The notes under the pieces are model-generated. The model did not search any database. It was given only the letters and a program-made list of their open reading frames with translations, and had not been told where the DNA came from. A stretch of DNA of 64,000 nt, from the NCBI RefSeq assembly GCF_030068505.1, contig NZ_JAQOSO010000104.1:1-64000 (forward strand), read 5' to 3'. The position numbers and the translations under genes were made by a program. This DNA comes from Roseofilum capinflatum BLCC-M114 (GTDB taxonomy: Bacteria > Cyanobacteriota > Cyanobacteriia > Cyanobacteriales > Desertifilaceae). Within the stretch, counting starts at the first letter, position 1. Every line of letters starts with the position of its first letter. Shown one piece after another: positions 1 to 64,000 of the stretch.

Positions 1-354
1 GAGAACCAGAAAAGCCGTCCTAGAAGGACGGGGTTTTAGACCCATTCTTCTGATAGAGCGTTGATGTTGACTTCCTTGGCGATCGTCGGAAAGAACACGA
101 ATGACTTCACCGACTGCTCTCACTTGAACATTACTTTGTTGATTCTGAAAAGCCTGTTGCAAAAGTCGGATACCCTGCTCCGTGGAGGGAGTGGAACCAG
201 TAGCAGCACTGGAACCTTGGGCACAGCGAGAATCAAATTCTGCTAGAGCGCCTAAAGCACTGCAATCTACGGCCTGTGCCTGGGTGGGTAATGCAAGGGT
301 AAAGGTTAATACAGTAACTAGGCTCAGGAGGAATTGAGTTGTGTTTTTTTTCAT
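1..354 (-). pseudogene. DUF3465-like secreted protein, truncated by an insertion-element end
   Basis: The minus-strand frame opens with ATG at 354 and a signal peptide (MKKNTTQFLLSLVTVLTF, then a hydrophobic stretch ending ALPTQAQA). It continues to a segment reading VIRVLSDDRQGSQHQR. This matches the start of the DUF3465 family, small periplasmic proteins of unknown function with a conserved D-D-x-x-G-x-x-H-Q-R-F core. Immediately after HQR the frame enters the 35-bp TnpB-type right end at 11-45 and reads SIRRMGLKPRPSRTAF, which is not family sequence. The rest of the domain is therefore missing here, and the frame runs open to the window edge. I call it an interrupted gene; the remainder may lie beyond an element to the left. 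Confidence 0.6.
11..45 (+). mobile_element. Right-end remnant of an IS200/IS605 (TnpB-type) element
   Basis: A 35-bp block with a CCGTCC/GGACGG hairpin followed by GGGGTTTTAGACCCAT. It recurs at 56246-56280 with one mismatch (A for G in the loop). From memory of cyanobacterial TnpB elements, this is the terminal hairpin just after tnpB, which is also the 3' scaffold of its guide RNA. The DNA right of it would then be the guide/target flank. The element body, if present, lies left of base 1 and cannot be seen. Confidence 0.6.
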
Positions 355-423
355 AGGATGTTGTGGATATTTTGGTACTCACTCTAAGATCATATCAAGC
401 CCGATTCACTATGATTACAACTC

Positions 424-487
424 ATCGTAGGCTGGGCAAGAGCATGAGTCAAACAATTGAAATTATACTAGCATACTTTGCCCACCT
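424..487. repeat. Dispersed inverted-repeat element, GTGGGC type (diverged copy)
   Basis: The ends are ATCGTAGGCTGGGCAA and TTGCCCACC, forming an imperfect inverted repeat around an AT-rich centre. The same arrangement with similar flanks occurs at 7239-7303. It lies in the spacer upstream of the truncated DUF3465-like gene. Confidence 0.5.
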
Positions 488-525
488 TTTTGTAAAAATG
501 TTACTTTTGACAACACCTTAGTGAA

Positions 526-636
526 AACCCTAAAATGGTGGGTTACGGCGGATTGATAGATTGCTGTCAGAGTCTAGGTTTTAGCCGCCTAACCCACCCT
601 ACGCTAAGGCACTATTTTAGCTGTGTCATGGCAGTA
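526..636 (+). mobile_element. MITE-like repeat, copy A
   Basis: Bases 526-628 match the reverse complement of 32218-32320 almost base for base over 103 bp. The core carries inverted arms GGTGGGTTACGGCGG and CCGCCTAACCCACC, and the right end reads TTAGCTGTGTCATGGCA. The left terminal repeat is degraded compared with copy B. The short reading frame beginning in it (535) is repeat-derived and not a gene. Confidence 0.7.
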
Positions 637-642
637 GCCAGA

Positions 643-2289
643 TCATCGATAGCGCCGAGCAGTGGCTTCGGGAAAGTCCACGGGAAGTTCCTCGAATGTG
701 CCAGGGGTAACACTGGGGGTTACGGGGGGCGCTTGCATTTGTTCGTAGGTGAGGCGGGAAATGTCGCCAATGAGATCGGCTGCTCCATAATCATTATGGG
801 GGCGTTCGACTAAGACGGCGGCAATGTAACGCTTGCCACTGGGCAGATCGATGAGACCGACATCGCCTAAGAGTTTACCAATATCGCCGGTTTTATGGGC
901 AATCATGGCTCCTGTTCCTAAGCCTTGTTCGAGGAGAACGCTGGTTTCGGTTTGGCGCATAATATCAATCATGCGATCGCGGGATTTCAGAGAAACGACT
1001 TCTCCCTGATGAATCATGGCCATTACCTGGGCCAGCTCACGAGGTGATGTAGTATTTTTGCCCTCTAAATCCGGCAACCAATCCCGCAGCACGGTATGCT
1101 GAAGTCCCCAACCCCTGAAGGTCTGATTCACCTGAGTCATCCCACCTAATAGCTCGATAATCATGTTAGTGGCCGTATTATCGCTAATGGTCATCATCCA
1201 AGTAGCGACTTCTAGGGCCGTATATTCACTGCCAACAGGATCGTATTGCAGACTCCCCGATCCTCCGGCTCGATGTTCTTCTGTGAGGGTTAAGGTTTGA
1301 TCGAGCCGAATTTGACCGGCATCCACGGCTTGAAAAAAGGCTAATAGGATGGGTAATTTAATCGTGCTGGCAGCCGAAAAAATCGTTGTGCCTTCGAGAT
1401 CGACATAACTGGAGGTATCTAAATCTAAAACAAAAACGCCGGGTTGAAACCTAGGGGTTTGACGGGCTAAGGCTTGGATATTGTTTTTCAGCTCTTGCAA
1501 CTCCGTTTCTAGCTGGAGGGAGTGGGGAGCTGTTAACCAGGGATTTTGGCTGGCTACCCTTTCTCGTAGCAGGGCATCTGTGGTTTCCGTATCGGGGGAT
1601 TCACTCACCTGATTTGAGAGGGGGTCGGTGGAGGCTAACTTAAGGCCCAAAAAGGTCATGCTTTCGGGATCGGAGGCTGAGAGCAGAGTTCCAGCGATCG
1701 CGCAGATGCCTACCCCCAGAATTAAAAACCGCGTTGCATACATCAAAGGCGATACTGGCGTGGGTTTCGAGCGGTTTAAGGGATATTGACGATGGCGTGG
1801 CGATCGCGCTTTCTCCTTCTGAATCTGTCCTTTCTGCTCACTTTTGATCTGACTCAAATCCTGACGATCGCGATCGGATGGACGCTGACGAGAAAGAGTC
1901 TTGGGGATCGCAACTGAAGATAAATCTCCCTTTCTCAGGGGGATGGCTTTCCGTTGCCGTTTCCGAGAACCCAAACGCACCGGCGATCTTAAGGGATTGC
2001 TTTCGACTTTCAAGGGTGGGATCGGTGGTGCAGGGTGAGATCGCCCCCTATTGATTGGGGGAGTCAAATTTCCTTTACCCCCTGGTAGAATTTTATCCAA
2101 AACCGATAAAACCGCCCGTTGCAATGGCGATCGCCGTTTGCGGTTCAACCTCGGTTTCTCTGGTCTAGATAAAGACATTTCCCCTTGAGTCCGACTCGAT
2201 CTCCGTTTCGGTAGAGGGGTTGCACCTTGAGCAGATCCAAGACGTTGAGTGCGGCCCGCTCCCTTTCTTTCTCCTGATTTCGCCATCAA
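643..2289 (-). CDS. Class A beta-lactamase-fold serine hydrolase with long basic N-terminus
   Basis: A 548-residue protein. Residues 1-180 are strongly basic and proline-rich and look cytoplasmic; residues about 183-205 are one membrane segment. The rest is a periplasmic serine beta-lactamase/penicillin-binding fold with S308-T-I-K311, S369-D-N and K466-T-G. That is the full active-site triad of the beta-lactamase-related superfamily. The Omega-loop glutamate that deacylates in true class A enzymes is not evident: the stretch after R-D reads WLPDLEGKNTTSP. A peptidoglycan-directed or unknown hydrolase is therefore as likely as an antibiotic-resistance enzyme. An internal ATG at residue 183 would remove the basic tail. 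It ends next to MITE copy A. Confidence 0.8.
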   Translation of the reverse strand: MMAKSGERKGAGRTQRLGSAQGATPLPKRRSSRTQGEMSLSRPEKPRLNRKRRSPLQRAVLSVLDKILPGGKGNLTPPINRGRSHPAPPIPPLKVESNPLRSPVRLGSRKRQRKAIPLRKGDLSSVAIPKTLSRQRPSDRDRQDLSQIKSEQKGQIQKEKARSPRHRQYPLNRSKPTPVSPLMYATRFLILGVGICAIAGTLLSASDPESMTFLGLKLASTDPLSNQVSESPDTETTDALLRERVASQNPWLTAPHSLQLETELQELKNNIQALARQTPRFQPGVFVLDLDTSSYVDLEGTTIFSAASTIKLPILLAFFQAVDAGQIRLDQTLTLTEEHRAGGSGSLQYDPVGSEYTALEVATWMMTISDNTATNMIIELLGGMTQVNQTFRGWGLQHTVLRDWLPDLEGKNTTSPRELAQVMAMIHQGEVVSLKSRDRMIDIMRQTETSVLLEQGLGTGAMIAHKTGDIGKLLGDVGLIDLPSGKRYIAAVLVERPHNDYGAADLIGDISRLTYEQMQAPPVTPSVTPGTFEELPVDFPEATARRYR

Positions 2290-2517
2290 CGACTCCTTAT
2301 CACACGGATCATAAATGTAAATGAACCCACCACGGTCAAAGTATTCATGGGATTGTTGCTAATTTTATGGATTTAGACCTCGAATAGAGTTTGTTCTCTT
2401 TGTCCCCGATCGCAGAAATTAGCCCTGTATTGAGCTACCCTGGTCGTCAAAAATAGCAAACCTCGATTATTCTACGTTGTCTGCGATTCTCTTTAAACCC
2501 ACCCTGGAGAGGTACGG

Positions 2518-3279
2518 TTAACCATCTCCTGATGAACCCTTGGATGGGGAACTGTTGGCGATCGCCCATTCCACCTGAGAGAGAATTCCCCGGAGCATCG
2601 CCACTTCTGCTTCTGTGGGATAAGCACGATTATAAAACCGTTTGAGCTTTTCCATTCGTCGGTTAGCAGTATGGGGATAAAGATAGCCTATCTGCAACAA
2701 GAGCATTTCTAGATGATCGTAATAGGCTTCTATAACCTGCCTTGGGGCGAGATCGGAGCCTCTAGAGTCTATCTGCTTTGTCTGCGTTTCCAGAGTACAC
2801 TGATAGAGTTCATAACAGCAAATACCTACCGATTGGGCTAAATTGAGAGATGGATAGATGGGATGACTGGGAATTTGCACAAACCGTTGGGCTAAATTCA
2901 GTTCGTCATTGGTTAACCCCCGGTCTTCCCGGCCAAATACCAGGGCACTTTCCCCCCCAACTAGCCAAGGTAGTAAGGTATTGGGGGTTTCTAATGCTGT
3001 TGGTAACTTGATGGTACGCCCTAGGGTTGCTGCCACCTTCTGACAACCCTGTAAGGCTTCCGGTAGAGTCGCAACCACCTGGATACCAGTCAAGATTTCC
3101 TGAGCATGAACAGCCATTTGTCTAGCTTCTGGACTGTGGGGATCGCATTGAGGATTAACTAACACCAATTGACTCAAGCCCATATTTTTCATGATTCGGG
3201 CGATCGATCCCACATTTAAGGGGCCAGATGGCTCGACTAAAACAATTTTAATGGCTGATAGATGGGAGCGATCGTTCAT
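2518..3279 (-). CDS. trmJ: tRNA 2'-O-methyltransferase, TrmJ type (SPOUT/TrmH family)
   Basis: A 253-residue SPOUT methyltransferase. It shows the family landmarks in order: NVGSIARIMKNMG near the N-terminus, LVFGREDRGLTNDEL in the middle, and the AdoMet-binding knot IPSHPIYPSLNLAQSVG followed by CCYELY. TrmJ methylates the ribose of position 32 in tRNA anticodon loops. The C-terminal helical tail (about residues 170-240) with the RRMEKLKRFYNRA stretch is typical of TrmJ rather than TrmL. The start ATG at 3279 precedes residues KIVLVEPSGPLNVG at the usual distance. It is a single gene on the minus strand, divergent from the small DUF2256 gene. Confidence 0.82.
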   Translation of the reverse strand: MNDRSHLSAIKIVLVEPSGPLNVGSIARIMKNMGLSQLVLVNPQCDPHSPEARQMAVHAQEILTGIQVVATLPEALQGCQKVAATLGRTIKLPTALETPNTLLPWLVGGESALVFGREDRGLTNDELNLAQRFVQIPSHPIYPSLNLAQSVGICCYELYQCTLETQTKQIDSRGSDLAPRQVIEAYYDHLEMLLLQIGYLYPHTANRRMEKLKRFYNRAYPTEAEVAMLRGILSQVEWAIANSSPSKGSSGDG

Positions 3280-3341
3280 CCGTTGGTGGTGCAGAGTAGG
3301 TTGTCCCTACAATGAATAAAAAACCTTACCGCTAACTTACC

Positions 3342-3485
3342 ATGGCTCGTCATCGATTAAAATCTGATTTGCCCACCAAAATCTGTCCTGTTTGCAATCG
3401 CCCCTTTACCTGGCGCAAGAAATGGGCTAAATGTTGGGATGAGGTAAAATACTGTTCTGAACGCTGTCGCCGCGATCGCCGATAA
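3342..3485 (+). CDS. DUF2256 zinc-ribbon-like small protein
   Basis: A 47-residue frame with the pattern C-P-V-C-N-R-P-F-T-W-R-K-K-W, then W-D-E-V-K-Y-C-S-E-R-C-R. These are two C-x2/3-C knuckles spaced as in the DUF2256 family, a small, basic, probably metal-binding protein of unknown role found in cyanobacteria and proteobacteria. ATG at 3342 lies 62 bp upstream-divergent from trmJ. The coding capacity ends at TAA 3483-3485, just before a heptamer repeat. Confidence 0.8.
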   Translation: MARHRLKSDLPTKICPVCNRPFTWRKKWAKCWDEVKYCSERCRRDRR

Positions 3486-3513
3486 CGGTTACTGTCCAGA
3501 GGATCACACCTCT

Positions 3514-3540
3514 CATTACTCATTACTCATTACTCATTAC
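3514..3540. repeat. Heptamer tandem repeat (CATTACT, nearly four units)
   Basis: Three full CATTACT units plus CATTAC directly precede the start codon at 3543. This is a short tandemly repeated repetitive (STRR) sequence of the kind long known in cyanobacterial genomes. It occupies the place where a ribosome-binding site would be, and none is obvious for the following gene. Confidence 0.85.
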
Positions 3541-3542
3541 CT

Positions 3543-4472
3543 ATGACTCAACCCAAACTGATCATTCACGGAGGTGCAGGCAGCTCCCTACAAGGCAAAG
3601 GAGGTGTTGAAGCCGTCCGCCAATCCCTGTATGAAATTCTCAAACAAGTGTATGCCAGCTTAGAAGCGGGAACACCAGCCTTAGAAGCGGTGATTCAAGG
3701 CTGTCATTTACTCGAAGACGATCCCCGCTATAATGCTGGAACGGGTTCAGTGTTGCAGTCGGATGGTCAAATTCGCATGAGTGCTTCTCTGATGGAGGGC
3801 GAGAGCCAAACCTTTAGTGGTGTGATCAACGTTTCGCGGGTTAAAAATCCCATTGATTTAGCTAAAGTTTTGCAAGAAAAGAGCGATCGCATTCTCTCTG
3901 ATGTAGGAGCCATGGAACTGGTGCGAGAACTCCAACTTCCCATTCATAATCCCTTAACCGATTTGCGCTTAAATGAATGGTTACAAGACCGCAAAGATAA
4001 TTTTAAACGCAGTATGGCCAACGTCCTGGCTAGTCCCGCTCCTGGAACCGGAACCATCGGTGTAGTCGCCCTCGACAACCAAGGCAAAATTGCGGCTGGA
4101 ACCTCCACCGGAGGCAAAGGATTTGAATATATTGGGCGCGTCAGTGATTCGGCTATGCCTGCCGGAAATTATGCCACCTCTGCTGCCGGAATTAGCTGTA
4201 CCGGCATTGGCGAAGATATCATCAACGAATGTATCGCCGCTCGTATCGTCGTCCGCGTCACCGATGGCATGTCCTTAGCTGCGGCCTTTGAAAAAACCAT
4301 GAGCGAATCTAAAGCCAATCAACGGGATTTAGGAGCGATCGGAATTGACAAAACCGGTCAAATTGCCTGGGGAAAAACATCAGAAATTCTCCTTGCTGCT
4401 TACCACACGGGCGAACAACTCGGCGACACCCTAGAATGGACTTCCTCAGATGAAGTAAGCGGCTCGATTTAG
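3543..4472 (+). CDS. iaaA: Isoaspartyl peptidase / plant-type L-asparaginase
   Basis: A 309-residue N-terminal-nucleophile hydrolase precursor. The start LIIHGGAGSS, the DDPRYNAGTGSVLQ stretch and the autocleavage site before T171 (G170-T171-I-G-V-V-A-L-D) are diagnostic. Cleavage would give an alpha chain of about 170 residues and a beta chain with Thr171 as nucleophile. A substrate-binding GGKGFEYIGRVSDSA segment follows. The enzyme removes N-terminal beta-aspartyl residues from damaged or cyanophycin-derived dipeptides and hydrolyses asparagine. In cyanobacteria this activity completes cyanophycin breakdown, but no cyanophycinase is nearby. The start codon follows a heptamer repeat. Confidence 0.9.
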   Translation: MTQPKLIIHGGAGSSLQGKGGVEAVRQSLYEILKQVYASLEAGTPALEAVIQGCHLLEDDPRYNAGTGSVLQSDGQIRMSASLMEGESQTFSGVINVSRVKNPIDLAKVLQEKSDRILSDVGAMELVRELQLPIHNPLTDLRLNEWLQDRKDNFKRSMANVLASPAPGTGTIGVVALDNQGKIAAGTSTGGKGFEYIGRVSDSAMPAGNYATSAAGISCTGIGEDIINECIAARIVVRVTDGMSLAAAFEKTMSESKANQRDLGAIGIDKTGQIAWGKTSEILLAAYHTGEQLGDTLEWTSSDEVSGSI

Positions 4473-4560
4473 GCGAACCTCGATAGTCATTTCAAATAGC
4501 CATGAAGTAGAAATGGTATGGGTATTTAAATCAGTAATTTGTGAAATAATCCTAGAGCTT

Positions 4561-4731
4561 TTGACTTCTCCCCGGTCTAAAGACACGGGGATTCGTTAAG
4601 AGTCCAAATTCGGATTCTTACAGGCGTAGTCAAAGCGCCCCTACTGAGTTCCATTAGATCAAATCCAATGGTTCCCGCTACTTTCCCGTGTTGGATAATC
4701 CCCTGGGCTAACACCCAGGAGATTGTTCATG
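4561..4731 (+). ncRNA. HEARO / IscB-type omega RNA, apparently stand-alone
   Basis: A run of five consecutive hairpins: CCCCG/CGGGG (4570-4590), AAGAGTCC/GGATTCTT (4598-4619), GGCG/CGCC (4623-4639), CCATTAGAT/ATCCAATGG (4651-4671) and CCTGGG/CCCAGG (4702-4719). Single-strand motifs between them are GTAGTCAAAG, GTTCCCGCTAC and GTGTTGGATAATC. It ends at a TTCATG where IscB coding sequence would normally begin. Here that frame reads ATG TTC TGA and runs into the 3' end of sir, so no iscB is present. I recognise the layout from HEARO RNAs upstream of IscB genes in cyanobacteria; no covariance search was possible. A guide, if used, would lie just 5' (about 4540-4560). Confidence 0.6.
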
Positions 4732-4744
4732 TTCTGACACTAAA

Positions 4745-6673
4745 TTAACGGTTCTGGGAAATGTAGGTTTCCAACACTTCAGTCGCCAATTGGGTCATGG
4801 ACTTGCCTTCCTGGGCAGCTAAATCCTTAAACTGCTGATACACGGTATCCCGGACTCCGATCCGGTATCGAGCTTTACCAGAAGAAACCAGTCCCGATCC
4901 AGGGGTATAACTCTCAGAAAAGGCTCTGAGCGCGTCAAAACCGACTCGATGACAAAAATCGCCAAAACTCTCGACTTTGCCGTTATTGAGGCGTTCTTGC
5001 TTGAAATAGACGAATAATGGCTCTAGGGTGGACTCTAGATCTTCATCTTTTACCTTATCTAGGAAGGGTTCGGAGAGTCGGTTTTGATTGGGGTCTGCTC
5101 CCAGCCAGACCTGGTATGCTCCAGGGGTTTGACCGACGAATCCTAATTCGGCAATGTAGGGCCGAGCGCAGCCATTGGGACATCCGGTCATGCGGACAAC
5201 AAAGTGTTCTTTGGGTAGTCCGACTTTCTTGAGTAGGGTGCGGATACGGGCGAGAATGCCGGGTAGGGCCCGTTCTGATTCGGTAATGGCTAGGCCGCAG
5301 AGGGGGAGAGCGGGACAAGCCATGGAATAGCGGACTAGGGGATCGAGCCGTTCGGCATTGGTTTCGACTCCGTGTTTTTTGAAGATGTCGGCGATCGCCC
5401 CTTGATCTTGGGGATCGATGTCATAGAGAATCAGATTATGATTGGGCGTAAGCCGCATGGGTAACTTAAACTCGGTGACAATTTCCCGCAGGGCGCTCTT
5501 GAGCTGGAATTTTCCATCATCTTTGACTCGACCATTTTCAATGGACAAGCCAAAGAACTGTTTACCATCGCCCTGATCGTGCCAACCCAAATAATCCTGA
5601 TATTCAAATTCCGGTAGGGGTTTAAAGGGAGCGAGGGGTTTACCGAAATAGTGTTCGACCTGAGCGCGGAATTTGTCTACCCCCCAATCATGGAGCAGAT
5701 ATTTCATTCTGGCATGACGGCGTTGGTGGCGATCGCCATAATCGCGCTGAGTTGCTACAATGGCCTTAACCAGATCGTACACATCATCCTTATCCACATA
5801 GCCAATTTTATCCGCAGCCCGCGCAAACGTCTCCTCCTTATTATGGGTGCGGCCTAACCCACCCCCAGCATAAATATTAAACCCTTCTAACTCTCCAGCC
5901 TCATTGGTCATCACCACCAAGCCAATATCTTGAGTCAAAATATCAACCGAATTATCCCCCGGCACAGTCAGACAGATCTTAAACTTACGGGGCATATAAT
6001 GCGTACCATAAATCGGCTCTTCCTTATCCGTGAAATTCGTGCCATTGACATTTTTATTGCGAGCCGCCTTCACTTCCGGCGCTTCCTCGGCACTAATCAC
6101 CTTTTCCCCATCGAGCCAAATCTCATAATAGGCTCCCGTTTGTGGCGTGAGTAAATCGGCAATCTTATTGGCATATTCCCAAGCATATTGATACTCTGGA
6201 CGAGTTTTATAAGGAGCAGCCGGAGCCATCACATTCCGATTTAAATCCCCACAAGCCCCTAGGGTAGACCCCATATGTTTAACGATACTAGCAATCACCG
6301 TTTTGAGGTTTTTCTTCAGAATTCCATGCATCTGAAACCCTTGCCGAGTCGTTGTTCTCAGGGTATGATTCCCATAGGTTTCCGATAACTGATCCAGCGC
6401 CAAATACAACTCAGGTGGAATAAATCCCCCCGGACTGCGAGTCCTGAGCATCATCTGATAATCTCTTTCTTGACCTTTTTGGCGATTATCTCGATTATCT
6501 TGTTGATAGGAACCATGAAACTTGAGAATTTGAATCGCATCGCCAGAAAAGTGGGTCGTATCTTCCAATAATTCGGAAGCAACCGGTTCTCTGAGAAAAT
6601 CACTATTTTCTTTGATGACTTCGATCTTAGACGGCTTAGAAGTAGTAGGGGGAGAATTCAACGATGAAACCAT
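4745..6673 (-). CDS. sir: Ferredoxin-dependent sulfite reductase
   Basis: A 642-residue siroheme/[4Fe-4S] enzyme reducing sulfite to sulfide in assimilation. The cluster and siroheme ligands are visible as C453-P-A-L-P-L-C459 and T-G-C498-P-N-G-C502-A-R-P. The N-terminal half has [13 protein letters not shown] and the [16 protein letters not shown] segment typical of the plant/cyanobacterial Sir family. After about residue 598 there is an extra C-terminal stretch ([18 protein letters not shown]...[14 protein letters not shown]) that reads like a ribbon-helix-helix domain. The HEARO RNA lies just beyond the stop. The sat and cysK genes are elsewhere in this window, so this is not an operon. 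Confidence 0.93.
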
Positions 6674-6924
6674 AGAATAAATGGGTAAGGTTTTGCTACA
6701 ATACCAAGGTATCTAACCCCAGAGTGACTCAAAAATCTAACGAATGGGGTCATCCGCTTACATTTTTCTCAACTTGGGTAGGAATGACCAAACATCCAGT
6801 TAGATAATTGGGGTTTCTTCCCATTTTATCGGAAGTGGGCCCTCAAACTCAGTCAAGCTTAGATTTTCTTAAACTCTTCTTTATAACTGTACTTTCAATC
6901 AATGACTTAAATGGAGGAACTCAA

Positions 6925-7185
6925 ATGCCCGATTCCTTGATGTATCAGTCCGATGGGTTTGTGGTTTTAGAGGCCAATCAACCGGAGCAATTTCTGACGG
7001 AAGCCGAATTACTCGACAAGCTTAAGGCCTGTTTGAGTGAGAGCCAAGGGGAACTCCCCAGAGATTTACAAAAATTTACTACCCTAGAAGACCAGGCCAA
7101 GTATCTGATGGACACCTCCTGTGAACTCGATCTTGGCCCGGGAACCTTCTTACAATGGTACGTGGTGCGCTTAGAAAAATCCTAG
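6925..7185 (+). CDS. Chlororespiratory reduction 7 (CRR7/DUF3571) family protein
   Basis: An 86-residue soluble protein starting MPDSLMYQSDGFVVLE and ending TFLQWYVVRLEKS. These are the conserved ends of the CRR7 family, shared by cyanobacteria and chloroplasts, where CRR7 is needed for assembly of the NDH-1-like complex. The reading frame is open back to 6808, but ATG at 6925 is preferred: it has GGAGG at 6913-6917, seven bases upstream, and matches the family's usual start. It is divergent from sir across a 250-bp spacer that should hold both promoters. Confidence 0.82.
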   Translation: MPDSLMYQSDGFVVLEANQPEQFLTEAELLDKLKACLSESQGELPRDLQKFTTLEDQAKYLMDTSCELDLGPGTFLQWYVVRLEKS

Positions 7186-7238
7186 GGGTATTCCCTCTTT
7201 TCTTTTGCCTTTTCCCTTTTGCCTCCCCCTAGCACATC

Positions 7239-7303
7239 ATCGTAGGGTGGGCAGGAGGATAAGCGGCATCATGCAACGTCTACAAGTATACCCTGCCCAC
7301 CTT
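7239..7303. repeat. Dispersed inverted-repeat element, GTGGGC type
   Basis: GGTGGGCAGG (7246-7255) pairs with CCTGCCCACC (7292-7301) around a 36-base centre. The outer context ATCGTAGG is shared with the element at 424-487. It sits between the CRR7 gene and the convergent DUF2854 gene and could also act as a bidirectional transcription end. Confidence 0.65.
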
Positions 7304-7332
7304 GCCCCATACCTGAATTGAATTAAGAGCAT

Positions 7333-7902
7333 TTAGCTGACGGGGGTCGGTTCACCGACAGCAATTAAGAATACATCAAAACAATCTTCTTCTCCCTCTT
7401 GAGGGGCGACCTCGACTCGCAAACCAGGGCCAAAAAAACGCTCTATTTTTTCGCGCTTCTCTTGCCAAGCGTCTAAAGAGACAAAAGGCGACTCAAACTC
7501 TAAAACTAGAGCATAATGGTCATCAACAGCAACTTCTCGAATACCAATTAAAAGGGGTCTTTCTTCATCGGTTGGACTTAAGCCTAAACTTTTCAGGGAC
7601 TCATCAAGATGAGCTTCTTGGCCATAGCGATAGCGAGTCACATCTTTCCAGACCTGGAGTTGGGTAGATGTTCCCTGTTGGTTACGCAGGGCTAAAACTT
7701 GGGCAGAAGGCTCTTGAGTCACGGGGACGGGTTTTAATTCTGAGGCTTTTAGGGCTAGTCCTCCCAAGAGGAGGGGAATACCATAAAAAAATCCGGCTAA
7801 GTTGAGGGTGGGATGGTTTGTAAAATAGGCGACAAAGCCTCCGACTGTTAAGAGGCCTCCCACATATAAACCGACAGTTCCCAAGGAAATTTTGCGTAAC
7901 AT
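7333..7902 (-). CDS. DUF2854 membrane protein
   Basis: A 189-residue protein with two membrane segments (about residues 8-28 and 32-52) and the characteristic FFYGIPLLLGGLALKASELKP sequence of DUF2854. That family is restricted to cyanobacteria and plastid-bearing organisms and has no established function. The soluble C-terminal 130 residues are mixed alpha/beta in character. It is convergent with the CRR7 gene, and divergent from the small gene at 8027 over a 124-bp spacer. Confidence 0.75.
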   Translation of the reverse strand: MLRKISLGTVGLYVGGLLTVGGFVAYFTNHPTLNLAGFFYGIPLLLGGLALKASELKPVPVTQEPSAQVLALRNQQGTSTQLQVWKDVTRYRYGQEAHLDESLKSLGLSPTDEERPLLIGIREVAVDDHYALVLEFESPFVSLDAWQEKREKIERFFGPGLRVEVAPQEGEEDCFDVFLIAVGEPTPVS

Positions 7903-8026
7903 AATCGTCTTGTTTAATGAATCAATGACTACTTTATCGTTTCTGGAGGGTTACGACCAAGCACCAGAGAAGATCGACAACTATTATCATTGAGATAGTG
8001 TCGGAACGTTTTAGGGAGATTTTCTA

Positions 8027-8284
8027 ATGGTCACCAATAAGGACTTTACTGCGTCCAAAACTCGTCAGTTACTCGATCAAATCAACTCCCTCAAGCGCGA
8101 AGATGAAACCCTTTACAATATTTTAGCGGTGGATGTGTGGGCACTGGCTAAAACAATGGATGAGTTCCAACCGGGGTTTTGGACGGCGTTTATGAAAAAT
8201 CGGGAAAAGGCTCTGAAGCGGTTTATGAGTGAGGCGGCTAGGAATAAACAGACTGATGGGAATAACCATCCGTTTTTGCGCTAG
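8027..8284 (+). CDS. Conserved hypothetical protein, 85 residues
   Basis: A short, charged, soluble protein rich in lysine, with aromatic residues in the middle (VWALAKTMDEFQPGFWTAF). I do not recognise a domain. GGGAG lies ten bases before the ATG, supporting the start. Its last four bases overlap the end of the convergent histone-deacetylase-like gene, so the two transcripts must overlap. Confidence 0.6.
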   Translation: MVTNKDFTASKTRQLLDQINSLKREDETLYNILAVDVWALAKTMDEFQPGFWTAFMKNREKALKRFMSEAARNKQTDGNNHPFLR

Positions 8285-9204
8285 AGCCGATAGTGATAAT
8301 AGACATCTCTGGCAGCCCGGTGTAGAAGGGAGTGACGATAGACTAAGGCGGACATATCTTTGGCGTATCCGCCGCCAATGACGCAAGCGACGGGGTATCC
8401 GGCGGCTAAACAGGTGCTGAGAACTTGCATGTCTCGGCGAAAGAGTCCGGTGTCGGTGAGGGCGAGTTTGCCGAGGGCATCATGGATATGGGGGTCAACT
8501 CCGGCATCGTAGAGAATGAGGTCGGGTTTGAGTTGGCTGAGGAGGTCGGGGAGATAGGTGGCGAGGGTTTGTAGGTAGGGTTCGTCTTCCATGCCGACGG
8601 GTAGGGGGATGTCGAGGTCGCTGGGGGGTTTGTGACTGGGAAAGTTGATGTCGCAGTGCATGGAGAAGGTGAATACGCTGGGGTCGTCTCGGAATATCCA
8701 GGCGGTTCCGTCTCCTTGGTGTACGTCTAGGTCTAGGATGAGGATTTTTTGGGCTAGGTTTAAGTGTTGGAGGACGCGGGCGGCGATCGCCAAATCGTTG
8801 AAGATACAAAAGCCGGTTCCGCGATCGGGGAAAGCGTGATGGGTTCCTCCGGCAGTATTACAGGCAAGTCCATGTTTAAGGGCGAGTTGACTGGTGAGAA
8901 TGAAGCCACCCACGGCCCGACAAGTACGCTGGGCTAGGGCCGGACTCCAGGGTAAACCGATGCGTCGCTGGGCCTTGGGGTCTAGGGTTCCTTGGCAGTA
9001 GGCTTGGATGTAGTCGGGGGTATGGACGAGTTGCAGCCATTCTACGGGGGAGAGTTCGGGGCTATGGACTTGGGAAGGGGTGATGATGCGATCGCTCAGA
9101 AGCAACTCATACAGCAGCTTAAATTTGGCCATGGGAAACCGATGACCTGGAGGGAGAGGCGCGACATAATCGGGGTGATAAACAATGGGAATGGATGCAG
9201 TCAA
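8281..9204 (-). CDS. Histone deacetylase family (AcuC/acetylpolyamine-type) hydrolase
   Basis: A 307-residue zinc deacylase. Family landmarks are T-H-H (H122-H123) with AFPDRGTGFCIFND, the zinc site D160-V-H162 within LDLDVHQGDGT, and YDAGVDPH near residue 230 holding the third ligand. In bacteria these enzymes deacetylate acyl-CoA synthetases, polyamines or other small amides; the substrate cannot be read from sequence. The length is right for the family. It overlaps the convergent gene at 8027 by four bases. Confidence 0.85.
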   Translation of the reverse strand: MTASIPIVYHPDYVAPLPPGHRFPMAKFKLLYELLLSDRIITPSQVHSPELSPVEWLQLVHTPDYIQAYCQGTLDPKAQRRIGLPWSPALAQRTCRAVGGFILTSQLALKHGLACNTAGGTHHAFPDRGTGFCIFNDLAIAARVLQHLNLAQKILILDLDVHQGDGTAWIFRDDPSVFTFSMHCDINFPSHKPPSDLDIPLPVGMEDEPYLQTLATYLPDLLSQLKPDLILYDAGVDPHIHDALGKLALTDTGLFRRDMQVLSTCLAAGYPVACVIGGGYAKDMSALVYRHSLLHRAARDVYYHYRL

Positions 9205-9256
9205 GACGAATTGGGGGCTATGCTCTAAGACATACCCTACAGGCTATTTTGATGAA

Positions 9257-9330
9257 TCGGAGCGGCGGGATTTGAACCCACGACCCCCACTACCCCAAAG
9301 TGGTGCGCTACCAAGCTGCGCTACGCCCCG
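9257..9330 (-). tRNA. tRNA-Pro(GGG)
   Basis: Reading the minus strand from 9330: acceptor CGGGGCG pairs with CGCTCCG; the D stem is GCGC/GCGC. The anticodon stem CCACT/AGTGG encloses TTGGGGT, giving anticodon GGG. The T arm GTGGG-TTCAAAT-CCCGC is intact. The discriminator is A at 9257 and CCA is not encoded, as is usual in cyanobacteria. Confidence 0.95.
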
Positions 9331-9366
9331 GTCACAGATTTCCATGATAACACAGGATTTTTAAAA

Positions 9367-9723
9367 TTAAAACCCCTCTAAGGTATTTAAAGCCTGAATT
9401 ACTTCTGGGGTGACGATCGCAGGCCAGGTTCCTTCGGCTCGACGACCGGTGTTGAGGATGAAATGGAGGCTAAAGCTATGGGGATAGCCTTGGACTTCCA
9501 TCCACAAAAGGCTGCCTTCAGCTTCACAGGTGATGGTTTCTTCCTCCATGAGTTCGGGGGCGATTTGCTCTAGGCTGTGGAGCAGTTGCTGTAGGAGTTT
9601 CTGAAATTCTTGCAGTTCTGGGGCGGTTAGCTCGATCGCCCAATCTGCACCGCCGAGCAACGCGGGATACTCTGGGGCTTCGGGTTTCCAGCCGACGCGC
9701 CATTGGGGCCCTTGTTTAATCAC
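9367..9723 (-). CDS. DUF1818 protein
   Basis: A 118-residue protein with QWRVGWKPEAPEYPALLGG, DWAIELTAPELQEF, LMEEE and LHFILNTGRRAEGTWP. These are the successive conserved blocks of the cyanobacterial DUF1818 family, of unknown function. The ATG overlaps the stop of the upstream secreted-protein gene by four bases, so the two are translationally coupled in an operon led by rpoZ. The tRNA-Pro gene follows downstream on the same strand. Confidence 0.8.
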   Translation of the reverse strand: MIKQGPQWRVGWKPEAPEYPALLGGADWAIELTAPELQEFQKLLQQLLHSLEQIAPELMEEETITCEAEGSLLWMEVQGYPHSFSLHFILNTGRRAEGTWPAIVTPEVIQALNTLEGF

Positions 9724-10196
9724 GGTTGGTTTTGGGGAGTGTAGAGTCCGACGAGGACATCAATTAAAGCGTCCCGTTGCGATCGCGTTAAATTGGCGAT
9801 CGCTTCACGGTCTCCCTCTAAGGGATTTTTGGTCAGCACATCTGCACTGGGATAAACCCCTTCATACATGATCTCATTAGCTCCCAAATAATCCGCTAGG
9901 GTTAACTTCCAATCTAAGCGATATTGGGGCGTGCGACCTTTGACAAAGAGATGATAGCGAATTAATCTCTCGGCTAAGGTATTATCTGGGTTCACTTCCC
10001 CACTCAACTGGCTCACATAATCATTTTCTAGGGGAAAATCTGGCAGTTGTTCGTACACCAACCGCCAGAGATCCCTAGGTCGAATCCGAGTCTGGGCTAG
10101 GGCGGTTGGAGAATTGAACCCTGCTAAGGGGATGACAGATAAAGCCATCCCCCCAAATAAACTTAAGGCCATGAGAAAAAAATCTCTTCGTTTCAT
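9720..10196 (-). CDS. Conserved exported protein, Tat-like signal
   Basis: A 158-residue protein beginning [20 protein letters not shown], a twin-arginine-like signal with cleavage likely after ALAQ (residues 32-35). The mature part is short and acidic/aromatic, with no motif I recognise; it appears to be conserved in cyanobacteria. It sits between rpoZ and the DUF1818 gene with ATGA overlaps on both sides, which argues for one transcript. Confidence 0.6.
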
Positions 10197-10420
10197 TCAC
10201 CAATGATTTCCGGTTGGGTTAACTCGTCCGACATTTCAATTACCGCTCGAATAACGGGCTTCATTTTCGGATCGTCCAGGTTATCAAATTCTTCGTAGCG
10301 GCGACGTTGGGCGCGATGGGCGACCTGTACGGTAATCCGATAGCGGTTGGATGCGGCATTAATGAGTTCTTCAGCACGACGCATTAATTCTTGGCTGTCT
10401 ACGGAAGTGCGCTTGAGCAT
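10193..10420 (-). CDS. rpoZ: RNA polymerase omega subunit
   Basis: A 75-residue protein with [30 protein letters not shown] and [18 protein letters not shown], nearly the standard cyanobacterial omega sequence. Omega binds the beta-prime subunit and helps polymerase assembly and sigma recruitment. It is the first gene of a three-gene overlapping cluster with the exported protein and the DUF1818 gene. Confidence 0.92.
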
Positions 10421-10472
10421 AGGGGCGTTTTTAGAAGTTTAAATCAATCTTTTTCTAGTTTACCGGTTCTGG

Positions 10473-11975
10473 CTAAAAGTCGAGCAGGACGGAGGCGTTG
10501 GCGGCCACGATTTGGTTATGGCCATTGCGTTTGGCTTGGTCAAGAACATAGCGGGTGAGTTCGAGGAGAAATTGGGGTTGGGTATCGATACGGGGGATGA
10601 GAGCTGCTACCCCCATACTCACGGTGACGGTGGGAGCAACGGGGGAGGTTTTGTGTTCTAGATCTAGGCCAATGATGTTGTGTTCAATGATATGGGCAAC
10701 ATGGGTACTTCCGGAGAGGTCGGTATGGGGAAGGAGGACGGCGAATTCTTCTGCACCATAGCGAGCTACGAGGTCGGCAGGACGTTTGAGGGCTTGGCGC
10801 ACGGCATCGGCGATCAGTTGCAGGCAAAAGTCACCACTGAGATAGCCGTAGGCTTCGTTGTAGAGTCGGAAGTAATCAATATCACAGAGGATTAGACCGA
10901 GGGGCGATCGCTCCCTGGAGAGTCGTCGCCATTCTTTTTGTAGGACTTGCTCAAAGCGACGGCGGTTATACAGTTGGGTGAGACTATCGGAAGCTGCCAG
11001 TTGTTTGAGTTCTTGGTTAGCTTCTTTGAGTTGTTCGTAGAGTTGGGATTGTTGGATGGCGATACTCAGTTGGGTACTGATATCTTGTAGAAGTTGGGTT
11101 TCCCAAGCTTCCCAGGTTCGAGATTGATGACATTGATGAACGATCAACAGTCCCCAGAGATAGGTTTCCCAGGGGGGATGGTAAGGGGAGGCCAGGGGTA
11201 AGTTGGATTGGCCCAGTTTAAAGGTGTTTTGGGGAGGGGGATTTAAGGGAATGCCCAGTTGAATGGGGAAGACTAATTGCGATCGCACCTGAAGTTGATG
11301 GAGAAATTGGCGATCGTCTTCTGGGAGATCGGCCGTTTCTAGATCGCTGATTTGGCTGATGTTTCCCTGCTGATAGAATGGAATTTGATCTTTCGTATAC
11401 AGCTTGTCAATCGGCTGATCCAGGATCGAATCACAGGTTGAATTCACCGCTTCGACTACGACCGTACCGCTCCAATCTGGATTAAAATAGTAAACTAAGG
11501 CTCTGTCTATGCCCAATAGGGCTTGGAGTTGATCGACACTCGATTGTAGGATTTCTTCGAGACCTAGAGATTGGCGAATTTTGTCGTTCATCTTTCGTAA
11601 GAGGCGATCGCCTGCGCCTTGTTTTTCTAGTTCCTCTTCCTTCCGATGGACTTGAGTCCGATCTTCAATCAGCACTAAGTATACAGAGCCTAGATTTTCT
11701 TCTGTCCCATCGGGAAGTTTCCTCAAGACGATCTTCAGGTAAACGGCTCCTAAATACCCTTCTCTTTCTACAGACTCACTCTCCCTTAATCCCTCTAGGC
11801 TGACAGAGCTTAACATCGGGCAAATATCCCTAAGATCTACTCCCCGATCCGCAGCAAACTTGGGGAGAACACAATCCATTTTTGGATCGGTCTCTAGAAT
11901 TAAAAACCGATCGTTAATCAGCAAATAACTAGCTTTCAATTGAAGGTTTAAAATCTGAGTGAATCGATCATTCAT
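10473..11975 (-). CDS. GAF-GGDEF protein (probable diguanylate cyclase)
   Basis: A 500-residue protein. The N-terminal 110 residues are PAS-like, a GAF domain spans about 130-320, a short coiled coil about 315-335, and a GGDEF domain about 330-490. The GAF resembles cyanobacteriochrome GAFs (QVRSQLVFPI, LLIVHQCHQSRTWE), but the chromophore Cys-His position holds Asp-Asp, so bilin binding is unlikely. The catalytic signature is G407-A-E-E-F instead of GGEEF, while the product-inhibition site RPAD is kept. Cyclic-di-GMP synthesis is therefore probable but not certain. It is transcribed alone, downstream of a 310-bp spacer. Confidence 0.83.
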   Translation of the reverse strand: MNDRFTQILNLQLKASYLLINDRFLILETDPKMDCVLPKFAADRGVDLRDICPMLSSVSLEGLRESESVEREGYLGAVYLKIVLRKLPDGTEENLGSVYLVLIEDRTQVHRKEEELEKQGAGDRLLRKMNDKIRQSLGLEEILQSSVDQLQALLGIDRALVYYFNPDWSGTVVVEAVNSTCDSILDQPIDKLYTKDQIPFYQQGNISQISDLETADLPEDDRQFLHQLQVRSQLVFPIQLGIPLNPPPQNTFKLGQSNLPLASPYHPPWETYLWGLLIVHQCHQSRTWEAWETQLLQDISTQLSIAIQQSQLYEQLKEANQELKQLAASDSLTQLYNRRRFEQVLQKEWRRLSRERSPLGLILCDIDYFRLYNEAYGYLSGDFCLQLIADAVRQALKRPADLVARYGAEEFAVLLPHTDLSGSTHVAHIIEHNIIGLDLEHKTSPVAPTVTVSMGVAALIPRIDTQPQFLLELTRYVLDQAKRNGHNQIVAANASVLLDF

Positions 11976-12285
11976 CGCTGGTTCTCCCCTTCCATAGCAA
12001 ACTCTGAAATCCCCCTTACCAGATCGGGGTTACACTTCAGAACTTGTGAACCACATCCGATCGCTACATTTTCTTGGCTCACACTCTAAGTGAGGATCGC
12101 TTTTCAACACGCCAATTCCGTAATTGACAATCGAGTAAGACTGAGATTATTTTTGCTTGTCATTTAATCTTACCACTTCTGTTAGGGATTGACAATCCAC
12201 CCTAAAAACCCAGCACTCCATCCTGCATCTGAGACAGTAAGATTCAACATTACTGGGCCACTTTTTGCACCCATTCCATAATAAA
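11976..12285. other. Intergenic spacer upstream of the GAF-GGDEF gene
   Basis: This 310-bp stretch lies between the start of the GAF-GGDEF gene and the end of tolC, both on the minus strand. It should carry the promoter of the GGDEF gene and the end of the tolC transcript. I see no open frame of note, no tRNA and no strong hairpin followed by a T-run. Confidence 0.5.
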
Positions 12286-13821
12286 TTACTCAAGTTCTGG
12301 ATTTAAATTCCATTCCTCTAGGGTAACTCCCAGACTTTGATCGAGACGAGTCAATGCATTAAGATATTGGATTAAAACTTGCAATTCATTTTGTCGAGCA
12401 TTCGCTAAATCATTTTGAAAACGAATAATATCATTCAGGGATGTCCCTTCAATGCCCAAACGCAGCTTAGTTTCTTCCGCCTCCAATTGCTGCCGCACCA
12501 ATTCCGTGGTGGATTGAGATTGTTCGACCTGTTCCCAGGTGAGCTGAATATCTCGGATGTGATTATTGATATCAATATTTAAGCTCGAATAAACTTGCTC
12601 GATGGTATTTTGACTCTTCCTCACATCCACCTGACTTTGTTGAAACTGCTGTTCGGGCTGCAAATCTCCCCAGGTTTTACTCAAGGTCAAAGCCAGGGTT
12701 AGATCGGAGCGGGTTTCCACTAAATTACTAGGCAACCAATTATAATCTGCCTCCAAATCTAAATTCCATCGGCGCTCATCTTCCGCTTCAATTAAATTAG
12801 AATTAGCAATTTTCTGATTTAACTGAGCTTGTAAGTATCTTGGATTATTCTCTAGGGCTAAAGCGAATAATTTTTCCACATCTAAGATCGGTCTATCTTC
12901 TAACTGTGGCGATTGAGCTGTAATCGCTAAATCCTGATCGAGTTCTAATAAATCTAATAACTCCAATCGAGCTTGATCTAAGGCATTTTGAGCATCTAAA
13001 ACCCTTAATTCTTGGTTGGCCACATCTGCCTCGCCTTGAATCCGTTCGACCGGGGCCCGTCTTCCCGCCTGAATTAAGGCTTCTGTAACCTCTAACAAAC
13101 GCCGAGAGTTTTCTAGCGTGAGTTGGGCAATACCCAGTTCTTCTTGACGTTGGAAAAGTTGACGATACAGTATAATTGCCTCAGTCACTCGATCGATTAA
13201 TGTAGATTTAACTTGTAAAATTTGCACTTGATTGCTCAAGCGGGCACGATCAATGGACGCACGATTGACATCGACTCTTGAACCTCGCAATAAGGGCTGT
13301 GTCAGTTCCAGTCGAATTTCATGGTTGAATCCCCTTTGATCGAACGGAGCAGTAGAACCATATTGTCGTTCTAAACGCCGACGGGTTCTCCAGTCAAGGG
13401 TGATTTCAGTACCGATGGGGAGTTGAGTATTCAGGGCAGCTCCGATGTCTAAGCCTTCACTTTGGGTAATAATGGGGCCAATGGATTCTCGACGAGCATT
13501 GAGTAAGAGACGAGGAGTAAGATCGGGATTGAATTTATCTTCAGCTACCGCTAGATCTTGACGTTGGGCAATACGATCGAGATAGGCATTTTTGATGTCC
13601 GTGTTATTTTCAAGCACCAGTTGCACGACATCGGCGATCGCCAAAGATAAAAGCTTTTGTTCTGAATTATGTTCAGACTGAACAGTTTGCCCTAGTAAGG
13701 AACTCGCTTGTACGGGAAGTCCCCCGCAAAAACCCAAGGTATAGCTGGCAAATAGGCCCCCGAAGACCAGGGATAGATGAACTAATTGTTGTATTCTCAA
13801 GAGAGATTGATCGAGATTCAT
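12286..13821 (-). CDS. TolC-family outer-membrane efflux protein
   Basis: A 511-residue protein with an N-terminal signal (hydrophobic residues about 15-40). It has two homologous halves of long amphipathic helices, as expected for a TolC/OMF trimer forming an outer-membrane beta-barrel and periplasmic tunnel. NTQLPIGTEITLDWR and ELTQPLLRGSRVDVNRA are typical barrel-strand and turn segments. No inner-membrane pump or adaptor is adjacent, so the partner is unknown. It is divergent from the REC-GGDEF-EAL gene across 213 bp. Confidence 0.85.
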   Translation of the reverse strand: MNLDQSLLRIQQLVHLSLVFGGLFASYTLGFCGGLPVQASSLLGQTVQSEHNSEQKLLSLAIADVVQLVLENNTDIKNAYLDRIAQRQDLAVAEDKFNPDLTPRLLLNARRESIGPIITQSEGLDIGAALNTQLPIGTEITLDWRTRRRLERQYGSTAPFDQRGFNHEIRLELTQPLLRGSRVDVNRASIDRARLSNQVQILQVKSTLIDRVTEAIILYRQLFQRQEELGIAQLTLENSRRLLEVTEALIQAGRRAPVERIQGEADVANQELRVLDAQNALDQARLELLDLLELDQDLAITAQSPQLEDRPILDVEKLFALALENNPRYLQAQLNQKIANSNLIEAEDERRWNLDLEADYNWLPSNLVETRSDLTLALTLSKTWGDLQPEQQFQQSQVDVRKSQNTIEQVYSSLNIDINNHIRDIQLTWEQVEQSQSTTELVRQQLEAEETKLRLGIEGTSLNDIIRFQNDLANARQNELQVLIQYLNALTRLDQSLGVTLEEWNLNPELE

Positions 13822-14034
13822 GACTATTTTTGGCGATTGAAGTTTAACGTTAATTTAATCTCAAGTTAATTTTGCCCCCAAAGCTGGCTTAGAGCGGTCA
13901 AAGACTAAAGAACTTGTCAGTAAATGACAAACAATAGTGCTACAATCAAAGCGAGTTACCTCTTAGAAAGAAGATGTACAGATTGATGGAGCAACCAGTC
14001 AGGTACACCGGCGAGCGGATCACAATATGCAGAT

Positions 14035-15906
14035 ATGGTCAACCTAATCAAGACAACCCAATCTGGACTGATTCTCATTGTTGATGATAATACCAACAAT
14101 CTTAGGGTGCTATTTAACTTGCTGAAAAAATCAGGGTTTAGGGTATTAGTGGCCACAGATGGCAAAAATGCATTAGACAAAGTGCATCAAACCTATCCTG
14201 ATTTAATCTTGCTGGATGTGATGATGCCAGAATTAAGTGGGTTTGAGGTCTGTCGGCAACTGCAAGCTAATCCCAAAACTCAAGACATTCCTGTTATTTT
14301 TATGACAGCCTTATCCGAGAGTGAAGATAAAGTTAAGGGATTCCAACTCGGTGCTGTGGACTACATTACCAAACCTTTCTATCAAGAAGAAGTCTTAAGT
14401 CGCATTCAACTGCATCTGAAGCTACGCTCTTTAACTCAAAATCTACGAGAAAAGAACCAGCAACTCCATAAAGAAGTCCAAGCCAGGCTGTTAGCAGAAA
14501 CTCAATTAAAACATCTCAATGAAGATTTAGAAAGTCGGGTAATGGAGCGCACGGGGCAGCTCTCTTTAGCCTTAGAGCAACTGCAAGCTAGGGAAGAGCA
14601 ACTCAGTTATGAAGCCTCTCACGATCATCTAACAGGATTGTATAACCGCTTGTGGGTGACCCAATATTTATCAACATTGTTAGACCATTTTTCCAGTTCC
14701 TCTCAGAGCAACACCGGCATTTTGTTCTTAGATTTAGGCCATTTTAAGCGAGTTAACGATCATTTGGGGCATCGCATTGGGGATCAAGTATTGAAAGTGG
14801 TGGCCGAACGTCTGTCAGGATGCTGGCGAGGTCAAGGGCAAGTGGCCCGTTTGGGGGGAGACAAGTTTTTGTTAATACTAGAAGAAGTAGAAAATACGGA
14901 TATAGAGGCGATCGCCAACCGGATCTTAGAGCATCTGCGATCGCCCATTACCATCGGCCACTATCCCATTTCCCTCCATGCTCGTATCGGCATTATCCCA
15001 TCCATCCTCAGCTATCGGCAAATGACCGACATTCTCCGCGACGCAGATATCGTCATGTCAGAAGCCAAACGCGCCGGAAAAACCGGGTATTGCATCCTCA
15101 ACCCCCAACTCCAGTCTCGTGCCTTAGAACGCATTCAACTCGAAGCCGAATTACCCCTCGCCATCCACAACCATCAATTCGAGCTACACTATCAACCCAT
15201 TATCGCCCTCGATAGCCACCAACTCGTTGGTTTTGAAGCCTTAATTCGCTGGCGACATCCTCAACGGGGACTCATTTCCCCCGGATACTTTATTGACCTA
15301 GCCGAAGAAACCGGATGTATTGAAGAACTCGGATTCATCGCTCTTACCTTAGCCTGCCAACAACTCCAACAGTGGCATCAAAAATTTTCCCAGACGCAAG
15401 ATTTAGTCATTAACGTCAATCTATCCCCCTTGCAACTCCAAAACTTTCACCTTCTCAAAACCATTTCTGATATCTCTAATCAACATGATATTTCACCCCA
15501 TCAAATTAAACTAGAAGTTACCGAAAGTGCTTTTTTAGAAAACGAAGGGATGCCCACTAAAATCCTAGAAGAAATCCATCATCAAGGCATCAAAATTTGT
15601 ATTGATGATTTCGGCACAGGATATTCATCCTTGAGCCGTATCCATTCTTTTCCTGTAGACACACTCAAAATTGACCGATGTTTTGTTTCTCGTCTAGATA
15701 GCTCAGAAGGTTTGGCAATTATTCAAACCATCATTTCCTTAGCTCACCATCTCGGTATGGATCTGGTTGCTGAAGGCATAGAAACCGAAGAACAACTGAA
15801 TATCGTCAAAGAAATAGGGTGCGAATTTGGCCAAGGGTTTTTGTTTGCAAAACCCCTAAAACCTGAAGCGGCCACTCAGTTTATTCAAAATTACCGCATT
15901 AGTTGA
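14035..15906 (+). CDS. Response regulator with GGDEF and EAL domains
   Basis: A 623-residue protein. The receiver domain covers residues 12-130 (acid pocket D17-D18, phospho-acceptor D61, K113), a coiled coil about 135-195, a GGDEF domain about 195-355 and an EAL domain about 370-615. The GGDEF signature is GGDKF, with lysine replacing the catalytic acidic residue, so cyclase activity is doubtful. The EAL domain keeps EALIRW, the DDFGTGYSS loop, KIDRCF and EGIETEEQ, so it should hydrolyse cyclic-di-GMP. The stop is three bases from the next gene's start, so its cognate partner is likely the REC-histidine kinase that follows. Confidence 0.9.
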   Translation: MVNLIKTTQSGLILIVDDNTNNLRVLFNLLKKSGFRVLVATDGKNALDKVHQTYPDLILLDVMMPELSGFEVCRQLQANPKTQDIPVIFMTALSESEDKVKGFQLGAVDYITKPFYQEEVLSRIQLHLKLRSLTQNLREKNQQLHKEVQARLLAETQLKHLNEDLESRVMERTGQLSLALEQLQAREEQLSYEASHDHLTGLYNRLWVTQYLSTLLDHFSSSSQSNTGILFLDLGHFKRVNDHLGHRIGDQVLKVVAERLSGCWRGQGQVARLGGDKFLLILEEVENTDIEAIANRILEHLRSPITIGHYPISLHARIGIIPSILSYRQMTDILRDADIVMSEAKRAGKTGYCILNPQLQSRALERIQLEAELPLAIHNHQFELHYQPIIALDSHQLVGFEALIRWRHPQRGLISPGYFIDLAEETGCIEELGFIALTLACQQLQQWHQKFSQTQDLVINVNLSPLQLQNFHLLKTISDISNQHDISPHQIKLEVTESAFLENEGMPTKILEEIHHQGIKICIDDFGTGYSSLSRIHSFPVDTLKIDRCFVSRLDSSEGLAIIQTIISLAHHLGMDLVAEGIETEEQLNIVKEIGCEFGQGFLFAKPLKPEAATQFIQNYRIS

Positions 15907-15909
15907 CCT

Positions 15910-17214
15910 ATGAACACTTCTTCTATCGATCAAAAAACCCTGCTGGTGGTTGACGACAATCCTACCAATATCAAAGTTCTATTCAACTTTCTCAAAGAAG
16001 AAGGATTTAAAGTTTTAGTCGCCAAAGATGGCTTAAACGCCTTAGAGAAACTCACTTCTATCCAGCCCGACTTAATTTTACTCGACATCATGATGCCCGG
16101 AATTGATGGCTTTGAAACCTGCCATCGAATCAAAGAAGACCCCAAAATTAACAGCATTCCCATTATTTTTATGACTGCCTTAGCCGATGCCAACAACAAA
16201 GTCAAAGGACTCAGTTCAGGAGCCGTTGATTATATTACCAAACCCTTTCAACAAGAAGAAGTCTTAGCCCGCATTAACTTGCATCTGAAATTAAAATCTC
16301 TCACCCAAGAACTCGCTAGTGTAAATGCGTCCTTGGAACAAAAAGTTGAGGAACGAACCGCAGAACTCAAAAAAGCTCAGTCTCAATTGGTTCTGACCGA
16401 AAAAATGTCCTCTTTGGGGCAACTGGTGGCCGGAATTGTCCATGAAATTAATAATCCCGTTGGCTTCATTGCTGGCAATATCGCCGAAGCCAAAAATTAT
16501 GCCCAAGACTTAATTCAGATCGTTCAACTCTATCAAGAAAAGTATCCCGAACCCGATGATGAAATTCTTGATGAATTAGAAGCCATTGATTTTGACTACT
16601 TACAGGAAGACTTTCCCAAACTCCTCAAATCCATGGAAGAAGGAACCAATCGCATTACGAACATTAGTCAATCCATGCGTACTTTTTCCCGTGCTGATAG
16701 CGATCAAAAAGTGCCCTTTAACTGTCATGATGGTATCGACAGCACCATCATGATTCTCAGGCATCGACTGAAGGCGAAAGACTATCGACCCGAAATTGAA
16801 ATTACTAAAAACTATGGTGATTTACCCCCCGTTCCCTGTTATCCGGGACAATTAAATCAGGTGTTCATGAACTTATTAGCCAATGCTATTGATGCTTTAG
16901 AAGATTCTAATCAAGGTAAAAGTTATGAGGAAATTCAAAGCCAGCCGAATGCAATTCAGATTACCACCAGTTATGATGCTGCTGAAAACCAAGTTCAAAT
17001 TGATGTCCATGATAATGGTATAGGCATGAAGCCAGACATCCAACAGAAAATTTTTGATTATTTGTTCACGACCAAAGGAGTCAATAAAGGTACAGGACTA
17101 GGGTTGGCAATTTCCCGTGAAATTATTGAAGACAAACATCAAGGAACCCTAGACTTTACCTCGCAACTTGGACAAGGAACAACCTTTACGGTAACGTTAC
17201 CCGTGAAGGAATAG
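15910..17214 (+). CDS. Receiver-histidine kinase (REC-HisKA-HATPase)
   Basis: A 434-residue cytoplasmic protein. The receiver domain holds D59 as phospho-acceptor with K111. A coiled coil of about residues 130-165 leads to the phosphotransfer helix with H178 in GQLVAGIVHEINNP. The ATPase domain has an N box (NQVFMNLLANAIDAL) and G boxes DNGIGM and GTGLGLA. Kinases with an N-terminal receiver are common in cyanobacteria and are usually intermediates in a phosphorelay. The gene follows the REC-GGDEF-EAL gene by three bases and ends before a strong terminator. Confidence 0.9.
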   Translation: MNTSSIDQKTLLVVDDNPTNIKVLFNFLKEEGFKVLVAKDGLNALEKLTSIQPDLILLDIMMPGIDGFETCHRIKEDPKINSIPIIFMTALADANNKVKGLSSGAVDYITKPFQQEEVLARINLHLKLKSLTQELASVNASLEQKVEERTAELKKAQSQLVLTEKMSSLGQLVAGIVHEINNPVGFIAGNIAEAKNYAQDLIQIVQLYQEKYPEPDDEILDELEAIDFDYLQEDFPKLLKSMEEGTNRITNISQSMRTFSRADSDQKVPFNCHDGIDSTIMILRHRLKAKDYRPEIEITKNYGDLPPVPCYPGQLNQVFMNLLANAIDALEDSNQGKSYEEIQSQPNAIQITTSYDAAENQVQIDVHDNGIGMKPDIQQKIFDYLFTTKGVNKGTGLGLAISREIIEDKHQGTLDFTSQLGQGTTFTVTLPVKE

Positions 17215-17302
17215 TCCATTGTAGGCGGATTTTTATCCAAGTTGGGAACTTTCTACCTGAGTCCCTAGTCACCAGTTTATGGTTTCTCCTTGGTGACCAG
17301 GT

Positions 17303-17336
17303 GGCGGGACGGCTTTAGGCAAGACCCGCCCTTTTT
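17303..17336 (+). terminator. Rho-independent terminator after the signalling operon
   Basis: GGCGGG (17303-17308) pairs with CCCGCC (17325-17330) and is followed by CTTTTTATT. A second stem (GTCACCA/TGGTGAC) lies just upstream at about 17269-17297. The position suits termination of the 14035-17214 operon. Confidence 0.75.
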
Positions 17337-17375
17337 ATTGGCCCTACACCCTGGCCATGGGTCAATGGTTTTCCT

Positions 17376-17402
17376 ATTACCCATTACCCATTACCCATTA
17401 CC
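17376..17402. repeat. Heptamer tandem repeat (ATTACCC)
   Basis: Nearly four ATTACCC units just upstream of the LpxB-like gene. Translating through them gives the false N-terminal extension PLPITHY in the longer frame that starts at 17357. Confidence 0.85.
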
Positions 17403-17419
17403 GCACCAAACGCCATCTT

Positions 17420-18589
17420 ATGCATCACTCATCTGTACTGTTTCTCAGTAATGGCCATGGGGAAGACCTCAATGGCAGTTTAATTGTTAAGGCATTGCAA
17501 GAGTCTTATCCCCAGGTAGAGGTTGCGGCCATGCCTTTGGTGGGTGCAGGGGGGGCCTATCGCCGCTTAGGTGTGCCTATTATTGGCCCTACGCGCACCC
17601 TGCCCTCTGGGGGAATATGGTATATGAATCCCCTTTATTTGCTTAAAGACCTGTTTTCGGGTTTGATTGGCTTAACCTGGCGACAAATTCGGGCGGTGCA
17701 GCGCTATAGTCAGAAGTGTGACCTGTTGGTGGCGGTTGGGGATATTGTCCCCATTGGGTTAGCACAGTTAACGGGTCGCCCTTATCTGGCCTTTGTGGTG
17801 TCTACATCTAGTTACTATGAGGGCAAGGTTAAGTTACCATGGTTGACAGCCCAGTGTTTGCGATCGCCCCAATGCCAACACATTTATACCCGCGATGCCT
17901 TGACTGCCAGGGATTTACAGCACCAAGGATTCCCCAATACCACATTTATCGGGTGTCCCTTTATGGATACCCTCACGCCAACGGGAAAACCCTTAAATCT
18001 AGACTCGAATCAACCCATGATTGCCCTGTTACCCGGTAGTCGCCTTCCCGAAGCCTTAGAAAACTTTGCCCTACAATTGCGCTTGTGTGAACTGCTCTCA
18101 GGCCAGAAACCCCTACAATTTCAAGCGGCCTTAGTTCCCCATATTCAAGAGAGTCAAATACAAGCCCTAGCCACTCAAGAAGGCTGGCATTATACTCCCG
18201 GAAAACTCACCAAAAACCACACCATAATTCACTATCATTTTGATGCCTTTCCCGACATCCTCCACCAGTGCCATCTAGTGATTGGTATGGCAGGAACCGC
18301 CGTAGAACAAGCGGTTGGCTTGGGAAAACCCATTGTGCAAATTTCCGGTAAAGGCCCCCAATTTACCTATCGATTTGCTGAAGCTCAAATGCGACTCTTA
18401 GGGCCATCCATTACCACCGTAGGCACAGGGCCAGCAACACCAGCTATTTTAGCAGAAGCAGCCACCACCATTGTGGATATTCTCGGCGATAAGCAGTATC
18501 TAGAAACTTGTGTTAAAAATGGCCAAGAACGGATTGGCCCCATAGGAGCCTCCCAGAGATTTGCCCAGGAAATTATAGCTAATGGGTAA
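17420..18589 (+). CDS. Lipid-A-disaccharide synthase-related glycosyltransferase
   Basis: A 389-residue GT-B-type protein of the LpxB-related family found in cyanobacteria. It begins VLFLSNGHGEDLNGSLI and contains LVAVGDIVPIGLA, LLPGSRLPEALENF and a sugar-nucleotide-binding IGMAGTAVEQAVGLGKPIVQ. True LpxB joins two acylated glucosamines in lipid A synthesis; this related branch has no proven substrate. The frame is open from 17357, but the first 21 codons are heptamer-repeat sequence, so ATG 17420 (MHHSSVLFLSNGHGED) is the better start. Confidence 0.83.
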   Translation: MHHSSVLFLSNGHGEDLNGSLIVKALQESYPQVEVAAMPLVGAGGAYRRLGVPIIGPTRTLPSGGIWYMNPLYLLKDLFSGLIGLTWRQIRAVQRYSQKCDLLVAVGDIVPIGLAQLTGRPYLAFVVSTSSYYEGKVKLPWLTAQCLRSPQCQHIYTRDALTARDLQHQGFPNTTFIGCPFMDTLTPTGKPLNLDSNQPMIALLPGSRLPEALENFALQLRLCELLSGQKPLQFQAALVPHIQESQIQALATQEGWHYTPGKLTKNHTIIHYHFDAFPDILHQCHLVIGMAGTAVEQAVGLGKPIVQISGKGPQFTYRFAEAQMRLLGPSITTVGTGPATPAILAEAATTIVDILGDKQYLETCVKNGQERIGPIGASQRFAQEIIANG

Positions 18590-18631
18590 TGGGGGTCTGT
18601 TGTTCGCGTTTCGCTCCCTTCCCCAGGGGAA

Positions 18632-18648
18632 AGAAACCCGGTTTCTTC
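18632..18648. terminator. Palindrome between convergent genes, probable bidirectional terminator
   Basis: AAGAAACC and GGTTTCTT form a perfect 8-bp stem around one base, directly between the stops of the LpxB-like gene (+) and the Fic gene (-). Similar palindromes are frequent in cyanobacterial spacers. There is no clear T-run, so termination is an inference from position. Confidence 0.5.
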
Positions 18649-19605
18649 TCACTCCCTAATAGTGCGATCGATAAAATCGGTAATGTCTTGATAAAAAGTC
18701 TGCCCTTTATGTTGACTCGCCCCTGCCGTCACCAACACCCGCAAAAATCCCACTAGGGAGCGAATAGTCGCATCATAAACCAGATCAAAAAGCGGACTCA
18801 AATCATCTTGATTGTGTTGTCCATAGGCGAGAGCATCAATATAATTCTTGCGAATTTGATTATCGATCACCACAATGGGATAGCCGGCCCGGAGCAACAG
18901 TAAATTCATCAACAATCGAGCCGTGCGTCCATTGCCATCCCGGAAAGGATGGATCGACACAAAGCGATAATGTACCCTCGTCGCATATTCCACGGGATGA
19001 AGCTTTAAAGCTGAGTTGGAATTGAGCCAGAGGATAAACTCTCTCATGAGTTGAGGCAGTAAATAATGGGGAGGATAACGATAATTCGTTCCGGCTGCCA
19101 TCACATCTAGAGTGCGATAACTTCCTGCTTCATTTGGGTTTATTTTTCGCAAAATGAGAGTGTGGATTTGTTTGATTTCCCATTCATTAATTTCTGTGTT
19201 AATCTGGGCTAAGGTTTCAATATAGTCGATAGCTTCTTTATGTCCAATCACTTCTAAATGTTCATCAAGGGTCTTACCCCCAATCGTAATTCCCTGGGTT
19301 AAAACCAACTCAGTTTCGCTTTGGGTGAGGGTATTTCCTTCTATGGCATTTGAGTTATAGGTAAATTGAACATCATAGAGTTTTTTGAGTTCAGTAACGA
19401 TCGCTGGATCAAACGGTCTAAATTCATCCAACCAGGATTTGAGTTGGTTGATTTGTTCTAATTTAGCGTTCTGTTTGACCATTAAGTAGTTATAGATTAA
19501 AGCTGTTAATGAAACTCCAGGTTCTTGACTTAAAGCGATCAGTTGTTGGATAAACTTCTCGTAGAGTCGAGAAGAGGCGAGCCGTACATTGTCTTGGATC
19601 TTCAT
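18649..19605 (-). CDS. Fic-domain protein (AMP transferase) with N-terminal inhibitory motif
   Basis: A 318-residue protein with the Fic active-site loop H219-P-F-R-D-G-N-G-R227, the catalytic signature for transferring AMP from ATP to a protein hydroxyl. Upstream, S85-N-A-I-E89-G90 fits the (S/T)xxxE(G/N) inhibitory helix of class II Fic proteins, so the enzyme should be auto-inhibited until relieved. The C-terminal 80 residues are helical with no clear DNA-binding motif. A 68-residue gene lies upstream on the same strand. The target is unknown. Confidence 0.87.
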   Translation of the reverse strand: MKIQDNVRLASSRLYEKFIQQLIALSQEPGVSLTALIYNYLMVKQNAKLEQINQLKSWLDEFRPFDPAIVTELKKLYDVQFTYNSNAIEGNTLTQSETELVLTQGITIGGKTLDEHLEVIGHKEAIDYIETLAQINTEINEWEIKQIHTLILRKINPNEAGSYRTLDVMAAGTNYRYPPHYLLPQLMREFILWLNSNSALKLHPVEYATRVHYRFVSIHPFRDGNGRTARLLMNLLLLRAGYPIVVIDNQIRKNYIDALAYGQHNQDDLSPLFDLVYDATIRSLVGFLRVLVTAGASQHKGQTFYQDITDFIDRTIRE

Positions 19606-19656
19606 CCCTGACTCCCTGCTAACAGCGTTTTTCCCAGCTATGCGATACTCAGTTGT

Positions 19657-19713
19657 GCCCCCCTGACCCCTTCTCCTGTGGGAGAGGGATATAGGGAGAG
19701 GGCCAGATCTTTC
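19657..19713. repeat. Dispersed GGGAGAGGG palindromic repeat, inverted copy
   Basis: It contains CCCCTTCTCC and TGGGAGAGGGATATAGGGAGAG, matching the reverse complement of the spacer repeat at about 35107-35174. It lies between the Fic gene and the small gene at 19729. Confidence 0.7.
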
Positions 19714-19728
19714 GATACTAGCGAATGG

Positions 19729-19935
19729 CTAAAATACCTGATCCTCGATACCTTTCCACCATTGGCCGAGTTTCATTAAATCTTCGTGAATTTCGGTTAA
19801 TTGCTCCATGTATTCTTCCGGTTCTAGTTCATGCCGACGCTCTTGTAGCTTTTGTAGCCTTAGCTGAACCAGTAACCAAGGTTTAGAGATGCCATCGGTA
19901 GCTTCAATATAGTGGGCTAAAGCTTGACTATTCAC
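19729..19935 (-). CDS. Hypothetical protein, 68 residues
   Basis: A small, acidic, helical protein (for example LQERRHELEPEEYMEQLTEIHEDLMK) with no motif I recognise. It lies 123 bp upstream of the Fic gene on the same strand, separated by a dispersed repeat. A small partner next to a Fic gene could be an antitoxin, but nothing here resembles known Fic antitoxins, which carry the inhibitory motif themselves, and this Fic protein already has one. Confidence 0.5.
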   Translation of the reverse strand: MNSQALAHYIEATDGISKPWLLVQLRLQKLQERRHELEPEEYMEQLTEIHEDLMKLGQWWKGIEDQVF

Positions 19936-20267
19936 GATCGCACACTCCTCAACGATAAAAGAATTGCCCTATAGTATAATATCAAATCTAAAACAGAATG
20001 CTACATAGGAGCTAGATCGATCCAATGATTAATCATGCTATGTCCTGATGGGGGAACAAAACTTGGTACGATGAATGCGGCACAACCTGGTTTTATCTCC
20101 CCACTGAAAGCCTTACAGCAATTTTCGCTGTTATGAGAGTGAGAGACGCTTCCTACCACAGGTTAGCAGACCAGGCCAGACCTTATCAATGGGCACTGCT
20201 AAGGGAAAACCCTTTTCCCTTCTCCCCATTACCGATTACCTAGTTACCGCGCGAAGCGCCTTATCCT
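19936..20267. other. Intergenic spacer upstream of sat
   Basis: A 332-bp stretch between divergently oriented genes. It should contain the promoters of the 68-residue gene and of sat. I see only very short frames, a purine-poor ACCCTTTTCCCTTCTCCCC tract near 20210-20225 and the sequence CGCGAAGCGCC near 20248. No convincing riboswitch or RNA fold was found by eye. Confidence 0.45.
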
Positions 20268-21440
20268 ATGACTATACATCCTGACGGCATTCCTCCCCAT
20301 GGGGGTCAACTGATTAACCGAGTGGTTACCCCAGAAGAAAAGCAAGAATATTTACAAAAAGCGGACACTCTTCCCAGGGTACAACTCGACGATCGCGCCT
20401 TTTCTGACTTGGCCTTAATTGCCATTGGTGGATTTAGCCCCCTAACCGGTTTTATGGAACAAAAAGACTATGAAACCGTAGTGACCGACATGCGCCTAGC
20501 CAATGGACTCCCCTGGTCTATTCCCATCACTCTATCGGTCAGCAAAGAAGTGGCTGATCCTTTACAAGAAGGATCTTGGGTGCGTTTAGATGACCCTTCC
20601 GGCCGATTTGTGGGCATTTTAGAATTAACCCAGAAATATCAATATAACAAAACCCATGAAGCCCAAAATGTTTATCGTACAGACGACGAAAAACATCCAG
20701 GGGTAAAAGTGGTTTACGAACAGGGAGAAGTCAATTTAGCTGGGCCCATTTGGCTCTTGCAACGAGACCCCCATCCCCTGTTCCCCAACTATCAAATTGA
20801 CCCGGCAGACACGCGGGCAGCATTTAAGGAAAAAGGCTGGAAAACGGTTGTGGGTTTCCAAACCCGTAACCCGGTTCATCGGGCCCATGAATATATTCAA
20901 AAATGTGCCATGGAAACCGTTGATGGTCTCCTGCTCCATCCCCTGGTGGGAGCAACTAAGAGCGATGATATTCCGGCGGATGTGCGGATGCGGTGCTATG
21001 AAATTATTCTAGAAAACTATTATCCTCAAGACCGGGTGATGTTGGCAATTAATCCGGCAGCTATGCGCTACGCTGGCCCTAGAGAAGCGATTTTCCATGC
21101 TCTTTTGCGGAAAAATTATGGCTGCACTCACTTTATTGTCGGCCGCGATCATGCCGGAGTTGGGGACTATTATGGAACCTATGATGCCCAATATATTTTT
21201 GATGAGTTTGAACCGTCAGAGTTGGGCATTGTGCCGATGAAATTTGAACATGCCTTTTACTGCAAGTTAACCGGAGGCATGGCGACGGCGAAAACGAGTC
21301 CCAGTAAGCCGGAAGACCGGATTCATTTATCGGGAACGAAAGTGCGGGCCATGTTGCGCTCTGGTCAACTCCCACCCCCAGAGTTTTCTCGCCCAGAAGT
21401 GGCGGCTGAGTTAGCTAAAGCGATGCAGTCCCAGCAATAG
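20268..21440 (+). CDS. sat: ATP sulfurylase (sulfate adenylyltransferase)
   Basis: A 390-residue enzyme of the monomeric Sat/PAPS-synthase-like type. It converts sulfate and ATP to adenosine phosphosulfate, the first step of sulfate assimilation. The nucleotide-binding motif Q198-T-R-N-P-V-H-R-A-H and the later [12 protein letters not shown] are intact, as is [15 protein letters not shown] at the C-terminal end. There is no fused APS kinase domain. It is a single gene; sir, 13.6 kb away, and two cysK genes belong to the same pathway. Confidence 0.95.
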
Positions 21441-21457
21441 GGTTAAAGTCAGTTGTA

Positions 21458-21476
21458 GGGTGGGCAATGCTCACCC
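21458..21476 (+). terminator. Hairpin after sat
   Basis: GGGTGGGC (21458-21465) and GCTCACCC (21469-21476) form an 8-bp stem with one G-U pair and a three-base loop, 18 bp after the sat stop. No T-run follows directly, so this could be a repeat-derived hairpin acting as a terminator. Confidence 0.5.
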
Positions 21477-21549
21477 GACTAGACCAGCAAGCTTAAAAAG
21501 GACTAAAAAGCTGATAGGCTGATAGCGGAGAGCGCAGAGCTGATGGCAG

Positions 21550-23880
21550 ATGATGAAGCGGCGGGAATTTCTACAGCAGGCAGGGTTAGCCTTAGCCACA
21601 TTAGGCATAAGTGAAGCGAGTTTATGGCAGATGAGCGATCGCACTCTGGCGGCGATCGCCAAACCAACGTCTCGGAAGTTGGCCCTTTTGGTGGGCATTA
21701 ATCAATATCCCCTGAAAGAGAATCTTAAATTACAAGGATGCGTAACCGATGTGGAACTGCAACGGGAACTGTTAATCCATCGCCTGGGATTTAGTTCCCG
21801 CGATGTGTTAACCCTCACCAATGAACAAGCTACCCGTGAAAAAATTGAATCCGCCTTTATCAATCATCTGATTTCCCAAGCGGGGCCCGATGATGTGGTG
21901 GTCTTCCACTTTAGCGGTTATGGTCGCTGCGTACAGACTCGAGAGAGTCCAGTAGAGCTACAAAGTAGCTTAGTCCCCATTGATGGCAATGCCCTAGAAG
22001 CCTCTGGAGGGCCAATTAACGATCTCCTAGAATCTACCCTACAACTGTTGCTCAAATCCCTGAAAACCTCTCAAGTGGTGACGATTCTTGATACTAGCTA
22101 TGCAACCCTGGATCGGCAACAGGTGGGGGTCTTACGGGGGCGCTCTTATCCAAGTGGGAAACCGAGTTGGGAAAGTAGCGCCATTCAACTGACCCCAGAG
22201 GTGCAAGCGCTGCAAGATGAACTGCGAAACAATCTGAAAGCGGATGCGGAACAATTGCGGGTTCAGCGTCGGTTTGGCCAATTACCTGGGGTGGTCATTT
22301 CTGCTGCTATGCCCATTCAACGCCCCATCGAACAAGGAGTCACCCCTGCACCGAGTCAAGTGCGGGGGCAACAGGCTTTTGAGAGTCAATGGCGTGGCTT
22401 TAGTGCCGGATTATTAACCTATGGCTTAACTCAAAATCTCTGGTTAGCAACTCCTGGAACTCGTTTACCGGTGAGTTTAGCGACGGTCTCTAATCAGGTG
22501 CAACAACTGGCCGGCGATCGCGAACAACCCCGGCTCAGTGGGAGCAAGAGTCAGGAACCGAGCCAAACCATTAGCCAATGGCAACCCCTGGATCGGGAGG
22601 GGGCAGACGGGACAATCGAGGCGATCGCCGAAGATGGCAAAACCTTAACCCTATGGCTGGGAGGACTCTATCCGCAAGTTCTGAATAACTATCAACCCCA
22701 TGGTTTGTTTCAGATCGTCCCCAGTCCAGACTCTGAATCTGACTCAAACGCAAACGGCCGAATTCAACTGCGCTCCATTGAAGGTTTAAAAGCTAAAGCG
22801 GTTACTATTGCTAACACAGAAAACCCACCGCACCCCCAAAAGGGGGCCCTCATCCAAGAAACGGTACGTTTTCTCTCCCGTTCTATCAACTTAGTCGTGG
22901 GTATTTGCGAGGATTTAGAACGGATTGAACGGGTGGATGCCACCAGTGCCTTTTCTGCTATTCCCAATGTGTCTACCGTGGTGTTAGGGGAATCAAGTCA
23001 AGCGGTCAATTGTGTATTTAGTCAAGTGAAGCATTCCGATCTATCAGAAGGGGCCAATCTACACAACAGCTATGGCCTCTTTTCCCCTGGCTTAGACTTG
23101 ATTCCCCAGACTCTGGGAGAAAAGGATGAAGCGGTGAAAACAGCCGTTCGTCGGTTAACGCCTACCCTGGATATTCTCTGGGGTATGAAACTGCTACAGT
23201 TAACGCTCAATCAAGGATCGTCCTATTTGGCGGTGCGGGCAACCTTAGAGAAACTGAACCCCGAACGGCAACTGCTGGCTAGACAGGAACCGCCGCGATC
23301 GCCTCTGCCGCGAACTTCGACAGCTAAACTGCCCTCTTTGTTGAATCTAGAGATTGGCACTCAAATTGGTTATCGTCTCCATAACCAAGAAGATCGGCCG
23401 GTATACGTGCTGTTGTTGGGTTGGGATCATTCTGGGATGTTAAAGATCTTTCAACCGTCTAAGGTCTCGATCTCTCCTAAAAGTGCGACTCCTAGCTCTG
23501 GGGACAAAACTGAACCTGAGTTGGCCATGGAGAATCAACAGTTGGTGATTCCTCCAGGTGAAAGTATTGTATTGCCAGAGGCGATCGCCCCCGTAGAATG
23601 GACAGTATGCTGTGGGCAAGGATTAGCCCAAACTCAAGTGATCTTTAGTGTGGCTCCCTTTACTCAAACCGCTAAGGTCTTGAAGTTAGCAGAGGCTTCG
23701 GCAGGAGCTAAAAGTTTATCGGGAACAGTGAAAAACCCCGGAGCGACGGCCAAAGCAGTTTTAGAGGATTTACATCAGGCCAGTCGTGCAGAAATTGAGC
23801 CAGAATGGAGCAAACCAGATAGTTATGCCTTGTCCGTTAAGGCTTGGTGTTCATTAAGCTTTATTTACCGCGTAGTCTAG
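21550..23880 (+). CDS. Caspase-fold protein (pseudo-orthocaspase) with C-terminal DUF4384-like domain
   Basis: A 776-residue exported protein. Residues 1-37 carry a twin-arginine-like signal (MMKRREFLQQAG). Residues 42-330 are a C14 caspase domain, starting KLALLVGINQYP. The two catalytic positions are both changed: the histidine motif reads H-F-S-G-Y124-G and the cysteine motif reads D-T-S183-Y, so His-Cys is Tyr-Ser. Proteolysis is therefore not expected. The C-terminal third (about 590-700) has IGYRLHNQEDRPVYVLLLGWD, matching DUF4384. The TPR-protein gene follows about 100 bp downstream and is a likely partner. A second ATG at codon 2 is equally possible. Confidence 0.87.
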   Translation: MMKRREFLQQAGLALATLGISEASLWQMSDRTLAAIAKPTSRKLALLVGINQYPLKENLKLQGCVTDVELQRELLIHRLGFSSRDVLTLTNEQATREKIESAFINHLISQAGPDDVVVFHFSGYGRCVQTRESPVELQSSLVPIDGNALEASGGPINDLLESTLQLLLKSLKTSQVVTILDTSYATLDRQQVGVLRGRSYPSGKPSWESSAIQLTPEVQALQDELRNNLKADAEQLRVQRRFGQLPGVVISAAMPIQRPIEQGVTPAPSQVRGQQAFESQWRGFSAGLLTYGLTQNLWLATPGTRLPVSLATVSNQVQQLAGDREQPRLSGSKSQEPSQTISQWQPLDREGADGTIEAIAEDGKTLTLWLGGLYPQVLNNYQPHGLFQIVPSPDSESDSNANGRIQLRSIEGLKAKAVTIANTENPPHPQKGALIQETVRFLSRSINLVVGICEDLERIERVDATSAFSAIPNVSTVVLGESSQAVNCVFSQVKHSDLSEGANLHNSYGLFSPGLDLIPQTLGEKDEAVKTAVRRLTPTLDILWGMKLLQLTLNQGSSYLAVRATLEKLNPERQLLARQEPPRSPLPRTSTAKLPSLLNLEIGTQIGYRLHNQEDRPVYVLLLGWDHSGMLKIFQPSKVSISPKSATPSSGDKTEPELAMENQQLVIPPGESIVLPEAIAPVEWTVCCGQGLAQTQVIFSVAPFTQTAKVLKLAEASAGAKSLSGTVKNPGATAKAVLEDLHQASRAEIEPEWSKPDSYALSVKAWCSLSFIYRVV

Positions 23881-23980
23881 AAATGTGTGCAAATGCACTC
23901 GTCAATTAAACTGAAAATGGGATAATTTGGAGACATCTTGCAGGTTTTGCACTCATTGGCACTCATTGGCACTCAATCGT

Positions 23981-25690
23981 ATGATGAATAATCAGATGGC
24001 ATTGATCCTCTCTACCCTGATGTGGTCTACGGGAGGACTGGGAAATATGGTAGGGGTTGAACCTTCAGCCGCTCAAGGGATGGTCACCGAGCAGAGTCGA
24101 GGGAGAGAAACCCGACAAGAAGAACAGCTCATCGCTCAAGGGGGAAGATTAGATTCTGAGGTGCGAGAGGCGATCGCGGATGAGGTGGAAGCCACGTTTT
24201 TTAGTACCCTGGTGTCGATGAATGCCCTGTTTGTGGCCTTTTTAGCTTTGTTTTTTGCGTTGGTCACCATTGGATTTTGGCTACAGCTACAACGATTAAG
24301 ACAACAAACCGAACTGCACAAACAAGAGTTAGCGAGTTTTCAACAGGATGCTGTGTCGTCTATTAAACAAACAATCGGCTCTGCGGAAACGGTGTTAGAG
24401 GCGATTTCGGAGAAGGAATTATTAGCCGAACAACAAATTAATCAAGCCAAATCAGAAGCGGTCTCTGAATTAAAAGGAATTGCGGCTGAGACAGAAAAAG
24501 CCAAGAATGAAGTCTATCAGAAATTGGCAGAGGTTTTGCCCCGTTTAACTCAAGCGGCGAATGCAGTGCAAAATGGCAACAGCCAGACGAATGGCAGCAA
24601 TGGTGAGAATGGAGCTAATGGTACAAATGGCGTACAACCTCCCCCTCCGCCGTCCTATTCTAAGGCGGCTAATGAGTATCTCAGGCAAGGGGATACACAA
24701 TTTTTGCAAGGTCGGTATCATGAGGCCATTACCCTTTACGATCAGGCGATCGCCCATCAAACCCATTTTCCCGAAGCCTGGAATAACCGGGGCGGTGCAT
24801 TAGCGAAACTCGGCCGCCATCAAGAGGCGATCGCTTCCTACGATCAGGCCTTAAAGTTACGGGAAAATTTCCCGGAAGCGTGGAATAATCGCGGCGGAAC
24901 CCTGGCCAAATTACAAAACTATGAACAATCTTTAGAATCTTATCAAAAAGCGGTTAGTTATAAACAATCTGACCCCCTGATTTGGATGAATTTAGCGAAT
25001 GTCTTGGTGAAACTTCAGCGCTATGAAGAAGCTGTATCTGCCTATGATAAAGCGATTCAATATCGCGCCGACGATCCCTTGCTCTGGCAACAGCGCGGTA
25101 ATTCTTTGGCCCAACTGCGGCGCTATGAACCGGCTTTAGATTCCTATAATCAGGTTCTCGGTTTACAAGGGAATAATCCGGAAGTCTGGTATGCCAAAGG
25201 GTATGTGTTGTATGAATTGCAACGGTATGAAGAGGCCCTCAAAGCCTACGATCGGGCGATCGAATTAGAAGAGAATAAAGCGGATTATTGGAATAACCGG
25301 GGTAACGCTCTAGAAAAATTAGAGCGCTTTGAAGAGGCGATTTCTTCCTACGAACAAGCCCTACGGCTGCAACCGGATAAATATGAAGCTTGGGATAACC
25401 GGGGATATACTCTCGGCAAACTGAAACGCTATAAAGAAGCTCTATCGAGTCTGGATGAAGCCCTCAAATGCAAACCCGATCATGCCAACGCCCATTACAA
25501 TAAAGCCTATTGTTATGCCTTGATGGGGGATCAAAAGTCGTCTCTGATTAGTTTGCATCGTGCCATTAAAATTAATCCCATGTATCGGGAATTGGCTCAA
25601 AATGATGCGGATTTAGAATCGGTTCGCAATCATCAAGTGTTTAAGCGGATCATGGCTGGAGAGTTAAAAGTCGCTACTCCTGCGTCTTAG
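23981..25690 (+). CDS. Membrane-anchored tetratricopeptide-repeat protein
   Basis: A 569-residue protein. It has an N-terminal signal-like stretch, one strong membrane segment (in codons about 75-100, NALFVAFLALFFALVTIGFW), a coiled coil, a low-complexity NGxNG and PPPPP linker, then about nine TPRs (repeated AWNNRGGALAKLGR-like units) to the C-terminus. TPRs mediate protein contacts. The frame is open from a TTG at 23927, but that leader is translated from a tandem CACTCATTGG repeat, so ATG 23981 is preferred. It probably forms an operon with the pseudo-caspase upstream. Confidence 0.85.
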   Translation: MMNNQMALILSTLMWSTGGLGNMVGVEPSAAQGMVTEQSRGRETRQEEQLIAQGGRLDSEVREAIADEVEATFFSTLVSMNALFVAFLALFFALVTIGFWLQLQRLRQQTELHKQELASFQQDAVSSIKQTIGSAETVLEAISEKELLAEQQINQAKSEAVSELKGIAAETEKAKNEVYQKLAEVLPRLTQAANAVQNGNSQTNGSNGENGANGTNGVQPPPPPSYSKAANEYLRQGDTQFLQGRYHEAITLYDQAIAHQTHFPEAWNNRGGALAKLGRHQEAIASYDQALKLRENFPEAWNNRGGTLAKLQNYEQSLESYQKAVSYKQSDPLIWMNLANVLVKLQRYEEAVSAYDKAIQYRADDPLLWQQRGNSLAQLRRYEPALDSYNQVLGLQGNNPEVWYAKGYVLYELQRYEEALKAYDRAIELEENKADYWNNRGNALEKLERFEEAISSYEQALRLQPDKYEAWDNRGYTLGKLKRYKEALSSLDEALKCKPDHANAHYNKAYCYALMGDQKSSLISLHRAIKINPMYRELAQNDADLESVRNHQVFKRIMAGELKVATPAS

Positions 25691-25708
25691 AAGAGGAGAG
25701 GAGGAACC

Positions 25709-25738
25709 GGGGAAGAGGGTAAAGGTTACCCGTTCCCC
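25709..25738. terminator. Strong hairpin between convergent genes
   Basis: Nested arms GGGGAA..TTCCCC and GGGTAA..TTACCC form a near-continuous 12-bp stem with an AGG loop, between the stops of the TPR gene (+) and exbD (-). It is well placed to end transcription from both sides. Confidence 0.7.
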
Positions 25739-25739
25739 A

Positions 25740-25773
25740 TTGTTAATTGTTAATTGTTAATTGTTAATTGTTA
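25740..25773. repeat. Heptamer tandem repeat (TTGTTAA)
   Basis: Four or more TTGTTAA units. The repeat runs into the 3' end of the exbD-like gene, so its last residues (LTINN) are encoded by repeat sequence. Confidence 0.85.
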
Positions 25774-26200
25774 AGGGTTCCGTGGCGATCGCCAAACGCA
25801 CCCCTGGAATTTGTCGGAGTGTATCCATAACTTGGATCACCCGTCCATGGGCGATCGCCTCATCCGCTTTTAAGACGACTAACTGGGATGAATTCTCTTG
25901 CATCACCTGAATGATTTCCGCTTCGAGTTGCTCTAAAGGAATCATGGTTTCGTTGAGAGCAATATTTCCGTCGGCATCAATCGATATGGTAATCCGCTCC
26001 TGCTGCTGAACTTCTCCGGTTCCTGCTTGGGGCAAATTAACCGGTAATCCCTCATTTCGAGTTAAAAACAACGTCCCAATCATGAAAAACGTCAAAATCG
26101 AGAAGATCACATCAATCATCGGCAAGATGTTGATTTGAGGCGGTAGATCGGGATCGTCATCAACTAAACGCATGGGACGAGAGTCTAGGTAAATTGCCAA
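25757..26200 (-). CDS. exbD: ExbD/TolR-family biopolymer transport protein
   Basis: A 147-residue protein with one N-terminal membrane helix, NILPMIDVIFSILTFFMIG, carrying the proton-path aspartate D30. The periplasmic domain ends VRLAIATEP. ExbD works with ExbB to couple the proton gradient to TonB-dependent outer-membrane transport. No exbB or tonB lies next to it, so its partner must be elsewhere. The C-terminal residues fall in a heptamer repeat. Confidence 0.85.
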   Translation of the reverse strand: MAIYLDSRPMRLVDDDPDLPPQINILPMIDVIFSILTFFMIGTLFLTRNEGLPVNLPQAGTGEVQQQERITISIDADGNIALNETMIPLEQLEAEIIQVMQENSSQLVVLKADEAIAHGRVIQVMDTLRQIPGVRLAIATEPLTINN

Positions 26201-26245
26201 CCCTAGTGTATCTCATGCCCTTCAGACTAGGGAAGCGCATCGGGT

Positions 26246-26461
26246 TTAGGCGATCGTTTTCACCCATCCACGCTTAATGGCATGACGAAGACGACTGATC
26301 ATATCGATTTCTTCCGCCTCAAGTCTAGAGGAGGAAATCGAGGATTCTAAGCGATGATACTCATCCGAACTAATGAAACCTGTGCTATAGATTCTAGAGA
26401 ACTTTTCTATTAAATCTTCTTCAGCCAATAGGCTTAGGCTAGATGAATCGAATGTATTCAT
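26246..26461 (-). CDS. Hypothetical protein, 71 residues
   Basis: A small, acidic/serine-rich protein ending in a basic stretch (SRLRHAIKRGWVKTIA). The frame is open back to 26488, but ATG 26461 has AGGAG eight bases upstream (26470-26474) and is the better start. I recognise no domain. It lies 45 bp upstream of exbD on the same strand. Confidence 0.55.
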   Translation of the reverse strand: MNTFDSSSLSLLAEEDLIEKFSRIYSTGFISSDEYHRLESSISSSRLEAEEIDMISRLRHAIKRGWVKTIA

Positions 26462-26683
26462 GATTCTCTCTCCTGAGAACTTCTCCATTGAAATCTAACA
26501 TGAGGATCAGACTTTTTGGGGCTGTTTAAGCAAGTTTTAATGAACGTGAAACCTATGAAGGCTCTAAATTTTAATATTGTTGATATACTGTGATTTTTCT
26601 TAGTAATTCTTGCCCATTCGCAGGTAATTAAGACAGAAAAGTTAATATTTCTTCATCAATGGGAGAAGCGATCGCGATTCAGT

Positions 26684-28492
26684 TTAGGGAGAAGCTGTCA
26701 TATTCAGAATTGTGAATTCATCAAACTTCACCACTTCAGACTCAGGGTTGCGGGTATCAAAGATATAACTGCTCACCGTTCCCGTTCCGGTATCTAAAAG
26801 ACTAAACACCGTCAAATCATTACTGGCAACATAGGGTAAAGCTTGGTTCTTATCCCTGAGCGGAGCGAGGTTAGGGATAATCGGCTCTAAGCCATTGGGA
26901 TCGCCTACAGGTGCATATTCCGGTTGATATCCTGGGGGAACATAACGCCGCGATCGCTCCATATCCAGATAAGCGCCATAAGTATTGCCCACATTAGAGG
27001 TTTCTAAAAAGTGGATTCCTGTGGGGCTAGTAAATCGATTCCACAGATGGGAATGACCATACAATACCAGGTCAACCTTCGCTGCTTCTAATAAGGGAAT
27101 AACATCGCGGATAATGTAATCATTTTCTTTCGGATATTCGTAGCGAATCACTAAGGGATTCCCGGCAGAATCTCGATCCACAATTTGCACCGGATCAGTA
27201 TAAGCAGGCACAATATTTTCCCCTAGGGAATGGGGCGGATGGTGAAACATGACAATTTTGTATTTTGCCCGTTGAAACTCTGGGGAATTGAGTTCTTCTT
27301 TTAACCATTCATATTGAGGACTTCCCAGAGTAATGGGTTCAAAAATATGTTGCCCATAGCCCCAATTTTCCGGTTCATTTAAGTCCCGATCGCGCTCCCG
27401 AAAGCGTCCTTGAGTATTGGCGGATAAATTCGGCGATCGCCACATATTCGTAATCTGGGGAACGACTAACCGAATATCACCAAATGTAACGGCATAATAT
27501 CGGCCATTGCCTGGACTGTCCGGTAAACTAAAAATTTGTTGATAAGTATCGCTATTAAAGCTGCGATCTTTAATCCAAGCATTTTTAATATTCTCATCTC
27601 CACTGGGATTAATTCGATCTGCTTGCCGTTCATAATCAGCTTGCGCCACGACACGAGGATAGGAACCATTAAATTGATCGTTTAATCCTTGTTCCTCAGA
27701 CCATTGTCCCATAATTTCATGATTGCCCAAAGCCGGGAATAGGGGCGAATTTTGGATTAAAGCGGCTCCTGTATAGGTTGTCGTTGTCCCATTTTTTTCT
27801 AAGCCGTAATTCGCCCGTCCTTGCAGCACGGGGAAAAAGGCACTACCCCGGCGATCGTCAAACCACTCAGATGCGCGATCAGCAATATCTACTAAGTCTC
27901 CAGCAAAGAAAATAGCATCAACTGATCCCAGAGTTTCCCCCACTTTCTCTATATTAGCGGCGGTCATGGGCTTATGTTGGTGGTCTGATGTGAGTAATAT
28001 TTTTAAGGGTGTTCCCGGTTGGGGACTGGGGGCTAAGGTAAAGCGATCGCTCCTCAGTTCCTGACGATTATCATGGACGCTTATCACTTCATAGGGCAAT
28101 TTTTCCCCAGGACTTAATCCCGTGATTTCCCCTTCATGTCGCCAAATATCTCGGAGTACGGGAAACTTTGGCGGCTCTGCTAATACCATTTCGTCAATAT
28201 GGGACAACTTATCCTCACGAGTGCGGGTTAGTTTTGTCGTTGTTGCCGTCACTTGACGCTCTAAGTTTTCCCCATAAATCACCCGATGTTCAATTCCGGG
28301 AAAGGGGGTAAACCACACGACTTTGACCGTTGTTTCAGTGGGAAATTGTAAAAAGGGATCGGTTAATAGATAATCTGGAAACATAGAAACTAGAGGAGAG
28401 ATCAATATACCACTGAGCCAACCGAAAACCATTAACACTAACGTGCTAATCAACAGAATTGTACCGTTAGTCCACCGCCCGCTTCGAGTCAT
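26684..28492 (-). CDS. Metallophosphoesterase, membrane-anchored, purple-acid-phosphatase-like
   Basis: A 602-residue protein with an N-terminal anchor (about residues 12-35), a beta-rich domain (about 50-160), and a calcineurin-like phosphoesterase domain. The metal-binding motifs appear in order: D-H-Q-H (TSDHQHK), FAGDLVDIAD, ALGNHEIMG, MFHHPPHS and LYGHSHLWNR. It is probably a periplasmic phosphatase; the substrate is unknown. It lies 25 bp downstream of uraD on the same strand, so it may share that transcript. Confidence 0.85.
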   Translation of the reverse strand: MTRSGRWTNGTILLISTLVLMVFGWLSGILISPLVSMFPDYLLTDPFLQFPTETTVKVVWFTPFPGIEHRVIYGENLERQVTATTTKLTRTREDKLSHIDEMVLAEPPKFPVLRDIWRHEGEITGLSPGEKLPYEVISVHDNRQELRSDRFTLAPSPQPGTPLKILLTSDHQHKPMTAANIEKVGETLGSVDAIFFAGDLVDIADRASEWFDDRRGSAFFPVLQGRANYGLEKNGTTTTYTGAALIQNSPLFPALGNHEIMGQWSEEQGLNDQFNGSYPRVVAQADYERQADRINPSGDENIKNAWIKDRSFNSDTYQQIFSLPDSPGNGRYYAVTFGDIRLVVPQITNMWRSPNLSANTQGRFRERDRDLNEPENWGYGQHIFEPITLGSPQYEWLKEELNSPEFQRAKYKIVMFHHPPHSLGENIVPAYTDPVQIVDRDSAGNPLVIRYEYPKENDYIIRDVIPLLEAAKVDLVLYGHSHLWNRFTSPTGIHFLETSNVGNTYGAYLDMERSRRYVPPGYQPEYAPVGDPNGLEPIIPNLAPLRDKNQALPYVASNDLTVFSLLDTGTGTVSSYIFDTRNPESEVVKFDEFTILNMTASP

Positions 28493-28517
28493 TGGTTCAC
28501 AACCCTAACCTTAACGT

Positions 28518-29027
28518 TTAATTAACCTCATTCACCAAGCGATCGCCTAACCGAAACTGTACAATCTTAGCAATCTCCTCTAGCGATCGTTCCCGCTCTA
28601 CCTGGCGATCGTGATTTAACCGTACTTCAAACGCCGCCAAAATCGCCTCTTTTGTCTGTCCCTTCACCGCCATAATAAACGGAAAGCCAAACTTCTGTTT
28701 ATAGGCTTGATTCAGAGCCACAAAGCGATCGTACTCCTCGGTACTCAATTGATCCAATCCTGCACCGGCTTGTTCGGCGATCGAATCAGGAGCCATTTTC
28801 AGGCGACTCCCCAAATTTGGATGCGCTTGAATTAACGCCATTTTTTCCGCCTCACTCAGCTCCAGCATCTGGGAGATCAAGCTCTGATACAGATGTTCCC
28901 GATCTCCAAATGGCCGTTTATGCCACGTTTGAGCCGCGATTTTTGGAGTATCTTCAAAGACACTCCCCAAAGTCTCCACAAACTCCCCTTGACTCATTTG
29001 ATTAATCTGGGCGATCGTATACGTCAT
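28518..29027 (-). CDS. uraD: OHCU decarboxylase (purine catabolism)
   Basis: A 169-residue enzyme that converts 2-oxo-4-hydroxy-4-carboxy-5-ureidoimidazoline to S-allantoin, the last step of uric acid breakdown. Family features are FEDTPKIAAQTWHKRPF, the catalytic H69-P in LIQAHPNLGSRLK, and KFGFPFIMAVKG. uraH, the preceding enzyme, is 217 bp upstream on the same strand. No urate oxidase is in the window. Confidence 0.92.
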   Translation of the reverse strand: MTYTIAQINQMSQGEFVETLGSVFEDTPKIAAQTWHKRPFGDREHLYQSLISQMLELSEAEKMALIQAHPNLGSRLKMAPDSIAEQAGAGLDQLSTEEYDRFVALNQAYKQKFGFPFIMAVKGQTKEAILAAFEVRLNHDRQVERERSLEEIAKIVQFRLGDRLVNEVN

Positions 29028-29097
29028 ATCGAATCTAGGTCATCCATTACATTAAAGGAGCGGGTAGGGTAGACAAGAGAAGCTTGACTATAGCAAT

Positions 29098-29191
29098 TCT
29101 CTCTTCTATGGGGTACAGTTTCAAGCCTTAGACCCTAAGCCATACAAGCTTTTGCCTTTTGCCTTTTGCCTTTTGCCTAGCGCGAAGCGCT
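29098..29191 (+). repeat. Dispersed repeat E, copy 1
   Basis: A block with GGGTACAGTTTCAAGC, AGACCCTAAGC and TACAAGCTTTT, then GCCTAGCGCGAAGCGCTATA. It is a diverged copy of 37192-37274. It contains a TTTTGCC heptamer run (about 29150-29178) and separates uraH from uraD. Confidence 0.7.
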
Positions 29192-29194
29192 ATA

Positions 29195-29245
29195 TTCCCT
29201 ATTCCCCATTCCCTATTCCCCATTCCCTATTCCCCATTCCCTATT
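29195..29245. repeat. Heptamer tandem repeat (CCCTATT/CCCCATT)
   Basis: Alternating CCCTATT and CCCCATT units, about seven in a row, ending at the stop codon of uraH. A typical cyanobacterial short tandem repeat. Confidence 0.85.
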
Positions 29246-29607
29246 CAACTCCCCCGATACGTTGTATAAGACCACGGAGAAACCAGCAAAGGCACATGAT
29301 AGTGACTATGGGGATTAGAGACTCCAAACTGAATCGGAACCTCATCCAAAAATACCGGCTCTGGTAAATTGACCATTACCCGTTGAAAATAATCACCAAC
29401 AAAAAAAACTAATTCGTAAGTGCCAACTTCCAACTCGCCATCGTCCAATAAAGGAACATTGGTTCGGCCTTGCTCATTGGTTTTGGTCTGTTTGAGCAGA
29501 GTTTTAATCGGCGACTTGCGATCGACTGCCCATAACTCCAATACCATCCCTACTGCGGGAGAACCTTGCGCCGTATCCAATACATGAGTTGTTAATTGAC
29601 CCACCAT
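29245..29607 (-). CDS. uraH: 5-hydroxyisourate hydrolase (transthyretin-like)
   Basis: A 120-residue enzyme that hydrolyses 5-hydroxyisourate to the OHCU substrate of UraD. It starts with THVLDTAQGSPA, which holds the active-site histidine H8, and ends with the family signature HYHVPLLVSPWSYTTYRGS. Length and ends are exactly those of the family. It is divergent from the SDR/CIA30 gene. The stop codon touches a heptamer repeat. Confidence 0.94.
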   Translation of the reverse strand: MVGQLTTHVLDTAQGSPAVGMVLELWAVDRKSPIKTLLKQTKTNEQGRTNVPLLDDGELEVGTYELVFFVGDYFQRVMVNLPEPVFLDEVPIQFGVSNPHSHYHVPLLVSPWSYTTYRGS

Positions 29608-29705
29608 ATCCTGATCCTGACTCCATTTCCTGGCTTACTCAATCTTCCGTTCATTTTGCCCCTCTTCGTTAAGATAAACAAGGACGATCTACACAATCTA
29701 AGAGA

Positions 29706-31196
29706 ATGGCTTCTAAAACTCCTGTTCAGGTTGAAACCAGTCGCAAACCCTGGGATTTTAATCGATTGCTCGACACCCTAAACACCTTTGAAGTTGTTCC
29801 GATTCTCAGCGATCTTCAGCGTGGGTTACGCACCCTCACCAGACAACCTCAACCGCCAAAAGGACGAGCTATGGGTACAATTCTAGTTGTTGGAGCCACC
29901 GGTGGAGTGGGCAAACGGGTGATTCGCCGTTTAGTGGAACGGAAAATCCCCGTCCGCGCTCTGGTGCGAGACAGAAAACGAGCCGAATCTATTTTAGGTC
30001 AAGGGATTGAACTCTTTGAAGCGGATTTAACCATTCCGGAAACTCTGAAACCGGAAATGATGCAAGATGTCATTTCTGTCATTTGCTGTTCTGGGACTCG
30101 CGTGCAACCCGTCGAGGGCGATACCCCCAACAGAGAAAAATCTTATCAAGGCGTAAAGTTCTATCTGCCGGAAGTAGTGGATAGTCCGGAAATGGTGGAA
30201 TATAACGGCATGAAAAACCTGATCCGCAAGGTGGGGCCCTATTTAGGTCGCGCCGATGAGCGGATGATTTTCGATTTTACCAATCCTTCACCGAGTTTAA
30301 GAACGACTTGGGGAGTCATTGATGATGTGGTAATGGGGGGAGTCAGTTCCAGCGAGCTACGCATCACGCCCAACTGTGGCTTATTTACCGGAGAAGTGTC
30401 TACCGCTAATTCTGGCGGCTTTGTTTCCATTCGCACCAAAAACTTTGAGCCTTGTCTGAATCTGGCTAGATATGAAGGGATTAGTCTGCGCGTGCAAGGG
30501 GATGGTAAGCGCTATAAGTTTATTCTCCGCAATGAGGCGCGATGGGATGGAATTAGTTATTGCTATTCCTTTGATACGTTGAATAATACTTGGATGACCG
30601 TGGATATTCCGTTCGATCGCCTGATTCCCGTTTTTCGCGCCAAAACTCTACCCACTGCACCGCCATTTGACCCCAGTCAGACCTATGCCATCCAACTAAT
30701 GCTCAGTAAGTTTGAGTATGATGGCGATCTCAATCCTCGCTTTTCTGCGGGGCGCTTTGGTCTAGAACTTGGCTCCATTCGCGCCTATGGAGGGCCGAAA
30801 TTACCGAAGTTTGTGCAGATTAGTTCGGCTGGGGTGACTCGTCCCGGAAGACCGGGTTTGAATCTGGAGGAAGAACCGCCCGCAGTCAGGCTGAATGACC
30901 AACTTGGGGGCATTTTAACCTGGAAGTTGCGCGGCGAGAATGCCATCCGAGAAAGTGGAGTTCCCTATACGATTATTCGCCCCTGTGCCCTGATAGAAAC
31001 TCCAGGAGGCAATGGGTTAGAGGTTGCCCAAGGGGATAATATTCGCGGGCAAGTTAGTCGCGAGGATATTGCCGAGTTGTGTCTTCAGGTGTTGTCCCAA
31101 CCGCAAGCCTGTAATTTAACGTTTGAAGTGAAAGCCAAACTGGGTGAAGAGATGCAGGATTGGGATCGGTTGTTGGTGGGTTTAAGTCAGGATTAA
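29706..31196 (+). CDS. SDR/CIA30 fusion protein, HCF173-like
   Basis: A 496-residue protein. An atypical short-chain dehydrogenase domain starts at residue 58 with the nucleotide-binding G63-A-T-G-G-V-G. It is interrupted at about residue 185 by a CIA30 domain (FDFTNPSPSLRTTWGVIDD, residues about 190-363). It resumes with FVQISSAGVTRP and the C-terminal YTIIRPCALIET segment. This split layout is that of plant HCF173, which activates translation or stabilises psbA mRNA in chloroplasts. A role in photosystem II biogenesis is inferred from that similarity only. Confidence 0.83.
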   Translation: MASKTPVQVETSRKPWDFNRLLDTLNTFEVVPILSDLQRGLRTLTRQPQPPKGRAMGTILVVGATGGVGKRVIRRLVERKIPVRALVRDRKRAESILGQGIELFEADLTIPETLKPEMMQDVISVICCSGTRVQPVEGDTPNREKSYQGVKFYLPEVVDSPEMVEYNGMKNLIRKVGPYLGRADERMIFDFTNPSPSLRTTWGVIDDVVMGGVSSSELRITPNCGLFTGEVSTANSGGFVSIRTKNFEPCLNLARYEGISLRVQGDGKRYKFILRNEARWDGISYCYSFDTLNNTWMTVDIPFDRLIPVFRAKTLPTAPPFDPSQTYAIQLMLSKFEYDGDLNPRFSAGRFGLELGSIRAYGGPKLPKFVQISSAGVTRPGRPGLNLEEEPPAVRLNDQLGGILTWKLRGENAIRESGVPYTIIRPCALIETPGGNGLEVAQGDNIRGQVSREDIAELCLQVLSQPQACNLTFEVKAKLGEEMQDWDRLLVGLSQD

Positions 31197-31210
31197 ACCG
31201 GATGAATGGC

Positions 31211-31245
31211 GGAGGGAAATTGGACGAATCAAGTCGGTTCCCTCC
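31211..31245. terminator. Hairpin between convergent genes
   Basis: GGAGGGAA (31211-31218) and TTCCCTCC (31238-31245) form a perfect 8-bp stem in the 52-bp gap between the SDR/CIA30 gene (+) and the membrane protein gene (-). No T-run follows; the function is inferred from position. Confidence 0.5.
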
Positions 31246-31248
31246 CCA

Positions 31249-31752
31249 TCATTGATGGAGGGTTGTAATCATTTGAGTTAAGTCTTGACGATCGCGATCG
31301 GCTTCAAACCAAAAGATCAGCCAGAAAAAAAAGAGAACCATGATAGGAAAGGGAATAAATGTAAGAGTGTCCAGACCCACATTGTCTGAGAACAACGCAG
31401 AGAATAAAAACAGGAGTGAAATGCTCAACCAGGAAGACCCCCAAAAGAGCAGAAAAGAACTAACGAATGGATGTAAACTGAGGGTAATATGAACGGCTGT
31501 ACCATCAGGTAAGGCTTCAAATCGACCGCGAATCTGGGGTAAAAAGGAGTTGCGATAGTGAATGACTCGCTGAATCTTAAAGCCATCTGGGGAAAGTGTG
31601 CCGCGATAGGGCGCATGAGTACCAGAACTTCTCCATTCCCAGATCTTGGGTTCTTCAATGCGAGTTTCTAGGTGATGGATCAGTTCGGGTATGGTCACTG
31701 AGGTTTTCAGGGTAAAGTGATCGTAGGGTAAGATTCTCATGAGGGCATTCAT
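31249..31752 (-). CDS. Conserved hypothetical membrane protein
   Basis: A 167-residue protein with a soluble N-terminal half (about 1-95) and two membrane helices at about 100-122 and 130-152. A basic-acidic tail (EADRDRQDLTQMI) follows. I do not recognise the family. A second ATG at codon 5 (MRILPYDHF) is equally plausible. It is convergent with the HCF173-like gene; its upstream side opens into the 0.7-kb repeat-rich spacer. Confidence 0.6.
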   Translation of the reverse strand: MNALMRILPYDHFTLKTSVTIPELIHHLETRIEEPKIWEWRSSGTHAPYRGTLSPDGFKIQRVIHYRNSFLPQIRGRFEALPDGTAVHITLSLHPFVSSFLLFWGSSWLSISLLFLFSALFSDNVGLDTLTFIPFPIMVLFFFWLIFWFEADRDRQDLTQMITTLHQ

Positions 31753-31894
31753 TAAACCAACTTATATCTGGCTCTACAAGAGTGACTCATATTAAGGATG
31801 CCTAATAGCGAAACAGCTTTTGCAAAGTGTATTTGCTTATGTTGATGATTCTACACCTTATATCTTGAGGGCGACCTGCGATCCTGAGTTTGTT

Positions 31895-32014
31895 TATAGC
31901 GCTTTCCGCTTCGCGGACATGAACGCGCTAGGGAATAGGGAATAGGGAATAGGGTTGTGGTACATGGCTTTGAGCCTTTAAGACTTTACACCATAACAGC
32001 GAAAACTGCTGTAT
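31895..32014 (+). repeat. Dispersed repeat D, copy 1
   Basis: It starts TATAGCGCTTTCCGCTTCGCGG and contains three GGGAATA heptamers. It ends with CATAACAGCGAAAACTGCTGTAT. The reverse complement of 54639-54744 matches it throughout, apart from fewer heptamers. It lies in the long spacer 31753-32449, where no intact gene is visible. Confidence 0.75.
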
Positions 32015-32050
32015 GTGGTTGGACTGTATCAAAAAGTGGGATTTACGATT

Positions 32051-32212
32051 TTACCAGTCACTCAAACATTGCTGTTCCCCTTCCGGTTGCCAATAATAGG
32101 GATAATTACGATTAAAATCTAATCCCTCTAAAGCGGGCGCAATCTTAAACTCATAGCCATTATAATTATGAATCAAACCTTCCGGCACAAGAGTATAGCC
32201 AAAAGAGTGTAG
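32051..32212 (-). pseudogene. M14 zinc carboxypeptidase fragment
   Basis: The minus-strand frame reads LVPEGLIHNYNGYEF and then GLDFNRNYPYYWQPEGEQ, which resembles the segment around the conserved N-R of M14 metallocarboxypeptidases. It is about 54 residues long, ends in a stop soon after, and on its upstream side is cut exactly where the MITE-like element (32213-32329) begins. The zinc-binding HxxE part is absent. I read it as a relic, not a working gene. Confidence 0.5.
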
Positions 32213-32329
32213 TGCCGTGACACAGCTAAAATAGTGCATTAGCGTAGGGTGGGTTAGGCGGCTAAAACCTAGACTGTGATAGCAATCTCTCAATCCGCCG
32301 TAACCCACCATTTTAGGGTTGTCACGGCA
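32213..32329 (-). mobile_element. MITE-like element, copy B (117 bp, terminal inverted repeats)
   Basis: The ends are TGCCGTGACA...CTAAAAT and ATTTTAG...TGTCACGGCA, a terminal inverted repeat of about 20 bp with three mismatches. The interior is a second inverted pair, GGTGGGTTACGGCGG/CCGCCTAACCCACC. Copy A is at 526-636 and a core-only copy at 54486-54553. It encodes no transposase and would need help in trans. Confidence 0.75.
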
Positions 32330-32449
32330 TTAGGGTGGGCAGCCATTACATAACTCATTTAGGTTTGCTATAGTAGCCCCAACATCCATCAATCAAAAAC
32401 TGCATAACTATATTACAATGATATCTGAGCCACATCGGGCACAGATAGC

Positions 32450-35077
32450 ATGATTCCTAGTTCACTCCTCCCGTTACAGCCCCATCCAGAGCAAGATGTA
32501 TCCCTAGAAGCAACAGAGATTACAGACGGTATCGACTGGTTAAGCTTCCATCGAGTATGGGGGCAATTGAGCGATGAGGTGATTGAGGCGATCGCCAAAT
32601 CCCTACGTCTGCTGAAAGTCGAACCCAACCAAGACATCTATCATGAAGGTCTAGAACCGATTGGGTTATACCTGATCAAATGGGGTTCGGTAGAGATTTA
32701 TCGCTCTTCCTTGGTGGGCAAAACCCATATTCGCTATTACAGCGCGGGGGAACTGTTTGGCTATATTCCTTTAGCTCTGAACCAAAAAACGGCGACTTAT
32801 AATACGAATGCGGTGGCGATCGCCAAAAGTGAACTCTGGTTTCTCAGTCAAACGGACTTTGAGCAGCTCACCGATCAATATCCTCCCATCGAAAAAGCCT
32901 TCAATACCTTTCTAGCTCAAGATTTAGAGCATTTTGCAAATCGCATCGCCACCGAACAAATCCGCATCCAAGGATTACAACCGTTTATTCGTCCCATCCC
33001 CACCGATAACCTGATTATCGGCAAAAGTAAAGTCAGCCAAAAACTGGCCGCCCAGATTGAAAAAGCGACCCTAGACCTGAAACCGATTCAACTCCAATCC
33101 CCTCCCGGAGGCGGAAAAACCTTTCTCGCGGGCTATATTCATCACCGTTCGGGGATTAAAGACCATCCTTGGGCTGAAATTGACTGTGCCTTACTTCCCC
33201 GTGATGAGAGTGGGGCCCTGAATACAGATAATCTGTTTGGCCGGGTGGGTCAACAATTGGGGGTAATTGAACTACTGGAGCGAGGAACCCTGTTAATTGC
33301 CAATTATCAGCTCCTGAGCCAAAAAGACCGCGATCGCCTGTTAGACTATCTGCAAACGAACACCCTTACCCCCAACCCCGAAGGCCCCCCGATCCAGTCC
33401 TGGGTACGCTTGATCCTCAGTAGTCCCTCCTCCCTCTCCTTGGGGGATATCCCCAGTCACTCGATCAAACTCTCCTCCCTGAAACAGCGCAAACTGGATA
33501 TCCCTAGTTTTGCCCGCTATTTCCTGGATAAATACTGCCAAGAAAGCCAGCGATCGCCCGTAAAACTCAGTCAAGCGGATTTACGCCGTCTGATTAGCTA
33601 CGACTATCCCGCCAATATTGCTGAACTCGAAAGCATCCTCAAACGGGCGGTGGTCATGACTCCTCCCGAACAAGACATTATTTCCGAACAAGTCCTCTGG
33701 TCGGTTGAATCGAAAAAAAATGCCTTTCGTGTCGATTTACTCAATCAACTGCCCTGGTTGCGTCGATTTCTGCTCAGTGATTGGTGGCCAGAACGGTTCT
33801 GGGTTATCGTCATGCTCCTGTTTATCCCTGTCACCCTCATGGGTTATCTGGGCCCCCAAACCCGTGACTCTAGCATGACGCTCAATCTCTTTTGGGCCTG
33901 GTGGTGGCCCTTCTATCTATTGCTTTTCCCGATTATTGGTCGGTTGTGGTGTGCCGTTTGTCCGTTTATGGTGACGGGAGAATGGATCAGAAAAATCTCT
34001 CTATGGATTTGGCCCCGTAAACTGCTCCCTTGGCCGACTAAATGGATGAATCGCTGGGGAGCATGGCTACTCTGGGCCGGGTTTGTGGCCATTTATCTCT
34101 GGGAGAAACTGGCGGATTTGCCCCATACGCCCCATCTCTCCTCTGATTTATTGCTGATTATTACTGCCGGTGCGGTGATTTGTAGCCTGATTTATGAGCG
34201 CCGTTTATGGTGTCGGTATCTCTGTCCCATTGGTGGGATGAATGGTATGTTTGCCAAACTGGCCTTGACGGAGTTGCGATCGACTCAGCAAATTTGTGGC
34301 AGTCAATGCAGCACGTTTGGCTGTTACAAAGGCAGTGATGCGACTCCGGTGACGTTTGCCGACTCCCTACCGAATGAGGGCCAAGCTACCGGGGGATGTC
34401 CCCTCTATTCCCATCCAGCCCAACTGCGGGATAACCGCGATTGTGTGCTGTGTATGACCTGCTTAAAGGCTTGTCCGAATCGCTCGGTACAGTTCAACTT
34501 GCGGTTTGTGGCGGCGGATTTGCTGGAAAATCATCAGCCGTTTTGGGCAGAAGTGGCGCTGTTGCTGCTTTTGTTCGGTGGGGTGTTTATGCATTCTGGC
34601 GATCGCATTTTAGGCTTTTTTGGTCTCGATAGCGCTCTGATTACCGGACAACCCTGGTTTATGGCTTTGCCGGTGGTGCTGGTGTTGCTGAGTATTCCTT
34701 GGTTTTTAACCTATGGGGTTCATGCGATCGCCCGATTCTTTGACCGGGACATGCCCCCCTATTTGGTCACCATCTACGCCTATCTACCGATGACGTTGGG
34801 AGCCAATTTAGCCCATTATATCCCAGCAGCCATGACAGAAGCCGGGCAACTGCTGCCTGTTACAGCTCGCACGTTTGGCTTTTCGGGTTCGGCTTTGCCG
34901 GTGTTGACCTGGAGTGGAGATGTGGCATCTTTTTTACAAGGGGTAACCCTATTGGCGGCGATCGCCTTGAGTATCTATCCCCTATTCAAAATTACCCAAC
35001 GCCCGCTCTGGAGCAACCTGCCCCATCTATTCCTGATGGCAGCATTAACCTTTATCTTTTTCCAACTGCTGTTATAG
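32450..35077 (+). CDS. cNMP-binding / AAA-like / polyferredoxin membrane fusion protein
   Basis: An 875-residue protein. It has a cyclic-nucleotide-binding domain (about 30-165), an AAA domain like that of sigma-54 activators (about 185-420; Walker A S-P-P-G-G-G-K223-T), then a NapH-like membrane part with Fe-S motifs. These include WCAVCP, WCRYLCPIGG, CGSQCSTFGC and a full 4Fe-4S site C665-x2-C668-x2-C671-x3-C675-P, with further membrane helices to the end. The Walker B position reads GTLLIANY with no Asp-Glu, and the sigma-54 contact loop GAFTGA is missing. It therefore cannot be a classical transcription activator and is more likely a ligand-gated redox protein. The start follows a 0.7-kb repeat-rich spacer. 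Confidence 0.83.
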   Translation: MIPSSLLPLQPHPEQDVSLEATEITDGIDWLSFHRVWGQLSDEVIEAIAKSLRLLKVEPNQDIYHEGLEPIGLYLIKWGSVEIYRSSLVGKTHIRYYSAGELFGYIPLALNQKTATYNTNAVAIAKSELWFLSQTDFEQLTDQYPPIEKAFNTFLAQDLEHFANRIATEQIRIQGLQPFIRPIPTDNLIIGKSKVSQKLAAQIEKATLDLKPIQLQSPPGGGKTFLAGYIHHRSGIKDHPWAEIDCALLPRDESGALNTDNLFGRVGQQLGVIELLERGTLLIANYQLLSQKDRDRLLDYLQTNTLTPNPEGPPIQSWVRLILSSPSSLSLGDIPSHSIKLSSLKQRKLDIPSFARYFLDKYCQESQRSPVKLSQADLRRLISYDYPANIAELESILKRAVVMTPPEQDIISEQVLWSVESKKNAFRVDLLNQLPWLRRFLLSDWWPERFWVIVMLLFIPVTLMGYLGPQTRDSSMTLNLFWAWWWPFYLLLFPIIGRLWCAVCPFMVTGEWIRKISLWIWPRKLLPWPTKWMNRWGAWLLWAGFVAIYLWEKLADLPHTPHLSSDLLLIITAGAVICSLIYERRLWCRYLCPIGGMNGMFAKLALTELRSTQQICGSQCSTFGCYKGSDATPVTFADSLPNEGQATGGCPLYSHPAQLRDNRDCVLCMTCLKACPNRSVQFNLRFVAADLLENHQPFWAEVALLLLLFGGVFMHSGDRILGFFGLDSALITGQPWFMALPVVLVLLSIPWFLTYGVHAIARFFDRDMPPYLVTIYAYLPMTLGANLAHYIPAAMTEAGQLLPVTARTFGFSGSALPVLTWSGDVASFLQGVTLLAAIALSIYPLFKITQRPLWSNLPHLFLMAALTFIFFQLLL

Positions 35078-35120
35078 GGTTTTCATTTGAGATCTGAACT
35101 GGCAATGCCCTCTCCCTATA

Positions 35121-35174
35121 TCCCTCTCCCAGGGGAGAGGGACTTCTACTCCCCTTCTCCCGTGGGAGAAGGGG
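35121..35174. repeat. Dispersed palindromic repeat (two GGGAGAGGG hairpins)
   Basis: TCCCTCTCC/GGAGAGGGA (35121-35141) and CCCCTTCTCCC/GGGAGAAGGGG (35151-35174) form two tight stems in the spacer before cysK. Similar sequence occurs inverted at 19657-19713. Confidence 0.7.
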
Positions 35175-35213
35175 TTGGGGGATGAGGGCAACCATTTTAA
35201 TTTCTAATCGATC

Positions 35214-36155
35214 ATGAAAATTTACCAAAACATTACCGAACTCATTGGCGCAACGCCCCTAGTCCACTTGCGCCACCTGCCCAAAGCCTTTAATTGTCAA
35301 GCCGAAATTGTCCTGAAATTAGAGGGCATGAATCCGGCAAAATCAGTTAAAGACCGTATTGCCCTCAGCATGATTACAGAGGCTGAACAAGCGGGACTCA
35401 TTACCCCTGGCGTATCTACGATTATTGAAGCCACATCCGGCAATACGGGAATAGGCTTGGCCATGGTGTGCGCGGCGAAAAACTATCGCTTAATTCTGAC
35501 GATGCCAGAGAATATGAGCCGCGAGCGTCAACAGATGGTCACTGCTTATGGGGCAGAGGTGGTGTTGACTCCGAGTCATTTGGATATGGCGGGAGCCATT
35601 CAACGGGCGAATGAGTTGCTCGCAAGTACGCCTAATTCCTTTTCTCCCCAACAGTTTAGTAATCCTGCCAACCCGAAAATCCATTACCAAACCACGGGGC
35701 CGGAACTTTGGTCAGATACGGAGGGTAAGCTAGATGTGTTGGTAGTGGGGGTGGGAACGGGGGGAACCCTCACGGGAGCGGGTCGCTATTTGAAAAAAAA
35801 GAAGCCAGGCCTTAAAATTGTGGCGATCGAACCGAAAACCAGTGCCGTTTTAAGTGGAGAAAAACCCAGTATCCATAATCTCCAAGGGATTGGGGCGGGC
35901 TTTGTCCCCGATGTCCTGCGGGTTGATCTGATTGATGAGGTGATAACCATCTCCGAGGAGCAAGCTTATGATATCGGTCGCCGTTTAGCCAAGGAAGAGG
36001 GCCTTCTCAGTGGTATTTCTACGGGGGCAGTGGTTTCTGCGGCGCTACAAATTGCCCAACGTCCAGAGCATCAAGGCCAGATGATTACGGTGATTCAACC
36101 GAGCGGAGGGGAGCGCTATTTGAGTACGGCATTGTTTGGAATGGATGATTATTAA
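35214..36155 (+). CDS. cysK: Cysteine synthase A, copy 1
   Basis: A 313-residue pyridoxal-phosphate enzyme joining O-acetylserine and sulfide to cysteine. The cofactor lysine K46 is in NPAKSVKDRI; the substrate loop EATSGNTGIG and phosphate loop VGVGTGGTLTGAGR are intact. The second copy at 46145 has a somewhat different sequence in the substrate-binding region. The upstream spacer is a palindromic repeat, so its promoter is unclear. Confidence 0.92.
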   Translation: MKIYQNITELIGATPLVHLRHLPKAFNCQAEIVLKLEGMNPAKSVKDRIALSMITEAEQAGLITPGVSTIIEATSGNTGIGLAMVCAAKNYRLILTMPENMSRERQQMVTAYGAEVVLTPSHLDMAGAIQRANELLASTPNSFSPQQFSNPANPKIHYQTTGPELWSDTEGKLDVLVVGVGTGGTLTGAGRYLKKKKPGLKIVAIEPKTSAVLSGEKPSIHNLQGIGAGFVPDVLRVDLIDEVITISEEQAYDIGRRLAKEEGLLSGISTGAVVSAALQIAQRPEHQGQMITVIQPSGGERYLSTALFGMDDY

Positions 36156-36221
36156 AAGTTCGCTTAAATACCATACAGCGCTTCGCGACATGAAACGCCC
36201 CTACAGATTATTGTAAATACA

Positions 36222-36257
36222 CGCTTCGCGAAGCGCTATAACAGCACAAAGTGCTGT
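36222..36257. repeat. Paired palindromes CGCTTCGCGAAGCG and ACAGCAC-AAA-GTGCTGT
   Basis: A perfect 14-bp palindrome at 36222-36235 is followed by a 7-bp stem with AAA loop at 36241-36257. Both units also occur in repeat D (31895-32014, 54639-54744). They lie between the convergent cysK and membrane-protein genes and could end transcription. Confidence 0.65.
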
Positions 36258-36258
36258 A

Positions 36259-36609
36259 TTACCGATGACCCATCACCCAACCATAGCTCACTAGAGCAAC
36301 GATCATACTCCCTACATAAACCACGCCTACAAAAATGGGAATTTGACTAATCAGGGTATATTCTTTCAACCAAATAAATGCTACTAAATAGGCAGGTAGA
36401 ACATTAAATCCCCAGAAGAGAGAGACAAGAAACATGGCGGCAAAACTTTCTTCCGGATTCAAATTAGATAGGGCCCTTTGACCAAAACAAAACCGGATAA
36501 AGGGTTGGGATAGCCAAATGATAAAATAACCGGGGAGTCCTGCAAACCAAATACCCAGAATGGCTATCGCAACGGTTATTAACATGGATAAAATTAGATG
36601 GGCGATCAT
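36259..36609 (-). CDS. Hypothetical membrane protein, 116 residues
   Basis: Three or four predicted membrane helices with short loops. I recognise no family. Its ATG overlaps the stop of the upstream membrane-protein gene by four bases, so the two are co-translated. Confidence 0.55.
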   Translation of the reverse strand: MIAHLILSMLITVAIAILGIWFAGLPGYFIIWLSQPFIRFCFGQRALSNLNPEESFAAMFLVSLFWGFNVLPAYLVAFIWLKEYTLISQIPIFVGVVYVGSMIVALVSYGWVMGHR

Positions 36610-37151
36610 GGGCCGATCTCGTCGTTCTCCTCTTCTGAGCTGGTCAGTTTTTCAGAAATCTGAGGATTTTGCCCTAAATTGGATATGAGTTGCTCAACGG
36701 TTTCTAATTCCAAAGGTTCTGTGGTGTGTTGTTCTCTCAGTTTATGTTGGCTTAATTGCATTCCCAAGGCCAGAATTAATCGCTCTCTACTGGTTAATTG
36801 CTCGACTCCCATAGCTTTTGTTTCTAGAAACCATAAGACTCGTTCTAGATTGGCTTGTTCTTCTGCTGTTAGTTGGCAATTTTCTTGATGATTTTTTTGC
36901 TGGCTTGTAGAGGTGGATAACCCGGCTAAAAATCCCCCTAAAACCATGCCTACCCACGCTCCTGTGGTACTTCCTTGTAACCAAGAACTGGGGCCTACCC
37001 AGAGTTGACAGACATTGTTAAATCCCCAAGAATAGTCTTGGCACGCTTGCATTTTAGATTGAAATTGAAAATTGCCACCAATAGCAAAACCGAAGCTACT
37101 GGAAGCTAAGGCGACTAGGGTACAAATTAAAATGCGCTGGCTCTGAGTCAA
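36606..37151 (-). CDS. Hypothetical membrane protein, 181 residues
   Basis: Two membrane segments near the N-terminus (about residues 9-26 and 62-82) and a long acidic, glutamine/glutamate-rich cytoplasmic tail. I recognise no domain. It overlaps the next gene at 36259 by four bases. Confidence 0.55.
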   Translation of the reverse strand: MTQSQRILICTLVALASSSFGFAIGGNFQFQSKMQACQDYSWGFNNVCQLWVGPSSWLQGSTTGAWVGMVLGGFLAGLSTSTSQQKNHQENCQLTAEEQANLERVLWFLETKAMGVEQLTSRERLILALGMQLSQHKLREQHTTEPLELETVEQLISNLGQNPQISEKLTSSEEENDEIGP

Positions 37152-37191
37152 TTGAGTTCAATTCAAATGAGAACATTAAAATAATTATACG

Positions 37192-37274
37192 ATCTCTCTT
37201 TTATAGAGTACAGCTTGAAGCTCTAGACCCTCAGCAATACAAGCTTTTTCCTATTGCCTAGGGCGAAGCGCTAT
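37192..37274 (+). repeat. Dispersed repeat E, copy 2
   Basis: GAGTACAGCTTGAAGC, TAGACCCTCAGC, TACAAGCTTTTT and AGGGCGAAGCGCTAT line up with repeat E copy 1 at 29098-29191. It lies between the Rieske gene's stop and the membrane-protein gene's start. Confidence 0.65.
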
Positions 37275-37277
37275 CAC

Positions 37278-37733
37278 TTACTGGGTTTTGACTAAAATTA
37301 AGTCTCCTTCCTGTTTGACTTCAAAATAAGGTAAGGGTTTTTCGGCAGGAGGGGATAGAACTGCACCATCTAAACCAAATTCGGAGCCGTGACAGGGACA
37401 TTCAAATCGGTTTTCATCGGCGGACAGTTTGACGGTGCAACCTTGATGGGGACACATGGGATTGAGGGCGACTATGGTTTGGGTTTGGGGATGGCGGAAA
37501 ATAAGGACGGATTTGGGGGCGTTTCGTCGGTCTAGGATGGTTCCTTGGGTTTCGAGTTGGGGGATTGTACCGAGGGCTTGAAATCCGTCTTCGCGCATGG
37601 AGGTATCAATATCAGGGCTGTTATTGCTGGGGGGAGTTGGGGATGTTTCAGAGTTGCAAGCGGAGAGGGTGGGTGGGAGGACGCTCGCGAGTGCGCTTAG
37701 GGTCATCCAACTGATAAAGTAACGACGTTCCAT
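37278..37733 (-). CDS. Rieske [2Fe-2S] protein, exported
   Basis: A 151-residue protein with cluster motif C94-P-H96-Q-G-C99 and C112-P-C114-H115-G-S. Two Cys and two His bind the cluster, and C99/C114 are placed to form the disulfide seen in bc1/b6f Rieske proteins. The N-terminus has an RR pair and L-S-A-C26, so it may be exported by Tat and lipid-anchored. It lacks the long transmembrane anchor of PetC, so it is not the b6f subunit. It lies 19 bp after the ResC gene, suggesting one transcript with the cytochrome maturation pair. Confidence 0.85.
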   Translation of the reverse strand: MERRYFISWMTLSALASVLPPTLSACNSETSPTPPSNNSPDIDTSMREDGFQALGTIPQLETQGTILDRRNAPKSVLIFRHPQTQTIVALNPMCPHQGCTVKLSADENRFECPCHGSEFGLDGAVLSPPAEKPLPYFEVKQEGDLILVKTQ

Positions 37734-37752
37734 GGTGGGTGGGGGTTGATGT

Positions 37753-39438
37753 TTAGGATAGGGCTGGAGATTGGGATTGGTTTTTGAGGGTTTGTTGGCG
37801 CAGGACTACTACTAATACAAACAGGAGATCTAGGGTGATGAGGCTACCGATAATTAGTTCTGAGCCTCCGGTACTGAAGCCGTAGCTGTGTAGTCCGGTT
37901 CCGAGGACGAAGTTCACGCCATACCAGGCCATGAGGATGGTATTAAAGCTGATCGTACTGGCGATCGCCATGCCAAAGTTGCCGAGCCAACCGGCTAATC
38001 GACCGTGTAGGGGCACAATGTAGGATATGAGGGCGATTAATGCCCAGGTTTCTTTGGGGTCCCATCCCCAAAATCGTCCCCAGGAGAAGTGGGCCCAAAT
38101 GCCACCGAGGATTATCCCGGTGGTCAGGAAAAGTACGCCGACTTGGAGGATGGAATAGTTCCAGCGCGAGAGGCGGTTAATCCAGTCTTTGGCGGTGGGC
38201 TTGAATAGGTAGGCTCCTAGGAGCAGATGAGCGAAGCCGAAGGCGAGGGCAAAACTGGCGTAACCGAGGGTGATGGTGGGCACATGGACACTGAGCCAAA
38301 AGTTATCGCGGAGAACGGGAACGAGGGGTTTAATGCTGGGATCGAGGACGGCCGGGAGGCGATCGCCTAATATCAGACACAAGACAGATAAGGGGGCAGC
38401 AGCCAAGAGGTAATATTTAGCACGATGCAAGAATTCAAAGGTTACGGCGATCGCTGCAATTCCTAAACTCACCCAAATCACCGATTCATACATATTGGTT
38501 ACTGGGGGTCGTCCTGCAATTTGCATCCGCTCCCAAAACCCATATCCATGCACCGCTAACCCACTACAAAATAACCCTAATGCCACCCAATAGGCTTGTA
38601 ACTTTTCCCAGGCCAGGGTAACCAACATTACCAGGAATCCTAAAGCATACAAAATCCAGGCTTTAGTAAACCAATGCAGTCCATAAAAATGGACTTCTCG
38701 TGTTAGTTTATCTTCAGGAGGATAAACTTGAGGACTTAAGGATACCAGTTGTTTTTTCAGCCCTAAAACTTGTGCATTGAAGTCTGAAGTTACCCCAATT
38801 TGCACCGCTTGTTTCAGTTCGCCATAGGTTGATTGTAAGCTCTCAACTTGTTTCGGTGCATAGTATTCAGAAGCCTGAGCGATTCCCAGCCATTTCCCCT
38901 TCGGATTGCTGGGATGGGGAATCATGGGTAACTGGGTACTGTTCACCGTTTCTAACATTACGGCTAAACGGTCTTCTAAAGTTAGTGCTTCCCGTTGGTC
39001 TCGCGTTAAATCGAGATCTTTGGCTTGATCTTCATGGGCTTGCAAAACCAATGAACCTAGGGGAGAAGAAACCAGTTCTACAAAGGAGAAATATTTCTGT
39101 TCTGGGTTGAGTCCCAGTTGAGTTTTTAAGGGACGATAGCTGAAGAGGATAAAGGGTTCTTCGTTCCAGTCTCGGTTATTGAATAATAGGGAAAGATAGG
39201 TATCGAGATAATCTAGCTTTTCTCCGGTTAAGGGTTGATAGTCTAAACTGCCATGAATTTGAGTAACTGTTTCTCTGGCGACTGTATCCAGGGGCTTTTT
39301 GCGTCCATCGAGTTGTACAGCTAGGGTTTTGAGGGCATCATAACTGGTTTCTGGACTAGAAATGCTGCCTTTCCATGCAGGGAAGAAGCATAGAGTCAGT
39401 CCTAATGTTAAGGTGATGAAAAATTTGATCGGATTCAT
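37753..39438 (-). CDS. Cytochrome c biogenesis protein, CcsA/ResC family
   Basis: A 561-residue membrane protein. The heme-handling WWD motif WGRFWGWDPKETWALI is near the C-terminal end, with conserved histidines around it. A periplasmic N-terminal region of about 250 residues starts TLAVQLDGRKKPLDTVARETV. That extension is known from the ResC halves of NrfI-like System II proteins. ATG 39438 (MNPIKFF) follows the ResB stop by 16 bp; an upstream start would overlap ResB. With ResB it transfers heme across the membrane and attaches it to CxxCH sites. Confidence 0.87.
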   Translation of the reverse strand: MNPIKFFITLTLGLTLCFFPAWKGSISSPETSYDALKTLAVQLDGRKKPLDTVARETVTQIHGSLDYQPLTGEKLDYLDTYLSLLFNNRDWNEEPFILFSYRPLKTQLGLNPEQKYFSFVELVSSPLGSLVLQAHEDQAKDLDLTRDQREALTLEDRLAVMLETVNSTQLPMIPHPSNPKGKWLGIAQASEYYAPKQVESLQSTYGELKQAVQIGVTSDFNAQVLGLKKQLVSLSPQVYPPEDKLTREVHFYGLHWFTKAWILYALGFLVMLVTLAWEKLQAYWVALGLFCSGLAVHGYGFWERMQIAGRPPVTNMYESVIWVSLGIAAIAVTFEFLHRAKYYLLAAAPLSVLCLILGDRLPAVLDPSIKPLVPVLRDNFWLSVHVPTITLGYASFALAFGFAHLLLGAYLFKPTAKDWINRLSRWNYSILQVGVLFLTTGIILGGIWAHFSWGRFWGWDPKETWALIALISYIVPLHGRLAGWLGNFGMAIASTISFNTILMAWYGVNFVLGTGLHSYGFSTGGSELIIGSLITLDLLFVLVVVLRQQTLKNQSQSPALS

Positions 39439-39454
39439 AAATAGGTGATGGGAA

Positions 39455-40873
39455 TTATGTAAGTTTTTGGTCGAAGTTTCTGAGTGTTTTCTGAATGGTT
39501 CTACCGTAAAACATGGTAGCAATGCCGACAACAACGAGGGCGGAACCTGTCCAGGTGAGTAGGGTTATCCAGAGGGGTTCGCGTTTGACTTGTAGGGTGG
39601 ATTGGCGCAAATCTCTGGGATTCCAGGACGCTTGGGCGATTTTCCATCCCTGATACCAGGTGGGGTGGTTCATCCAAACGGTGCGATCGCTGCTAATATG
39701 CTGATGATAGTCTTGAATTTGGATTTTGCTTGTCCACATGGCGACACTATCGGAGCCTTCATTACGCTCTACGATAAAGTCTTGCAAGGCAACTTGAAAG
39801 GGAAGGGAAAAGAGTTTAGGGGTAAAAGCTGCCAGAATTTCCCCCTCTGGTGCGGAGATAGGGGTAGGTTCTCCCCAAGGGAGCCATTGTTGAGTTCCCG
39901 TTTCTGTTTCGACGAGGATAGCGGGAGTGCCTGGCAGAGTGCGATCGCCAACTGGTACAATTTGACGGTCTATCTGAGCAGGGCTGAGTTGCTCTTCTAG
40001 GGTAAGTTCAAAGTCTGCCCAACCCAGTTTAACCGGTTGATTTACCTCTAGGATACCGGATTGGAAGCCTTGAGAGGAATGGGTCGCATAATAAAGTTTA
40101 CCAGATGAAGTGGCGATCGCCTGAAAATAATTCCCCTCTGAACCCTCAGCCAGTTCTCCGAGTTTCCCCTGCGCTACCTCCTCACTCTCTACCGCACTCA
40201 ACACCAATTCAGCCGGCCCCAAACTTACCCTACGATAAGATAACGGTGCAAACGCTAACCATTGTTCTAAATCTTGTCCCATCCGCTCACTCGTTAAGTG
40301 AAACTTCAGAGCTACATTGTTCCTATTCCCTCCCTCTTTAAACTCCACCCTTTTTACCGTATTTTCTGCATAACCTAACAGAGAAAGTCCCAACACCGAA
40401 GAAGGCGAAATCGAACCATTGGGACGGATAAAAATATCCCTTTGTTCAGTTTCACCTTCAGGAGTCATCACTTCCAATAAATCGCCCTCAATCCGAATCT
40501 GATTATTCGCCCCTTGATCCTCCCGTAACGGTAACATACCCTCCAAACTCAAATGAATCACTCCCGCCGACCCCATAATAATCAAAACCAATCCAATATG
40601 AGTTAAAGCAAACCCCACTTTACGAGAGCCTCGCCAAGGATAGCGGGTGAGTGCCGAAATCGATAAATTGACCGCCAGCAGGAACATCAACATTCCAAAC
40701 CAGGGACTCTTATAAATCAGATGTTGCACCACACTTGAGCCAACTTGAGCTTCATAAATTGTGGCTCCGATTAAAATAGCAGCAATACTCCCTAGAAGGG
40801 GAACAGCAAATTGGATTGAGCCGAAAAACCCGATTAAAGGTATATTCATCTTAACGGTTTCAAGGATGATCAT
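39455..40873 (-). CDS. Cytochrome c biogenesis protein, ResB/Ccs1 family
   Basis: A 472-residue protein with N-terminal membrane helices (three between about 15 and 105), a large periplasmic domain and one C-terminal helix (about 440-460), the ResB topology. FALTHIGLVLIIMGSAGVI and the following loop are typical. It is immediately upstream of the ResC gene on the same strand. The pair lies next to multiheme cytochrome genes, so its likely clients are those. ATG 40849 is an alternative start. Confidence 0.82.
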   Translation of the reverse strand: MIILETVKMNIPLIGFFGSIQFAVPLLGSIAAILIGATIYEAQVGSSVVQHLIYKSPWFGMLMFLLAVNLSISALTRYPWRGSRKVGFALTHIGLVLIIMGSAGVIHLSLEGMLPLREDQGANNQIRIEGDLLEVMTPEGETEQRDIFIRPNGSISPSSVLGLSLLGYAENTVKRVEFKEGGNRNNVALKFHLTSERMGQDLEQWLAFAPLSYRRVSLGPAELVLSAVESEEVAQGKLGELAEGSEGNYFQAIATSSGKLYYATHSSQGFQSGILEVNQPVKLGWADFELTLEEQLSPAQIDRQIVPVGDRTLPGTPAILVETETGTQQWLPWGEPTPISAPEGEILAAFTPKLFSLPFQVALQDFIVERNEGSDSVAMWTSKIQIQDYHQHISSDRTVWMNHPTWYQGWKIAQASWNPRDLRQSTLQVKREPLWITLLTWTGSALVVVGIATMFYGRTIQKTLRNFDQKLT

Positions 40874-40999
40874 TTTTTTCTATTCTCTACCCTACTCCCT
40901 TGAGACTATCCTGTTGTATTCAGGATGACAAAAGTAGCGCAAAAGGGCAATTAAGCGATACACTAGAATTTAAAGTTTTTTCACATATCACCTTCATTT

Positions 41000-41926
41000 A
41001 TGACCTTATTCACAGCCGCAGAGGTTTTAAGCCAACTCCAGAACGGAGAATCTTTTGTAGGGGCTGAATTAAGCCGGATTAATTTAGAAGATTGTATTCT
41101 CGATGATGGCAATTTTACTCAAGCTTATCTGCGCGGCGCAAACCTATCTAGGGCCTTTTGTCAAGGAACAAATTTTTCCCAAGCCAACTTAATGTTAGCC
41201 AATTTAACCGAAACTAATTTGGTTTGTGCCAACTTATCCCATGCTGAACTCAATAGAGCTTGTTTACAGAGAGTCAATGGTCGATCGCTGCAAGCAAGTT
41301 ACACTAAACTCTACGGAGCAACCTTAGATGAATTAAATGGTATTGATGCTAATTTTTCTAAATCAGACATGAGAGAAATAAAGGCGCAAAAAGCTAATTT
41401 TAGTCGCGCCAATTTAACTCAAGCCAATCTCACCGCCTCTCAGTTAATCGAGTGTAATTTTACAGAAACAATCTTGAAATCTGCCATCTTAACACAAGCA
41501 GACATAAGCGGAAGTTTATTGATCGAAACCAATTTACAAAATTCTAACTTGTATCGATCTATATTCTTAAACAGCACATGGAACCATGCTAGTTTTTCAT
41601 CAGCAAACTTATCAGAAATTGATTTTCGTTCGAGTCAGATGAAAGATACAGAAATTTTAGGAGCAAAATGTATTAACGCATCTTTTACTGATAGTGTTCT
41701 GGAACATTGTTCTTTTTTGTCTGCTGATTTAGAGTCTGCGGTATTTGATCGAGTCAAGTTAGTAAACATCAGTTTCCAAGATGCAAATTTAGAACAGACG
41801 ATCTGGAAAAATGTTGAATTGATCAACTGTGAAGTCATCGGAGCAACATTTACAGATGCTCAAGGGTTGACCGATCTTCAAAAAAGTTGGTTAAGAAAAA
41901 ACGGAGCATTAAATGTTCCTCATTAA
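41000..41926 (+). CDS. Pentapeptide-repeat protein
   Basis: A 308-residue protein made almost wholly of A(N/D)LxX-type pentapeptides (LRGANLSRAFCQGTNFSQAN and so on), which fold as a square beta-helix. It is cytoplasmic, with no signal. The family has no general function. It is oriented opposite to both flanking gene sets and divides the ResB/ResC/Rieske group from the cytochrome group. Confidence 0.88.
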   Translation: MTLFTAAEVLSQLQNGESFVGAELSRINLEDCILDDGNFTQAYLRGANLSRAFCQGTNFSQANLMLANLTETNLVCANLSHAELNRACLQRVNGRSLQASYTKLYGATLDELNGIDANFSKSDMREIKAQKANFSRANLTQANLTASQLIECNFTETILKSAILTQADISGSLLIETNLQNSNLYRSIFLNSTWNHASFSSANLSEIDFRSSQMKDTEILGAKCINASFTDSVLEHCSFLSADLESAVFDRVKLVNISFQDANLEQTIWKNVELINCEVIGATFTDAQGLTDLQKSWLRKNGALNVPH

Positions 41927-41960
41927 GGGAAAAATGACGATCAATACCTATTGGTTGTCA

Positions 41961-42563
41961 TTATTGATAATAGTAAGCAATGATAATATGAAAAACAAGC
42001 ATAGCTAAAAACATGCTCACCAAAATAATATGAGTGTTCAGCCAAATCCCCCGTAGGTTACGAATCAACACTCCTTTAGAAATGCCTGGATTTCCACTAG
42101 GAGCAGATAAACTGAATCGGAAATAGCGCTGGGTCGATTCGAGAATCCCGGTCTCGGCAACCACTCCGACTAAAGCCGATAAAGTGACCAAGAAAAAGAC
42201 CCATAGAAAAATGGCATTAAAATTGAAACCTCGCACGCCTATAGTATGAATGAGGGTACTGCCAACTAAGGCGATTCCTAGAAAAATATGTAGGCTTCTC
42301 CAAAACTGAATACTGCCGGGAACTTTGATTTTTATTTTCCAACTTCTCCCTCGTTTGCGAAAGGTGAGCATCATTTCTAAAAAGACAAAGATAAGGGATA
42401 AATAGCCAGTAATTTGCTTATAAAGGTCACTTTGAAAGGTTAAATATAAATCAAAGTCATTTAAGCGTAGAACTGGAATATAGTTGGGACTAAAAACAAA
42501 AGGGGTGAGCAGAATAGCACAAACTACAGTTAAGACAATGAGGGTGGAAAACTTGGGTTTCAT
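41961..42563 (-). CDS. Predicted diheme cytochrome b membrane protein
   Basis: A 200-residue protein with five predicted membrane helices (about 5-24, 47-68, 87-110, 115-139, 175-199). H92 and H106 in helix 3 and H178 and H192 in helix 5 are each spaced His-x13-His. This is the geometry that bis-ligates two stacked b-hemes in cytochrome b6 and related quinol oxidases. It is therefore a candidate quinone-linked electron entry or exit point for the multiheme cytochromes upstream. I do not know a named family for it. Confidence 0.72.
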   Translation of the reverse strand: MKPKFSTLIVLTVVCAILLTPFVFSPNYIPVLRLNDFDLYLTFQSDLYKQITGYLSLIFVFLEMMLTFRKRGRSWKIKIKVPGSIQFWRSLHIFLGIALVGSTLIHTIGVRGFNFNAIFLWVFFLVTLSALVGVVAETGILESTQRYFRFSLSAPSGNPGISKGVLIRNLRGIWLNTHIILVSMFLAMLVFHIIIAYYYQ

Positions 42564-42648
42564 GGTATACAGTGGTTCGCGCTGTAGTGGAGGAATGGGG
42601 AGAGAATCCCAAGGTTGGATTCCTCCCTGAATTAAACCTAAAAATGGA

Positions 42649-43305
42649 TTAAGTTCCTTCTAGGGGTAAGTTAATAACAACACCACCCATCACATCTCCC
42701 AATTCAAAGATTTTATCGGGATAGCGTTCTTTATGGATGGGATGGCTATTATGACAGGTGACACAAGCTTCGGCGATCGCCTTATCGGGATAAATAGCAG
42801 AGTAATATTCTTGACCAGCAATTTCTCGATAATCTTTATAGGGTTCGCCCGTATCAATAACAGTTTGCATCCCCACCTCTTCAAACTCTCCTCTAGGAGC
42901 TTGTGCATCATTAATATTCCAAGGTGAAATTAAACCATACGTGAATGTACCTTGTTCAGAAGCCAGTTCTGCACCTAAACGGAACATTTGCGCGGGCAGA
43001 GGAATACCATTGGCATCTTGCCAAGCTTCCGTTGCTTCTGCGGGAACGACTCCGTTGGGTTTTTCTTGCCCTTCTAAGGTTTTCAATCGATTCACCACAT
43101 GCTTAGTATAGGCAGTACGATCGGATTCAGCGACGGCATGGATATAATCAACCACAAGAGCCGGATCGATGCCACTGGTTTGAGTCGAGCTACTGGTGTT
43201 TCCACCAGCACAAGAAACAGCAGTGAGACAAATGGCTGTCGCTAAAATGAATAAGCTGATGGTTTTCAGTTTCAGTGAACGTATCCAAGTTTGAAGAATA
43301 GGCAT
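42649..43305 (-). CDS. Tll0287-like (DUF3365) monoheme c-type protein
   Basis: A 218-residue exported protein with signal helix about 13-30 and a possible lipidation C32. One heme c site, C181-V-T-C184-H185, lies within a C-terminal ISPWNINDAQAPRGEFE...AIAEACVTCHNSHP region typical of the Tll0287-like domain, a PAS-like heme sensor or electron carrier described in cyanobacteria. It lies 30 bp downstream of the hexaheme gene on the same strand. Confidence 0.85.
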   Translation of the reverse strand: MPILQTWIRSLKLKTISLFILATAICLTAVSCAGGNTSSSTQTSGIDPALVVDYIHAVAESDRTAYTKHVVNRLKTLEGQEKPNGVVPAEATEAWQDANGIPLPAQMFRLGAELASEQGTFTYGLISPWNINDAQAPRGEFEEVGMQTVIDTGEPYKDYREIAGQEYYSAIYPDKAIAEACVTCHNSHPIHKERYPDKIFELGDVMGGVVINLPLEGT

Positions 43306-43335
43306 AGTTTATTTTCCATTGGGTGAAGAACGCTT

Positions 43336-44121
43336 TTATTCAGAGTCTGAAGCGGTTCGCTTTTCTTCTAGGGTTCTCACTAACTTCAGAGTCTCTAAAT
43401 CTTGTTGAGGGGGATGGTGAAAGTTACCCTCAATTAACTCATCATCAAAGATGCTGTTGTAGGAATATTCCAAACCGTGGCAATTCATACAAACATCTTT
43501 CACCATGCGATCGCGTGGGAGCAGGTTATAAGTGTTATTGTGATTGACAAACACGGAATTGGTATTCTCGTTAACTGTGCGGGGTAAATGGCAGGTTGCA
43601 CAGGTCACCAGATCGGGACTGGGGCGAGGCAGTCTGACGGATGCAGCAAATAAAGAACCATGTTTCGAGTCTCCATAATTGAGAGAATGGGCATCATTAT
43701 GGCATTGCAAACAAGAGTCCACAGAAGCCTTAAAGGTGTCCGGTTGATGGACATCATGGCAGGTATTGCACCCCATCACCTGTTCCCTAGCCGAGGCTTT
43801 CATCGGTAAACTCGCCATCTTTGCAGTTAAGGGAGAAAGTCCTTCAGCAGTACGAATGCCATGTTTACCGAGCAGAAACGTATCAACCTGTTGCTGATGG
43901 CAACTTTGACAACTTTCTTGGTTCGGACGAACCACAAGGGCTTTGTTTTCTCCCACTTGGTGACAGGTGGAACAGTTGACATCTGCGAGAGCGTGAACAC
44001 TGTTCTCCCATTGCTGAGTAATTTCTGTTACTCGCTCTGAGGAGACTGGGGAGGCGATCGCCCCATGACTCCAGAGCATTACCACCAGCCACAAGAGGGC
44101 GACAATCACCGGCTTCATCAT
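43336..44121 (-). CDS. Hexaheme c-type cytochrome, exported
   Basis: A 261-residue protein with an N-terminal signal (about 1-23) and six CxxCH heme sites at C50, C71, C118, C137, C174 and C211. Additional histidines (HG, KHG, VNHNN) could serve as distal ligands. No active-site pattern of NrfA or hydroxylamine oxidoreductase is recognisable. It overlaps the pentaheme gene by four bases. Multiheme cytochromes like this are rare in cyanobacteria. Confidence 0.88.
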   Translation of the reverse strand: MMKPVIVALLWLVVMLWSHGAIASPVSSERVTEITQQWENSVHALADVNCSTCHQVGENKALVVRPNQESCQSCHQQQVDTFLLGKHGIRTAEGLSPLTAKMASLPMKASAREQVMGCNTCHDVHQPDTFKASVDSCLQCHNDAHSLNYGDSKHGSLFAASVRLPRPSPDLVTCATCHLPRTVNENTNSVFVNHNNTYNLLPRDRMVKDVCMNCHGLEYSYNSIFDDELIEGNFHHPPQQDLETLKLVRTLEEKRTASDSE

Positions 44122-44765
44122 GCTCCACCCTCCAGAAACTCTTCACCCAAATCGGGTTTAGGGGGTTCGCTCTGGGTCAGGGTGACCTCTAAATTGGGCA
44201 GTTCTGGTTTCGGTAATAGGATCGGCTGATTCAAGTTTTCCCGCAAAAAACCCGTCGAAATTGACCGATGATCGTGGTAGTTATGACATCCTGCTGTCCA
44301 ACAGCCATCTGGCTCAAACCCTTGATGACTGGGAATATCCCCGGCAATGACTCCTTCATGACAAGCCATACATAAATCAGGTTTCAGGTGAACTCCCCGA
44401 CCAAACATATGTACATGCTCTGCATGACAAGCGGTACAGGTTAGAACATCTAAGTTTTCTAAATATTCTGCCCAACGGGGATCGCGAAACTTTTTTGGGC
44501 CGTGAGCATCGCTTACTAGCTCCGCTTCATGACAGCGCATACAGGTTTCATTACTGACTGGCTTAAATCCTTCATGACAGGAGCTACAGGAGGCTTCAAT
44601 TAAGGTGTGGCCGTCTGATGTCACTCCCGGAAGAAAGATTTGACGTTGATCTAAGGCAAACGCAGCAATTCCCCAAACCAGTAGCAAAACCACCACTGCA
44701 ATAATGGCCGTCTTGACTTGAAGGAGATTTTTTAGGAAAGGAAATCGCTGGGAATTGCTGGTCAT
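44118..44765 (-). CDS. Pentaheme c-type cytochrome, membrane-anchored
   Basis: A 215-residue protein with one N-terminal membrane helix (about 17-38). It has four CxxCH sites at C60, C75, C110 and C132, and a fifth of the C-x4-C-H type (C155-W-T-A-G-C160-H), as found in cytochrome c3 folds. It carries a proline/acidic tail. It sits three bases after the globin gene and overlaps the hexaheme gene by four, so the three are an operon. It could relay electrons from the membrane to the hexaheme protein. Confidence 0.88.
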   Translation of the reverse strand: MTSNSQRFPFLKNLLQVKTAIIAVVVLLLVWGIAAFALDQRQIFLPGVTSDGHTLIEASCSSCHEGFKPVSNETCMRCHEAELVSDAHGPKKFRDPRWAEYLENLDVLTCTACHAEHVHMFGRGVHLKPDLCMACHEGVIAGDIPSHQGFEPDGCWTAGCHNYHDHRSISTGFLRENLNQPILLPKPELPNLEVTLTQSEPPKPDLGEEFLEGGA

Positions 44766-44768
44766 GAC

Positions 44769-45200
44769 TTAAGAAAGTTGGGTTTCTGCTTGGTCGTATT
44801 CAGCCCCTTCTAGCATCAGAGTTGTAATCGCTTGATAGGCCTCAATCCAAGCTTGTTTGACTTCAGGAGTCCAGCGATCTCCTAAGTATTGTTCAAAGGT
44901 TTTTAACAATGCTCCGCCAACTAAGGGATAATGGGCAGGAAGGGCCCCATACTTAACATGACGTGCCCCTAAGCCTTTGAGGGCATCACTTAAGGCTTCT
45001 GGCTTCCGCAAATTTTCGACTGTGAAGACCAAAGATTGCAAAAGCATTTGCTTTTGTTTTTTCATATCCGTATGTTCAAATAGGGGCTTGGCTTCCGGAT
45101 TATCCGTGAATAAATTTTTATAAAAGCTCTCTACAAATTCGTTAGCTTCTGGCTTTACTTTTTCAAAGCTTTCTTCCAGGAGTTCGACTTTTAGTGACAT
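44769..45200 (-). CDS. Single-domain globin, flavohemoglobin-like class
   Basis: A 143-residue globin. The proximal heme ligand is likely H81 in LGARHVKYGALPAHYPLVGG, with Y27 and Q in helix E (KQKQMLLQSL) as distal residues. This is the Tyr-B10/Gln-E7 pattern of bacterial globins of the Vitreoscilla and flavohemoglobin type that handle O2 and NO. There is no reductase domain, so an electron donor is required. It leads an operon of multiheme cytochromes, with only three bases to the pentaheme gene. Confidence 0.88.
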   Translation of the reverse strand: MSLKVELLEESFEKVKPEANEFVESFYKNLFTDNPEAKPLFEHTDMKKQKQMLLQSLVFTVENLRKPEALSDALKGLGARHVKYGALPAHYPLVGGALLKTFEQYLGDRWTPEVKQAWIEAYQAITTLMLEGAEYDQAETQLS

Positions 45201-45349
45201 TTTTGGTGTTCTCCTTATAAAGCCCCGGTCATAGAAAATCTATTTTTTTCTTGTCCGAGATATAACTTCTATATATCCAGATCGTTCTAGGATATTCTGT
45301 AATATCAACTACGAAAAAACTCGGATTTTCAATAAAATACATAGAATTA

Positions 45350-45364
45350 ATGCAAAAAATGCAT
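45350..45364. promoter_or_regulatory. Inverted repeat ATGCA-N5-TGCAT upstream of the globin operon
   Basis: A perfect 5-bp inverted repeat around AAAAA lies about 150 bp before the globin start, in the only spacer that can hold this operon's promoter. The half-site vaguely recalls the NO-responsive NsrR operator (AAGATGCATTT), but no NsrR gene is in the window and the rest of that consensus is not matched. It is a candidate operator only. Confidence 0.3.
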
Positions 45365-45406
45365 ATTCGCAGTCTTTGAGGGGGGTTGCTGTTGAAAAAT
45401 GATGGA

Positions 45407-46087
45407 TTAAGCGTCAGTATAAATCTCTTGCAGGGCCTCTTGGGCTTCTTGGCGCAACCCACGGGCAATGCGGAAGAGTTCTAGTCCGGTATGTAAATAA
45501 TGTTCGTCATAGTTGTAGGGAAACCAGGAGAATTCATCGAGAGCATCACTGACTTGATTAAGACAATAGTAGAGATGGGCGGCAATACTGGCAACGGGCC
45601 CGGGATTGGGTAGGGAGCGAAAACGCACTTGGGCTTCATCTAATAAGGAGCGACAATTGTCTAAATAGAGTTGAAAATTTTCTAGCAATCGATCGTCAAA
45701 AGGATCGGCGGCCAGGTCATCGAGTTCTGCTTCGATGGAGTTAAGAATTTCGATTAAGGAACCGTTGACGGGATGATAGACTCTCACGAGCCATTGTTGC
45801 CAATGTCGATCGGGATCGAGAGGGTTTTGCGGCGAACGGCTGGGGGGTTTGGGGGATTTCGGCCGATCGCCCCTGGGCGTATAGGGAAAGTTTTGGCGAT
45901 CGTATACTCGGCGACTATGGGGATCGCTAAGGGTTTCATAGGCCAGATTAATCTCCACCATCCGGTCAGCATTGCCCACGGCTTGATTGAGATCTGGATG
46001 ATGAAGTTTGACCAAACGGCGATAGGCTTGACGAATTTCCTCCGCCGTTGCCGTTGGCTCAATTTCTAGGGTTTGATAATAATTCAC
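45407..46087 (-). CDS. J-domain (DnaJ-like) protein
   Basis: A 226-residue protein with an N-terminal J domain (residues 1-66) including the Hsp70-activating H30-P31-D32 and the helix IV boundary DPHSRRVYDRQ. No G/F or zinc-finger region follows; the C-terminal two thirds is a helical domain I do not recognise. It is upstream of the globin operon, but a 206-bp spacer suggests it is separate. Confidence 0.82.
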   Translation of the reverse strand: MNYYQTLEIEPTATAEEIRQAYRRLVKLHHPDLNQAVGNADRMVEINLAYETLSDPHSRRVYDRQNFPYTPRGDRPKSPKPPSRSPQNPLDPDRHWQQWLVRVYHPVNGSLIEILNSIEAELDDLAADPFDDRLLENFQLYLDNCRSLLDEAQVRFRSLPNPGPVASIAAHLYYCLNQVSDALDEFSWFPYNYDEHYLHTGLELFRIARGLRQEAQEALQEIYTDA

Positions 46088-46144
46088 GTCTTTTGGTCAT
46101 GGGTCATGGATCATCGGCCATTTTCCCCCTCTCCCCCTATCTCC

Positions 46145-47083
46145 TTATTCTGGATCTTGGAATAAGGGGGTACTCAGATAGCGCTCGCCAAAACTCGGTT
46201 GAATCACCACAATTAATTTACCGTCATTTTCTGGACGCTTGCCGACTTGGATGGCGGCGCAAACCGCAGCACCACTGGAAATCCCAGAGAGTAAGCCTTC
46301 TTCCTTGGCTAAACGCCGTCCATAGGCGATCGCCTCCTCATCAGAAACGGTCACTACTTCATCAATCAAATCTACCTTCAAAACCTCTGGTACAAAGCCA
46401 GCCCCAATCCCTTGAATTTTATGGGGCCCTGGTTGGCCGCCCGATAATACAGGAGAAGTAACCGGTTCCACGGCGATCGCCTTAACTTTCTCGCTTCTCT
46501 TCTTCAGCACCTCGGCCACCCCAGTAATTGTCCCCCCAGTACCCACACCCGAAATAATCATATCCACCTGGCCATCCGTATCTGCCCAAATTTCCTCAGC
46601 CGTGGTTTTGCGGTGAATCTGGGGATTGGCTGGATTTTGAAACTGCTGCAACATATAAGCATTGGGCATTTCTTCGGCCAGTTCCATTGCTCGGCGAATA
46701 CATCCCCCCATCCCCTCTGAACCCGGAGTCAGAATCAACTCAGCACCATAAGCCTTTAACATAGCTCGCCGTTCTGCACTCATGGTTTCTGGCATTAACA
46801 AAATTAACCGATAGCCTCGCGCAGCCGCTACCATCGCCAAGGCAATTCCTGTATTCCCAGAAGTCGGTTCCACCAATACGGTCTTTTCTGGAGAAATCGA
46901 CCCTTCTTTTTCCGCCATATCAATCATGTTGACCCCAATCCGGTCTTTGACTGAGGAAGCTGGGTTCATACTTTCGAGCTTAACCACAATTCTGGCCACA
47001 CAGCCCTCTGCTTGAGGAATACGGTTGAGTTGAACTAAGGGAGTATGTCCGACTAACTGGGTAATATCTTGTGCGATTTTCAT
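46145..47083 (-). CDS. cysK: Cysteine synthase A, copy 2
   Basis: A 312-residue protein, with cofactor lysine K46 in [24 protein letters not shown] and [16 protein letters not shown]. It is clearly a paralog of the copy at 35214. Both have all catalytic residues. It is a single gene on the minus strand, downstream of the SGNH hydrolase gene. Confidence 0.92.
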
Positions 47084-47155
47084 GTTGAATGGGTAAAACG
47101 ATTAGCTAGAGAACTGTTGCCCATTGTCCCAGAGCCTTTGGACAACCGGCAAGTC

Positions 47156-48127
47156 TTAACACTCCCCGCTCCCTTCGAGTCCAGGGGGTTTTCTGGTTTC
47201 GGTCTGGCTGCATAGGATTTCATTGACCACTTGGTAACCGAGGGGACTGAGGTGGATGTGGTCTCGATAAAGGGTCTCTGGGTTTTCTTGGGCGTTAAAA
47301 ATGGGTAAAAAGTCGATATAGGGTATTTTTCGCTCTTCTGTGAGGGCTAAGAGGCGCTTTCTGGCTTTCCATTCATAGTCTCTGGGGCCGGGTTCTCCGA
47401 GTTCCCGTTTCAGGGGAGTCATGGCTAAGAGGACTTGGGCGTGGTGTTTTTGAGCGTAGGTGTGAATGTCCTGAATGGCTTGTAAATTAAAGCCTACCCG
47501 ATCGCCTTTTTCGGCTCGTACTGCTGCCATTTCTGGGGGAGACTCATAGGGCAAAACCAAGCGAGTAAAGGCTTCGACGATACCCAGGGGCGGATAATGA
47601 CTGGGATAAAAGCGATCGCGCCCTACGGGAATGGAGGTGGGTGCAGTGCCAAAGAGATCGTCGGTATTAATCAACAGGATAATCACCTCGGCCCCAAATG
47701 TGCCATATTTGCGTAAGTAGGCGATTTCATTGCGGGGACACCAGGAATTAGCGGAAATATTCAGCACTTCTACCGCTTTGCCCGTCTCTTCCTTCAGTTT
47801 GTGGCTGATCAAGTTAGAGAGAATTTGCTCCTGATCCGTCCACCATCCCCCATTGGCGATAGAATCTCCAAGCAGTAAGATCCGTTGTGTGTCCGGTGCT
47901 GGTTCCTCACTCATGTCAGCACTCCGCATCGAATATCGATTAATAGTAATCCGATTTCCAAACCGGCGCGTAGTTTGGGAGGGAGCCAGTAAATAGCCAA
48001 TTTCTGGATCGGCTTGATAGATCAAGGGTTTGCCAAACCCAAAGAACCAACGCAGAGCAAGTTCAAAGAAAGTACAAAGACCTAGGGCGATCGCCCCAAT
48101 CAGTAATAGAATTTTAATCTGGCCCAT
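47156..48127 (-). CDS. SGNH/GDSL-family hydrolase, membrane-anchored
   Basis: A 323-residue protein. An N-terminal anchor (about 5-28) is followed by a GDSL block LLLGDSI with nucleophile S89, an ISANSW segment and the closing dyad in YRDHIHLSPLGYQ. This is the order of SGNH esterases and acyltransferases. The substrate is not evident. It is divergent from the small membrane-protein gene at 48276. Confidence 0.82.
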   Translation of the reverse strand: MGQIKILLLIGAIALGLCTFFELALRWFFGFGKPLIYQADPEIGYLLAPSQTTRRFGNRITINRYSMRSADMSEEPAPDTQRILLLGDSIANGGWWTDQEQILSNLISHKLKEETGKAVEVLNISANSWCPRNEIAYLRKYGTFGAEVIILLINTDDLFGTAPTSIPVGRDRFYPSHYPPLGIVEAFTRLVLPYESPPEMAAVRAEKGDRVGFNLQAIQDIHTYAQKHHAQVLLAMTPLKRELGEPGPRDYEWKARKRLLALTEERKIPYIDFLPIFNAQENPETLYRDHIHLSPLGYQVVNEILCSQTETRKPPGLEGSGEC

Positions 48128-48275
48128 GGATTCGGAGTATCTGCCTGATTTGACCTTTCCTATCCTACATCGATCGCCCTATGGGATGATGGACACTCAA
48201 GCCAGAAACCGTTACCCTAAGCCTAAAGTCAGTTTGTTATACCCTTTTACCTTGTTCTCATGGAGGCTAATCGCC

Positions 48276-48416
48276 ATGTCTGACTTAAATCGCGGCATCA
48301 TGAAATTTAAAGGAGCAGATAGCCCGGTGGCGATCGCCATCTCGTCTATTGTCGTTTTAGGTGGTATTGCCGTCTTGATTTGGTGGGGTCTACAATCCGC
48401 CTACGCTTTGGGTTAA
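48276..48416 (+). CDS. Single-helix membrane protein, 46 residues
   Basis: MSDLNRGIMKFKGADSPVAI is followed by one membrane helix (about 18-40). A strong GGAGG at 48262-48266 lies nine bases before ATG 48276; the longer frame open from 48030 has no such site. The sequence looks like a conserved cyanobacterial small protein, possibly an NDH-1 or photosystem accessory subunit, but I cannot name it with confidence. A terminator-like hairpin follows. Confidence 0.7.
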   Translation: MSDLNRGIMKFKGADSPVAIAISSIVVLGGIAVLIWWGLQSAYALG

Positions 48417-48437
48417 GCATTCCCTGCACCACCTTTC

Positions 48438-48479
48438 AACCCGCCATTATGGTTCTTGTTAAGGACATAGAGGCGGGTT
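48438..48479. terminator. Long-loop hairpin between convergent genes
   Basis: AACCCGCC (48438-48445) pairs perfectly with GGCGGGTT (48472-48479) around a 26-base loop, followed by TTAGCT. It lies between the 46-residue gene (+) and the cNMP-binding gene (-). Confidence 0.5.
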
Positions 48480-48482
48480 TAG

Positions 48483-48950
48483 CTAATGTTTGCTAGAAAC
48501 TTGTAATTCTTGAATCTTACTTTCTTGGGCGTTAATTTTCTGGTTTAGCTCGCGAATGCGTCGGGAAAGCAAGCGAATAATATTGACGGCAATACCTGGG
48601 GTTTCATCAATGGCATCATAGAGTTGTTGCTGAGTTAAGACTAAACAATCACAGGTTTCGATCGCCGTCACGGAAGCGGATCGCGGTTCGGCATCAAACA
48701 AGGACATTTCCCCAAAAGTCGTTCCCTTATCCAAGTAGGCTAAATCCCGATCGCCAATATGCACCCGTACCCGTCCCGAAACCACAATATACAGAGAGCG
48801 TCCTTCCTGTCCTTGGGTAAAAATGGTTTGCCCAGCCGGAAACGATAATTCATCCATAATCGAGGCTAGACGCACCAAAAAATCATCCCGTAACTCTTTG
48901 AAGATGGGAACACCTCGCACAAATAGCAAGCGGTCAACGCTACTTAACAT
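48483..48950 (-). CDS. Cyclic-nucleotide-binding domain protein
   Basis: A 155-residue protein that is one cNMP-binding domain, with the phosphate-binding cassette FGEMSLFDAEPRSASV; it has no DNA-binding helix-turn-helix. It lies 18 bp downstream of the large transporter-like gene on the same strand, so it probably regulates that membrane protein rather than transcription. Confidence 0.85.
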   Translation of the reverse strand: MLSSVDRLLFVRGVPIFKELRDDFLVRLASIMDELSFPAGQTIFTQGQEGRSLYIVVSGRVRVHIGDRDLAYLDKGTTFGEMSLFDAEPRSASVTAIETCDCLVLTQQQLYDAIDETPGIAVNIIRLLSRRIRELNQKINAQESKIQELQVSSKH

Positions 48951-48968
48951 AACTTCTCCGGGTCGGGG

Positions 48969-49015
48969 TTAGGGGGATGGGGGAATGGGGGGATGGGTGA
49001 ATGGGGGGATGGGAA
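48969..49015. repeat. G-rich tandem repeat at the end of the transporter gene
   Basis: Repeated GGGGGGATGG/GGTGAATG units cover the last codons of the transporter-like gene and give its tail FTHPPIPPSP. This is a short tandem repeat that has become part of a coding region. Confidence 0.75.
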
Positions 49016-52013
49016 AATCCGAGCTATCTTCGCTCAAGATTGAAGGTGAGGACAATTCCGTATGGGAGAGTCCAAACTCTTCGATTAAGGCTTGAACTTG
49101 GGCAGCCACCAGGCGATCGGGATCGTGCTTGAGCATAGGCAATAATTGACTCAAAGTTGAAGGGCTTGCTACTTTAAGATAATTCAAGACGGCTTCCCGT
49201 ACAAATCCCCTGGGATGGCGCAGTCCAGCGAGAATATGTTCGGTGGTGGTACTCCAGCGAAAGGCTTGTGCCACATGGAAACAGCAGGCTAAGGGCCAAT
49301 CCGAGAGAAAATGGCGTAGGTCGAGAAGATGGCGCAGGCGATCGCTCGGATTCAGGGGTTGATACACGACCAAATCCTCTAAATACGTCAGTTTTTCGGC
49401 GATCGCATATTGATCGAGTACCGTTAACAAGGCTTTCTTATGGGGAATATCCACAATATTGTCTAAAATTTCTAAGCCTCTGGCTTGAGAACTCATGGAA
49501 TTCGATTGCAGGTTAAAAGCGGCTGCTTGTACACTCTGGATCGGATACAAGAATTTCATCAACAGAAAACAGCGCTCAATGGAGTCTGTTTCCAGATCGA
49601 CAAGCGATCGCAATAATAATTGAGCCTCTCGACCCGAAATCCGATCCTCAGCCAAATCTAAGCGTGCAGCATAGAGTTGACCCATAAACATCAGTTCCTG
49701 GTCAATCAATAATTCAATTCCCGATCGCCCCAAGACAGTTTGTACTTTTTCAATCCCCAGATCGTCAGGTAATTTAATCAAGATTTTCAGGATATTGCGT
49801 CGGGTGCTTCCCCAAGAAGTCATCAGGTTTTGGGTTAACACATGCAGACTTTCGGGGGTTTTAATTTCACCGATCGTCATCCAAGCATACATCCGTACCA
49901 GATCCGGTTTATAAATATCCCGGGCCAAGTCTAAGAGCAGAGGTATCGCTTCATGGCCCAGGCGAACCAGGGCCCGACAGGAGGCTTCACGGGTTGATTG
50001 ATAGTAAAGCCCCCGCAATAAAGAAGGATAATATTCTTCGAGACGGGTGGCGGCGATCGCCTCTAGCAGGGCACAGCGCACCCGTAGGGAATCATCCTGA
50101 AGTAAATTGGGCACATAGAGACGCAGCGCTTGCATATAGACCGCCTCTCCCAGAGCGCGACATCCCATGACCCGCTCCCGTTCCTGCTCGCTAGTCACCA
50201 TTCGCCGTAGGGTATTGGTGGCTTCGGCTTTGGCTTTAGCATTGCCGCGCTTGAGCATTAAGGCCGCTGCCGTTGACCTTACCACCGGGTCAACCGAGGG
50301 TTGGAGATAGCTGCGTAACTGACGGATATCCGGTTCGGCTTCCGTGAGCCAAATGTAGCGCAGGGCTAGGGCTAACACATCCGGCAGCAAGGAGGTTTGG
50401 GTCAGGGCGCGAATGGATTCCACATCCTTGGTGTGGGGATGTTCCAGCAGTACCTCTAAGCTTTGCCGTTGTAGGGCCGGAGAGAGGGAAGGCAGTAGGG
50501 GAACCAGGACTTCGTTAATATTTTGGGGGTCAAACCGGTTGAGCAGTTCAATACAAGAGCGCTTATCTTCCTCTGCTCCTGGTTGTTTCAGGGTGTCGGC
50601 CACATTCCGTTGTAGCGATCGCAAATCCACATCCGAGACCCCTAACCGGCCACTTTTGGCACTCGATACCAACAGTTGCACATAGCCAGAGCGCAGGAAG
50701 AAAATCGCCAATAACCAACCCAGGGAAATGAGAATAGTTTGGAATAGGAAGATATCCGACTGTCGAGATTCAAGCTGGGGCATGATTTGGCTACAGAACC
50801 AAATCGTTCCCAACAGCAGCAAACCCGTTACCCCAGTTGAGATCGGTTCGGCGATCGCCCGCCAAGCCTGGATTCCATTCCGGATACTCTCTGGAAGCGG
50901 TTGGAACAGGGCCGGCCCCAACCCCAAGACCACCGTATAGCGCAACAAATCATCAAAAAACTTCAGCGTAATCAAACACCAAAATAAATCCGCCACATGG
51001 CCCAAGGAAATCAAACTAATAATTCCCATCAGTCCCGGCAGTAGGGATGCCGCCACAAACACCCCCAACCGCTCAATCAACCGAGATGAGACAAACCATT
51101 GCAGAATTAGCTCAAAAACTCCCAACACACCATTAAAAAATCCGAGGAAACTCGCAACTTCCCCCGAATTCAGGTTTTTTTCCAGTTGGTCAAAAAACTG
51201 AAACTCAACAAACTGTAAAGAGCCTTGAGCCACAAAAAAGAACAGGATCAAGGGAATCACATATCGCCATACGGGACGACCCAAACGGCGCTGGGTAAAG
51301 CCTGAGTCATCCTCTGAGGAGACGCGGTTGGTGGTGTCTGGGAAAAATTGTTGATAATTTTGGGTCAGGTAAAAGGCGATCGCACCCCCCACAAACATCA
51401 ACACACTCGCACAAATCAGGATATTTTCCACTCGCAGGAAGGTCAAGATCGCCGGTAGGGAAAAACCACTGACCACATCGGCCATCAAAATCCCACTAGA
51501 AATTAACGGATATGTCCGTTTAATTTCCCGGATGTTAAACAGTTGGTTGGCGCAAATACTGGTGTTTAACTCATTGAGGATAAAGATCGCTTCACACCAC
51601 AGACGCAGCAAAAAAATTAAGATGGGGGCGATCACAATCAGATCTAACCCTAAGCGTAATAAAAATAAGGGAATTGCCATCAGTATGGCTGTCAGGACAA
51701 TTACCTTACGCAAAGGGAGCAGGGTTTGCAACCAGTCGTACAAAAACCCTAATCCCGAACCCATCACCGCACTGGCAATATAAATCCAAGGTAAGGATTC
51801 AGCGCCGAATCGCTGCAAGAACAAGTCAGCGGTACTCGCTTCTGTCCAACTGAGTCCCACGCAACTTGCTGTATAAAACGCCAGCATTAAGACTGTACGC
51901 TCACTTTCGTCTGGCCGAAGGTTAAACCATTGGAAGAACCGTTGTCCCCACTTGTTTACGCCCCGTCCCTGATAATTGAGTTCCATATCTTGGTATTTTA
52001 TGCTGCCCAACAA
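48969..52013 (-). CDS. Nucleotide-translocase-like membrane protein with HEAT repeats
   Basis: A 1014-residue protein. About residues 1-440 hold 11-12 membrane helices resembling the ADP/ATP translocase (TlcA) branch of the major facilitator superfamily. About residues 450-985 are a cytoplasmic helical solenoid of HEAT-like repeats. The C-terminal tail comes from a tandem repeat. A cNMP-binding protein follows 18 bp later. The combination suggests a regulated channel or transporter; the substrate is unknown. ATG at codon 10 (MELNYQG) is an alternative start. Confidence 0.75.
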   Translation of the reverse strand: MLGSIKYQDMELNYQGRGVNKWGQRFFQWFNLRPDESERTVLMLAFYTASCVGLSWTEASTADLFLQRFGAESLPWIYIASAVMGSGLGFLYDWLQTLLPLRKVIVLTAILMAIPLFLLRLGLDLIVIAPILIFLLRLWCEAIFILNELNTSICANQLFNIREIKRTYPLISSGILMADVVSGFSLPAILTFLRVENILICASVLMFVGGAIAFYLTQNYQQFFPDTTNRVSSEDDSGFTQRRLGRPVWRYVIPLILFFFVAQGSLQFVEFQFFDQLEKNLNSGEVASFLGFFNGVLGVFELILQWFVSSRLIERLGVFVAASLLPGLMGIISLISLGHVADLFWCLITLKFFDDLLRYTVVLGLGPALFQPLPESIRNGIQAWRAIAEPISTGVTGLLLLGTIWFCSQIMPQLESRQSDIFLFQTILISLGWLLAIFFLRSGYVQLLVSSAKSGRLGVSDVDLRSLQRNVADTLKQPGAEEDKRSCIELLNRFDPQNINEVLVPLLPSLSPALQRQSLEVLLEHPHTKDVESIRALTQTSLLPDVLALALRYIWLTEAEPDIRQLRSYLQPSVDPVVRSTAAALMLKRGNAKAKAEATNTLRRMVTSEQERERVMGCRALGEAVYMQALRLYVPNLLQDDSLRVRCALLEAIAATRLEEYYPSLLRGLYYQSTREASCRALVRLGHEAIPLLLDLARDIYKPDLVRMYAWMTIGEIKTPESLHVLTQNLMTSWGSTRRNILKILIKLPDDLGIEKVQTVLGRSGIELLIDQELMFMGQLYAARLDLAEDRISGREAQLLLRSLVDLETDSIERCFLLMKFLYPIQSVQAAAFNLQSNSMSSQARGLEILDNIVDIPHKKALLTVLDQYAIAEKLTYLEDLVVYQPLNPSDRLRHLLDLRHFLSDWPLACCFHVAQAFRWSTTTEHILAGLRHPRGFVREAVLNYLKVASPSTLSQLLPMLKHDPDRLVAAQVQALIEEFGLSHTELSSPSILSEDSSDFPIPPFTHPPIPPSP

Positions 52014-52058
52014 TGCCCAGGTTCAAGAGGTCTCTCTCGTTCCTAGGCACTGCTTGAC

Positions 52059-52592
52059 TTATAACTCTTTTTTCGGGGAGAGGAGCATCATCATATTCCG
52101 CCCTTCCCGTTTGGGTTCTTGCTGCACTTCAGCTTCTTCTTCTAGATCTTTTGCCAAGCGTTTGAGCAACTCTTCTGCCAAATTGCTATGCTGAATTTCT
52201 CGTCCTCGAAAGCTAATCGTTGCTTTAACTTTATCACCTTTCTTGAGAAATTTGCGAGCGTTATTCAGACGAACATTATAATCATGTTCCTCGATTTTAT
52301 AACGCATTTTTACTTCTTTTACATCGGCTGTGTGCTGTTTTTTCTTGGCTTCGCGGGCTTTCTTTTCTTGCTCAAACTTATATTTGCCGTAATCCTGAAT
52401 TCGGCAGACGGGGGGATCAGCTTTATCGCTGACCAGAACTAAGTCTTGTTCTTGTTCTTGAGCGAGTTTCAGACCGTCTCTCGGAGACATAATTCCGAGT
52501 TGCGTGCCATCACCATCAATAACTCGAACTTCTGGATATTTAATCCGTTCGTTGATTTGGGGAAGATCGCGATTTTTTCTCTTGTCAACCAC
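52059..52592 (-). CDS. infC: Translation initiation factor IF-3
   Basis: IF-3 binds the 30S subunit and checks the start codon. The conserved N-terminal [19 protein letters not shown], linker [17 protein letters not shown] and C-terminal domain with RGREIQH are present. An ATG-initiated frame opens at 52625, but cyanobacterial IF-3 usually begins close to the [11 protein letters not shown] segment. GTG at 52592 (then VDKRKNRD) is therefore the better start, 178 residues. Unusual starts are typical for infC, which represses its own translation. Confidence 0.9.
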
Positions 52593-53102
52593 AGGCGTTT
52601 GGAATTGTAAATAGGGATAGAACAACAGTTAAGTATGGAATCTGGCGATTCTGGAGACCTAAGCAGAGGTCTGATTCAAGTGATTCAAACCCTTAGAGCC
52701 TCCAACACGGTTGCTTAAACCATCAGATCGATGCCCTCAATCACTGAGTCCGTTAGGATCTCGGATGGGGACAAAATCCGTAGGTTTCTGCCATTGTAAC
52801 TGACAGGTTTTGAGATGTTCTACATTTTTTCACTTGTTTTTTGCTCTAGGGGAGCCTTTGAGCGATTTTTGAAGGGGTCTGAGCTGTGATTGTCCTCTTC
52901 CCTTCGCCCTAAGCTGGGGGCAAGATTTCCCTGAACCTCAAGCTTCCCCAGGGGGTGAGTTCGGTTAATCTTAAGAAAGGATTATAGGGGAGCGATCGCC
53001 CCATCAAAGCTCCTATCATAGTTGGGTCTATGATGTATAGTGTAAAACTTAAACCCTAAAATCAAAACCTGATTCTATCACCCGTAAGCGGATGAGGCAA
53101 CT
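52593..53102. other. Intergenic spacer between infC and ilvN
   Basis: A 510-bp divergent spacer holding both promoters and probably the infC leader. I see a palindrome GGGGAGCGATCGCCCC centred on a HIP1 octamer (about 52988-53003) and an AT-rich GATGTATAGTGTAAAAC before ilvN that may include the -10 region. No open frame or recognisable riboswitch is visible. Confidence 0.45.
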
Positions 53103-53624
53103 ATGAAACACACCCTTTCTGTACTGGTAGAAGACGAAGCTGGAGTCTTAAGCCGTATTTCTGGTTTGTTTGCTCGTCGTGGCTTTAACATTGAAAGTCT
53201 CGCTGTCGGCCCAGCCGAACAGCTCGGAGTCTCTCGGATTACCATGGTTGTACCCGGAGATGACAAGATTATTGAACAAATCACCAAACAGCTCTACAAA
53301 CAAATTAATGTCCTGAAGGTGCAAGACTTAACGGAAAGTCCCTGTGTAGAACGGGAATTAATGTTACTCAAAGTCAATGCCCCCACTCAAAGTCGCTCCG
53401 AAATTATTGAGTTAGCAAATATTTTTCGCTCCCGTGTGGTGGATGTGGCCGAAGATTCCTTAACCTTGGAAGTCGTCGGTGACCCAGGGAAAATGGTGGC
53501 CATTGTCCAAGTGCTGCAAAAATTTGGGATTCGGGAAATTGCTCGTACCGGTAAAATCGCCCTCCCCCGTGAATCTGGGGTGAATACAGAGTTGCTCAAA
53601 TCCTTAGAAGCTAAATTAGCTTAA
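53103..53624 (+). CDS. ilvN: Acetolactate synthase small (regulatory) subunit
   Basis: A 173-residue protein with an N-terminal ACT domain ([19 protein letters not shown], residues 4-72, with N29 at the valine-binding position) and the C-terminal domain that contacts the catalytic subunit. It brings valine feedback inhibition to branched-chain amino acid synthesis. The large subunit ilvB/ilvI is not in the window. ccmK3 follows 81 bp downstream on the same strand. Confidence 0.93.
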
Positions 53625-53705
53625 ACCTAAAGCAGCGCGATCGCACTTCTGGCCTAAAATAGTGAAATCAACTCACCCATCATCCCCCCCCAAAGGAGAA
53701 CAATC

Positions 53706-54011
53706 GTGCCTGAAGCTGTTGGTGTCATCCAAACCCTAGGATTTCCTGCCGTTCTCGCTGCTGCTGATGCCATGGTTAAAGCAGCGCGAGTCACCCTCGT
53801 CTACTTTGACCGTGCTGAAAGCGGAAACTTTGTGGTTGCCATTCGGGGGGGGACATCCGAAGTTGTGCCCGCAGTAGAGATAGGAATTCAGGAAGCTGAA
53901 AAAGTCTATGGAGGTAAAGTGATGATGCACTACATTGTCCCCAATCCCCCGCCCAATGTGCAAGCCGTGCTTCCCATTGACTATACAGAAGTCAGTGAAC
54001 CCTTCCGCTAG
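53706..54011 (+). CDS. ccmK3: Carboxysome shell protein CcmK3
   Basis: A 101-residue single-domain bacterial-microcompartment protein (PEAVGVIQTLGFPAVLAAAD). It starts at GTG 53706 with AAAGGAGAA upstream. The pore loop reads YFDRAESGN instead of the usual Y-I-(R)-x-G-S of CcmK1/2/4, and PNPPPNVQAVLPI is typical of CcmK3. That protein does not self-assemble and forms mixed hexamers with CcmK4. The ccmK4 gene is 124 bp downstream. Confidence 0.93.
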   Translation: MPEAVGVIQTLGFPAVLAAADAMVKAARVTLVYFDRAESGNFVVAIRGGTSEVVPAVEIGIQEAEKVYGGKVMMHYIVPNPPPNVQAVLPIDYTEVSEPFR

Positions 54012-54135
54012 ATAGCATCTATATTCGACTCAAAGGTAATCAATCGACTATTTTCTTGACTCAAGTGACCCCCTAAACCCCTACAATAAAGTCTTGCATA
54101 GAAATAGTTATTGATTAACATTAGGAGCAACAATT

Positions 54136-54483
54136 ATGGGACAGCAAGCTGTTGGAGCAATTGAGACAAAGGGGTTCCCAGGTATTTTAGCTGCTGCTGA
54201 CGCAATGGTAAAAGCGGGGCGGATTACCTTAGTCGGCTATATTCGGGTTGGGAGCGCTCGGTTTACTGTCAACATTCGGGGGGATGTTTCGGAAGTGAAA
54301 ACAGCCATGGATGCAGGCATAGAAGCCGTAGAGAGGGCCTATGGAGCTACCCTAGAATCCTGGGTCATCATCCCCCGCCCCCACGAAAACGTCGTTGCTG
54401 TCCTGCCCATTGATTACAACGATAATGTAGAGTTCTATCGCCAAGCAGTGGAAGGAGATACCCCACGACCTTCATTAACTTAG
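54136..54483 (+). CDS. ccmK4: Carboxysome shell protein CcmK4
   Basis: A 115-residue BMC-domain hexamer protein (QQAVGAIETKGFPGILAAADAM) with pore loop GYIRVGSARFT and RPHENVVAVLPIDY, as in CcmK4. It is part of the ccmK3-ccmK4 pair that cyanobacteria keep away from the main ccm operon and that tunes shell permeability. GGAGCAAC lies upstream of ATG. A MITE-core repeat follows directly after the stop. Confidence 0.93.
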   Translation: MGQQAVGAIETKGFPGILAAADAMVKAGRITLVGYIRVGSARFTVNIRGDVSEVKTAMDAGIEAVERAYGATLESWVIIPRPHENVVAVLPIDYNDNVEFYRQAVEGDTPRPSLT

Positions 54484-54485
54484 AA

Positions 54486-54553
54486 GGGTGGGTTACGGCG
54501 GATTGAGAGATTGCTGTCAGAGTCTAGGTTTTAGCCGCCTAACCCACCCTACG
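54486..54553 (+). repeat. MITE-core repeat, copy C
   Basis: GGGTGGGTTACGGCGG...CCGCCTAACCCACCC with the same centre as copies A (526-636) and B (32213-32329), but without their outer terminal repeats. It starts three bases after the ccmK4 stop. Confidence 0.75.
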
Positions 54554-54638
54554 ATTATGGGCTGGAGTGGGAGCATCTTGCTCCCTAGGTTTTTAATTAT
54601 GGTATGTCCGCGAAGCGCTATATGAACAAGCGGACTTG

Positions 54639-54744
54639 ATACAGCACTTTGCGCTGTTATGGTGTACAATTTTAAAGGCTCAAAGCCATGTACCACAACC
54701 CTATTCCCTAGCGCGTTCATGTCCGCGAAGCGGAAAGCGCTATA
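54639..54744 (-). repeat. Dispersed repeat D, copy 2
   Basis: The reverse complement begins TATAGCGCTTTCCGCTTCGCGG, passes through one GGGAATA unit and GGTACATGGCTTTGAGCC, and ends in CAGCGCAAAGTGCTGTAT. It matches copy 1 at 31895-32014 with fewer heptamers. It abuts the end of the TldD-type gene. Confidence 0.75.
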
Positions 54745-54747
54745 TCA

Positions 54748-56142
54748 TCACTCATTCTCCGCTTCTCCACCGACCACGACATTCTGAATGCGTAAGGAGG
54801 GGCCGCCACAACCAACGGCTAACCCGTTTTGTCCCCCTTTTCCACAACCGCCGGACTCATCCCAGTAAAAATCATTACCGATCGCCTCAATATCGGCTAA
54901 GGTGCTAAATACATTACCCGAAAGCGTCACATCTCGCACCGGTTCAGCCAGTTCTCCGTTACGAATCATCCAGGCTTCCCCGGCACTAAAGGTAAACATC
55001 TCTCCGTTGGTCATGCCTCCGAGCCAGTTTTTGGCATAAACCCCTTCTTTGATGCCGCTAAACAAATCATTGACGGGGGTTTCTCCGCGCTCGATCCAGG
55101 TATTGGTCATTCGTACCAAGGGCGGATAATGATAGTTGAGGCAGCGAGCGTTTCCGGTGGGTTCCTCTCCCAATTTTCCGGCTGTTTCCCGCGAGTGGAG
55201 ACGGCCGACTAATACCCCATCTTGAATCAGTTGGGTGGTCGTTGCTGGGGTTCCTTCATCATCATAGAAATAGCTGCCTCGGTGACCTTGGGGCCCTGCG
55301 CCATCGAGAATTTGTAGGTTGTCGGGGCCAAATTTGCGCCCTAGGGTCATGACTTCCAAGATGTCGGGGTTTTCGTAGGCCATATCGGCTTCGGACAGGT
55401 GGCCGAAGGCTTCATGGACAAATAAGCCGGTCAAAATGGGATCGATGACGACGGTGTAGGTGTTGCCTTTGATGGGAGGATGGGATAGGGCGTTAACTGC
55501 ACGCTGGGCGGCCGATCGCACTGGGGCATCGAGTTGGGTTAAATCTTCGTATCCATTGCGCGATCCGATGGTTTCCCGTCCGGTTTGTACGGTGGAACCT
55601 TTGCGAGCAGTGGCGGCAAAGCGCATCTCTAAATCGACCCAAGATTGCTCAATTAAGGTTCCTTCCGAGGTGATCAGAACGATCCGTTGACAGCAGTCCC
55701 CATAGCGGACGGAGGTGGTTGCCACCTGGGGATCGGTGCTGTGCAGGATTTCTGCGTAGCGATCGCACAATTGTTTTTTCTCGATTAAGGGAATTTCCCT
55801 GGGATGGCTTCCCCCTAGGGGCAAAATCCGGCTATCTTCGATGATGGGAATGGGGGCTAAGATGGTTTCTTCTTGTCCCACTAACTGCGCGGAGGCGATC
55901 GCTTCTTCAATCCGATTTGATAATATCCCCAGTTGGTTAAAGCTACTCATGCCCCAACCGCCTTTGTAACAGGCTCGCACTTGTCCCCCTAGGGAAATGC
56001 CTTCACTGAGGGTTTCTACCTTATCTCCCCGCAACAAGATATTGGTCGATTCTGATTCTTCTAGACGAATAGAGAGAAAATCGACTTGAGAGCGATACCG
56101 CTTGATTAAATCGGAGAGGAAGTTTTTAATATCTGTATTCAT
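54748..56142 (-). CDS. tldD: TldD/PmbA-family zinc metalloprotease
   Basis: A 464-residue protein with the metal-binding HExxxH motif H243-E-A-F-G-H248, followed by LSEADMAYEN, and the C-terminal GGMTNGEMFTFSAGEAWMI region. TldD proteins pair with PmbA/TldE to degrade or process unfolded peptides. No second subunit is adjacent. The frame is open to a GTG at 56163; ATG 56142 (MNTDIKNFL) is preferred. Confidence 0.85.
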   Translation of the reverse strand: MNTDIKNFLSDLIKRYRSQVDFLSIRLEESESTNILLRGDKVETLSEGISLGGQVRACYKGGWGMSSFNQLGILSNRIEEAIASAQLVGQEETILAPIPIIEDSRILPLGGSHPREIPLIEKKQLCDRYAEILHSTDPQVATTSVRYGDCCQRIVLITSEGTLIEQSWVDLEMRFAATARKGSTVQTGRETIGSRNGYEDLTQLDAPVRSAAQRAVNALSHPPIKGNTYTVVIDPILTGLFVHEAFGHLSEADMAYENPDILEVMTLGRKFGPDNLQILDGAGPQGHRGSYFYDDEGTPATTTQLIQDGVLVGRLHSRETAGKLGEEPTGNARCLNYHYPPLVRMTNTWIERGETPVNDLFSGIKEGVYAKNWLGGMTNGEMFTFSAGEAWMIRNGELAEPVRDVTLSGNVFSTLADIEAIGNDFYWDESGGCGKGGQNGLAVGCGGPSLRIQNVVVGGEAENE

Positions 56143-56165
56143 GTCAATTCGACAGATCTCCACAT

Positions 56166-56205
56166 GAGTTATTAGTTATTACTGGTTATTTATTAGTTAT
56201 TACTT
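56166..56205. repeat. Tandem repeat (TTATTAG/TTATTAC type)
   Basis: Degenerate GTTATTA units upstream of the TldD-type gene, another short tandem repeat. Confidence 0.7.
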
Positions 56206-56245
56206 ATATAGCATTTCAGGGGTTGTTAGGGTATGATGAAAACGT

Positions 56246-56280
56246 AAAGCCGTCCTGGAAGGACGGGGTTTTAGACCCAT
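56246..56280 (+). mobile_element. Right-end remnant of an IS200/IS605 (TnpB-type) element
   Basis: The same 35-bp hairpin-plus-tail as at 11-45, with G instead of A in the loop, preceded by AAAACGT. No tnpB lies upstream: the neighbouring sequence is a tandem repeat and the TldD gene. A solo right end was therefore left behind. It lies nine bases before the start codon of the following gene. Confidence 0.65.
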
Positions 56281-56288
56281 TGCGCGAG

Positions 56289-57422
56289 ATGATTCAATCA
56301 ACCCCATCAACTGCTGAGTCCGCCCCACTCACTCCAGTAGCCAGTCGGATAACCATTAATGTAGCGCCCGCACGGGTGGTTCGGGGAGCAAAAATTTTAG
56401 AGGACTGTGGCAGCGAGTTGGCTGCTTTGGGGCAGCGTCCCTTGGTGATTGGGGGCGATCGCTCTTTGAGGGTGATTGAACCGCGCCTCTTTTCCGTTCT
56501 CCAAGACCAAGGGTTAACCGTGCAAACGGCTTCCTATCTGCCGGACTGTAGCGAAACGTCCCTCGAAACCCTACGCCAAGCGGTAGCCGATCATCAAGCG
56601 GATTTTATTATTGGTGTGGGTGGGGGAAAATCCCTGGATACGGCGAAACTGATTGCCCATCAATGCCATTTGCCGATCGCCACCCTACCCACTTCTGGGG
56701 CAACTTGTGCCGCTTGGACAGCCCTCTCGAATGTGTATTCTAATCAGGGGGCATTTCTGTATGATGTGGCTCTAGAGCGCTGTCCCGATCTGCTGATCCT
56801 GGACTACGATCTGATTCTGAGCGCCCCTAAACGAACGTTAGTGGCAGGTATTGGGGATGCGATCGCCAAATGGTATGAAGCCTCAGTCAGTAGCGGTCAT
56901 TCTGAACAAACTTTAATTGTGGCTGCCGTGCAACAAGCAAGAGTCTTAAGGGATATCCTCCTGCAACATTCGGGTGAAGCCCTGCAACATCCCGGAAGCG
57001 AAACCTGGCAACAAATTGTCGATGCTTGTGTCTTGATGGCAGGAGTCACCGGAGGATTAGGGGGCGCTCAATGTCGGACGGTCGCTGCCCATGCAGTCCA
57101 TAATGGCTTAACTCATATTGGCACAGACCATAAAACCCTCCATGGGGAAAAAGTGGCTTATGGGATTTTGGTGCAACTGCGCCTAGAGGAAATGATTCAA
57201 AATAATCATTTAGCCCTTTCTTCTCGCCAACAGTTGATTCAGTTTTACGATCAAATTGGCTTACCGAAAACCTTAGAAGACTTGGGTTTGGCGGAGGTGA
57301 CTTTGGCTCAATTGCGACAAACGGCGGCGATCGCCTGTGCTGAATCTTCTGATATTCATCATCTTCCCTTTACTGTAACGCCCGATCAGTTAGTTGCAGC
57401 AATGGTTTCTACCCTTAATTAA
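56289..57422 (+). CDS. GldA-like iron-containing alcohol dehydrogenase
   Basis: A 377-residue NAD-dependent polyol/alcohol dehydrogenase of the glycerol dehydrogenase type. It has GVGGGKSLDTAK for nucleotide binding, GIGDAIAKWYE with the metal-binding Asp, HAVHNGLTHI and HGEKVAYG with the two metal-binding His. The frame extends upstream to 56223, but those 22 codons read the TnpB right end (NVKPSWKDGVLDP), so ATG 56289 is the natural start. The substrate is not proven; glycerol or a related polyol is likely. Confidence 0.87.
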   Translation: MIQSTPSTAESAPLTPVASRITINVAPARVVRGAKILEDCGSELAALGQRPLVIGGDRSLRVIEPRLFSVLQDQGLTVQTASYLPDCSETSLETLRQAVADHQADFIIGVGGGKSLDTAKLIAHQCHLPIATLPTSGATCAAWTALSNVYSNQGAFLYDVALERCPDLLILDYDLILSAPKRTLVAGIGDAIAKWYEASVSSGHSEQTLIVAAVQQARVLRDILLQHSGEALQHPGSETWQQIVDACVLMAGVTGGLGGAQCRTVAAHAVHNGLTHIGTDHKTLHGEKVAYGILVQLRLEEMIQNNHLALSSRQQLIQFYDQIGLPKTLEDLGLAEVTLAQLRQTAAIACAESSDIHHLPFTVTPDQLVAAMVSTLN

Positions 57423-57503
57423 ACAGGAAGGGGGCATAGGCAATGGGCAATTGAGTATGGTAGTGTGGAATATTAAAACTTATCACCAACATAGGAGAAG
57501 CTT

Positions 57504-57992
57504 ATGGCTGTGCAACCCCCACCCCCTCCTCCGATTACGCCCCGTCAGATGAATGTATTGCGTGTGGTTACAGCCATGGCGTGGTCTGATGGGGAGTTAG
57601 CCACGGAAGAAGTAGATGTGATGCTCGATCGCTTTAGTCAGTTGTTTGCTTCCGGAAACTCGTCCGAACAGGAGGGACTCAAACAAGAATTACGGGATTA
57701 TATGATGCAAAATATCCCCCTAGAGGAGTTGATTCCCAAGTTAGAGACCGTGGAAGATCGCAAAATTGCTTTGAAATTAGGCTATCAAGTGATTGCCTCT
57801 AGCGCTCGCACTCCCGATGAAGAATTGATTAATGCAGAAGAGGAAGAAGCGTATAAAAAGTTGGTTCAATTGGTGAAGTTACCTCCGGAAGAAGCGGCCA
57901 GTATTGCCGAGGAAGCTGCCGTAGAGATAGCCAAAGATCGGAGTATGGTAGAGACTTTGACTCAGGAATTGGCGAAGTTTTTCAAGGCGTAA
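57504..57992 (+). CDS. TerB-like protein
   Basis: A 162-residue, mostly helical, acidic protein. After a proline-rich start it has LRVVTAMAWSDGELATEEVDVML, the acidic metal-binding first helix pair of the TerB/TerB-like family, then EDRKIALKLGYQVIA. These proteins are linked to tellurite and membrane stress responses in some bacteria; no ter genes are near. It follows the GldA-like gene by 81 bp. Confidence 0.75.
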   Translation: MAVQPPPPPPITPRQMNVLRVVTAMAWSDGELATEEVDVMLDRFSQLFASGNSSEQEGLKQELRDYMMQNIPLEELIPKLETVEDRKIALKLGYQVIASSARTPDEELINAEEEEAYKKLVQLVKLPPEEAASIAEEAAVEIAKDRSMVETLTQELAKFFKA

Positions 57993-58036
57993 ATCCTTAG
58001 ACTTGTGATAATTATGGGCATAGAGTCGCCTCATGC

Positions 58037-59506
58037 TCATGATCTATAATCGCGCAACGCACTATATTGGTTGCGTCCCTTATGTTTGGCTTCATACAAA
58101 GCCCGATCTGCCAAGTCTAGGAGTTGGATGGGGGTAGAGTGCAGAGAGGGAATCATGCTGGCAATTCCTAAGCTAATGGTGAGGAGAGGTTCGGATAACT
58201 CGGTTCTGATATGGGGAATTTTGAGAGTCGCGATCGCCTGTTGCATCTGTTCAGCCACGGCAATGGCTCCTTCTATGGGGGTATTGGGTAAGATGGCGGC
58301 AAATTCTTCCCCCCCATAACGGGCGATTAGATCCGCCGGTCGCTTGAGGGCGGAAGAGAGGGCTTGGGCGACTTGGGTCAAACAGCGATCGCCAACTAAA
58401 TGGCCATAGGTATCATTGTATTGCTTGAAATAATCAATATCACAGATAATAATCGATAAAGGCTGCTGATCTCGCCGTAGTCTTAGCCATTCCTGTTGCA
58501 AATGTTGATCGAAATAACGACGATTCGCCACTTGGGTTAAGGCATCTATATGAGCTAAACGGTCTAATTCTTGATTGGCTCGTTCTAACTCCTGATTGGC
58601 TTTTTGTAGTGCATGATACAATTGAACTTGTCGGATGGCGATCGCAATTTGTTCGACAATCCGCTCTAAAAGGCCATATTCTGCATGTATCCCATGTTTA
58701 GAGAGGCGATCGACAATCAAAACACCCCAGAGGATCTGTTGTCGATAAATGGGGACAATCACTTGGCTCATCGAGCGATCGCACCCTTCTGGATAATGGA
58801 TCTCAAACCTTTGATCTTCCGATGTTGACTCCGGCAATACGTTCAGCTCTAGAATATCCCCCTTCAATAGCTTTTTTGTCTCGGCAGCATGAGCAACAGA
58901 CACCACTTCACACTTGCCCTCAGACAAGCAGCGACCAATCATTACCCGACTTGCCCCCAGAAACTGTTGAACACTAGCCACCGTTGTACTTAAAATGTCC
59001 TCTAAATTCAGAGAATCATGAATTCCCTGAATAATTTTAACTAATATCAGCTCTTGTTCTGCCTGCTGCTCACTTTGCTCCCTTAAAAACTTTAACTCTA
59101 AATGGGTTTTCACCCGTGCTAACAGTTCCGGAGGATGAAAGGGTTTAGTTAAATAATCAATCGCTCCTTTCTCAAACGCCTGGAGGAGATGATCGATTTC
59201 TTGACTCGCCGTTAAAAAAATGATTGGAATATCCTTAAATTCTGGATTCTTTTTCAGCAGATCGCAGACTTCAAAACCATCCATATCTGGCATCATTAAA
59301 TCCAGCAAAATCAAATCGGGTTTTGCCGTTATTACTCGTTCTAGGGCTTGTCTCCCACCCATAGCAAAGGTCAGTTTATAGCCCACCGTCGATAACAATC
59401 CTCGCAAAACCTTTAGATTACTAGGGTTATCATCGACTACCAACACTAAAGAATCTTCCAGTTTTATGGGTTGTTTTTCTGAAAATAAACCCGCATTCAA
59501 GATCAA
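58037..59506 (-). CDS. REC-GAF-GGDEF response regulator (diguanylate cyclase)
   Basis: A 489-residue protein. The receiver domain (20-140) has phospho-acceptor D69, a GAF domain spans about 155-300, a short coiled coil about 305-330, and a GGDEF domain about 330-485 has the canonical G398-G-E-E-F402 with inhibitory site RPAD. It should make cyclic-di-GMP when phosphorylated. Its start overlaps the stop of the hybrid kinase by four bases, so that kinase is its probable partner. Confidence 0.92.
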
Positions 59507-62500
59507 TTTTCCTCCTCACTCATACTGGCTAAAATGGTTTTGAAGTTGAGTACAGTTTCGGGTATTTTATCCCAGTTAAAATCATCTAATTGTTGCTCTA
59601 AACTTTTAATGTAATTCATCAAGGGTAAATAATTATAGTTTAGACTAATCTCTTGTAACTTATCCACAAACTGTTCAACTTCTTCAATTTCTAGAGTTTG
59701 ACATAAACTCAGCCAATATTTTTGCTCAATCTGTTCGAGTTGCACGAACAACTCAGCTCGGTTAACCGTACTCACCTGAGCCATCTCTGACTGTTCATTG
59801 ATGGGGGGGATTTTGTCTTCTGAATGCTCCGGTCTCAGGGGGGACTCAACCGCAGAAGGGAGTAGTGGCTTAAGGGCAGTGACTAAGGCGCTCAAACTGA
59901 CGGGTTTTCGCAGGAAGCCATCACATAAGAGTTTTAAGGGTTGTTCCTCTTGCAAGTCGGAAGACGCAGTAACAATAACAATCGGAATCCCTTGAGTTTC
60001 TTCATGGTTTTTCAAAAAGTCTAAGACTTCGCGGCCACCCATACGGGGCATTCGCAAATCTAGCAAAATCACATCGGGAAAATACTTAAATGTGAGTTGA
60101 ATGGCTTGTTCTCCATCTTCAGCAAATTGTAAAGTATGAACTGTTTCCCTAAAATATCCCTGAAGTAATTCTCGGTTTGATGTAATATCATCAACCACTA
60201 AAATGGTAGAGGCTTGAAACTGATTTAAGTTAGTATCAACATTTTGTACAACCGTATCTAGGGCTGGAGCTTCGCTAACCACTACTTTAGGAAAGCGAAA
60301 AGTAAATAGACTGCCCTGACCCAATTGGCTGTGTAATTCAATCGTTCCTCCCATCATATCAATCAAACGGCGGGTAATGGTGAGGCCTAACCCTGTACCG
60401 CCAAATTTACGGTTGCTTTGGCCTTCACTTTGGGTAAACGCATTAAAAATACGCTGTCGATCCTGTTCGCTAATTCCAATTCCGGTATCGAGAACTTGGA
60501 TTTCTAGGTCGATTGTGTTACACTTGTGTCCATGCTCATCGGAATTAACTGAGCATTTCGAGCGGATTTCCACTTGTCCAGAAGGAGTAAATTTAATGGC
60601 ATTGCCGACCACATTCAGGAGGATTTGTCGCAACCGCACTTCATCAAATAAGACAGAATGGGGTAACTGGGGATCGAGATTGAGACTTAAATGAATTCCT
60701 TGGGCTTCCGCTTTATGCAAAAAAACTTGATAAACATCCTTAAAAACATTGTTTAAGTTAATGGGTTCAGGATCGAGTTCGAGTCGACCGGCTTCAATTT
60801 TGGACAAATCGAGAATATCGTTAATGAGGGAGAGTAAGGTTTTACTACTGGTGGAAATCGCTTGTAAGTATTCTTGAGCTAAGGGTTCTTTGATTAAAGG
60901 TTTGAGGAGTTCGGTGAATCCTAAAATGGCATTCATGGGGGTACGAATTTCATGGCTCATATTGGCTAAAAATTCACTTTTGGCTCGATTCGCACTATCG
61001 GCCATGACTTTTGCTTGTTCTAGTTCTCGATTTTTTTGGCTTAATTCTTCTCGTTGGTTGACTTCTTTTTCCAACAAGGAGGCTTGAGCGATCGCAATAC
61101 CGAGTTGTCCGGCTAAGGCTTCGATTAGTTCAATCTCTTCTTCTGTCCAATGACGATACTGATCGCATTGATGTAAACCAATCACCCCATTCACTTGCCC
61201 TTGATAAAAGGTGGATACAGCCAGCATGGACTTGAGCTGAATTTGTTCGCAAATGGCGTGTGATTTGAGCAGTAAGGGGTCAGTATAGACATTATCTGAG
61301 GCGATCGCCTCTTCCTGACTGACTACGGCTGTGATATGTTCATTTCCTTCAATGGGGACGAGAAAGCCTTGCAGAGACTCATAGTCCCCCTGAAGGTATT
61401 GAGCCACCACAGGGATCGAAATCGTCCATTCCGGGTTGTAGAGATGGATTAAGCAACGGTTGACTTTGAAGGCTTGGCCAATTTTTTCAGCAGCCACTTC
61501 AAAAATGGTGTCAATCTCTAGACTTTGGCGAATGGCGGTGGTAATTTCTTGGAGCAGTAGGGCTTTGTTGAGTTGATAAACTAGAGCTGCTTGTTGCTCT
61601 TTGCGGTGAGTAATATCTCGAATGACGGCCAAAACGCTGTGGGAATCGAAGGGGATCAAGCGACATTCTTCATAGTAAACCTGACCTTTAAGAGTAATTT
61701 CGTATTCATAGCTGTGTAGGGTTTGGGTATCGAGGGTGGTTTGGATGTACTTAAGCCTCTGTGGAGTCACCAGTTGAGGTAGAAGTTTGATCAGATGCAT
61801 TCCTGGAAATGGGTCTTCTGCTTCCCAGGAGTTAAGATTGGCGTTCATGATATCGAGAAATTCACCGGTTCTGCTCAATCGAATGATCAGATCGGGAATG
61901 GCTTCCATTAAAGCGCGATTGGTGGTTTCGGTTTTCTTGCGCTCGGTAATGTCCATGACTGTACCGAAGTAACCGACGATCTCTCCATTATCGCTACGAA
62001 CGGCGATCGCACTTCCCCAAACCCAGACCACTTGACCATCGGGTTTCTGAAACCGGTATTCCAGATGAAAATCACGACCTTCCTGGCTCGATGTCGTCCA
62101 TTCCTGAAAGATTGCCTCTCGATCTTCTGGATGTAAGGCTTCCTGCCAAGCGTCTCCTAAATACCTCTCTGGTTGATAGCGTCCTGTAATGTCAGCCCAC
62201 TTAGGGTTAACATAGAGGCATTTACCTTGGGTATCGGTTTGGAAAATACCGACTGGAGAGTGGGACACCAGTACCCGAAAGCGCTTTTCACTGTTTTGTA
62301 AAGCGATTTGGGCCAGTTTGCGATCGCTAATATCTTGCACGAGATAGGAAAATCGAGGACGATCTCGATGGACAAACCCAATAAAACTAACGGTCGCTAA
62401 AAAGAAATATGAGCCATTCTCTACATGATGTTCATACTCAAATTCAACTGCCTTTTGGGTTTCCATGGCTTCTCGGTAATGGCCAATCCATTTCTGAAGA

Positions 62501-63645
62501 TATTCCCAGGAAGTGCCCATAGCACTGGCTCGCTGATTGGCCATGGCTTCTGGCGTTGTTCCCCAAAAACGGGCGGTCGCCTGATTATCAGACAAATGTA
62601 CAATATCATCTTCGAGCAATTCCACAATCCCCATCATCATGGGAGAATGATCGTAAAAGCTGCGGAGCATTGCCTCTCGTTCTTCTAATTTCGCTTCTGC
62701 CTGTTTTCGCTCCAGTATTTCTTGGTTGAGTTGGCTATTAATTCGCTCAATTCTTTTTAATCTTTTTTGTCGAATTTGAAACAGATAAATCCCGATTGAA
62801 ATACTCCAACTGATCGACAGTCCTCCAACCAAGAACCTAGAAGGAAAAGGGGATTGTAGTTTTTCAATCCACCCCTGTTTAGGATACAAAAATAGATGTA
62901 TTGTTTGTCCATGGAAGTCACTCTCTCGAATTACTTTTAAGTCTACCAGGGAGCTGGGATCGTTCTCTTCTAAGTTTAGCCATTTTGAGTGCGGGTTATT
63001 GTAGATAATCTGCTCTCCAGAGGCGATCGCTAGATAGTAACGCTCATCCTGTATGTTTTCCAAAAGATTATCGAAAAACACTTCTAGGTTTAAGACTCCT
63101 ACGATATAGCCGTTCAGTTGACGGTTATTGGGTGTAGTTGGATCGTCTAAAAATAGAGGATAAACAATTAAAATTCCATGTTTATTTTCGGGAAGTAAAA
63201 AGGGTTTACTTAGGGTTATTTCACTTCGAGAGTATGACCGATCGAGAGCGACTTTATAATCGGTCAGTTGACTGAGTTTGAGGTCTTCATGGTCTAGACC
63301 ATCTGGATTGCCTACTCGCCAACGAATTTGATAATTTGAATCTACCCAGGCTAAAGTATTTAATCCGGCAAAATCTTTAAGATGATTGAGACTATCTCTT
63401 ATCCAAACTGCTTCAGGGGTTCCTTGGGCTACTTGCCAACGCTCTCCCATACGCTCTAAGGAGAGGATCTGTGCTTCAATTTTGGACTCAACCAAAGCTT
63501 GTAAATTTTTTGACTCTGCTATTACAGCGTCTTTAACTAATTTCCGATCTTGAGTGTCTAAATATGACCAAACACTGAATACTCCGAGGGAGAGGAGAAG
63601 CCCAACAAGCCACGATAGTTTTAATTTTAAATATTGCCCAGCCAC
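59503..63645 (-). CDS. CHASE1/PAS/GAF hybrid sensor histidine kinase
   Basis: A 1380-residue membrane sensor. An N-terminal helix (about 10-28), a periplasmic CHASE1-like domain (about 30-270) and a second helix (about 275-295) are followed by several PAS domains (about 330-690) and a GAF domain (about 705-870). Then come HisKA with H898 in [16 protein letters not shown], a HATPase with GIGISEQD and GTGLGLT, and a receiver with D1196. A helical tail follows. The four-base overlap with the REC-GGDEF gene makes a signal-to-cyclic-di-GMP operon. Confidence 0.9.
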
Positions 63646-63796
63646 AAGACAGAGAAATAAGAGGAAGATTCAAACCCTGTATAGCTGTAGTTAGTTGTCT
63701 ATCGCTAGTCTAATCTACGGCTATATTGATTTATCTTATCGAATCCCCCACCCCTTGACAATGGCCGAAGGAAGCGAAGGGGTTGAGGATTTGAGA

Positions 63797-64000
63797 TTAC
63801 TCGGAAGGGGTAGCTAAATACCCACGAGAGATGAAGGGGAGATCGAGGAGAGTTGCGGATTGATCGGCGACTTGAACGGTGAGGCCTTTTCCGCCGATTT
63901 TGGTGCGAATATAGGCTAGGGCGATCGCTCCTTCTGAAGTAGCAATACAACTGGTAATTTTTCCGGCTTTTTGGTCTCCGACTTGGATGGGGGTTCCAGG
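63797..64000 (-). CDS. YgfZ/GcvT-like folate-binding protein, C-terminal part
   Basis: The last 67 codons of a minus-strand gene that continues beyond the window. The residues GDQKAGKITSC, ALAYIRTKIGGKGLTV and LPFISRGYL are the beta-barrel C-terminal domain of the YgfZ family. These are folate-dependent proteins that support Fe-S enzymes and tRNA modification. The stop is TAA at 63797-63799. Confidence 0.65.
   Translation of the reverse strand, partial: PGTPIQVGDQKAGKITSCIATSEGAIALAYIRTKIGGKGLTVQVADQSATLLDLPFISRGYLATPSE

Follow-up and report, generated by a model that had tools for sequence, protein, structure and literature searches.

A globin and multiheme cytochrome gene set in Roseofilum capinflatum and its likely link to nitrate use

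The window described here, a 64,000-nucleotide stretch of Roseofilum capinflatum BLCC-M114 DNA, carries a compact set of genes for a globin and four heme proteins. The comparative data suggest that this set encodes a globin-plus-transmembrane-heme module of nitrate/nitrite assimilation, in which the globin most likely destroys NO, a reading to which we give about even odds (roughly 0.5). The broader link of the gene set to nitrate use is well supported by its promoters and neighbours, as read from the sequences. Cyanobacterial nitrate assimilation is regarded as cytoplasmic and ferredoxin-driven; if the reading is true, a nitrogen-controlled, membrane-spanning system of multiheme cytochromes and a globin would add an electron-transfer branch to it. 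Neither the gene set nor its nitrate link was found described in the open-access literature searched.

The gene set and its hemes

Five genes run in a row on the minus strand at 41961-45200, as the first-pass annotation had described and the open reading frame coordinates confirm. The set is led by the globin (44769..45200; 143 aa; open reading frame with a Pfam Globin match, 9.8e-19), followed by a pentaheme cytochrome c (44118..44765; 215 aa) with an N-terminal membrane anchor, a hexaheme cytochrome c (43336..44121; 261 aa) with a signal-like start, a Tll0287-like (sCache_heme) protein (42649..43305; 218 aa) with a lipoprotein-like start, and a membrane diheme cytochrome b (41961..42563; 200 aa). 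Recomputing the spacing from these coordinates returned the same gaps as before (3 bp, a 4-bp overlap, 30 bp and 85 bp), and the 12 covalent heme sites proposed earlier were counted again as four CXXCH and one CX4CH in the pentaheme, six CXXCH in the hexaheme and one CXXCH in the fourth protein, with CXXCK absent among them. The hexaheme has a single copy in its genome. A scan of the window gene set for sigma-70 promoters and terminators gave no excess over shuffles.

For comparison with the heme motifs, 2000 residue shuffles gave means of 0.031 (pentaheme) and 0.02 (hexaheme) CXXCH per protein, with maxima of 1 and 2. All 10 cysteines of the pentaheme and all 12 of the hexaheme lie inside heme motifs, and both proteins match Pfam Cytochrom_c3_2 (1.8e-6 and 3.3e-11, respectively). 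The fourth protein matches Pfam Tll0287-like (2.2e-15; 57.8 bits, cut-off 24.1), and its CXXCH is kept in 58 of 59 sequences, the remaining one being cut by a contig end. It resembles Tll0287 / sCache_heme (PF11845) in being monoheme with the CXXCH kept, and differs in being encoded in fourth place within a putative multiheme operon and in its lipoprotein-like start. For the fifth protein, Pfam returned DUF4405 alone, under its cut-off (E 0.0046). Four histidines (92, 106, 178 and 192), the members of each pair lying 14 residues apart, are invariant in 75/75 sequences (54/54 cyanobacterial and 21/21 gammaproteobacterial), and it is by this conservation that we judge the protein to be a diheme cytochrome b.

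Across 73 aligned cases, comprising 51 cyanobacterial penta-/hexaheme pairs and 22 gammaproteobacterial undecaheme proteins, the 11 heme motifs and 11 further histidines are invariant (73/73). With these counterpart histidines, the penta- and hexaheme seem to form an electron wire in which no heme is plainly left open; the pairing of individual histidines to the 11 hemes is putative. A joint alignment of the gammaproteobacterial undecaheme with the separate cyanobacterial proteins was discarded, as the pentahemes fell on the hexaheme half. Predicted structures of the hexaheme and pentaheme (45 sequences each) were unusable, with mean pLDDT of 51.8 and 49.0, and the pentaheme profile found no match in the PDB down to 0.01.

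These data also bear on a different explanation, namely that the periplasmic multiheme part is itself an enzyme reducing nitrite, NO or hydroxylamine while the globin protects separately, which we consider unlikely. Hexaheme profiles do match (best 1.7e-8) chains of nitrite reductase and of hydroxylamine oxidoreductase-like proteins, the promoter and neighbours are of nitrate type, and Tll0287-type domains joined to signalling parts can bind NO, according to PMC12889525. That source, however, describes a stand-alone Pseudomonas putida Tll0287-type protein without strong binding of either O2 or NO. Each of the 11 hemes has an invariant candidate second histidine in 73/73, so that none stands out as an open catalytic heme, and nirA or nirB adjoins the system in some loci, so that another nitrite reductase is present there. 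The likeness to NrfA, octaheme nitrite reductase and hydroxylamine oxidoreductase is a weak similarity of hexaheme profiles, set against a second histidine candidate for each heme motif.

The Tyr/Gln distal residues noticed earlier are upheld, with Tyr/Gln/His present in 89/89 domains of the upstream globin genes. Globin orthologs have one to five tandem domains, and a hydrophobic C-terminal tail occurs in 39 of 51; the window's globin is single-domain, with no signal sequence seen and the C-terminal membrane tail absent. Relatives of the globin occur in 28 of 59 genomes, 20 of which lack the hexaheme; the globin was therefore rejected as a cassette-only marker.

Distribution and a fused gammaproteobacterial counterpart

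The carriers are a minority of cyanobacteria and some Gammaproteobacteria. The unit is rare in cyanobacteria, as the first-pass annotation had led one to expect: of the 386 genomes in a phylum sample, 4 carry the hexaheme. Of 58 further cyanobacterial loci, 45 show the same gene order in full, and the other 13 are cut by contig ends. A pseudogenised remnant was not what the genus itself presented, as the hexaheme is free of stops in 6/6 Roseofilum genomes searched; together with the conserved order and heme motifs, this led us to reject an ordinary or remnant cluster. In agreement with the first-pass view that no such system had been described, no named, characterised complex turned up in the searches made of open-access literature.

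Among Gammaproteobacteria, 26 of 369 genomes gave a match; a search of plasmids with the gammaproteobacterial undecaheme gave none. In this version the penta- and hexaheme are fused into one undecaheme protein, and the two cyanobacterial cytochromes are, judging by this arrangement, halves of one 11-heme module. A globin accompanies the set in 16 of 22 loci (three of the 16 being truncated globins) and was not found at the other 6/22. The gammaproteobacterial cytochrome b is in turn fused to a NirB-type NADH module (flavin/[2Fe-2S]) that corresponds to the N-terminal half of NirB: residues 30-494 of the protein match TIGR02374 over positions 2-475 of its 794, at 372.7 bits and thus under the cut-off of 578.35. 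The likeness to NirB is in the flavin and BFD [2Fe-2S] half; the match stops at 475/794, and the protein lacks the siroheme, nitrite-reducing C-terminal half and continues with a cytochrome b domain. The first-pass annotation had sketched a chain from quinol through cytochrome b to the multiheme carriers. The starting point 'from quinol' is unsupported in the Gammaproteobacteria because the cytochrome b end carries the NirB-type NADH module.

Such an architecture invites explanations based on electron transfer alone. The set could export cytosolic reductant to the periplasm or outside (ferric iron, electrodes, or cytochrome c and an oxidase), as an overflow valve during nitrate use. In Gammaproteobacteria, the joining of an NADH module to cytochrome b beside the 11-heme protein fits this, as do a small cytochrome c that follows the set in 10 of 22 loci and outer-membrane barrel genes downstream of it. 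The barrel genes, however, were confirmed in three loci only (L111, L122 and L125), where we noticed no outer-membrane cytochrome nearby, and export alone would leave the globin and the nitrate link unexplained. We regard this account as unlikely. The reverse direction, in which periplasmic electrons would pass through cytochrome b to cytoplasmic nitrate reduction, is more doubtful still. It draws on the homology of the NirB-type module to the half of nitrite reductase through which electrons enter, and on locus L112, where nrtABC-type, nirB and nasA-type genes lie downstream of the set on the same strand. Yet ferredoxin serves the nitrate and nitrite reductases of cyanobacteria, and the usual donor of NirB is NADH; the natural direction would therefore be outward.

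Promoters and neighbours of nitrate type

Upstream of the window's globin lie two candidate regulatory elements, both on the minus strand. The first, GTAGTTGATATTAC (45299..45312), is a candidate site of the form GTAN8TAC, the consensus of the nitrogen regulator NtcA. The second is a palindrome, ATGCATTTTTTGCAT (45350..45364), of T-N11-A type, which we take to be NtcB-like; it lies at offset -164 from the globin start, which puts it 52 bp further upstream than the NtcA box. Both are enriched in 43 non-redundant cassette upstream regions relative to control upstreams: the NtcA box occurs in 30/43 vs 51/443 (absent from 13/43), for spacer 8 only, and the palindrome in 23/43 vs 21/442. The NtcA-type dyad also ranks first of 704 in the cassette upstreams. 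A TAN3T -10 element follows the NtcA box by 19-25 nt in 18/43 regions vs 8/443 controls; the window's box lacks an exact one. Neither motif occurs in exact form in L011, from a species of the window's own genus.

The two motifs are 52-53 bp apart in 17 of 43 loci, with 26/43 lacking the pair, and the same pair stands upstream of nirA in two genomes (nirA identified by model). In L030 the paired motifs lie between a pentapeptide gene and nrtA-nrtB-nrtC, and in L031 and L045 they precede CcsB by 139-140 bp. For 19 gammaproteobacterial promoters, a dyad scan gave no clear motif: of the 704 three-base dyads tried, the strongest reached p 0.0017. An FNR-type site occurred in 1/19 vs 1/175.

Nitrate genes (nrtABC type, nirB or nasA type) were present in the stretch examined at 8 of 22 gammaproteobacterial loci; the other 14, some on short contigs, had none there. 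L116 was left out of this count, its evidence being a generic ABC match (69 bits). Five NrtA-type proteins tested gave no NCBIfam match at 1e-20, and Pfam NMT1_2, a family broader than nitrate transport, was found in 7/7; nrtB of L121 and L126 had no NCBIfam match at 1e-60. Among cyanobacteria, L030, L060 and the relic G247 were the only places where nitrate genes were noticed beside the set, and none were seen by eye in the window. The earlier suggestion that the globin points to NO, nitrite or oxygen chemistry had left the process open; promoter and neighbour evidence now points to a nitrate/nitrite regulon.

An NtcA box might suggest a nitrogen-fixation helper, in which globin and wire would lower oxygen near nitrogenase, and a globin is known next to nif genes in Nostoc. 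nifH, however, passes the cut-off in 20 of the 43 carrier genomes searched but not in the window's own, and among relatives it occurs in 3/8 with the hexaheme and 15/51 without; this distribution leaves the nitrogenase link unsupported and the idea highly improbable.

Proposed mechanism, known systems and maturation

In the nitrate-assimilation reading, the diheme cytochrome b would span the membrane, with the 11-heme, all-bis-His c-type wire and the Tll0287-type heme lipoprotein on its outer face. On the inner face would sit the globin, presumably tethered by its C-terminal membrane tail in most cyanobacterial carriers, though not in the window's copy. Expression would be turned on by NtcA together with a second regulator, probably of NtcB/nitrite type. 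The globin would then destroy NO leaked from nitrate/nitrite reduction (Fe(II)-O2 + NO -> nitrate), after which the ferric heme of the globin would be re-reduced via cytochrome b; in Gammaproteobacteria, electrons would come from NADH via the fused NirB-type module. The sequences themselves show the gene unit, the numbers of hemes and histidines, the promoter pattern, the neighbours and the co-occurrence of the long CcsA; we infer the pairing of ligands, the electron direction, NO as the substrate, a physical complex and which protein acts as the second regulator.

NO removal alone leaves the need for 11 periplasmic hemes unexplained. A more tentative proposal is a separately matured 13-heme port (2 b + 11 c) that may carry electrons between the periplasm and cytoplasmic nitrate/nitrite/NO chemistry, the membrane-bound globin array being its NO- or O2-reacting head. 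No assimilatory system with such a periplasmic electron arm was found described in the open-access literature searched.

Two known kinds of system share parts of this design. Inner-membrane conduits of diheme cytochrome b and multiheme cytochrome c are known, e.g., CbcL and Hmc, and likewise join transmembrane b hemes to a periplasmic multiheme chain; the present set differs in its globin partner, nitrate-type control, gammaproteobacterial NirB-type NADH module and 5+6 heme layout with one CX4CH. In the narK-bjgb-flp-nasC cluster of Bradyrhizobium japonicum, a single-domain haemoglobin and a flavoprotein encoded in a nitrate-assimilation operon detoxify NO, under nitrate control and regulation by NasS-NasT (PMC4724949). 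The shared features are a globin in the unit and an FAD/NAD(P)H part (in Gammaproteobacteria). The Bradyrhizobium cluster also has an ABC nitrate transporter, and the passages describing it mention neither a cytochrome b nor a multiheme wire nor a Tll0287 protein (PMC4724949); in the present set, nitrate genes lie nearby in 8/22 gammaproteobacterial loci. Unlike Flp, the gammaproteobacterial FAD/NAD(P)H part is fused to cytochrome b, and no separate oxidoreductase of Flp type is among the recurrent cyanobacterial neighbours.

The set travels with its own cytochrome c synthetase. Its recurrent neighbours include a thioredoxin-like protein and a Rieske protein as well as a second CcsA/CcsB pair. 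In the window, a plus-strand gene for a pentapeptide-repeat protein, a recurrent neighbour (41000..41926), is followed by minus-strand genes for the ResB/CcsB member of a second System II pair for cytochrome c maturation (39455..40873), a long CcsA-type cytochrome c synthetase (37753..39534, likely start 39435) and a small Rieske protein with a lipoprotein-like start (37278..37733). The System II domains score 107.9 bits (Cytochrom_C_asm) and 51.9 bits (ResB), and the genome also encodes, at another place, a shorter CcsA with an open frame of 346 aa. The long CcsA and CcsB may serve to mature the multiheme proteins. Of the 49 cassette genomes searched, 44 have the long CcsA and five do not show it; in samples of 386 genomes it occurs in 4/4 hexaheme-positive vs 2/382 others, and both of the latter keep other pieces of the set. 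Farther from the genus Roseofilum, relics of the gene set exist (G020).

The five-gene unit in cyanobacteria

The first-pass annotation had placed a globin, a pentaheme and a hexaheme protein, a Tll0287-like protein and a diheme cytochrome b on the minus strand at 41961-45200, and its genes, strand, gaps and 12 covalent heme sites all agree with the values re-derived here. Eight of 59 relatives have the hexaheme gene, among them every one of the six searched genomes of the same genus, and 4 of 386 genomes carry it in an even sample of the phylum; its nearest named homologues include those of R. halophilum (96% identity) and R. acuticapitatum (87%). A scan of named genomes yielded 73 loci, namely 58 with cyanobacterial titles (L010-L067), two from Arenicella (36-37% identity) and 13 weak, partial matches (21-34%). 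The complete series of globin, pentaheme, hexaheme, Tll0287 and cytochrome b stands on one strand in 45 of the 58 cyanobacterial loci. Judged from contig ranges, the genes absent from the other 13 lie at or beyond contig ends; in L019, L039 and L049, the stretch just before the pentaheme gene still encodes the final residues of a globin with a tail. Median distances along the cassette are 20, -4, 74 and 161 bp, with starts called by the longest frame. The cytochrome b is specific to the cassette, occurring in 9 of 59 genomes, namely all eight that have the hexaheme and a single relic.

The 10 cysteines of the pentaheme protein and the 12 of the hexaheme protein all lie within heme motifs. Specifically, the pentaheme protein has an N-terminal membrane anchor and a single CX4CH motif (CWTAGCH), the hexaheme protein has a signal-like start, and a loose pattern finds a lipoprotein-like start on the Tll0287-like protein in 54 of 58 cases, a stricter one failing to pick up that of the window. 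The cytochrome b has five hand-placed hydrophobic segments and two invariant histidine pairs (92/106 and 178/192, spaced by 14 within each pair), whose placement would put one b heme close to each membrane face. Two cytochromes b (L019:2720-3628 and L027:12442-13374) carry an additional N-terminal region of about 100 residues that looks winged-helix-like by eye; a Pfam search of the L019 protein with this region gave no match.

Globin genes upstream of the pentaheme gene (n=51, including the window) encode one domain in 21 cases, two in 24, three in four, and four and five in one each, with a hydrophobic tail at the end of 39; the window's globin is a single domain without a tail. Tyr 27, Gln 49 and His 81, which we take to be B10, E7 and F8, are kept in all 89 aligned domains. 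An additional globin follows the cassette in five loci (L018, L027, L039, L040 and L046), and a sixth candidate, in L043, was rejected as a miscalled Rieske protein. Related globins match in 28 of 59 genomes, 20 of them without the hexaheme gene. Twelve such places apart from the cassette were retrieved, one of them in the carrier genome G051, with tails in five and pentapeptide-repeat fusions in four. In four cassette-less cyanobacterial loci (L139, L142, L143 and L146), tandem globin domains and pentapeptide repeats share one protein of about 610-640 residues.

A probable heme line shared with gammaproteobacteria

An undecaheme protein from Arenicella, which corresponds to the penta- and hexaheme proteins joined, matches in 26 of 369 genomes of its class, the centre included. 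The 22 loci examined (the Arenicella loci L068 and L069 and 20 others) represent 21 of these 26 genomes plus that of L069. A single protein with ten CXXCH motifs and one CX4CH is found in 21 of them, while L130 has 11 CXXCH and is without any partner genes. When 51 cyanobacterial pairs are aligned jointly with the 22 gammaproteobacterial proteins, each of the 73 members retains the full set of 11 heme motifs, and 11 further histidines are invariant in columns that the window also occupies (pentaheme 53, 88, 117, 147 and 164; hexaheme 43, 87, 125, 145, 154 and 194). This provides one candidate second ligand per heme, and the sequences favour a wire rather than an enzyme. Since structure models of both proteins were of poor quality, the pairing of histidines with hemes is left at candidate level.

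The undecaheme gene is preceded by one for a protein of about 640-730 residues, where complete. In Arenicella, this protein combines pyridine-nucleotide oxidoreductase and BFD-type [2Fe-2S] domains (Pfam) with a C-terminal region that is a homologue of the cytochrome b, and its first part aligns to NirB positions 2-475 of 794 (NCBIfam). Tll0287 follows downstream, with a small cytochrome c in 10 of 22 loci. A globin lies inside or adjoins the set in 16 of 22 loci, 13 belonging to the cyanobacterial cassette family and three being truncated globins; in L112 it stands upstream of the set, and in Arenicella a truncated globin adjoins a ferredoxin-type reductase. No globin was found in or next to the set in the other six; the occupation of one slot by two globin families speaks for a needed globin function. 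Outer-membrane barrel genes follow the set at L111:2278-3516 and L122:5846-7051 (Alginate_exp, both loci without a globin) and at L125:6294-7496 (OprD).

Probable nitrogen control and a possible role

Nitrate-assimilation genes lie beside 8 of the 22 gammaproteobacterial loci (L111, L112, L115, L120, L121, L122, L124 and L126) within neighbourhoods of at most 10 kb per side, often less, and beside 6 of the 13 that have 7.3 kb or more on each side. In L112, one strand carries, in this order, the globin, the fusion protein, the undecaheme, Tll0287, nrtA, nrtB, an nrtC type, nirB and a nitrate-reductase type. Models passed at cut-off are nrtB (L112, L120), ntrCD (L115, L120, L126) and nirB (L112, L122); a truncated nitrate-reductase-type protein is ambiguous (best Fdh-alpha 1.6e-47, NasA type 1.5e-42). 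NrtA types match Pfam NMT1_2 in the six loci submitted, and the calls for L111, L121 and L124 are based on this match and on likeness to L126 and L115.

The NtcA consensus, GTAN8TAC, occurs upstream of the globin in 30 of the 43 regions of 500 bp that were left after near-copies had been removed from 49, compared with 51 of 443 controls, which are upstream regions from the same loci that omit the cassette genes and CcsB and retain near-copies; spacers other than 8, from 4 to 12, occur in 0-3 regions. Among the 51 control matches, 13 are upstream of pentapeptide genes and four come from one gene facing the globin in Moorena loci. A scan of 704 dyads (64 half-sites, 11 spacers) places GTAN8TAC at the top (p 1.9e-16), followed by ATG-N9-CAT (p 6.5e-14). 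This second dyad corresponds to the palindrome ATGCA-N5-TGCAT, found with at most one mismatch within 600 bp in 23 of 43 regions versus 21 of 442 controls (alternative spacers, 1-7 of 43). When both elements lie within 150 bp (n=26), their starts are 52-53 bp apart in 17 pairs from 17 loci, 54 in one and 30-31, about two helical turns shorter, in five. The window has the palindrome at 45364-45350 (-) and the NtcA box at 45312-45299 (-); L011, from the same genus, contains no exact copy of either. Inside the hexaheme gene, a second GTAN8TAC at 44079 (-) with an ATG-N9-CAT 48 bp off, a different spacing, is probably chance.

Outside cassette upstream regions, the 52-53 bp composite occurs five times in the loci searched. 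Two copies precede nirA, at -162/-110 in L060 and -167/-115 in the relic genome G247 (814 and 811 bits, cut-off 594). A third, in L030, is flanked by a pentapeptide gene and by nrtA, the latter some 0.7 kb away; nrtB and nrtC of this locus pass their model cut-offs. The remaining two face CcsB from 139-140 bp before it (L031, about 7635 (-); L045, about 7493 (-)), and on this basis the synthetase genes may share nitrogen control with the cassette. The palindrome contains TGCA-N5-TGCA, presumably the NtcB site of the nirA promoter. Gene unit, hemes, histidines, promoter and neighbours together lead us to infer a nitrogen-controlled transmembrane heme line with the globin on its inner face.

Two studies state that nitrate genes in Nostoc require NtcB besides NtcA (PMC7354497) and that a Synechocystis ntcB mutant is unresponsive to nitrite (PMC5318462). 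By analogy, we favour a role in which the globin would remove NO and have its heme re-reduced via the cytochrome b, because a Bradyrhizobium nitrate operon (PMC4724949) encodes a single-domain haemoglobin and a flavoprotein that clear NO produced by nitrate reductase, and because a review (PMC3820574) proposes that FNR-type reductases supply electrons to globins of this kind and points to a gene pair of a truncated globin and a reductase. Within these sources, the Bradyrhizobium system is the nearest tested parallel. Nitrogen fixation is not required for the cassette, since a search of 43 carriers (43 of 58 loci covered) found nifH above cut-off in 20 and a search of the window's genome gave none above it. 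All parts of the cassette come from known families, and diheme-b/multiheme-c conduits are already a known kind; open-access searches found no description of a conduit that combines with a globin and also has a nitrate-type promoter and a synthetase dedicated to it.

A second cytochrome c maturation pair, relics and neighbours

In the window, the cassette is adjoined by ResB/CcsB and a CcsA of 560 residues. CcsA matches in all 39 relatives searched, mostly as a shorter protein alone (about 330-400 residues), and the window's genome has both forms. The long CcsA occurs in 6 of 386 genomes, namely the four hexaheme carriers, G020 and G247 (the two samples of 386 are apparently one draw). A search of 49 cassette genomes (50 of 58 loci covered) found it in 44; it is away from the cassette stretch in some, such as L018, L034, L058 and L064, and was not found in the searched carriers of L027, L033, L044, L049 and L051. 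This distribution suggests that the long CcsA/CcsB pair is dedicated to the cassette.

Three genomes look like former carriers; their ChaN, thioredoxin-like and pentapeptide genes were named by eye. G020 (L131, G020:C1:1387000-1406500) is without multiheme genes and retains CcsB, a CcsA with a stop, Rieske, ChaN, thioredoxin-like and pentapeptide genes, and its cytochrome b gene is broken into two parts separated by an unrelated reading frame. G247 retains the long CcsA with thioredoxin-like, ChaN and pentapeptide genes, and G024, among the relatives, retains CcsB, long CcsA and Rieske and has a tailed globin beside a thioredoxin-like gene elsewhere. Across 61 loci (L010-L069 and the window), recurrent neighbours are thioredoxin-like (40), CcsB (33), CcsA (30), Rieske (25) and ChaN (11) genes.

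Cysteine-synthase-type genes flank the region at 35214-36152 (+, named by eye) and 46148-47083 (-). One such gene is adjoined by that for an 875-residue protein (32450-35074, +) that by eye combines a cyclic-nucleotide-type sensor with AAA/sigma-54-activator-like and NosR/NapH-like membrane iron-sulfur parts.
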